NCBI GenBank assembly: GCA_003232915.1
Contig: QIKE01000042.1
Location: 1-32,761 of the forward strand
Origin: Bacteroidota bacterium
GTDB taxonomy: Bacteria; Bacteroidota; Bacteroidia; Bacteroidales; F082
Direction: 5' to 3'
Length of the DNA: 32,761 nt
The notes under the pieces were generated by a model that was not told the DNA's origin, did not search any database, and saw nothing but the letters and a program-made list of their open reading frames with translations. This document shows, piece by piece, positions 1 through 32,761 of the stretch. Position 1 is the stretch's first letter, and each line of letters opens with the position of its first letter. The translations under genes were made by a program, and so were the position numbers.

Positions 1-144
1 CGTTCCTTCGTCTCTTCGTTCCTTCGTCTCTTCGTTCCTTCGTCTCTTCGTTCCTTCGTCTCTTCGTTCCTTCGTCTCTTCGTTCCTTCGTTCCTTCGTC
101 TCTTCGTTCCTTCGTTCCTTCGTCTCTTCGTCTCTTCGTCTCTT
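1..144. repeat. 8-bp tandem repeat, two alternating variants
   Basis: Eighteen head-to-tail 8-mers of two types, A = cgttcctt and B = cgtctctt, run from the window edge to 144. The order is A B A B A B A B A B A A B A A B B B. The first ten units form five copies of a 16-bp AB unit, then the order becomes irregular, as expected from slippage or unequal exchange. Eight is not a multiple of three and there is no surrounding reading frame, so it is not a coding repeat. The array may extend beyond the left edge. Confidence 0.95.
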
Positions 145-146
145 TT

Positions 147-281
147 GCGGCAGGGATGGTAGTGGCAGCGAGGTGTGGACAAAGCGGAATGGAGGCTGGC
201 GGAGGCAGGGCGACCTAAGAAGCCCCTGAAAACGCCATAGCCGACACCGCTTTGGCCATACCGACTAAAACGGACAGCCCG
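147..281. other. Structured intergenic element (long imperfect hairpin)
   Basis: A GC-richer block in AT-rich surroundings, with no ORF. Bases 172-187 pair with 247-262 (16 positions, one G:U and one A:G mismatch). Inside this, 194-201 pairs with 233-242 with a two-base bulge. The flanks read gcggcagggatggtagtggca on the left and cggacagcccg on the right. From memory this resembles a structured intergenic element that recurs in Flavobacteriia and other Bacteroidetes (left flank of the form GATAGnAGTGGCA, variable central hairpin, right flank AGCGGATAGCCCG). The pairing is seen directly; the family assignment is inference. It lies immediately beside the 8-bp repeat array. Its function is unknown, and a structured RNA or a gene-end element are both possible. 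Confidence 0.6.
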
Positions 282-396
282 TGTAGGCTTGTGGGGAGGC
301 CGCCCAAAAAATATAACTTCCCATTGTTCAGGTGGGTAGCATCTTCAAATTTCCTTTAGATTTTATCCTTTATCTTTGTCTTCAACTATTTCGGAG

Positions 397-1059
397 ATGA
401 AAATACTCATTGTAGAAGATGAAAAAAGCCTGCTGGACACACTGGCAGCTTTTCTGCCAGGGGAGGGTTTTGTGTGCGAAATGGCTGAATCTTACTTTGC
501 TGCGGAGGACAAACTCGCGGCTTTCGACTACGACATTATCATTCTGGACATTACCCTTCCTGATAGTAACGGGTTGGATTTGCTTCAAAAAATCAAGATT
601 TCGGACAATGACGCCGGCATTCTGATTGTCTCGGCACGCAATTCATTAGACGATAAGTTAAAAGGCCTTGACCTCGGAGCTGATGATTATATTACCAAGC
701 CGTTTCACCTTTCGGAACTCAACTCCAGAATCCGTGCGGTTTTGCGGAAAAGAAAATTCAATGGCATGAAAGAGCTTGCTTTCAGGGAGTTGAGGTTACT
801 GCCAGAGCAAAGGTAGGCATTTGTGGGAGATAAAAAGCTGCAGCTTACGCCAAAAGAGTATGATTTGTTACTCTATTATGTGGTTAACAAAAACCGTGTT
901 CTTACGCGGCAGTCTATTGCAGAGCATTTGTGGGGCGATTATATGGATATGGCCAATCGGTTCGATTTTGTCTATACCCATCTGAACAATCTACGCAAAA
1001 AAATCAGATAGTCAGGCGGCAGCAATTACATAAAAACCGTTTATGGGATTGGCTACTAA
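397..1059 (+). pseudogene. Two-component response regulator, OmpR/PhoB type, broken by two TAG codons
   Basis: Reads in a single frame from ATG 397 (MKILIVEDE) to TAA 1057-1059, about 220 codons, the normal length for this family. The receiver domain has the acidic pair at residues 7-8, phospho-acceptor D51 (IIILDITLP) and the conserved lysine in DYITKPF. The winged-helix domain (LTPKEYDLLLYYVVNKNRV ... YIKTVYGIGY) is also recognisable. Two in-frame TAG codons interrupt it, at 814-816 (linker/start of the winged helix) and 1009-1011 (recognition-helix region). No frameshift is needed. The ORF track start at 376 is a TTG inside a possible TAnnTTTG promoter box (tatctttg, 371-378), so 397 is preferred. 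It is followed 10 bp later by its partner kinase, which is far more decayed. A functional truncated receiver (397-816) cannot be excluded, but loss of function is the simplest reading. Confidence 0.85.
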
Positions 1060-1069
1060 TGGAGACGGA

Positions 1070-2316
1070 ATGAGATTACTCAAAAAAATAAACCGGAGTT
1101 ATCTATTCAGCTCTACCATTGTGTTAATTATAGGATTGCTGGCTTTTTATTTTCTCATCAAGCACATTGCCTCACGGGAAAGTGTTGAGGGTCTGCATGC
1201 CAGCGAAATCCGCATTGTTCACGAACTTAGGCAAAATAAGACGGTTCTTCGCCTTTATCCTTTAATAGAAGTGGAACAAACGCAGAAGACGGGACCTGAA
1301 TTTGTGAAAGACACAACTATTTTTGATCCCATCGAAGGTGAAGATGAAGTTTTTAAAGAGTTGAACACTTTCTGGGAAGTAAACGGTAAAGACTATCACA
1401 TTACCATCATGGCACTGAGTGTGGAGAAAGAGGGTATTGCGATGACTATTTTTCTCAGCATTAAGGCGATTTTTTGCTGCTGATCTGCGTGCTTTATTTT
1501 ATCAACAAAGGTGTTACTTCCACCGTATGGCGTCCTTTTTATTAAAACCTGAACATCCTTAAAAACTTTTCTCTTGTGGAAAATCAGGTAATTTCTTTTC
1601 GGAAGACAGGAATCACGGAATTTGATGAACTCAATGAAGTCATTATTAAACTTACCGAAAGAATATTCTCCGATTATCTGAGTCTGAAAGAGTTCACCGA
1701 AAATGCTTCGCATGAAATTCAAACGCCTTTATGGGTTATTTTAATGAATCTTGAAGAGGTTCTTCAAAAAAATCTTCCCGAAGAGTAACTGACAAAAATT
1801 TATTACACTTACTAAACGGCCAAACGGCCTTTGACGTTAAACCAACATTTGATTTTACTTACCAAAATTGAAAACAAGCAATTTGCCGTTAGAGAAATTT
1901 TTCTCAACAGAATCATACAAAACAAATTAGAGGCGCTCAAGCCGCTCATCGAAAGTGCAAACCTACATGCTCGGTTTGAAGATCATGAAGTTTTCTCTAT
2001 TAAAATGCTTAAAGCGCTGGCGGAGATTTTGGTTAACAACTTGCTTTCCAATGCCATCAGGCACAACTACAAAGGTGGAAATATCCGAAAAAAAATTTCC
2101 CGTAACGGTCTTGAAATTTGCAATACGGGCAAAGAGGAGCCACTCTCCGGATAGGAAATTTTTAACCATTTTGTGAAAAAAGAATCTCGGGGACCATAGC
2201 TTGGACTGGCTATAATAAAACGCATTTGCGATACCCACGCTGGAGATAAACTATTTGTTTTTAGAAGGTATGCATTGTTTCCACATGACGAAATGAAAAA
2301 AAGTAACAGGCATTGA
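1070..2316 (+). pseudogene. Sensor histidine kinase, degenerate (partner of the upstream regulator)
   Basis: Starts at ATG 1070 (MRLLKKINRSY) with an N-terminal transmembrane segment (VLIIGLLAFYFLI) and a periplasmic stretch. A frameshift falls in a run of six T at 1470-1475, in the second transmembrane segment. The remainder reads in frame 1 with stops TAA 1543, TAA 1786, TAA 1813, TAG 2152 and TAG 2197. Recognisable pieces are the H-box (FTENASHEIQTPL), the N-box (NNLLSNAIRHNYKGG) and the G2 region (LGLAIIKRICD). The order matches a Bacteroidetes two-TM HisKA/HATPase kinase of roughly 415 aa. At least six disabling lesions make this a clear pseudogene. Ligand and target are not inferable. 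Confidence 0.88.
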
Positions 2317-2392
2317 CTTAGGTTTTACCTTGGGTTTAAGGCGTTTTACAAAATGTATAAATTTGTCCCGTTTTAAGTATAAAAGCACGAAT

Positions 2393-2446
2393 AATCACAA
2401 CAAAATCAGTATAAAACATACCGCTATTGTTTTGTTGTGGCTGATT
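2393..2446. repeat. Inverted repeat between converging relics
   Basis: CACAACAAAA (2396-2405) is perfectly complementary to TTTTGTTGTG (2430-2439), with a 24-nt loop. An outer aatc/gatt pair extends it after a 3-nt bulge. It lies after the end of the kinase relic and before the transposase scrap. There is no T-run typical of an intrinsic terminator. It could be an old bidirectional terminator or part of an IS end. Confidence 0.5.
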
Positions 2447-2482
2447 TAATATTTCCCCTTACATCCGTAGCTAAGTTATTAA

Positions 2483-2622
2483 CAAAGCATAAAAGTACAA
2501 AAATTAGTGGAAGGCGTCAGTCCTTTTTCAGGAATTTCTTTTGTGAATAAGATGTTTGACAATTCAGGGCTTAGTAATTTGATAGACAACGAATCAGGAA
2601 TAATGGGCAAGTTGGTTGGCTA
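2483..2622 (+). pseudogene. IS1380-family transposase, N-terminal fragment
   Basis: A plus-strand frame without ATG reads KLVEGVSPFSGISFVNKMF, then SGLSNLIDNE, and ends in KLVGYS. This matches the expected start of Bacteroidetes IS1380-type DDE transposases, as recalled: a conserved PF-GISFVN segment, then GLSxLID and GYSYS. After about 2622 the same frame turns into nonsense, because the DNA there is better explained as iorA on the opposite strand. The fragment is therefore a relic abutting iorA. The rest of the transposase and its right end are absent here. No terminal inverted repeat was identified. Confidence 0.75.
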
Positions 2623-3471
2623 TAGTTTCTTCCTTAGAACTCTCCACTTTTTCTTTGTGGACGCGATGCAAGGGTTTTAAGATACGAATATGTTCTTTTT
2701 CAACGCCAATTGCTTCACAAATTATATCAATTTTACCATAGTCCACCACCGAGTCTTGTCCACCGGTCATTCCACAGTAGCCGCACTATCAAGTAGCAGA
2801 ACCGTAAGCACTTTACGATTAACGGCATCTAAAAGATCTGTCATCTCCGGAATGGGTAAAAGTAGAATCGCCTATAGCAGCAACGGCAAGTACAAATCAG
2901 GTTTCGGTAGTACCAATCGCCATAGTTATTGATGCTCCCATATCCCCCCAAATATTTATTGAATAGAGAGGTGGCCAAAGCACTTAGTGTATAACAACCG
3001 ATGTCGGCCAAAATACGACCTTTCGAATAATCATTCATTACTGCGTTAATTGCTCCAAACGAATCCCAATGAGAACAACCAATACACAACAAAGGAGGTA
3101 GTGCTTTAAGGACGGAAGGAATGGGAAAACATTGCAGGTTTCCAAACCAAGTGCTTTGGCAACGATGTTTTGATTGAGTTCGTAAGAAATAGAAATGGCA
3201 CCGTCCATACGTCTTTTGAAAGTTTTTCCATTGTCAAGATAACCGCTAATAAGTCTTCAATAATAAGATATCCCTCTTCGATAATGAGTAACTCGTCCAC
3301 CTCATCATAAATATTTTTCACTATTTCTGTAGGTAAGGGATATTGATTGGCTTCGATTAGAGGATAAATCAATAGCTTGTATTTGTAATTCTCCATAAGA
3401 TAATTATATGCCAAACTACAAGCAGTAATGCCCAAATTTTTATTTTTTCCCGGAAAATAGCGGTTATACAC
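2623..3471 (-). pseudogene. iorA: Indolepyruvate:ferredoxin oxidoreductase alpha subunit, truncated and frameshifted
   Basis: Minus-strand pieces follow the order of the C-terminal half of IorA: AYNYLMENY, QYPLPTEIV, VDELLIIEEGYLIIEDLLA, then after a frameshift ALGLE, then the TPP-binding segment LCIGCSHWDSFGAI and ADIGCYTLSALA. Shifted again come MGASITMAIGTTE, IGDSTFTHSG, MTGGQDSVVDYGKIDIICEA and GVEKEHIRILKPLHRVHKE. At least three frameshifts and one TGA are needed. The N-terminal half (roughly the first 200-250 residues of a normally more than 500-residue protein) is missing upstream of 3471. The C-terminus stops where the IS1380 fragment begins. IorA oxidatively decarboxylates aryl pyruvates with ferredoxin and works with IorB; no iorB is visible here. 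Confidence 0.85.
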
Positions 3472-3581
3472 AACTTTAGGGTATATTCTTCAAATGCTAC
3501 TTATTTGGACAATAAAGTATTGAAATGTTTACGCGCAATTAGATGAGTAAAATAAAAATATTTAATAATAAGGAGCCAATT

Positions 3582-5042
3582 TTACCTCACAATTAATTTT
3601 CCTTTGAAAACGGTACCATCATCCTTCGACACAAAATGATAAAAATAAGTGCCGGCTGACAGCCAATTGCGATGAAAAACAAATTTGTGTCCTTCAACTT
3701 TATTGCGTTGCAACAACTGTCCGTTTATATTATACAAGTCGAAGACAAAATTCTTGGAGAATGACTTTTCAATTTTAAAAGTGGCGGTACAATTCATCGG
3801 GTTGGGATAACAAAGCAGTTTTGCAATACTGTCGGAGGGATTTAAGCCTTCGAAAATGTCAACTTTACCATCAGGTAATAATTTTAGAAAATAGGCATCT
3901 TTTTTTCCGTTTCCAAAACTTTCGGTACTTCCAGCAATGGCACAACCTCCATCGACGGTTATAACAAGGCTTTCGCCAAAATCGTTACCACTTCCTCCAA
4001 TAGTTTCGCTCCAAATTTCGTTGCCGTCGCTATCGGTTTTAACAACATAAACATCTACCGAGCCATCGGTACCGAAACTTTTCGAACTCCCCAAAAGATA
4101 TAAATTCCCCGCTTGGTTTTTTGCAATGGATTTGCCATATTCGAAATCGGAACCGCCAAAACTTTTGTGCCATTGTTCTTCGCCGTCTTCATTGGTTTTT
4201 ATTAGCAACATATCAAAGCTACCATGCCCATAACTTTGGCTTGAACCAAGCAAATAATATCCTCCGTCTGCAGCGGCACAAAGGCTGTAACCAAAATCGT
4301 GTTGATTTTTACCATACAGTTTTTTCCAAATTTGAGTTCCCTGATCATCAATTTTTATTAACATAATATCGGCATCATGCGATTGAAAATCAGCGTGCAC
4401 ATCATCAAAAAAACCGTTTTTCGAGCCGATAAAAACATAACCGTCGTTACCGGTGCTCCGAATTATTTGAAAAGCATAGTCGTTATATTCGTCCCAATAC
4501 GACCGAACCCATTGCTGCTGCTGCGAAGCATCTATTTTCAGCAAATAAACATCACCTTTAGGATTTGTCCGGCGCGAATGGCCGAGAACAAGATATCCCC
4601 CATCATCGGTTGGCAGAACATCGAAACCGTTATCTCTTTTCATTGTACCGAAAAACTTTCCCCAAATAATACAGCCGCATTTATCAGTATGCATCAAATA
4701 AATGTCGAGACCTCCCGGTCCGTAATCCCAAGCATCGCCCACAAAAACAAAACCACTGTCGGTAGCAATTACTTTTCTAAAAAAATCCTGATGCAGCCAA
4801 CCGTAAGTTTTTTCGATTAACAGTTGACCTCCCGAATCAAGTTTGATAAAATAAAAATCGTTACTGCCTGCTCCCATACTTCTTGTTGAACCGGCAATAG
4901 CATATCCACCTTCAGGGGTAGTGCAAATACTCAAACCCACATCATTGTCACTTCCACCAAAAGTTTCGCCGGGATAACCTTGGGAAAACAAACCTGTAGT
5001 ACTAAAAGCAAACCATAAGCAAAAAACAAGTGTTTTCATCAC
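3582..5042 (-). CDS. Secreted repeat protein with T9SS C-terminal sorting domain
   Basis: 486 aa. An N-terminal signal peptide (MMKTLVFCLWFAFSTTGLFSQ) is followed by about seven to eight repeats of 50-60 residues. The repeats have a consensus like GGS-xDxGxS, DGGY-xxAGST-S-GxGxxD-Yx-KxDxxGxxxW. This resembles Bacteroidetes proteins predicted to fold as beta-propellers. The last 75 residues form a type A T9SS sorting domain: CYPNPMNCTATFKI, VFDLYNINGQLL, LSAGTYFYHF and a terminal GKLIVR. The protein is therefore likely exported by Sec and then moved across the outer membrane by T9SS. No catalytic motif is visible, so function is unknown. Start: two adjacent ATGs (MM), and either fits. It is transcribed divergently from purL, with a TAnnTTTG box 13 bp upstream. 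Confidence 0.9.
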   Translation of the reverse strand: MMKTLVFCLWFAFSTTGLFSQGYPGETFGGSDNDVGLSICTTPEGGYAIAGSTRSMGAGSNDFYFIKLDSGGQLLIEKTYGWLHQDFFRKVIATDSGFVFVGDAWDYGPGGLDIYLMHTDKCGCIIWGKFFGTMKRDNGFDVLPTDDGGYLVLGHSRRTNPKGDVYLLKIDASQQQQWVRSYWDEYNDYAFQIIRSTGNDGYVFIGSKNGFFDDVHADFQSHDADIMLIKIDDQGTQIWKKLYGKNQHDFGYSLCAAADGGYYLLGSSQSYGHGSFDMLLIKTNEDGEEQWHKSFGGSDFEYGKSIAKNQAGNLYLLGSSKSFGTDGSVDVYVVKTDSDGNEIWSETIGGSGNDFGESLVITVDGGCAIAGSTESFGNGKKDAYFLKLLPDGKVDIFEGLNPSDSIAKLLCYPNPMNCTATFKIEKSFSKNFVFDLYNINGQLLQRNKVEGHKFVFHRNWLSAGTYFYHFVSKDDGTVFKGKLIVR

Positions 5043-5054
5043 GTAACTTTACTG

Positions 5055-5062
5055 CAAAGTTA
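5055..5062 (-). promoter_or_regulatory. Bacteroidetes -7 box for the T9SS protein gene
   Basis: The minus strand reads TAACTTTG (TAnnTTTG consensus), 13 bp upstream of the ATG. No good -33 TTTG was found at the expected distance, so the call rests on the -7 element and its position. Confidence 0.5.
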
Positions 5063-5125
5063 GATATTTAACAGGATTCATTCTACATTTGTGAAAAAAA
5101 CTTGATAAAATTATTTTTAAACTGC

Positions 5126-5155
5126 TTTTACCACCGCTTTCCTTTGGTATATTTG
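5126..5155 (+). promoter_or_regulatory. Putative purL promoter
   Basis: A perfect TAnnTTTG box, tatatttg (5148-5155), lies 28 bp upstream of the purL ATG. A degenerate -33 (tttt, 5126-5129) is 18 bp upstream of it. Confidence 0.55.
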
Positions 5156-5183
5156 CAGCGTTGATCACACAAATATATATATT

Positions 5184-8100
5184 ATGATTTATTTTTATTC
5201 CGCTGATGAACAGCTATTTTACCTTATTTTATCCGAAGAAAAATTACGGGTTTCCACGCATAAAAAGCTGCAATGGCTTTTTGGAAATGCCAGTTTGTAT
5301 CAAGGGGAAAAAATGGAAGGTGTTTTCGTTGGTCCGCGCAAAGAAATGGTTACTCCTTGGAGTACCAATGCTGTGGAAATTACAGGGAACATGAGTATCA
5401 ACGGTATTGTTCGTATCGAAAAATTCCGGAAGGCCAAAACGGCAACTGTCGAATTCGACCCTATGCTTGAACAACTTTACACAAATATCGACCAACATAC
5501 TTTTGATTTGGACATTGCTCCCGAGCCGGTCAAATACGTTAAAAATATAGCAGCATATAACGTGAGCGAAGGCCTTGCCATGAGCCACGACGAGGTAATT
5601 TACCTCGAAAGCATCAGCAAAAAAATCAATCGTTTGCTCACCGATTCCGAAATTTATGGCTTTGCACAAATCAATTCCGAGCACTGTCGCCATAAAGTAT
5701 TTAATGGCAAATTTATTATCGACGGCAAAGAAATGCCAGAGAGCCTGTTTGCTTTGATTAAGAAAACCTCAAAAATCAACCGCAATAAAATTGTTTCGGC
5801 TTATACTGATAATGTGGCTTTTATAGCAGGTCCTAAAATCAAACAATTTTCCCCCAAACAGCAAGATAAAGCCGATTATTTTGTTATTAAAGAGATCGGC
5901 AGTGTATTGTCGCTCAAAGCTGAAACACACAATTTTCCCACTACCGTAGAACCCTTCAATGGAGCGGCCACGGGTAGTGGAGGCGAAATACGCGACCGTA
6001 TGGCCGGTGGAAAAGGCAGTATTCCACTTGCAGGAACAGCGGTATATATGACTTCTTATCCTCGCCTTCCAGGCATTCGTGAGTGGACCAAAGCTGTTCC
6101 CAAACGCAAGTGGCTGTATCATAATCCTACCGACATACTTATCAAAGCTTCTAACGGAGCTTCCGACTTTGGAAATAAATTTGGGCAACCCTTAATTAAC
6201 GGTAGCTTACTAACTTTTGAACATGCTGAAAACGGAAAAACTTTCGGCTTTGATAAGGTGATTATGCAAGCAGGCGGTATAGGTTATGCCAACGAAACCG
6301 ACAGCTTGAAAGACGTCCCCGAAGAAGGCGACATTATTATTGTATTGGGTGGTGACAATTATCGTATCGGCATGGGAGGCGGAACTGTATCGTCGGTAGC
6401 CACAGGCGAATACGGCCAAAATATCGAACTAAATGCCGTACAACGCGCCAATCCCGAGATGCAAAAACGGGCAGCTAACACCATAAGGGCTTTAACCGAA
6501 TCGCACAAAAACCCCATCGTTTCTATTCACGATCATGGCGCAGGCGGCCATCTCAATAGCCTTTCAGAACTTGTGGAAACGACAGGAGCAGTAATTGAAA
6601 TAGGAAAATTACCACTCGGCGACCCCACCTTGTCGATAAAAGAAATTCTTGGCAACGAATCGCAAGAACGAATGGGAATAGTGGTGAAAGAAAAACACCT
6701 CCCGCTCATCGAAAAAATTGCCGCACGCGAACGCTCTCCACTTTATAAAGTAGGAAAAGTAAAAAATAACCATCGTCTTATTATAGAAGACGTAGAAGGT
6801 AATTGCCCTGTTGACTTACAGCTCGAAGTGCTTTTTGGCAAACCACCCAAAACCGTTTTGAAAGATAGGACGCAAAAAACTACATTTTCGAAAATTGTTT
6901 ACAACACTTCAAATTTTGAAGAATACTTGACGCGCGTTTTACAACTCGAAGCCGTAGCTTGTAAAGATTGGTTGACAAATAAAGTAGACCGTTCGGTAAG
7001 CGGTAGGGTAGCTATGCAACAATGTACGGGACCTTTGCAGTTGCCACTTAACAACTTAGGGATATCAACCCTTGATTACGATGGCAAAAAAGGTATTGCC
7101 ACCGCATTAGGACACGCACCGGTGAGCGGGTTAATCGACGCCGAAAAAGGCTCACGCCTCGCTGTTGCCGAAGCACTTACCAACTTACTTTGGACGCCTA
7201 TCGAAGGACGATTGAAAGGAGTTTCGCTAAGCGCTAACTGGATGTGGCCTGCAAAAAACGAAGGCGAAAATGCCCGTTTGTATGCTGCCGTAAAAGCGCT
7301 AAGCGATTTCGTCATCAAACTCGGTATCAACATTCCTACAGGAAAAGATTCGCTGTCGATGACACAGAAATATCACACGGGGGATGTGGTTTTTGCTCCT
7401 GGAACAGTGATTATTTCGGCTGTGGGCGAAGTGATTGATGTGCGCAAAAGTTTAAGCCCTGCAATAAAAACTCTTGCCGGAACAAAACTGATTTTTATTG
7501 ACTTTTCGGGTGTCTCGCCAGCTCTCGGGGGAAGTAGTTTCGCCCAAAGCCTAAACAAAATAGGCACCACCGCTCCCGATGTAGCCGATGCCAAATATTT
7601 TGCCGGCCTGTTTGATACCGTTCAAAACCTTATTGCCAATGAAAAAATTCTTGCAGGACATGATATCTCGGCAGGCGGTCTTATCACCACACTACTCGAA
7701 ATGAATTTTGCCAATTGCAATTACGGCATGAATATCCGGCTTGATTCTTTTCCCGAAAAAGATTTTATCAAATTGATGTTCTGTGAAAATCCAGGAATTA
7801 TTATTCAAGTGGAAAACGCTGAAGAAGTAATTGAAATTTTGAAAAATGCCGGTGCCTCTTATTATGAAATAGGAGAAGTTATCGCTGAATGTTACTTGAA
7901 CATTACACATCATAACCAACATTATTCGCTCAGTTTGCCGCACTACCGCAATATCTGGTTCGAAACGTCATACCAACTCGACCGAAAGCAGTCGGGTGAA
8001 AAACATGCGCACCTGCGGTTTGAAAATTATAAAAAACAAGATTTAAAATACCATTTTTATAAATTTTTTACAGGCAAAGCCAAAGACTACCATATTGACA

Positions 8101-8882
8101 TACAGCGGACAAAACCTTCCGGAATAAAAGCCGCCATCATTCGCGAAAAAGGAGTTAACGGCGGCCGCGAAATGGCTTATGCACTCTATCTTGCCGGTTT
8201 CGATGTAAAAGACGTGCATATGACAGACCTGATTTCGGGCAACGAAACTCTTGAAGATATACATTTTATTGTTTTTGTAGGTGGCTTTTCCAACTCCGAT
8301 GTTTTAGGTTCGGCAAAAGGTTGGGCCGGTGCATTTTTATACAACCCAAAAGCAAAAAACGCACTTGATAATTTTTATAAAAGAACCGATAGTTTAAGTC
8401 TTGGGGTATGCAACGGCTGCCAGCTGATGGTGGAATTGGGACTTATTTATCCTGAGCATCCCGAAAAACCCAAAATGCTATATAACGATTCGGGAAAATT
8501 CGAATCGGGATTTATTAATGTGGAAATTAGAGACACCAACTCGGTGATGTTGAGTAGTTTGGCAGGTTCGCGTCTTGGCGTATGGATAGCTCATAGCGAA
8601 GGAAAATTCAACTTTCCGTATTATTCCGACAAATACAACATACCTATGTCTTATAGTTACAATGAATATCCTGGCAATCCCAATGGCTCCGAGTGGAATA
8701 CCGCTGCTATCTGTTCCAGCGATGGCCGCCACCTTGCGATGATGCCTCATCTCGAAAGATCATTTTTACCTTGGCAATGGCCTTATTATCCCGAAAACCG
8801 GCCTGACGATGAAGTAACACCGTGGATAGAGGCTTTTGTAAATGCTAGGCGGCAGATTGAAAAAATATTAGTTAATTATTAA
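5184..8882 (+). CDS. purL: Phosphoribosylformylglycinamidine synthase (single-chain PurL)
   Basis: 1232 aa, the expected length of the large single-chain enzyme. It converts FGAR + glutamine + ATP to FGAM, step four of purine synthesis. Visible parts are the N-terminal domain, FGAM synthase ATP-binding motifs (INSEHCRHKVFNGK; LKAETHNFPTTVEPFNGAATGSGGEIRD; GMGGGTVSS; SIHDHGAGGHLNSLSEL; a second half with GKDSLSMT and AGHDISAGGL) and a C-terminal class I glutaminase. The glutaminase has nucleophile C1076 (GVCNGCQLM) and the His/Glu pair H1189/E1191 (MMPHLER). ATG 5184 has a promoter box 28 bp upstream. It is monocistronic and convergent with the histidine kinase gene 36 bp downstream. All active-site residues that I can check are present. 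Confidence 0.98.
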   Translation: MIYFYSADEQLFYLILSEEKLRVSTHKKLQWLFGNASLYQGEKMEGVFVGPRKEMVTPWSTNAVEITGNMSINGIVRIEKFRKAKTATVEFDPMLEQLYTNIDQHTFDLDIAPEPVKYVKNIAAYNVSEGLAMSHDEVIYLESISKKINRLLTDSEIYGFAQINSEHCRHKVFNGKFIIDGKEMPESLFALIKKTSKINRNKIVSAYTDNVAFIAGPKIKQFSPKQQDKADYFVIKEIGSVLSLKAETHNFPTTVEPFNGAATGSGGEIRDRMAGGKGSIPLAGTAVYMTSYPRLPGIREWTKAVPKRKWLYHNPTDILIKASNGASDFGNKFGQPLINGSLLTFEHAENGKTFGFDKVIMQAGGIGYANETDSLKDVPEEGDIIIVLGGDNYRIGMGGGTVSSVATGEYGQNIELNAVQRANPEMQKRAANTIRALTESHKNPIVSIHDHGAGGHLNSLSELVETTGAVIEIGKLPLGDPTLSIKEILGNESQERMGIVVKEKHLPLIEKIAARERSPLYKVGKVKNNHRLIIEDVEGNCPVDLQLEVLFGKPPKTVLKDRTQKTTFSKIVYNTSNFEEYLTRVLQLEAVACKDWLTNKVDRSVSGRVAMQQCTGPLQLPLNNLGISTLDYDGKKGIATALGHAPVSGLIDAEKGSRLAVAEALTNLLWTPIEGRLKGVSLSANWMWPAKNEGENARLYAAVKALSDFVIKLGINIPTGKDSLSMTQKYHTGDVVFAPGTVIISAVGEVIDVRKSLSPAIKTLAGTKLIFIDFSGVSPALGGSSFAQSLNKIGTTAPDVADAKYFAGLFDTVQNLIANEKILAGHDISAGGLITTLLEMNFANCNYGMNIRLDSFPEKDFIKLMFCENPGIIIQVENAEEVIEILKNAGASYYEIGEVIAECYLNITHHNQHYSLSLPHYRNIWFETSYQLDRKQSGEKHAHLRFENYKKQDLKYHFYKFFTGKAKDYHIDIQRTKPSGIKAAIIREKGVNGGREMAYALYLAGFDVKDVHMTDLISGNETLEDIHFIVFVGGFSNSDVLGSAKGWAGAFLYNPKAKNALDNFYKRTDSLSLGVCNGCQLMVELGLIYPEHPEKPKMLYNDSGKFESGFINVEIRDTNSVMLSSLAGSRLGVWIAHSEGKFNFPYYSDKYNIPMSYSYNEYPGNPNGSEWNTAAICSSDGRHLAMMPHLERSFLPWQWPYYPENRPDDEVTPWIEAFVNARRQIEKILVNY

Positions 8883-8918
8883 CGCTTGCAATTTTGTAAT
8901 CACTGAAAATACCGGATA

Positions 8919-11753
8919 CTATTCTTTTGCCAACGGAAGTTCAAAAGAAAAAACACTTCCTTTTCCCACCGTACTTTCAATATTTAGTCGACTATTGTTT
9001 TTAAGGATAAATTCCCTGACTACTATCATACCTAGTCCTGTACCTTTTTCATTTTTGGTACCAAGACGCGAAAATCCTTTTTGTTCGCTATTTATTAAAT
9101 TATTTATAATGTCGAGAGGTATTCCTATTCCTTTATCGACAATCGAAATTTTCGCTTTTTCATCTTTTGTTTCAACAATAACGGCAATGGTGCTATTTTC
9201 ATTTGAAAACTTAATAGCATTGGTTATAAGGTTTCTAATAACAATGTCTATCAAATTATTATCAAACATGGCAAAAACATTTTTATCACCGTTATATTCG
9301 AGTTTAATGTTTTTTTCTTTGGCTTGAACTTGTAAAAAAACGAAAACTTGATCAACAAGGTAGAAAAAATTGTTCCTTTTTATATTGGCTTTAATGGAAT
9401 TTCGCATAATACGTGCCCACGAAAGAAGGTTTTCTATCATAAAAAAAGTGGCGTCAAGCGCAGGTTTCATACTAGTTAAAAAAGGGACGATTTCTTCTTT
9501 CGGCATCGAATCAATATCCGAAAGTATCAGATCAATAATATTTTTTTGCATACCGATAGGGCCAACCAAATCGTGAGCAATAATCGAAAACAGCTTATCT
9601 TTAGTGTCGTTGGCTTCTTGAAGTTGCCTTTCTTGTTGTACCCGGATAGTAATATCCCTCAAAACCCCTTCGACTGCTATTACCTTTCCATTTTTGTCGA
9701 AAACCAACTTTGCACCTAACGAACAAATAACCGGTCGGCCTTTGATATTTATTGCAGTAAGAGTTTCGTCCGTCAACTCACCGGTGGCAAATATTTTTTT
9801 TCTTATCGCCCTATGTTCATTGGGATTATAATAAAAAGTCGTTGCCGATTTTCCAATAATTTCCTCCGGTTTATATCCTGCTATTTTAGTAACCGATGGG
9901 CTTACTTCAGTTATTATTCCATCAATATTTTCTCTGAAAAAGATATCGGGAAAAGCTTCGAAAATATGACGGAATTTTTCTTCACTTTGTTCAAGAGCCA
10001 GAACATAATTTTTACGAGTAGTGATATCCCAGAAATTAATAATAATTCCTTTTAAATTTACCTCATCTAACTTGTTTGTAATCACTCCACGAATATACCG
10101 GTTTTCTTCTTTATCGTCTATCAACCGACATTCAAAATTAGCCGAATTCAGTCTTCTCAATTTCAAGTCGTTCAATATTTGCCTAAGTTTGAGCATATCT
10201 TCAGGATGAACTTTGTCAAATAAAGTTTCAGGTTTCTTTGTATCAAACTGAAAACTATATACCCTTAAGATAGAAGAGCTAATATAAGTAATGTGTAGAT
10301 TACTATTTAAAATTAAAACATGGCTTGCCGAATTTTCCAACAAAGCGTCAACAAAAAGTTGCCGTTGTTTCAATTTTAAACTATTAAGGTATTTTAAACG
10401 AAGAATAAAAACAAGAGCAATAATAATAATAAATAGCGACAACGATATAATTATGGAAATTGATTTTGTTTTCTCAGCTTTTTGCCGGACAAATATGGTT
10501 TCCTTTTTATGTTGTTCGGTTTCGTATTTTAATTGTATTTCGAGAAATTGTTTGTTCTTTTCTTTAGTATATATGCTATCGTAAAGACTCTTATATTCCT
10601 CTAATAAGCGGTATGCCGTTTTGTAATTCTTTTTTTTAGCATAAATATCCTGTAACGAATTCAAATTCGACAGAATATAGTTGGTATTATTAGTTTTTCG
10701 TGAAATATCAAGACTTTTTTGAAAATAAAAAATTGCTGTGTCGAGTAGATAAAAGGCTAATGTATCATCGAAATAAACTTGTCCGATATTAAATAAGCAG
10801 AGCGCTTTAAGTGCCAAAAAATTACTACTGTCTGCAATTTGAAGGCCCTTCCTGTAGTTTTTTAAAGCCTTTTGCAAATTACCAAGAAAACGATAAATGT
10901 TGCCTATATTATTGAAAGATGAGGAAATACCATGAATATTTCCTCTGCTTTTATCAATCTCCAAAGATCGTTTTTCGTAAATCAACGCCAAATCGTATTT
11001 TTTCTGTTGTAAATATAAATCGCCAAGATTGTTTACCGTTACCGAAATAATATCAGTATCTCCTAATTTTTGCCCTATCTTATAAGCTTTCAAAAAATAA
11101 CTGCGGGCATTTACCGTATCTTCTCTTTTTTGATAAATAATCCCAACATTTATACATTCTCTTGCTATTCCAAGTTCGTTGCCATATTTTTGAAATACAT
11201 TTAGAGCTTCAAGATAATATTTTATAGCGATAGCCGTATTGCCTTTCATCTCATAATACAAACCCTTTTCGTTAATAAACCGGCCAATAAAAAGAGAATC
11301 GTGTACACGCTTTGCTAACGATAGCCCTTTGTCAGCAAATATCCACAAACTGTCGAGGTTATTCAAATAAAAATAGCAGTAACCAATATGAACTAGACTC
11401 TTAAAGTAATTTTTTGTATCGCCGGTTTTCAGGTAAACATCACTGGCCCAATGGAAGTTGATGAGAGCGTTTTCGAAAGAACTTGTTTTTAAAAAAACTT
11501 TGCCTCTTGCATAAAAAATTTTTGCCAAATATTTCTTGTTGCCCAATTGTTTGGCAAGAACTATGGCATTTTGCAACGAATCAAGCGTTATATCTAATGG
11601 AAAATGATTTAAAAATGCCGTATCGGTAAATTTATTGATAATAACAGTGTCTTTCAAGGAATATTTTTGTGCAGAGGTGTCTCCGAAAACTCGTATAGAT
11701 AAAAGAAGAAAAGTGAAAAAATAGTTAATAAAAATAATTTTTTTTATGGCCAT
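8919..11753 (-). CDS. Orphan sensor histidine kinase: TPR - TM - PAS - PAS - HisKA/HATPase
   Basis: About 944 aa from ATG 11753 (MAIKKIIFINYFFTFLLLSI, a good signal peptide). The track's upstream start would place 24 polar residues before the signal sequence, so it is rejected. Residues about 90-380 are tetratricopeptide repeats (e.g. ALINFHWASDVYLKTGD, NLGDLYLQQKKYDLAL). A coiled stretch and a transmembrane helix follow (IIISLSLFIIIIALVFIL, about 430-452). Two PAS domains come next, at about 475-590 and 595-705 (FRHIFEAFPDIFF; VEGVLRDIT). The kinase core has H727 in FSIIAHDLVGPIG, N-box NLITNAIKFSNE, G1 DKGIGIP and G2 GTGLGMIVV. Periplasmic TPRs imply sensing of a protein or peptide partner. 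No receiver domain or neighbouring regulator is present. The family is common and often orphan in Bacteroidetes. All kinase boxes are intact. Confidence 0.93.
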   Translation of the reverse strand: MAIKKIIFINYFFTFLLLSIRVFGDTSAQKYSLKDTVIINKFTDTAFLNHFPLDITLDSLQNAIVLAKQLGNKKYLAKIFYARGKVFLKTSSFENALINFHWASDVYLKTGDTKNYFKSLVHIGYCYFYLNNLDSLWIFADKGLSLAKRVHDSLFIGRFINEKGLYYEMKGNTAIAIKYYLEALNVFQKYGNELGIARECINVGIIYQKREDTVNARSYFLKAYKIGQKLGDTDIISVTVNNLGDLYLQQKKYDLALIYEKRSLEIDKSRGNIHGISSSFNNIGNIYRFLGNLQKALKNYRKGLQIADSSNFLALKALCLFNIGQVYFDDTLAFYLLDTAIFYFQKSLDISRKTNNTNYILSNLNSLQDIYAKKKNYKTAYRLLEEYKSLYDSIYTKEKNKQFLEIQLKYETEQHKKETIFVRQKAEKTKSISIIISLSLFIIIIALVFILRLKYLNSLKLKQRQLFVDALLENSASHVLILNSNLHITYISSSILRVYSFQFDTKKPETLFDKVHPEDMLKLRQILNDLKLRRLNSANFECRLIDDKEENRYIRGVITNKLDEVNLKGIIINFWDITTRKNYVLALEQSEEKFRHIFEAFPDIFFRENIDGIITEVSPSVTKIAGYKPEEIIGKSATTFYYNPNEHRAIRKKIFATGELTDETLTAINIKGRPVICSLGAKLVFDKNGKVIAVEGVLRDITIRVQQERQLQEANDTKDKLFSIIAHDLVGPIGMQKNIIDLILSDIDSMPKEEIVPFLTSMKPALDATFFMIENLLSWARIMRNSIKANIKRNNFFYLVDQVFVFLQVQAKEKNIKLEYNGDKNVFAMFDNNLIDIVIRNLITNAIKFSNENSTIAVIVETKDEKAKISIVDKGIGIPLDIINNLINSEQKGFSRLGTKNEKGTGLGMIVVREFILKNNSRLNIESTVGKGSVFSFELPLAKE

Positions 11754-12100
11754 ATTCCCATATAAATTTGTAATTTGTGTCCTTCGGTTACTCTTTATAT
11801 CACTAAGCAAAAAGACATTTCCCAATTTGTAAAAGTAAACTATTTTCGAATATCACAAAATGTTTTATTAAAAAAATATTTCTATGATAAAAAATTCTAT
11901 AAAAGTTTTCGCGACAGACCGACTAAAAGTATAGAAAAATTAGAATTTTTTCTTCCGTTGTGCTACTGAAGAAAATTGCAAAAGCAGATGAGCGGTTTGT
12001 AATTTTGCATTCTGTAAAAGTTTTACAAAGTATTTTCGACAACAGAGATTTTATTCGACCGAAAATTTGAATTGTCACCTTCCGTTGCCGAATTATTTAG
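11754..12100. other. Gene-free upstream region of the kinase gene
   Basis: AT-rich, with no supportable ORF; the 64-aa track ORF here has no recognisable features. It contains a 15-bp perfect palindrome TGTAAAAGTTTTACA (12013-12027) and a plus-strand TAnnTTTG match (taattttg, 12000-12007) without a gene to drive other than the IS relic. I see no clear promoter for the minus-strand kinase. Confidence 0.4.
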
Positions 12101-13205
12101 TACTACTGCAAATTTAGTGGATGAAATGAAGTAAAAAATGATTATAGTATTAAATATCAGATGTATATGGATGTATTAATAGGTTTTTTTCAATAACCTA
12201 TTTGAATATCCGGTATTTAAATAACCCAATATAAAATTTTCCACTAAAATGTTAGAAGTACCTTTTCCCTTGGGTAGTTAACCGTATTGAAGGCACCAAT
12301 ATGCACTTAACAAACCATCTAATTACGGTACCAAACAATAATGTACCAAGTCGCTATATTGTATTAAGAGGAGTACTTAACTCTCGACAGAAAATATTAC
12401 TTATGAATCGATCTCTCAAATGGATATCTTGCAGTTTACACATAAACAAGCGTCTTAACAGGCTATATATAAGGTCATTAAACTTAATAAAACAATTAAA
12501 GCGGAACGAATTCTATGACTTCGATTACGATAATCAGATATTGGCAAACAATAAATACGACCAAAGCCTAATTACAAAAGGAATATAGGATATTTCTCCG
12601 GAATAGCAACTATTGGAGATAAAGTTGTTTAATTAGAAAACAGATACGGAAACGCCAATATTAATTTTAAACAGGCAGAAACATTAAAGAATGCTAATGA
12701 ATTACTTTTAAGAGAACAAATAAAAGTAAACCGTTCGAGAATGGGTGCAGGTTCCTATTCAAAAGATATTATTGATATGGTTGATCAATGCATTAAATTG
12801 TTCTACATCAAAGCAAACAAAAGCGCAAATCTGTTATTGCACATCAGAGATATAACAGACTGTAAAACCTTTGAAATTAATTATAAAAAAAATGAAGTGA
12901 CCTCTTTGCCGATTTTATGAATAATAACTTTGGCTGGAAGCATTTGTTTTCCTCTTCTACGAATAAAAACAATGCTTTTATTATAATATGACAATGATAA
13001 AAATTTTTACAACTATGTCGTCAGCGTTATCAGAAAAATATCGGAATTGTTTTCGGATATTAAACCTACAATATGCATAGAAAGATTTATTTTCAGATTT
13101 ATATCTTTAGCGTGTAAAAGGAAAAATCAAGGCCTACGTTGGGTATTAAAATTATATAAAAACAAGCCATATTGCAGACTAACATACTGGAATATCACTA
13201 AATAA
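12101..13205 (+). mobile_element. IS1380-family element relic with degenerate transposase (most complete copy)
   Basis: From 12101 (tactactgcaaatttagtg) a non-coding left arm runs to about 12240 and is shared with another locus at 16513. Transposase pieces follow in order: VPNNNVPSRYIVLRGVL; YDFDYDNQILANNKYDQ; then frame-shifted GYFSGIATIGDKVV, TAA at 12630, LENRYGNANINFKQAETLK, NRSRMGAGSYSKDIIDMV, KLFYIKANKSANLL and KNEVTSLPI. There is a deletion, then FMNNNFGWKHL, then after another shift FYNYVVSVIRKISELFSDIKP and ERFIFRFISLACK, ending at TAA 13203. These are hallmarks of IS1380/DDE_Tnp_1 transposases: YDFDYDNQ, GDxV-ENRxGNAN, NRSRMDAGSYS, FGWKHLPF. At least three frameshifts, internal stops and two deletions make it dead. 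The catalytic D of the usual RMDAGSYS reads G here (RMGAGSYS). Confidence 0.85.
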
Positions 13206-13505
13206 ATTGAAAAACAAAATATTGTCAAGTTCATTTTTTTGAAATTAAATAATTGTTCTTTGTCAGATGACCAGATTGTTAACATGTTTTTTTCAGTTCT
13301 TAAAATAGATTTTAATTTAAAAAGCATACGAGTTACTTAATCAAAGTAAGTTGAAAACGGCAAATCGAGTATTTTCAACCTGTTTTTTGTTGATTACTTC
13401 TTCAAATAAAGTAAAAATATAAGGATTTACTTAAAGGATTCCTGAAATAGCGTAACTTTGTATTTACTTGCGTATTTAGGGTGGTTTTAAACACAAAGAA
13501 ATTTA
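13206..13505. other. Gene-free region with a hairpin
   Basis: AT-rich with no supportable gene. GTTGAAAA (13350-13357) pairs with TTTTCAAC (13372-13379) around a 14-nt loop. On the plus strand it is followed by cctgttttttg, so it could act as a weak terminator at the right side of the IS relic. No right terminal repeat matching the left arm at 12101 was found. Confidence 0.45.
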
Positions 13506-13883
13506 TCAATTATTTTTTAAATGGCCAAGTATTCGTCTTTCTTTTTTTGTGGGACGACCGGCACCTTGGTCGCGCTTTTCGTAATTGAGTTGTCTGAGCA
13601 TTTCGAGTTTTTCAATTTCTTCGGGCGAAGTAATATCGTCCATCAAATCAATAACAAGTTTAGCCGAAACCCTGTTTTTGGTGGCTCGCAACACCCTCAC
13701 CGTTTTTTTTATTCCCTGCTGATGAACTTCAATAATTTCTCCGGCAGATATTTCACGCGACGGCTTAACATTCACTCCTTTGATTTTCACTTTTCCTCCT
13801 TTGCAAGCACCGGCAGCTTGCGTACGTGTTTTGAAAAGTCTGACAGCCCAAAGCCACTTATCTATTCTAATCGAATTTTCCAT
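13506..13883 (-). CDS. hslR: S4-domain RNA-binding protein, Hsp15 (HslR) family
   Basis: 125 aa. The S4 RNA-binding domain covers residues about 4-65 (IRIDKWLWAVRLFKTRTQA; VKIKGVNVKPSREISAGE). It is followed by the basic C-terminal tail usual in Hsp15 proteins (GRPTKKERRILGHLKNN). Hsp15 binds stalled 50S subunits carrying peptidyl-tRNA. It is the third gene of the minus-strand era-der operon, with 16 bp between der's stop and this ATG. Pairing with ribosome-biogenesis GTPases fits a ribosome-related role. Length and motifs are intact. Confidence 0.9.
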   Translation of the reverse strand: MENSIRIDKWLWAVRLFKTRTQAAGACKGGKVKIKGVNVKPSREISAGEIIEVHQQGIKKTVRVLRATKNRVSAKLVIDLMDDITSPEEIEKLEMLRQLNYEKRDQGAGRPTKKERRILGHLKNN

Positions 13884-13899
13884 TTTTTGTTAAGGACTT

Positions 13900-15210
13900 T
13901 TATTTTTGCCTGAAATATAATTGAATAGGGACTCCCGTAAAATCATAATTTTTTCTGATTTGATTTTCAATAAACCGTTTGTATGGTGCTTTTACCTCAT
14001 CGGGCAAATTACTAAAAAAGACAAATTGGGGATTATTCGCATTTTTCAATTGCATAACATATTTTATTTTAATGCGCCTTCCGCGTGAAGCTATCGGAGG
14101 CGGAGTGTTTTCGATAATTGGCAGCAAAAACTCGTTGAGCTTTGAAGTGCTAATATGTTGTAGTTTTTTTTCGTAAATTTCGGCAGCGTTATTCAAAATC
14201 TTGAAAATCCGTTGTTTTTCGTGTACCGAAACAAATACAATAGGTACATCGTTGAAAGGAGCAATACGCTTACGTATCATGTTTTCGTATTCGAGATGAG
14301 TATTGCTTGATTTTTCAATCAAATCCCATTTGTTCACAACAACGATCACCCCTTTTTTGTTTTTTTCGGCAAGATGAAAAATGTTAACATCCTGTCTGTC
14401 GATTCCTTGCGAAGCATCGAATAGCACAAAACAAATGTCGGAATTTTCAATAGCACGAATGGTTCGTAAAGTTGAATAAAACTCAATATTTTCGTATACC
14501 TTTCCTTTTTTTCGCAACCCTGCCGTATCTACAAGTACGAATTCGTGGCCAAAACCTTTAAAAGGAGTGTAAACAGAGTCGCGTGTGGTGCCTGCAATGG
14601 GAGTAACAATGTTTCTTTCGCCACCAAGCAGAGTGTTTACCAACGACGACTTCCCCACGTTGGGACGACCGACAACGGCAATTCGAGGTACTCGCGGCAG
14701 TTCTTCTTCTACGGTTCTGTCGAAAGCCTTTACTACCTCGTCAAGCAAATCGCCGGTACCGGCACCGTTAGCTGCCGAAACGGGATAAACTTCTCCAAGA
14801 CCCAAAGCATAAAATGCGCTAACAGTGTGTGTAAGATTCGGCTCATCAATTTTATTGGCAACAACAAATACCTTTTTTTGCGTATGCCTTAACATATTGG
14901 TTACATCTTCGTCGAGAGGGGTAATATCTTGGCGACCGTCCACAACAAAAACAATAACATCGGCCTCATCAATGGCAAAAGATACCTGCTTGCCAATTTC
15001 CTTCTCGAAAATGTCGCCGGAACCTACCACAAGACCTCCGGTGTCAATAACTGAAAAATCAATGCCGTTCCAATCGCTGTTGCCATAAATCCTGTCGCGC
15101 GTAACCCCGCTAATTGATTCTACGATAGCTTCTTTAGTTTGTGTTAGCCGATTAAACAAAGTCGATTTGCCAACATTAGGTCTTCCCACAATAGCTAATA
15201 TATTGTTCAT
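13900..15210 (-). CDS. der: Ribosome-assembly GTPase Der (EngA)
   Basis: 436 aa, normal length. Two tandem G domains are followed by a C-terminal KH-like domain. The first has GRPNVGKST (residues about 8-16), VIDTGG and NKID. The second has GRPNVGKSS (about 180), DTAG and NKWD. The C-terminal part (PPIASRGRRIKIKYVMQ ... FFSNLPDEV ... YDFTGVPIQLYFRQK) is characteristic. Der is an essential factor in 50S maturation. It lies 71 bp downstream of era and just upstream of hslR, suggesting one transcript. Confidence 0.98.
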   Translation of the reverse strand: MNNILAIVGRPNVGKSTLFNRLTQTKEAIVESISGVTRDRIYGNSDWNGIDFSVIDTGGLVVGSGDIFEKEIGKQVSFAIDEADVIVFVVDGRQDITPLDEDVTNMLRHTQKKVFVVANKIDEPNLTHTVSAFYALGLGEVYPVSAANGAGTGDLLDEVVKAFDRTVEEELPRVPRIAVVGRPNVGKSSLVNTLLGGERNIVTPIAGTTRDSVYTPFKGFGHEFVLVDTAGLRKKGKVYENIEFYSTLRTIRAIENSDICFVLFDASQGIDRQDVNIFHLAEKNKKGVIVVVNKWDLIEKSSNTHLEYENMIRKRIAPFNDVPIVFVSVHEKQRIFKILNNAAEIYEKKLQHISTSKLNEFLLPIIENTPPPIASRGRRIKIKYVMQLKNANNPQFVFFSNLPDEVKAPYKRFIENQIRKNYDFTGVPIQLYFRQK

Positions 15211-15281
15211 CTTATTTTTATTTTTTTATTTAACAATTGATTTGGTAAAAAAAATTTAATAGTAGTTTTTCTCGCCTCCGA

Positions 15282-16160
15282 CTATTTGTAACCAAAACGG
15301 CTAAGCATTATTTCGCTATTACGCCAGTCTTTTACCACCTTAACGGTAAGTTGTAAAAATATTTTTTTGTCGAAAAACTTTTCCATATCTTCACGTGCCA
15401 TAATTCCGGTTTTTTTTATGGCCTTGCCCTGATGACCAAGTATAATGCCTTTTTGTGAATTTCTTTCCACAATAATGTAAGCCTGAATTTTTATTAATTT
15501 GCCCGATTCTTTAAACGAATCTACCGCCACCTCAACGGAATATGGAATTTCTTTCTTGTAATTCATAAAAATTTTTTCACGGACGATTTCCGAAGCAAAA
15601 AATCGCTCACTTTTATCGGTCAACTCATCTTTTGAAAAATACGGAGGATGTTCGGGTAAAAAATGTAAGATAGTATTGAAAATTCGTGTAACATTAAAAC
15701 CTATGAGCGCCGAAACCGGAACTATTTCAGCCTTAGGAAACTCTTGTTGCCATCTGTCCATTTCTGCTGCCACGATAGCTTGCTCCGACAAATCAATTTT
15801 ATTTATAACAACTATCACTGGCAAATTCGACATTTTTACTCTAACAAGCACCCCTTCTTCTTTAAATTGCAACCCCGTTTCGGTCATCAGTAGCAAAATG
15901 TCTGCATCAAGCAAAGCCGACTCAATGAATTTATTCATCATTTCGTGCATTTTATAAGCAGGGTTTCTTACAATACCCGGTGTGTCGGAATACACAATCT
16001 GAAAATCGTCGCCATTTACAATTCCCATAATGCGGTGTCGTGTTGTTTGTGCTTTGGAAGTAATAATAGAAAGTTGTTCATTCACCAGCGCATTCATCAA
16101 TGTTGATTTTCCAACGTTGGGATAGCCTAAAATATTGACAAAGCCTGATTTATAAGACAT
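15282..16160 (-). CDS. era: GTPase Era
   Basis: 292 aa, normal length. The N-terminal G domain has GYPNVGKST, the switch segment TTRHRIMG, DTPG (IVYSDTPGIV) and NKID. The C-terminal KH RNA-binding domain is recognised by KGIILGHQGKAIKKTG. Era binds the 3' end of 16S rRNA and licenses 30S maturation. It is the first gene of the minus-strand operon with der and hslR, and diverges from tRNA-fMet across a 96-bp gap. Confidence 0.98.
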   Translation of the reverse strand: MSYKSGFVNILGYPNVGKSTLMNALVNEQLSIITSKAQTTRHRIMGIVNGDDFQIVYSDTPGIVRNPAYKMHEMMNKFIESALLDADILLLMTETGLQFKEEGVLVRVKMSNLPVIVVINKIDLSEQAIVAAEMDRWQQEFPKAEIVPVSALIGFNVTRIFNTILHFLPEHPPYFSKDELTDKSERFFASEIVREKIFMNYKKEIPYSVEVAVDSFKESGKLIKIQAYIIVERNSQKGIILGHQGKAIKKTGIMAREDMEKFFDKKIFLQLTVKVVKDWRNSEIMLSRFGYK

Positions 16161-16179
16161 AAAAAAAAATCAAAATAAA

Positions 16180-16211
16180 TTTGTTTTGCAAAGAAACAAA
16201 ATATATCTTTG
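16180..16211 (+). promoter_or_regulatory. Promoter of tRNA-fMet
   Basis: TTTG (16180-16183), a 20-nt spacer, then TATCTTTG (16204-16211): an exact match to the Bacteroidetes sigma factor consensus at the expected spacing. It lies 45 bp upstream of the tRNA. Confidence 0.8.
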
Positions 16212-16256
16212 CACTCTCATTTTTTAAAGGCAATACCGTTCATTAAAAAAATATAT

Positions 16257-16328
16257 TGCGGGGTGGAGCAGTGGTAGCTCGGCGGGCTCATAACCCGTAG
16301 GTCGTAGGTTCGAATCCTGCCCCCGCTA
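16257..16328 (+). tRNA. Initiator tRNA-fMet (anticodon CAT)
   Basis: A full cloverleaf. Acceptor tgcgggg pairs with ccccgct except at the first position (U1:U72). The lack of a 1-72 pair is the initiator hallmark, usually C1:A72 in E. coli. The D stem is GAGC/GCTC. The anticodon loop CTCATAA (16287-16293) sits on three consecutive G:C pairs (16284-16286 with 16294-16296), the second initiator hallmark. The T loop is TTCGAAT. The 3' CCA is not encoded (next bases ct after discriminator A). Confidence 0.96.
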
Positions 16329-16333
16329 CTTAT

Positions 16334-16371
16334 AAAAACCTCACACGAATGTTGTGGGGTTTTTGTTTTTT
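16334..16371 (+). terminator. Intrinsic terminator after tRNA-fMet
   Basis: aaaaacctcaca pairs with tgtggggttttt (one G:U and a small bulge around the loop), followed by gtttttt. It starts 5 bp after the tRNA. Confidence 0.8.
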
Positions 16372-16512
16372 GATGAAATTAAACTTTTCGTATAGTATCT
16401 CCACTATCCGCAACATTAAAACAGCACTTGTGCGAAAATGTCAATTCCTTTGTTACCCTTGCTTTTGTCAATGCTTGAAATACTGTGACCACTTTTAATT
16501 AAAAAACATGGG

Positions 16513-16790
16513 TACTACTACGAATTTAGTGAAAGAAATGAAGTAAAAAAATACTATAGTATTAACTTTCAATCTTATATGGCGGTAAAGCTATTTTTTT
16601 CTCAATAATCCATATGAATATTTGAATCTGGCATTTAAATCGTCACCATATAAAGTTTTACATTAAGATGGTAGTAAAATCCGTTTAAAGAGTATTACAG
16701 CCTTTCATTGGGCTTACAAGATAAAAAAAATAATTTATCGGTAAAATAACTATGAAATAATATTTTTCTAAAAAAATATATTCGTCTATT
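16513..16790 (+). mobile_element. IS1380-like left-end relic with N-terminal transposase scrap
   Basis: From tactactacgaatttagtg at 16513 the sequence aligns with the left arm at 12101-12270: both share gaaatgaagtaaaaaa, a (t/c)tatagtattaa block and, 49 bp after it, tcaataa. Beyond 16668 the DNA reads MVVKSV, stop, RVLQPFIGLT, which fits the start of an IS1380 transposase (compare LVEGVSPFSGIS at 2504). It then ends against the tatA promoter. Only the left end survives. It fills most of the 430-bp gap between tRNA-fMet and tatA; about 16375-16510 holds nothing recognisable. Confidence 0.65.
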
Positions 16791-16799
16791 GTTTTGTTG

Positions 16800-16807
16800 T
16801 ACTTTTG
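16800..16807 (+). promoter_or_regulatory. Putative -7 box for tatA
   Basis: TACTTTTG matches TAnnTTTG and lies 24 bp upstream of the chosen ATG. No -33 TTTG at the usual spacing. Confidence 0.45.
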
Positions 16808-16831
16808 TTCGCCATAGAAATATTTTGGGTT

Positions 16832-17038
16832 ATGAATGTACAATTATTACAACAGGCCGGTTGGATAGGAACGCCGGAAATTATTATTATCGTGGTGGTT
16901 ATTCTGTTGCTTTTCGGTGGGCGCAAAATTCCCGAACTGATGCACGGTATCGGTAAAGGTGTAAAAGAATTTAAAGAAGGCATTAGCGACAACAACAACG
17001 AAAAGGGAAAAAACGATGATGGAACTGCCAAAAGTTAA
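16832..17038 (+). CDS. tatA: Sec-independent protein translocase TatA
   Basis: 68 aa from ATG 16832 ([18 protein letters not shown]); the track's TTG 16805 overlaps the promoter box and is rejected. It has a short N-terminal transmembrane helix ([20 protein letters not shown]), the FGxxKLPEL-type hinge and an amphipathic helix ([13 protein letters not shown]) with a charged tail. TatA multimers form the passage for folded proteins recruited by TatC. No tatC is adjacent, and a single tatA is common in Bacteroidetes. Confidence 0.93.
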
Positions 17039-17194
17039 AGATTAGTTGTTGCCCATTTAATTAGGCTGAAGGTTATCATCAAAAGCTTTCGGTATAGTTG
17101 ATTTATTGTAATGAAATAGCTATCAACCATGTTTTTATATGATAAACCGGCAACTGACAATCGGAATTTATTTCCTATTAAAACGATTCGGACA

Positions 17195-17752
17195 ATGCTA
17201 ATTATAGGAATTACAGGAACTCTCGGTGCAGGCAAAGGTACTATTGTCGATTATCTTATAAAAGAAAAAAAATTCCTGCATTTTTCAGTCCGACGTTATT
17301 TGATTGAAAAAATAGAAAAACTCTGTTTACCTGTCAACCGGGAAACTATGACCTCCGCAGCCAACCGACTACGTTACAACCATCATCCCGCATACATTAT
17401 TGAGCAATTATACTTTCAGGCAAAAACCGAGGACAAAAACGCCATTATCGAAAGCATACGCACTCCTGGTGAAGTTGATTTTTTACACAAAACAGGTAAA
17501 TTTTATCTTTTTGCCGTGGACGCCGACCCTAAAATCAGATATCAACGTATCCGCCTTAGGGCTTCAGAAACCGACCATGTTAGCTACGAAACATTTCTCG
17601 CTAACGAAAAGCGAGAAATGAGTACTACTGACCCGAGCAAGCAAAATCTATCGAAATGTATTGAAATGGCTGATTTCCGTTTTGATAATAACAACGATTT
17701 GCAAGAGTTATATCGACAAATAGATAGAGTTTTAAAGAAAATTTCACTTTAA
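17195..17752 (+). CDS. P-loop nucleotide kinase-like protein
   Basis: 185 aa from ATG 17195 (MLIIGITGTLGAGKGT); the track's start adds 22 residues without family character and is not preferred. The Walker A motif GTLGAGKGT is at residues about 8-16. Further motifs typical of small-molecule kinases are HFSVRRYL (substrate region), NAIIESIRTPGEVDFL, and a lid-like RIRLRASETDHVSYETFLANEKRE. It resembles the AAA_18/dephospho-CoA kinase or cytidylate kinase-like group, but the substrate cannot be read from sequence. It lies 156 bp after tatA and 93 bp before the mltD-like gene, which has its own promoter. Confidence 0.75.
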   Translation: MLIIGITGTLGAGKGTIVDYLIKEKKFLHFSVRRYLIEKIEKLCLPVNRETMTSAANRLRYNHHPAYIIEQLYFQAKTEDKNAIIESIRTPGEVDFLHKTGKFYLFAVDADPKIRYQRIRLRASETDHVSYETFLANEKREMSTTDPSKQNLSKCIEMADFRFDNNNDLQELYRQIDRVLKKISL

Positions 17753-17773
17753 AGGGTTTTTCTTTGCATTTAT

Positions 17774-17806
17774 TTTGTTTTTTATAGTTTCTTATGTATA
17801 ATTTTG
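17774..17806 (+). promoter_or_regulatory. Promoter of the MltD-like gene
   Basis: TTTG (17774-17777), a 21-nt spacer, then TAATTTTG (17799-17806), matching the Bacteroidetes consensus. It lies 39 bp upstream of ATG 17846. Confidence 0.75.
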
Positions 17807-17845
17807 CACATTTTTCCGTTGAGGACTTAAGAGATAAATAAGACT

Positions 17846-19684
17846 ATGAGAAGATATTTTATTGCTGTATTAATAATTGCCGGCTTAATGCCTGCCGTTT
17901 CACAAGGCGAGATTACCGACTCTGTGAAAAATGATACCGATGCACTACCACTTGCCATCGACAGTGCTGGATTTAAGCCCGACAGCATTGCACTACTCAA
18001 AGACACATCTACCATAGATATCACATCTATTAGCGGTTTGGAAGACAGTCTGAATCCTGACCTTGATTCAAGTTTTTGGGCACTACAAAACACCCTTCCG
18101 CAAACCGTCAACTTCAATGGCAACCTTTTGGTTAAAGACTCGAAAGCTATGCAAACACTTGATAGCTTGACAAGAGTGAAATTTTACAACAATAACTTTT
18201 TCCATTTCGATAGCATTTTGCCAAATAACAAGCATTTTGTTTCTGGCAAAATTCCCGATTATCCCGATTCGGTTTATCAAAAACGGATAGCCAAACTCAA
18301 CGCTCAAACCCCCATCGAATTGGTTTACAACAAACAGGTAAAAGCTTTTATTAATCTTTATGCTAACAAAAGGCGAAAGCTAACCGAAAAGGTAATGGGA
18401 CTTTCGGAACTATATTTTCCAATGATTGAAGAGCAATTGGACAAATACGATATTCCACTGGAGATAAAATATCTTCCTATTGTCGAATCGGCGCTCAATC
18501 CGGCAGCAGGTTCCAACAAAGGGGCCAAAGGCTTGTGGCAATTTATGTACGGTACTGGAAAAGTTTACGGATTAAAAGTAACTTCGCTTGTCGACGATCG
18601 TTACGATCCTTACAAGTCCACCGTTGCCGCTTGTCAGCATCTAAGAGATCTTTATGATATTTATGGCGATTGGTCGCTGGTTTTAGCAGCCTATAATTCT
18701 GGAGCCGGCAACGTAAACCGTGCAATCAGGCGGGCAGGCGGTACAAAAAATTATTGGGCTATTTGGCCTTTTTTATCTCGTGAAACCCGCGGCTATGTTC
18801 CCGCTTTTATTGCAGTAAATTATATTATGAATTATCCGGCCGAGCACAATCTTTACCCTATGCACCCTGGATTGTTCTTCTACAATATCGACACCGTTAC
18901 GGTAAACGATGCATTATCGTTCGACCAAATGAACGAAATGCTCGGTATTCCCAAAGACGAACTACGTTTTTTGAATCCGCAATACAAAAAAGGAATTATC
19001 CCTGCCGTCGATGGCAAAAAATATATACTAAGACTTCCGAAGCAATATATTGCTGATTTTATCAACAACGAAAAAGCTCTGTATGCATACAAAACCAAAA
19101 AAGGTATTGAAAGGGACAAAATTCTGGCCGAGATAAAAAAAGCCAAAAGTCGTAACATACACATTGTCCGTTCTGGCGAAAGTCTGGGATTGATAGCAAG
19201 ACATTTCCATGTATATGTAAGCCAGATCAAGCGTTGGAACCGTTTGCGAAGTTCACGAATTTATATTGGGCAAAAACTAATAGTTTACAGTTTGGGTAGT
19301 AATCGCTATTATGCAAAAAAATCGCTACCACTTTCGCGTTCACGTACAAAAAGCCTGCACACTATACGTGCAGGCGAAAATCTCGGACTTTTAGCCAAAC
19401 GCTACAAATGTAGTGTAACCGATTTGAAAGAATGGAACAACCTGCGAAGCTCGCTTATACATCCCGGACAAAAGCTATATGTTTACGAACCAAAAAAAAA
19501 TTCGAAAAATACAATTAAAAAAGGAAAATATGTTTATCACATTATAAAAAAAGGAGATACGCTTTGGGATATTGCCAAAGAGTATGATGGCGTTACAGTG
19601 GAACAAATAAAAAGGCTAAACCATATTAGAAACTCACATCACCTGAAGCCGGGACAAAGAATAAAAATTGCTTCATTGAGTTAA
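17846..19684 (+). CDS. mltD: Membrane-bound lytic murein transglycosylase D-like, SLT + three LysM
   Basis: 612 aa. A signal peptide ([19 protein letters not shown]) is followed by a variable region. The SLT domain lies at about residues 180-330, with catalytic E214 in [14 protein letters not shown], then [15 protein letters not shown] and [14 protein letters not shown]. Three LysM peptidoglycan-binding domains occupy the C-terminus ([42 protein letters not shown]). It cleaves glycan strands non-hydrolytically to 1,6-anhydro products. MltD-DUF4837 adjacency, as here, fits an envelope role. All key residues are intact. Confidence 0.93.
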
Positions 19685-19816
19685 GAAGCTAAGTGTTAAA
19701 CGTTTTTACTCCTTCCCGATTCGTTAAGTCTATTAAAATATTAATCGACCATTAACAAACTTTACGGCTTTTGTTAGATAATATTTGTTACTTTGTAGCG
19801 TTATTTTAAAAATATT

Positions 19817-20827
19817 ATGCTTATGAAACGCTATATTTTAATGCCTATATTACTCGTTATTTTTAGTGAATTTTTATTGAGTTCGTGTAGCGAAAGGCCG
19901 GAAGATAATACCAAACCACACTCCATTGGCAACACTTCCGAAATAATGGTGGTGGTTCAAAACGAAAGCCAATGGGAAAACCAAATCGGTAAAGCCATAC
20001 GTAACTATTTTGGTGCCTACCAATACGGCTTGCCACAAGCCGAACCTATTTATAAACTGTCGCATGTAAAAGCTAGCAGTTTTAACAATTTGTTTCAAAA
20101 GTATAGGAATATCCTTATTATTGATATCGACAAAAATGCAAAAATCTCAAAAGTGATAAAAAGTAGAGATTACTGGGCTCATCCTCAGCGTATTTTCAAA
20201 ATTATCAGTCCTTCCACAGCCGATTTTGTAAAAATATTTAACAAAAACGCTCCTATGATGATGCAAAAATTCAATGAAACTGAGCGTGCCCGTATTCTAT
20301 CTATTTTAAGACCCGAGAACGACTTGAAGATAATAGAGAAAGTAATAAAACAATTCGGCCTTAAAATGGTGGTACCACAAGGATTTTACGTAGCCAAAAT
20401 TCAACCTGGTTTTATGTGGATAAGAAAACAGGCTATTTCATACAATCAAGGACTTATGTTTTTTTCGGTGCCTTATAAAGATACCTTACAGTTTTCACTG
20501 AATAGCATTATGGCACGCACCGACGAATATCTGAAAAAATATATACCGGGTCCTACGGAAGGTTCATATATGACTACCGACCACAAGTTTGTGTTGCCCA
20601 AAGCCGATGTAGTTATAGATTTCCCTCTTGGCTACACCGTTGAAATCAGAGGCCTGTGGCGTGTTGAACACGATTTTATGGGAGGCCCGTTTGTGAGCTA
20701 TACTTTTGTTGACAAACGGAAAAACGAAATCGTTACCATTTTCGGTTATGTTTATCAACCGAGCAAAAACAAGCGCGACCTTTTGCTGCAAGTCGAGTCG
20801 CTCATTTATTCGGCTAAATTTCAATGA
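19817..20827 (+). CDS. DUF4837 family lipoprotein
   Basis: 336 aa. The N-terminus has a signal peptide with a lipobox (FLLSSC), so the mature protein is lipid-anchored. The body matches DUF4837: HSIGNTSEIMVVVQNESQWE near the start, LPQAEPIYKLSHV, RNILIIDID, and IPGPTEGSYMTTD plus RGLWRVEHDFMGGPFVSY towards the end. Function of the family is unknown. It is 132 bp after the transglycosylase and likely envelope-located. Starts at 19817 and 19823 are both possible. Confidence 0.87.
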   Translation: MLMKRYILMPILLVIFSEFLLSSCSERPEDNTKPHSIGNTSEIMVVVQNESQWENQIGKAIRNYFGAYQYGLPQAEPIYKLSHVKASSFNNLFQKYRNILIIDIDKNAKISKVIKSRDYWAHPQRIFKIISPSTADFVKIFNKNAPMMMQKFNETERARILSILRPENDLKIIEKVIKQFGLKMVVPQGFYVAKIQPGFMWIRKQAISYNQGLMFFSVPYKDTLQFSLNSIMARTDEYLKKYIPGPTEGSYMTTDHKFVLPKADVVIDFPLGYTVEIRGLWRVEHDFMGGPFVSYTFVDKRKNEIVTIFGYVYQPSKNKRDLLLQVESLIYSAKFQ

Positions 20828-20850
20828 AACCGTATTGATAAATATTTTTG

Positions 20851-21786
20851 ATGATGTCCCGAAATATTCATTTCATTTTTCCGTATGACGATATTATATC
20901 TAAACGGAAAACTCAACTTTGCATTAGGATAAAACGTTTTATAGCAATTCTTTCTCTCTGCATGTTTTTTTATGGGCTACCTCTTACAGCTCAAAGCCTT
21001 TATCCCGCCGGCCAAAGCAACAACGAAACAGTTTTTTACACAATGAACAAACAAGTAAATCAGTTTGTTCACCGTTTCAATATGGAAGAAGATCAATACG
21101 GAAAAATGTTAGACAGAAAAGATAAACGTTACCACAACAACAACTTACGCAAAAAGTTTCTCCCTTTCTTGTTCGACATACACAACCCGCGAACTTCTGG
21201 AAAATTGAAAAACTATTTTATCGACGACGTTACCAATGCCAAACATCCCGTTTATCTTAATTTTCTTGATAAAAATTGGTATGCTGAAGTATCGACTACT
21301 TTTTTAGACGAAAACGGAAAACCAGTAAATCTGATTCTTTTTCTTACTCTCGAACAGGCGGGACAAGGTTCAAAATGGATTATCAGTAATGTTTACGACA
21401 CCGATTTAAAACATCTTTTTCCAGTTGAATCGACAAAAAAACAGGCCAAATATTTTTTGCATCCCCAAAGTCACGAAATTGATTTTATGAATCTGCACAA
21501 AGCCTTGAATAACCCTGATGATATCGAATATTACGCTTCTACCGGTTTTCGTCCCGATTATCTCAGTTTGTTTTTTTACCTGATGAAAAAACGAAAACTA
21601 AGCTTCAAACAAATCAATGAGGTGAAATTTCATTTTTTTCAGATAAAAAACTGGTATTTCGAACTGAAATATTTCAACCGCAACGAAAACAATTCGGGTT
21701 GGTTAATTTCGAATCTGAAATACCTTAGCGACGACGAAAAAGCAAATCTTATCAAATTTTACCGCTCATGTACAACCGACCTATAA
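20851..21786 (+). CDS. Secreted or anchored protein of unknown function
   Basis: About 311 aa from ATG 20851; ATG 20854 is equally possible, and the track's TTG 20848 is not needed. A hydrophobic segment about 30 residues in (RFIAILSLCMFFYGLPLTAQ) looks like a late signal peptide or anchor. The rest is soluble, rich in Asn, Lys and aromatics (FDIHNPRTSGKL, FLDKNWYAEVSTTFLDENGK, FHFFQIKNWYFELKYFNR), with no motif I recognise. It starts 23 bp after the DUF4837 gene. Its last 19 bp overlap the start of the LRR gene, so the two are probably translationally coupled. Confidence 0.75.
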   Translation: MMSRNIHFIFPYDDIISKRKTQLCIRIKRFIAILSLCMFFYGLPLTAQSLYPAGQSNNETVFYTMNKQVNQFVHRFNMEEDQYGKMLDRKDKRYHNNNLRKKFLPFLFDIHNPRTSGKLKNYFIDDVTNAKHPVYLNFLDKNWYAEVSTTFLDENGKPVNLILFLTLEQAGQGSKWIISNVYDTDLKHLFPVESTKKQAKYFLHPQSHEIDFMNLHKALNNPDDIEYYASTGFRPDYLSLFFYLMKKRKLSFKQINEVKFHFFQIKNWYFELKYFNRNENNSGWLISNLKYLSDDEKANLIKFYRSCTTDL

Positions 21787-24428
21787 TCTTGCTAATGCTT
21801 TTTTTTGTTGTCCGAAGTATTTTTGCCCAAGGTATTCAACCTACAGTGTCGGCAAACGACTTGGAGATGTATGAAAAACAAAGTAAAAATCTGGTGAGTT
21901 ATCTTGAAGATACGTTTAATTTTTTGGGCAATCCCAACGAACCTATTTCCGCAAAAGAAATTATTATCAACGAAAGCTATAACAAAGTTTTCGAAAACGA
22001 CAAAGTACAAATTGAAGACGACCTCGACGAAAACCGCCGAGTACCGCTTTATAAAAATGTGCAGGCTTATATGAAAGACATCATGTTTTTTTATAAAAAA
22101 GTATCGTTTACTTTCGACATTACCAGTGTAGAACAATTGGTGAATCAAGCTGGGCAAATTTATTATAAAGTGAGTTTTAACCGTCGCTTGCAAGGAGTTA
22201 CAGTGAATAACGACACCGTAGATAACCTTCGCATTCGATATATGGAAGTGAACCTCAACGCCACCGCTGACGATTTGAAAATAGCAAGTATTTATACTAC
22301 CAAACCCAACCAAAACGAAAGATTGAGACAGTGGTGGAACGGAATGAGTATTGCTTGGAAAAACTATTTCGGTAAGTCCATAATCGTTTACGACACGTTG
22401 CCTTTCAATATGATACGGATGTTTACCGATAGCACAATTGTAACTCCAGTTTGGAATTCCGTTATAATTACCGATACCATACTGCTTGCCAAGCCCGATA
22501 CTTTGCATACTCAACCCCACCCACTCGCCGCAGACAGCCTTAACGACAGGCAAATTTCTTTAAGAAGTAATGCCGTTTTCGAAAAATTTCCTGACACCCT
22601 CAAAGCTAATGCCACCATTTTGTTTAAGATTTTAAGACATCTTATAAAAATTTCTTCTATCGACATTTCTAACAATTTGATGATAAAAAACCTGCAACCT
22701 TTGAGACAACTCAGCAAATTGCAAACGCTTAATATTTCACATACCCTTATCAACAACATTGCGCCGCTACACAGCTTAAGTAAATTAGAAAAACTTAATC
22801 TTTCGGCTTCGGCAGTTAGCGATTTAAATCCGTTAAAATATATATGGAAATTGCACGAAATCGACTTTTCGCATACCGAAATTAAGGATATTGCCGTTCT
22901 TGCAGGTTTGAAACAGATAGAAATCCTAAAAATGGATAGCAACGAAATACCGGAGATTGTTCCAGTAAACCATCACAAAAATCTGCGATTGTTGCAAGCT
23001 GCCAATTGTCATATTACCTCCATCGACAGCATTAGCGCGCTTCCATCGTTAACCCGTCTCGACCTTCATGGAAACCCCTTGCAACAAATTGATTCGTTGC
23101 GGAAACTTACTGCTATACAGCAGCTTAATCTTGATAGTACAGCGGTTTCAGATTTGAAACCACTTGCGGAACTGCACAATTTGAGTGTATTGCAAATCAA
23201 CAATACCGCTGTTGCCGATCTGTCGCCCATAGAAAATCTTGAAAAGCTAAAGGTGGTATATTGCGACAATAGCTTGGTAACACAAGCCGAAGCCGACCGG
23301 TTTATGACCGTAAACCCATCAATTCTTGTGGTTTACAATTCGGCAAAACTCGAAAAATGGTGGACAAAATTGTCTGCCCGATGGAAAACGGTTTTTAAAC
23401 AAAACATCTCAAAACCCAAAAAGCCAACAAAAGAAGAACTGCATAAACTCATTAATGTAACTTCTTTGAATTTATCACCATATCCTGAAATCAAAAATTT
23501 AAAACCCCTTAAAATACTTTACAGGCTCGACGAGCTAAATATTAGCGGCACGGCCGTTTCGGATATTGACGCTCTTGCTTCTTTAAGTCAGCTTAACATT
23601 TTGAAGATGAACTTTACAAAGGTTTCGAGCCTTTTCCCATTATCGAAACTACATAATTTGAAACGGTTAAGTTGTAATAATACCGGCGTTTCCGATTTGC
23701 TTCCCCTATCGGGAAATAAAAGGCTAAACACGGTATTTTGCGATGACGCAAAAGTGAAACCCCAAACCGTAGATGCCTTACTCGACAATCTGCCCGAATG
23801 CCTTGTGGTTTTTGAAACCGAAAATTTGCGCATTTGGTGGAATAATATAGATACTACCTGGCAAAAAGCTTTCAGAAAAATACTTGAGACAGAAGAACAA
23901 CCAACCACACAATCACTACATCGCCTTGCGGAAAAAACGATTTTGCAAATTAAAAACATGCCCAAAATTGATGATCTCGAAGCTCTGAGTGTGTTTTTCC
24001 GACTTCGTAAACTTTCACTGGAAAACGTTGGTGTTACTGATATTGCACCACTCGTTTCGCTACCAGAACTGTTAGAACTGAGCATTACAAATTGCTCCCT
24101 TGCCGACCTTACGGGAATTGAAAAATTAACACAACTGCAATCGCTTACGCTAAGTAACACGGCCATCAACGATATTTATTTGCTTGCCAACCTGAAACAA
24201 TTAAAGAAACTTGACATTTCGGGTACGCGAATAAAAAATTTGAAATACATACGCAATTTAACAGGCTTGGAAACTTTAATTATCAACAATACTAGGGTTA
24301 AAAGTTTGAAATTCATCATGCCTTTTCAAAATCTCAAACTCTTGAAATGCTACAACACATCACTTACGGCAAAAAGAGTGAAAGAATTTAAGCAAAAACA
24401 TCCACAAACAAAGGTTGTTTTTTATTAA
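21768..24428 (+). CDS. Secreted leucine-rich repeat protein with three WW-helix/LRR modules
   Basis: 886 aa. Signal peptide MYNRPIILLMLFFVVRSIFAQ. Residues about 25-185 form an N-terminal domain that I recall from other Bacteroidetes secreted proteins (YLEDTFNFLGNPNEPIS, ENDKVQIEDDLDENRRVP, MEVNLNATADDLKIASIYTT). A motif LxxWWxxxSxxWKxxFxK then occurs three times, starting about W189, W531 and W690. Each is followed by SDS22-like 21-22-residue LRRs (LxxLxxLxISxTxVSDIxPL) and closed by a cap like VVYCDNSLVTQAEADRF...P..LVVY. The final cap ends the protein. There is no enzymatic motif, so a binding role at the cell surface or periplasm is likely. It overlaps the upstream gene by 19 bp. There is no T9SS domain. 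Confidence 0.88.
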   Translation: MYNRPIILLMLFFVVRSIFAQGIQPTVSANDLEMYEKQSKNLVSYLEDTFNFLGNPNEPISAKEIIINESYNKVFENDKVQIEDDLDENRRVPLYKNVQAYMKDIMFFYKKVSFTFDITSVEQLVNQAGQIYYKVSFNRRLQGVTVNNDTVDNLRIRYMEVNLNATADDLKIASIYTTKPNQNERLRQWWNGMSIAWKNYFGKSIIVYDTLPFNMIRMFTDSTIVTPVWNSVIITDTILLAKPDTLHTQPHPLAADSLNDRQISLRSNAVFEKFPDTLKANATILFKILRHLIKISSIDISNNLMIKNLQPLRQLSKLQTLNISHTLINNIAPLHSLSKLEKLNLSASAVSDLNPLKYIWKLHEIDFSHTEIKDIAVLAGLKQIEILKMDSNEIPEIVPVNHHKNLRLLQAANCHITSIDSISALPSLTRLDLHGNPLQQIDSLRKLTAIQQLNLDSTAVSDLKPLAELHNLSVLQINNTAVADLSPIENLEKLKVVYCDNSLVTQAEADRFMTVNPSILVVYNSAKLEKWWTKLSARWKTVFKQNISKPKKPTKEELHKLINVTSLNLSPYPEIKNLKPLKILYRLDELNISGTAVSDIDALASLSQLNILKMNFTKVSSLFPLSKLHNLKRLSCNNTGVSDLLPLSGNKRLNTVFCDDAKVKPQTVDALLDNLPECLVVFETENLRIWWNNIDTTWQKAFRKILETEEQPTTQSLHRLAEKTILQIKNMPKIDDLEALSVFFRLRKLSLENVGVTDIAPLVSLPELLELSITNCSLADLTGIEKLTQLQSLTLSNTAINDIYLLANLKQLKKLDISGTRIKNLKYIRNLTGLETLIINNTRVKSLKFIMPFQNLKLLKCYNTSLTAKRVKEFKQKHPQTKVVFY

Positions 24429-24532
24429 TGGAAAGATCAACTTTTAACGGATTTTGAAATGATTTTTATTAAGACAAAAGCAACATTTGGTGCTTTTGGT
24501 ATTCTTTACTTTCCAAACTCCAACAAAAGGAG

Positions 24533-26002
24533 TTATTTTGTAAAACTCCACTTAGGACCTTCTTTGGTGTCTTTTACAACAATGTGTATATTAGCGAGTT
24601 CATTGCGGATATGATCGGCAGTCTCAAAATCTTTTTTAATTTTTGCTTCCTTGCGAATGTTCAAAATGGTTTGCATCAGATTGACAACTATCTCGCTGTT
24701 GTCGGTCTGTTCTACATTTTGTAAACCGAGTATGTCGAACAAAAAAGTTTTCAAAAAATATTTCAAAAAATAGACATCCTCTTTTGTAAGTTTTTGTTGC
24801 CGGATATTTACTTGATTGATAATTTTGGAGAGTTCAAATAAATGTGCGATAGCAACGGGTGTGTTAAAATCGTCGTCAAGAGCTTCGTAACATTTTTGTT
24901 CAAAAACTTTTACATCAACAGTTGCGTTATCTGCAACAGGTAATTCGTTGAGTAAGTGGTAAGCATCGAACAAACGTGCCATTCCTTTTTCGGCAGCTTT
25001 TAAAGCATCGTTTGAAAAGTCGAGAGTACTCCGATAATGTGCTTGTAAAATAAAAAAGCGGATAGTCATCGGGTTGTAAGCTTGGGTGAGCAATGCATGA
25101 GTACCATTGAATACTTCGTAGAGAGTAATAAAATTGCACAGCGACTTACCCATTTTCTGCCCGTTGATGGTAATCATATTGTTGTGCATCCAATATTTCA
25201 CTGGGTCGTGGCTGCTGGCAGCATTGGCTTGAGCTATTTCCGATTCGTGGTGAGGGAAAAGTAAATCCATACCACCGCCATGAATATCAAAAGTATCGCC
25301 GAGGTATTTGCGTCCCATAGCCGAGCATTCCAAATGCCAACCCGGAAAGCCCTCACTCCAAGGCGAAGGCCAATGCATAATATGTTTGGGATCGGCTTTT
25401 TTCCAAAGGGCAAAATCAAAAGAACTTTTCTTTTCCACTTGTCCGGCCAACTCACGAGTGTTTTGTTTCAGCTCTTCAATACGTCGTCCGGAAAGCTTGC
25501 CGTAATTGTATTTTTTGTTGTACTTTACCACATCAAAATATAACGAGCCGTTTGACTGGTATGCATAGCCGTTTTTCACAATTTTTTTTATCAACTCTAT
25601 TTGCTCAATAATATGTCCCGAAGCAGTAGGCTCAATGCTCGGATGCAACACATTTAGGGCATCCATATTTTGATGATACCGATCGGTAAAATATTTCACA
25701 ACTTCCATAGGTTCTAATTGCTCAATGCGGGCTTTTTTTTGAATTTTGTCTTCCCCGTCGTCGGCATCGTTTTCCAGATGACCTACGTCGGTAATATTAC
25801 GTACATACCGCACTTTGTATCCGAGATGCTTCAAGTAGCGGAAAACAATATCGAAGCTGACGGCAGGACGGGCGTGCCCTAAATGGGCATCGCCGTAAAC
25901 CGTTGGCCCGCAAACATACATTCCCACATGTGGTGGCGCTATGGGTTCGAAAAGTTCTTTTTTCCGCATCAGCGTATTATAAATATGAAGTTGATGTTCC
26001 AT
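24533..26002 (-). CDS. cysS: Cysteinyl-tRNA synthetase
   Basis: 489 aa, normal length, starting [11 protein letters not shown]. The track's start seven codons earlier (26023) overlaps the -7 promoter box, so 26002 is preferred. Class I signature HLGHAR (HIGH) is in [12 protein letters not shown]. The zinc site is CGPTVYG with [10 protein letters not shown] and FPHHESE. The KMSKS loop reads KMGKS ([11 protein letters not shown]). It charges tRNA-Cys. It is convergent with the LRR gene (104-bp gap, no clear terminator) and divergent from the crotonase gene. Confidence 0.97.
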
Positions 26003-26020
26003 CGCAACAATATTTGGCTG

Positions 26021-26028
26021 CAAAATTA
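26021..26028 (-). promoter_or_regulatory. -7 box for cysS
   Basis: The minus strand reads TAATTTTG, 18 bp upstream of ATG 26002. Its position inside the longer ORF supports the shorter start. The -33 element is weak. Confidence 0.55.
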
Positions 26029-26315
26029 CTAAAGCTATGGAAATAAAAATACTTAGCTATTCTATTGGTAAGATAATATTTTTCAATAATTTTTCAGGCA
26101 TCGTTTATAATCATGTGTTTATTTAAAACATAAGCTGTTACACAACTGAGATGTTTAATGCAAATGGTAAGAAAACAACGCTTGTTGCTAATAAACGAAT
26201 ATTTTTAATTCGAGTTATATTTCATTATTGGTCTGTTAAATTACAATTTTTGTTAATCCTAACAATATAAACACGATTTTTTCCTAAATTTGGGCTTCTT
26301 TTTTAAATTAAAAAA
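26029..26315. promoter_or_regulatory. Divergent intergenic region with crotonase -7 box
   Basis: About 290 bp without a gene. A plus-strand TAAATTTG (26285-26292) lies 23 bp upstream of the crotonase ATG and fits TAnnTTTG. No TTTG is at the expected -33 distance. I see no riboswitch or T-box-like structure for cysS. Confidence 0.45.
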
Positions 26316-27089
26316 ATGGAATATAATATTTTAAAAACAGACTTATCTTTCGGAGTGCTAACAGTAACCATTAACCGGATAAAAGCGATGAATGCCTTGA
26401 ATACTCGTTTTTTCATAGAAATGGACAGCCTTGTTGGCGAAATCAAAGAAAATAAGGAAGTTAAAATAATGATTATCACAGGCGAAGACAAATCTTTTGT
26501 GGCAGGCGCCGACATTGCCGAAATGGTAAACAAAAATTGTGAAGAGGGTACTGCCTTTTCGCGTATGGGACAAAACACCTTCCGCAGTCTGGAGTTACTT
26601 AACATTCCTGTAATTGCCGCCGTAAACGGGTTTGCCCTCGGCGGCGGCATGGAACTGACGATGGCTTGCGATTTCCGCATAGCAAGTACAAAAGCCAAAT
26701 TCGGACAACCCGAGGTCGGTCTCGGACTAATACCAGGCTATGCGGGCACACAGCGCCTCTCGCGATTAACCGGTCTCGGTAATGCTCTTTACCTACTTAT
26801 GACAACAGATATTATTGATGCCAAAAGCGCCCTTCTTATCGGCCTTGTTCAAAAGGTTGTTGAACCTGAAATGCTGATGGAAGAGGCTCTGAAAATCGCC
26901 AAACAAATTGTTTCCAAAGGACCACAGGCCATAAAAAAAGTAAAACAGGTGGTTCGTAAAGGCTACGAAATGAGCCTTGAAGATGGTGCCGCCCTCGAAG
27001 CGGAACATTTCGGCTCGCTCTTTGGCGACAACAGCGAAGGGCGCGAAGGTATGAAAGCCTTTTTGGAAAAAAGAAAACCGGAATGGTAA
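26316..27089 (+). CDS. Enoyl-CoA hydratase / crotonase
   Basis: 257 aa. Crotonase fold with oxyanion-hole segments SFVAGADIAEM and FALGGGMEL. Both catalytic glutamates of true hydratases are present: E113 in GGGMELT and E133 in GQPEVGLGLIPGYAGTQRL, 20 residues apart as in the family. It hydrates trans-2-enoyl-CoA (e.g. crotonyl-CoA) to 3-hydroxyacyl-CoA. It heads a plus-strand cluster with a 3-hydroxyacyl-CoA dehydrogenase and a thiolase, so it likely works in beta-oxidation or reversed butyrate-type synthesis. Confidence 0.93.
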   Translation: MEYNILKTDLSFGVLTVTINRIKAMNALNTRFFIEMDSLVGEIKENKEVKIMIITGEDKSFVAGADIAEMVNKNCEEGTAFSRMGQNTFRSLELLNIPVIAAVNGFALGGGMELTMACDFRIASTKAKFGQPEVGLGLIPGYAGTQRLSRLTGLGNALYLLMTTDIIDAKSALLIGLVQKVVEPEMLMEEALKIAKQIVSKGPQAIKKVKQVVRKGYEMSLEDGAALEAEHFGSLFGDNSEGREGMKAFLEKRKPEW

Positions 27090-27138
27090 ATATTATACAA
27101 AAAAAACATATTTGAAAATTAACTTTTAACAGAATCCA

Positions 27139-27370
27139 ATGGATATTAATAAAGAAAAATTTGAAATTATTCGTAAAATCATTAAAACTGATGATAAAAA
27201 ACTTATTTCAGCATTTCATTTTTCTATTTTGAAATATAAGACCGGTTTCTCCAATGTCATTGAAAGAATTTTATAATAGAATTGATGAAGGCGAAAAAGA
27301 TGTTGCCAATGGAAATGTAATATCAAAATCTGAAATAATAAAATTTTCTAATAAAATAAAAATAATATGA
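27139..27370 (+). pseudogene. Small antitoxin-like gene, probably frameshifted
   Basis: Two short overlapping frames. 27139-27276 reads MDINKEKFEIIRKIIKTDDKK and so on (45 aa). 27254-27370 reads MSLKEFYNRIDEGEKDVANG, ending FSNKIKII (38 aa). Joined with a shift near 27245-27256 they give an 80-odd-residue protein like those found as antitoxins beside RelE/ParE toxins in Bacteroidetes: an acidic N-terminal helix, then (M)SLxEFYxRIxEGExDxxNGxVIS. No toxin follows. The TGA of the second frame overlaps the ATG of the next gene (atga, 27367-27370), so the short downstream frame may still be translated as a leader. Family assignment is tentative. Confidence 0.5.
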
Positions 27371-28710
27371 CTTACGACGAAAGATTAAAAAATGTTTCGG
27401 TGCTTGGTTCAGCCGGTAAGATGGGAAGCGGCATTTTGTTGCTCACTGCCGTTGAAATGGCCGACCGTGCCTTGCTGCCCGAAAACAAAGGAAAAGTCTT
27501 TGTTCTGAACGCCATTGACGTATCGGACGAAGGACTGGCGGGTCTTATGAACTACCTTAGGGTTCAAGTTCGGAAAATTGCCGAGAAAAAAATGGTATGG
27601 CTTCGTAAAATGTATGCTTACCGTGAAGATCTTATTGAGAATTTCGATATCATTGACGAATACATCTTTGACGTGATGAACATTGTGCGGCCAACCGTCG
27701 CTATGGAAACCGCTTATAAATCGAATTTGGTGTTTGAAGCTGTAAACGAAAGTCGTGCACTGAAAGTAAAACTGCTTTCGCAAATCAAACAAAACAATAC
27801 TAATGATGTTTGGTTTTTTACCAATACTTCCTCGGTGCCTATCCATATTATTGATGAAGAAGCCGGTTTGGATGGCAAAGTTATTGGATTTCACTTTTAC
27901 AATCCTCCTGCCATTCAACGGCTTGTGGAACTTATCCGTACCCACAACACCAAAGACGAAGTAGTGGAATTTGCACACCAATATGCTAAAAATTTGAGAA
28001 AAATAATCGTTCCTTCCAATGATTTTGCAGGTTTTATTGGCAACGGACATTTTATGCGCGACGGACTACACGGCATAAAAGAGGCACAAATACTCGCCGA
28101 AGATAAAGATATGCCACTCTATAAGGCCATTTATATGATTAATAAAATCACTCAAGATTTTCTCATTCGGCCAATGGGAATTTTTCAATTGATGGATTAT
28201 GTGGGTATTGATGTAATGCAGTTTATTTTGAATGTAATGAACCCATTTGTGGAAAACGAAGACCTGCATAGCGACCTGTTAGACAAAATGTTGAAACAGG
28301 GTGCAAAAGGCGGACAGTTTTCAAACGGTGCACAAAGAAACGGTTTTCTTAAATACAAAGGCGGAAAACCATTGGCTATATGGGATATACATAAACAATA
28401 TTATGTTGATATTGACACCTTTAAAGGTGAATGTGATGAAATGCTCGGCGAGCTTCCCGTTTCGGCAGTAGCTTGGAAAAGCACCTTGCGAATGAAAAAT
28501 AAAGAAGAAGTATTTACCAAATTTTTCAGCGATCTTAAAGAATTGAGTACACTTGGTTCGGAAATAGCCGTGCGTTACGGAAAACGCTCCAAAACATTTG
28601 CCGAAAAACTCGTTTCCGATAAAGTGGCTAACAATCACGACGACGTAAATACTGTAATGCTTACCGGTTTTTATCATGCTTATGGCCCTGTAAACAACTA
28701 TTTTGATTAA
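27367..28710 (+). CDS. 3-hydroxyacyl-CoA dehydrogenase
   Basis: 447 aa. Rossmann motif VLGSAGKMGSGI near the N-terminus. The catalytic pair lies in GFHFYNPPAIQRLVELIRT (His and Glu placed as in the HAD family), and FAGFIGNGHFMRDG plus RPMGIFQLMDYVGIDV mark the C-terminal domain. It is longer than the roughly 280-aa short dehydrogenases because of an insertion after the first strand and an extended C-terminus. It oxidises 3-hydroxyacyl-CoA with NAD, or the reverse. It sits between the crotonase and thiolase genes. Its ATG overlaps the stop of the small upstream frame. Confidence 0.9.
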   Translation: MTYDERLKNVSVLGSAGKMGSGILLLTAVEMADRALLPENKGKVFVLNAIDVSDEGLAGLMNYLRVQVRKIAEKKMVWLRKMYAYREDLIENFDIIDEYIFDVMNIVRPTVAMETAYKSNLVFEAVNESRALKVKLLSQIKQNNTNDVWFFTNTSSVPIHIIDEEAGLDGKVIGFHFYNPPAIQRLVELIRTHNTKDEVVEFAHQYAKNLRKIIVPSNDFAGFIGNGHFMRDGLHGIKEAQILAEDKDMPLYKAIYMINKITQDFLIRPMGIFQLMDYVGIDVMQFILNVMNPFVENEDLHSDLLDKMLKQGAKGGQFSNGAQRNGFLKYKGGKPLAIWDIHKQYYVDIDTFKGECDEMLGELPVSAVAWKSTLRMKNKEEVFTKFFSDLKELSTLGSEIAVRYGKRSKTFAEKLVSDKVANNHDDVNTVMLTGFYHAYGPVNNYFD

Positions 28711-28773
28711 AAAATTTAATGCTATAAAACATCCATGACGAATAAATTTGACACACAATTGAATATGATTATA

Positions 28774-28818
28774 GAGCTCTGTTAGGGGCTAAATTTTACA
28801 ACCCCATACATCACAGGG
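28774..28818 (+). repeat. Possible dispersed Bacteroidetes repeat motif
   Basis: gagctctgttaggggctaa followed by attttacaaccccatacatcaca resembles, from memory, a repetitive non-coding motif of Bacteroidetes genomes (agc..tgtaggagcgaaat..ataaccccgtatg). It is in the 223-bp gap between the dehydrogenase and thiolase genes. A single degenerate copy is seen here, so this is tentative. Confidence 0.3.
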
Positions 28819-28933
28819 AATAATAAAAAAGAGAATAAGTTTTAGCGTGGTTTTCGATGACGTAGCCGAAAATGATGACAAAACATAAAATAGTAATAAT
28901 CAATGATATGTAAAATTATAAACAGATGAACAT

Positions 28934-30181
28934 ATGAAAAAATTAAGAAGAAAAGTATATATGACAGCCGGTTACAATACCATTTCGTTGGGTACCGGAC
29001 GAAGAGAATTTAACCCGAAAAAACCCCGTCCTGGAATCGAACATTATATTAGAGAAGCCGGACAAGGTGTGCTGAAACAAATTGGGGGAGCCACAAATGT
29101 TGACGAATCGGTAATTGGAAACTTTATGGCAGGCCGCTTTAACAAACAGGGACATATTGATGGTTTTGTGCCGATGATTGACAAAGGTTTGTCAATGAAA
29201 CCGGCTGTCCGTGTTGAAGGCGCTTGTGCTTCGGGCGGTCTCTCTTTGATTACCGGAATAAATCATATCCTTGCAGAAACTTCCGATGTTGTTCTGTCGC
29301 TAGGAGTTGAAGTTCAAAATACTGTTAAAGCTATTTACGGGGCTGATATTCTTGCTATGGCAGGCTGGTTTCAGAAAAGAAAAACCGGACATGCTTATTT
29401 TTTCCCTGGACAATTTAGCGATAGAGCAGGAGCTTATTACGAAAAATACGGATATAATCGTTCGCGTAAAGGAATGGCTCGCTGGTATGCCAATGCGATA
29501 GAAAACGCACGCCTTGACCCGACAGCACAAGAAAATCATAACACCAACCCCGATCCTTACGGAACAGCACTGAAAATGCAACCCAATGGAAGAGCTTTTG
29601 TTGACAACCTGACGGTACTCGACTGCTCAAAGGTTTCCGACGGAGCTTCGGGTATTGCCATCTGCTCCGAAGAAGGCTTGAAACGTTCTGGCGTTGACAA
29701 AAAAGATGCCGTAGAAGTGATTGGTTTCGGCCATGCGGTGCGTGATATCACTAACGACCCCACCGATTTAACCGAACTCGAAACTATAAAATATTCTGCT
29801 CATCATGCTTTGGAAAATGCAGGTATTACCATTGATCAAGTGGGTACTATCGAAACTCACGACTGTTTCTCCATTGCCGGTATTTTGGCTGTTGAAGCAC
29901 TCGGCCTGGCTACCAAAGGCAAAGGTGCCGACTTTGTGGCCCACGGAAAAACAAACCGCAATAGTGAAATCCCTTTCAACACCACCGGCGGACTTATTGG
30001 TTGGGGACACCCCACCGGTGCAACAGGTGTACACCAGGGAGTTACTATTTGGCAGCAGCTGACAGGTAGAGCCGGTAACGCACAGATAAAAATTAGCGAC
30101 AACCGTCCTTACGGACTTACTATCAACATGGGTGGCGACGACGTTACAGTTACCTCAATCGTTTTCAAAAGGGGAGAATAA
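28934..30181 (+). CDS. Thiolase-family acetyl-CoA acetyltransferase
   Basis: 415 aa. Nucleophile C98 in VEGACASGGLSL; a second conserved segment, IETHDCFSIAGILAVEALGL; and GHP motif at H359 in GGLIGWGHPTGATG. These features place it in the thiolase/SCP-x-like branch, which has HDCF rather than the usual NEAFA of classical thiolases. It likely condenses or cleaves acetoacetyl-CoA or a related beta-ketoacyl-CoA. It is the third gene of the crotonase-dehydrogenase cluster, after a 223-bp gap. The start at 28934 gives the N-terminus MKKLRRKVYMTAGYNT that I expect for this family. Confidence 0.88.
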   Translation: MKKLRRKVYMTAGYNTISLGTGRREFNPKKPRPGIEHYIREAGQGVLKQIGGATNVDESVIGNFMAGRFNKQGHIDGFVPMIDKGLSMKPAVRVEGACASGGLSLITGINHILAETSDVVLSLGVEVQNTVKAIYGADILAMAGWFQKRKTGHAYFFPGQFSDRAGAYYEKYGYNRSRKGMARWYANAIENARLDPTAQENHNTNPDPYGTALKMQPNGRAFVDNLTVLDCSKVSDGASGIAICSEEGLKRSGVDKKDAVEVIGFGHAVRDITNDPTDLTELETIKYSAHHALENAGITIDQVGTIETHDCFSIAGILAVEALGLATKGKGADFVAHGKTNRNSEIPFNTTGGLIGWGHPTGATGVHQGVTIWQQLTGRAGNAQIKISDNRPYGLTINMGGDDVTVTSIVFKRGE

Positions 30182-30254
30182 TCGTTTTCTGTTGATTACT
30201 TTTATTAGTAAACCATGGATTTATATAATAGTCGCCATTTTTAACTATGCAGCC

Positions 30255-30385
30255 GAAATGACATAGTTAACATATTGAATATTATAGTATTAATATTTTT
30301 TAACCAAATAATAACAAAGCGTTACCTTCAGTATATCAATAAAATAAGATTTTATTATGAAAAATATTTGAATATCTACTAAATC
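30255..30385 (+). repeat. Possible third copy of the IS1380-like left arm
   Basis: gaaatga, then attatagtattaa (30281), tcaataa (30336) and atttgaatatc occur in the same order as in the copies at 12121 and 16535. The gap between the second and third blocks is 55 bp, against 49 bp in both others. No transposase sequence follows. The rest of the 383-bp intergenic stretch 30182-30564 shows nothing I can name. Confidence 0.35.
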
Positions 30386-30564
30386 CATTTTATATTATCA
30401 TGTTGATGTTTAGCATTATAGACCGGCTATAAAGTTATAATTAAATACTATTTTAATATCACTAATTGGTGTTCGACATTCAAAAAGGTAGAAAAGCTCA
30501 AAAGGCCATTATAGGGGTCAACCAAAGCCATCTTCCAAGAAGGCGGATTATTTACTTCCGAAAC

Positions 30565-31071
30565 TTATATATTAGCAACTGTCCAATATATAACGCATAG
30601 TATAAAGCCTTCAACCACAATAGAAACAATCATCATGGGAAGGGCAATTTTTCTTGAGCTATAATATTTTCGTAAAAGAAAAGCGCCGATAGGTAAAGAA
30701 ATTAATACAGGAGTAAGAAGGATAATTCCCCACATTCCGTAAAAGCGTCTAATTTTCACCAACGATTTATTCCAATGGGTAAATTTCCGGCGATACAATC
30801 GTTTTTGTTTTCGTTTTTTCCCCCATGCTCTAAACCCGTTTAATATTTTATCGTGAATCAAATTGTTGACAACAGGCATCAGATGCACAGAATACAAGAG
30901 CAGCAAAGTGCTAATATTATAATAGATTAGAAAGGCAAAAGTACCACCAATTATCAGTGAAAAATATGTATGCCAAAAATTAAGTTCAATTGCCAGCCCA
31001 TAAATAGGTGCGTAAAAGTACTTAATCATTGCCAAGAAAAAAACCTGGATCATTTTTAAAAACAGCGACAT
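30565..31071 (-). CDS. Small multi-pass membrane protein of unknown function
   Basis: 168 aa. About four hydrophobic segments (residues about 8-30, 32-60, 112-133, 143-166) flank a strongly basic loop (AWGKKRKQKRLYRRKFTHW) that should be cytoplasmic. A motif FYGMWGIILLTPVLISLPIGAFL precedes the last segment. It loosely recalls small-exporter/SNARE-associated type membrane proteins, but I do not recognise a family. It has its own -7 box and no operon partner. Confidence 0.75.
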   Translation of the reverse strand: MSLFLKMIQVFFLAMIKYFYAPIYGLAIELNFWHTYFSLIIGGTFAFLIYYNISTLLLLYSVHLMPVVNNLIHDKILNGFRAWGKKRKQKRLYRRKFTHWNKSLVKIRRFYGMWGIILLTPVLISLPIGAFLLRKYYSSRKIALPMMIVSIVVEGFILCVIYWTVANI

Positions 31072-31088
31072 ATACTTTCGTTAGACTG

Positions 31089-31096
31089 CAAAGGTA
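31089..31096 (-). promoter_or_regulatory. -7 box for the small membrane protein
   Basis: The minus strand reads TACCTTTG (TAnnTTTG), 17 bp upstream of ATG 31071. A weak TTTTC is near the -33 position. Confidence 0.55.
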
Positions 31097-31159
31097 AAAG
31101 ATTATGATTATTATTAGCGAAAAGAAACAGGCAAACATATAATATTTCTTTTTCATTCG

Positions 31160-32570
31160 CTACATCACAAAACGCCAGAAAAATTTTGCCTGTATGGTGG
31201 TATATTCTTTTATAAAAAGCAGGTTCTGAGTATTGTAACCTTGATTAACTACAAAATAGAAGTTAGTTCCCTGTGTAGGAATCCAATTAATTCTAAAGTT
31301 AAGTAATCTTTCCTTGTCTTCTTTATTCCATTGTCCGAACAATGAACTGAACAAGTCCGGAGTTACGGCAAAATCGGCACGTCCACCAATTTCGTGAACA
31401 ACGAAATCGCCTTCGGGCAAATTTATTTTATGTCGAGTATATTGAGTACTGAATTTAATATGGCGGTTTAGCTGCCAAGCCAGTTGGTCTTTATAAATAG
31501 TTTGCATTCCGTTGTAAAATCTACCCCAATTTACGAAAGCCGAACCGTAAACTTGTCGTCCTTTGAAAGTTTTAAATTGTAATTCATAATCGGTAAACCA
31601 GTATTTACCAACAGAAATAATTACATTATCGTGCATTTCAAAATTTTTAGTCAGGTTTTCGGCCTTGCGTTGAATATTAAATTCAAATTGTTCACCGCTT
31701 TTTGTTTTGAAACCAAGGGGCTGAATTCTGACCACAACGACTGCAATTGATTTGTTATGTCGTCAATATAATAATAAAATCGAAAGATTTAATAATAAAT
31801 TGATTAATAAATCCGACTTTTTTAATCCGTGGTTTTATCCTAAAATCGACATTAAACATTTGGTAATGTCTTCGTCGCATAAATCCCACTTCGGGATTAA
31901 AATCTTCGTAGGCACGATTCCAAATAGCAGAACAATCAATGAAATCGTTAGGATAACCGAAAAATTAACGGCTGGCAAGTCCATATTTTTTTTCTTTGTT
32001 GGAAGTATAATTTTGTGAAACCGCACCATCGAAAGAAATATTTTTGTCTCCTCTGAAATGCGAATTGAAATATGTGCAATCGGTACCATACACTATGTTT
32101 TGTTGTTTGGGTTGCATTTTACTTACCATAATAATTCCAACACTTGATTCTTTAAAAATATCTTGTTTCCAGCGAATTACAGAATAGTTAATGGATGTAA
32201 TACTATCTTTGGATGCTGTTTGTAAGCTCATAGCTCCTATTATTTGTATTTTTTTCTGTAGCCATCATTCGTATTCCACCGTAAATTGGGCCAATACTAC
32301 GATCGGGAGACAGACCGATACTCGCGAATAAAAAGGTTGCATACTTTAACCCAGACCGAAATTGAAATAGTTTTTTCCTTCGAGAAAAAATTCACGTTTT
32401 TCGGGGTAATACAGCGAAAACCGAGTAAAATTTACCTGCATTCTGTCCGACTCAACTTGTGCGAAATCAGTGTTTACCGTAAGGTTTAACTTTAAAGTAG
32501 GCGTAATAAGAAAATTCACATCACCCCCTACATTACCGGGATAGAAGCCGGCAAACACAAATAAATTTAG
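31160..32570 (-). pseudogene. DUF5916 outer-membrane protein, degenerate and 5'-truncated
   Basis: Minus-strand pieces in order. 32558-32346: GDVNFLITPTLKLNLTVNTDFAQVESD and TRFSLYYPEKREFFLEGKNYF. 32231-31965: VIRWKQDIFKESSVGIIM and NIVYGTDCTYFNS. Then, after a shift, NDFIDCSAIWNRAYEDFNPEVGFMRRRHYQMFN. 31735-31160: a beta-barrel-like C-terminus with a terminal aromatic residue run (AKFFWRFVM). The DFAQVE / TRFSLFFPEKRxFFLEG signature and DFNPEVGF are typical of DUF5916 proteins, which usually carry an N-terminal CBM9-like domain. That domain is absent: the relic ends near 32570, next to REP-like palindromes. Several frameshifts and stops are needed. Confidence 0.82.
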
Positions 32571-32618
32571 ATTTGCTTAGGCCAAAACGACTTATAAATA
32601 GAAGCAATATTAATTCTA

Positions 32619-32730
32619 CCCCGCTACCGCACGATTGTATCGTGTGGTAAAAAAATATATTAAAGCCCCGCTACCGCAAGTTTGTAACTTGTGGTAATAA
32701 CCCGCTACCGCACGATTGCATCGTATGGTT
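32619..32730 (+). repeat. Three REP-like palindromes
   Basis: Three copies of CCCGCTACCGCAnnnTTGnannnTGTGGTA at 32619-32650, 32666-32697 and 32701-32730. Copy 1 folds taccgcacgat / atcgtgtggta with loop tgt; copy 2 folds taccgcaagtt / aacttgtggta with loop tgt (11-bp stems). Copy 3 has compensating and one non-compensating change. The constant CCCGCTACCGC head and variable but paired stem tips are what is expected of REP elements mobilised by REP-associated tyrosine transposases (RAYT). No RAYT gene is in the window. Confidence 0.85.
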
Positions 32731-32761
32731 TATATACCAACAAAGGAGTAATTTTATTACT

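Follow-up and report, generated by a model that had tools for sequence, protein, structure and literature searches.

A protein with three predicted, individually capped LRR solenoids, encoded in a conserved four-gene operon of Bacteroidia

The LRR gene and its parts

The window, i.e. the whole stretch of 32,761 nucleotides that we analysed, comes from a Bacteroidota bacterium of the order Bacteroidales (contig QIKE01000042.1). It carries two overlapping genes on the + strand, the second of which encodes a protein of several distinct parts. Residue numbers refer to the LRR protein.

20848..21786, + strand: p312, a 312-residue protein with a signal peptide; near-obligate upstream partner of the LRR gene, which it overlaps by 19 nt
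21768..24428, + strand: triple-capped LRR protein, 886 residues, with a signal peptide; the third cap (...KVVFY) is its C-terminal end
21852..22295, + strand: N-terminal NTF2-like domain, residues 29-176 (AlphaFold2 model and Foldseek)
22311..22376, + strand: WW hairpin 1, residues 182-203 (motif, alignment and model), followed by a linker (203-292) with a long predicted β-hairpin
22650..23336, + strand: LRR block 1, residues 295-493, nine SDS22-like repeats, with cap 1, residues 494-523 (LRR_4 matches, model and repeat register)
23340..23813, + strand: unit 2, with WW hairpin 2 and N-cap helix (525-562), four LRRs (564-652) and cap 2 (653-682) (motif, alignment, model and register)
23817..24425, + strand: unit 3, with WW hairpin 3 and N-cap helix (684-721), six LRRs (723-855) and cap 3 (856-886) (motif, alignment, model and register)

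The only Pfam matches of the protein are to LRR_4 and other LRR models. The first-pass annotation of this DNA had located a WW motif at residues 189, 531 and 690, and these positions are confirmed. It had also proposed that each WW hairpin opens an SDS22-like LRR block, which is correct for hairpins 2 and 3 but not for hairpin 1: the latter comes after the N-terminal domain, and the linker of about 90 residues lies between it and LRR block 1. Neither this domain nor the operon described below figured in the annotation. The three 21-residue hairpins clearly resemble each other, with pairwise ungapped BLOSUM62 scores of 44-58, compared with maxima of 30-35 in 500 shuffles. Caps 1 and 2 and caps 1 and 3 also score above chance (47 and 41, respectively, against a shuffle maximum of 38), while the score of 24 between caps 2 and 3 is within it (shuffle maximum 31).

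The signal peptide of the LRR protein is accompanied by neither a lipobox nor, according to Pfam, a T9SS C-terminal sorting domain. This last absence is informative, because a Por_Secre_tail protein encoded at 3582-5042 of the window shows that T9SS cargo exists in this genome. The window also encodes a TPR-PAS histidine kinase of 968 residues (8919-11825), which is unlinked to the LRR protein. The genome has a second LRR protein on another contig (L048; G000:C32:26000-40000), a 425-residue frame with several LRR_4 matches and no match to the WW cap.

Predicted structure

We built an AlphaFold2 model of the LRR protein with 26 aligned relatives (pLDDT 87; pTM 0.63, the orientation of the units relative to each other being unreliable). 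The model predicts separate, individually capped solenoids, with the chain broken at the WW segments. Each unit is laid out as a WW helix, a second helix, a third helix in units 2 and 3 only, the LRRs and a helix-strand cap. The closing cap claimed earlier for every LRR block is indeed modelled in all three cases as a helix followed by a strand (506-515 and 520-522, 665-674 and 679-681, and 868-877 and 882-884). At the other end of each solenoid, the WW hairpin and the helix that follows it would form the N-terminal cap. A single continuous solenoid, which the first-pass annotation had named as the outcome contradicting its proposal, is not what is predicted: the model is interrupted at the WW segments, and in Foldseek the continuous solenoids of internalin A and of the Roco LRR can be superimposed over 500-600 columns only at 25-30 Å rmsd (TMt about 0.3). 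The shorter InlF (PDB entry 4fmz) gives a TMt of 0.55-0.60.

The N-terminal domain was also modelled separately (residues 29-176; pLDDT 90.9). The predicted fold is an NTF2-like α+β cone, and Foldseek matches it to the CaMKII hub, to the NTF2-like protein 3er7, to the KSI-like protein 3d9r and to 3rob (TMt 0.70, rmsd 3.9). The model thus places the domain in the NTF2-like superfamily (CaMKII hub, KSI/SnoaL-like). It differs from the known members in its attachment to LRR or TPR solenoids and in its sequence, which has no match to any Pfam family, solved structure or known NTF2-like family. It is the best-conserved region of the protein, its median pairwise identity being 0.51 and that of the LRR units 0.34-0.37.

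The number of units is fixed

A match to the LRR protein was found in all of the 23 same-family genomes searched, mostly over the full length and with 34-48% identity (those in G002 and G010 are incomplete), and orthologues are present in three other families of the order. From a scan of GTDB genomes we also retained the 80 top-scoring loci, of which nearly all span the full query; the titles among these include Bacteroidales, Bacteroidetes and Lentimicrobium. In all 84 aligned sequences, hairpins 1 and 3 keep both tryptophans and hairpin 2 keeps the second; the first tryptophan of hairpin 2 is conserved in 76 of them. The full WW motif is matched three times in 77 of these relatives and twice in the other seven, in which the missing hairpin is still present in the alignment with its first tryptophan replaced. 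The distance between the second and third WW motifs is either 157-160 or 180-182 residues, so that the change observed corresponds to one whole 22-residue LRR. Taken together, the three hairpins and this spacing indicate that the number of units is fixed across the set and that length shifts by single repeats. The idea that the protein is evolving by module gain is therefore not supported, and neither is a recent gain: all 84 relatives retain the three hairpins, and the change seen in spacing is a one-LRR step.

Free-standing versions of the unit do exist. A profile of the WW N-cap detected LRR proteins of about 190-475 residues with one WW unit and no N-terminal domain, TPR-containing proteins of 726 residues with one WW unit, and a fusion of the effector-associated domain EAD11 to one WW-LRR unit (L207:3427-4599). 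A second WW-LRR gene comes after this fusion gene. The single-unit proteins support the view that the WW hairpin caps a free-standing solenoid. In three distant relatives (L180, L182 and L183) hairpin 1 is joined straight to the LRRs. The proposal that whole capped units, and not single LRRs, have been repeated thus agrees both with the breaks in the model and with the existence of single WW-capped LRR proteins elsewhere, and an old duplication of the whole unit is plausible. A tree of the 68-residue modules contains too little signal to date or order the duplications, M2 and M3 being intermixed with the single-unit proteins; the identity of the N-caps is 0.37 for M2-M2, 0.34 for M3-M3 and 0.31 between different units, i.e. 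only slightly higher for the same unit across taxa. Finally, in the alignment of relatives the concave LRR positions are about as conserved as the convex ones, which led us to reject a hypervariable or fast-evolving recognition face.

A conserved four-gene operon

The LRR gene is the last of four genes, preceded in order by lip (a lipoprotein), ntf (secreted) and p312 (secreted). This lip-ntf-p312-LRR arrangement is a conserved operon found in part of the Bacteroidales and in other Bacteroidia, and the LRR protein is an old, fixed part of it. Of the 102 tabulated loci (some genomes being counted twice), 101 have a p312 homologue; L081 has only 221 bp upstream. The p312 gene directly adjoins the LRR gene, with the exception of L059, in which it is found some 5 kb upstream. 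Among the 31 loci found through p312 (five of which overlap genomes already in the earlier set), ntf, p312 and the LRR gene with its N-terminal domain occur in this order in every case, and lip is also present in 30. In the earlier set, ntf and lip were found just upstream in 64-68 loci, or in 75 and 72 loci, respectively, when all ORFs were searched. Their linkage is not absolute, since 25 loci of that set have no adjoining lip and ntf (some for want of flanking sequence) and since the operon is split between contigs in the genome of the window itself, where ntf and lip lie together on another contig (L267:6183-7450; G000:C41), apart from p312-LRR. Conversely, p312 is found with no adjoining LRR gene in L313 and L319.

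Three of the genes also co-occur at a larger scale. In a class-wide survey of 295 genomes, 14 are strong carriers of the N-terminal domain, and these 14 are also the ones with strong matches to ntf and p312; the probability that two sets of 14 genomes drawn at random would be identical is about 3e-24, relatedness ignored. Outside the family the distribution is patchy, p312 being present in 52 of 247 genomes of the order and in 19 of 295 of the class. Conservation of the ntf protein is unusually high, with a median identity of 0.69 over 55 loci.

Apart from the LRRs, no operon protein belongs to a Pfam family; PADLOC gives no match for any of the four, and p312 in particular has no match in Pfam, NCBIfam, PADLOC or PHROG. 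We found no name for the operon. Our search of the open literature, whose coverage excludes most subscription papers, returned nothing on it, nor on combinations of NTF2-like, LRR, caspase and Bacteroidetes. By eye we suspected that the N-terminal domain, ntf, p312 and lip share an ancestor, but hhalign profile comparison does not support this. DUF4837 and a LysM lytic transglycosylase (MltD) are encoded near the operon in the window; we rejected them as partners, as they lie near it in six loci only, always on the other side.

Divergent operons

In three loci containing divergent ntf and p312 homologues (ntf' and p312'), the LRR protein is replaced after ntf'-p312' by a TPR protein of 930-954 residues. 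The N-terminal domains of these proteins are homologous to that of the LRR protein (hhalign probability 91%, E = 1.1e-6). In five other loci, a caspase-like protein (Peptidase_C14) with a signal peptide is found beside ntf' or p312'.

L191:4767-7628: TPR-solenoid protein with N-domain homologue
L259:3634-6429: TPR-solenoid protein with N-domain homologue
L260:99-2888: TPR-solenoid protein with N-domain homologue
L261:8915-10135: caspase-like protein with signal peptide
L301:3965-5134: caspase-like protein with signal peptide
L303:447-1556: caspase-like protein with signal peptide
L306:3211-4347: caspase-like protein with signal peptide
L307:4556-5728: caspase-like protein with signal peptide

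The caspase-like proteins carry a histidine motif, YxGHG, together with an aligned CC motif. In a further locus, L302, a Ser/Thr kinase is encoded upstream of ntf'-p312'. A relative of 646 residues (L308:1640-3577) combines two weak N-domain matches with an outer-membrane β-barrel, a fusion that is consistent with an envelope location. A relationship between the C-terminal domains of lip and of the caspase-like proteins is not supported (probability 12.5%, E = 0.0023, not significant).

Comparison with known systems

By sequence, the best PDB match of the LRR protein is the LRR domain of the Chlorobium tepidum Roco protein (PDB entries 5il7 and 8r4b; E = 3.9e-44, and 5.7e-22 with Foldseek). 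Roco is a cytoplasmic protein in which one LRR solenoid is fused to a GTPase, whereas our protein is exported and has three units. The InlA and InlB chains are also among the best PDB sequence matches, and internalin C2/H likewise belongs to the closest solved relatives. The NCBIfam model internalin_A matches with an E value of 6e-45, but at 153.8 bits compared with a curated cutoff of 1600. The class 1 internalins of Listeria (InlA, InlB and InlH) share with the LRR protein 22-residue SDS22-like LRRs and a helical N-terminal cap. However, this cap is EF-hand-like in internalins (described for InlB in PMC3986869) and is replaced here by the WW helical hairpin; the LRRs of internalins are followed by an Ig-like domain and ours by the helix-strand cap; and internalins have neither three units per chain nor the NTF2-like domain. 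No Ig-like inter-repeat domain is matched by Pfam in the LRR protein, the chain ending at cap 3. A conceptual parallel, for which no homology is claimed, is offered by Slit, an animal axon-guidance ligand with four LRR domains (D1-D4) in tandem in one secreted chain (PMC5807052). It differs from the LRR protein in that the LRR domains of Slit2 are on disulfide-bonded linkers and are followed by EGF and laminin-G domains.

Possible functions

We give about an even chance (roughly 0.5) to the reading in which lip, ntf, p312 and the LRR protein form a conserved envelope system, the LRR protein being its large subunit. By analogy, our best guess is that it would act as an envelope scaffold, with the NTF2-like domain serving for the assembly of partners and the solenoids for clients. 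The NTF2-like domain could assemble with itself or with p312 or ntf, and lip could anchor the complex to a membrane. With its three solenoids, the protein may bind more than one client, or one client at several of its faces. The exchangeable part of the system is the solenoid: in the divergent operons ntf, p312 and the N-terminal domain are retained, while TPRs replace the LRRs.

The kinship with internalins A, B and C2/H among the closest solved relatives, together with the presence of several separate LRR units in an exported protein, would also suit a surface adhesin, an internalin-like recognition array gaining modules. We consider this quite unlikely: the unit number is the same in all relatives, the concave residues vary no more than the convex ones, the protein has neither a lipobox nor the T9SS tail seen on another protein of the window, and its gene is genetically tied to those of three further exported proteins. 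More can be said for a housekeeping envelope factor, involved in quality control or in a cell-wall function and using LRR scaffolds, although it too seems unlikely to us. Its presence in all 23 same-family genomes searched, the conservation of ntf and the proximity of DUF4837 and of the lytic transglycosylase in the window fit such a role; its patchiness outside the family and the rarity of DUF4837/MltD near the operon do not.

The divergent operons suggest an envelope signalling or regulated-death system related to the caspase-carrying variants, in which the LRR or TPR solenoid would act as the sensor. The exported caspases beside ntf'-p312', the kinase of L302 and the EAD11 fusion of L207 all point in this direction. 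Yet the caspase-linked operons are distant homologues only, neither caspases nor kinases were conspicuous among the genes that recur beside the LRR-type operon, the C-terminal domains of lip and of the caspases do not match significantly and PADLOC recognizes nothing, so that for the LRR-type operon we find this reading as doubtful as the adhesin. A wider formulation can be built on the preferred four-gene envelope system: an undescribed envelope complex of Bacteroidia with interchangeable LRR and TPR arms, whose divergent versions are coupled to exported caspase-like peptidases and which would be an envelope counterpart of intracellular solenoid-caspase signalling. This remains speculative, and we judge it about as improbable as the housekeeping role.

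The three-unit LRR protein is real and well conserved, and its interest lies in an uncharacterized conserved system rather than in an ongoing gain of modules. The repeated capped solenoids can now be assigned to a defined unit: an operon of four genes in a set order, with an exchangeable solenoid, the presence of three of its genes coinciding in the survey of 295 genomes. The WW hairpin can be used as a marker of a bacterial LRR cap. If the caspase-linked variants are functionally related, they would make this operon a testable envelope sensor system in Bacteroidia.
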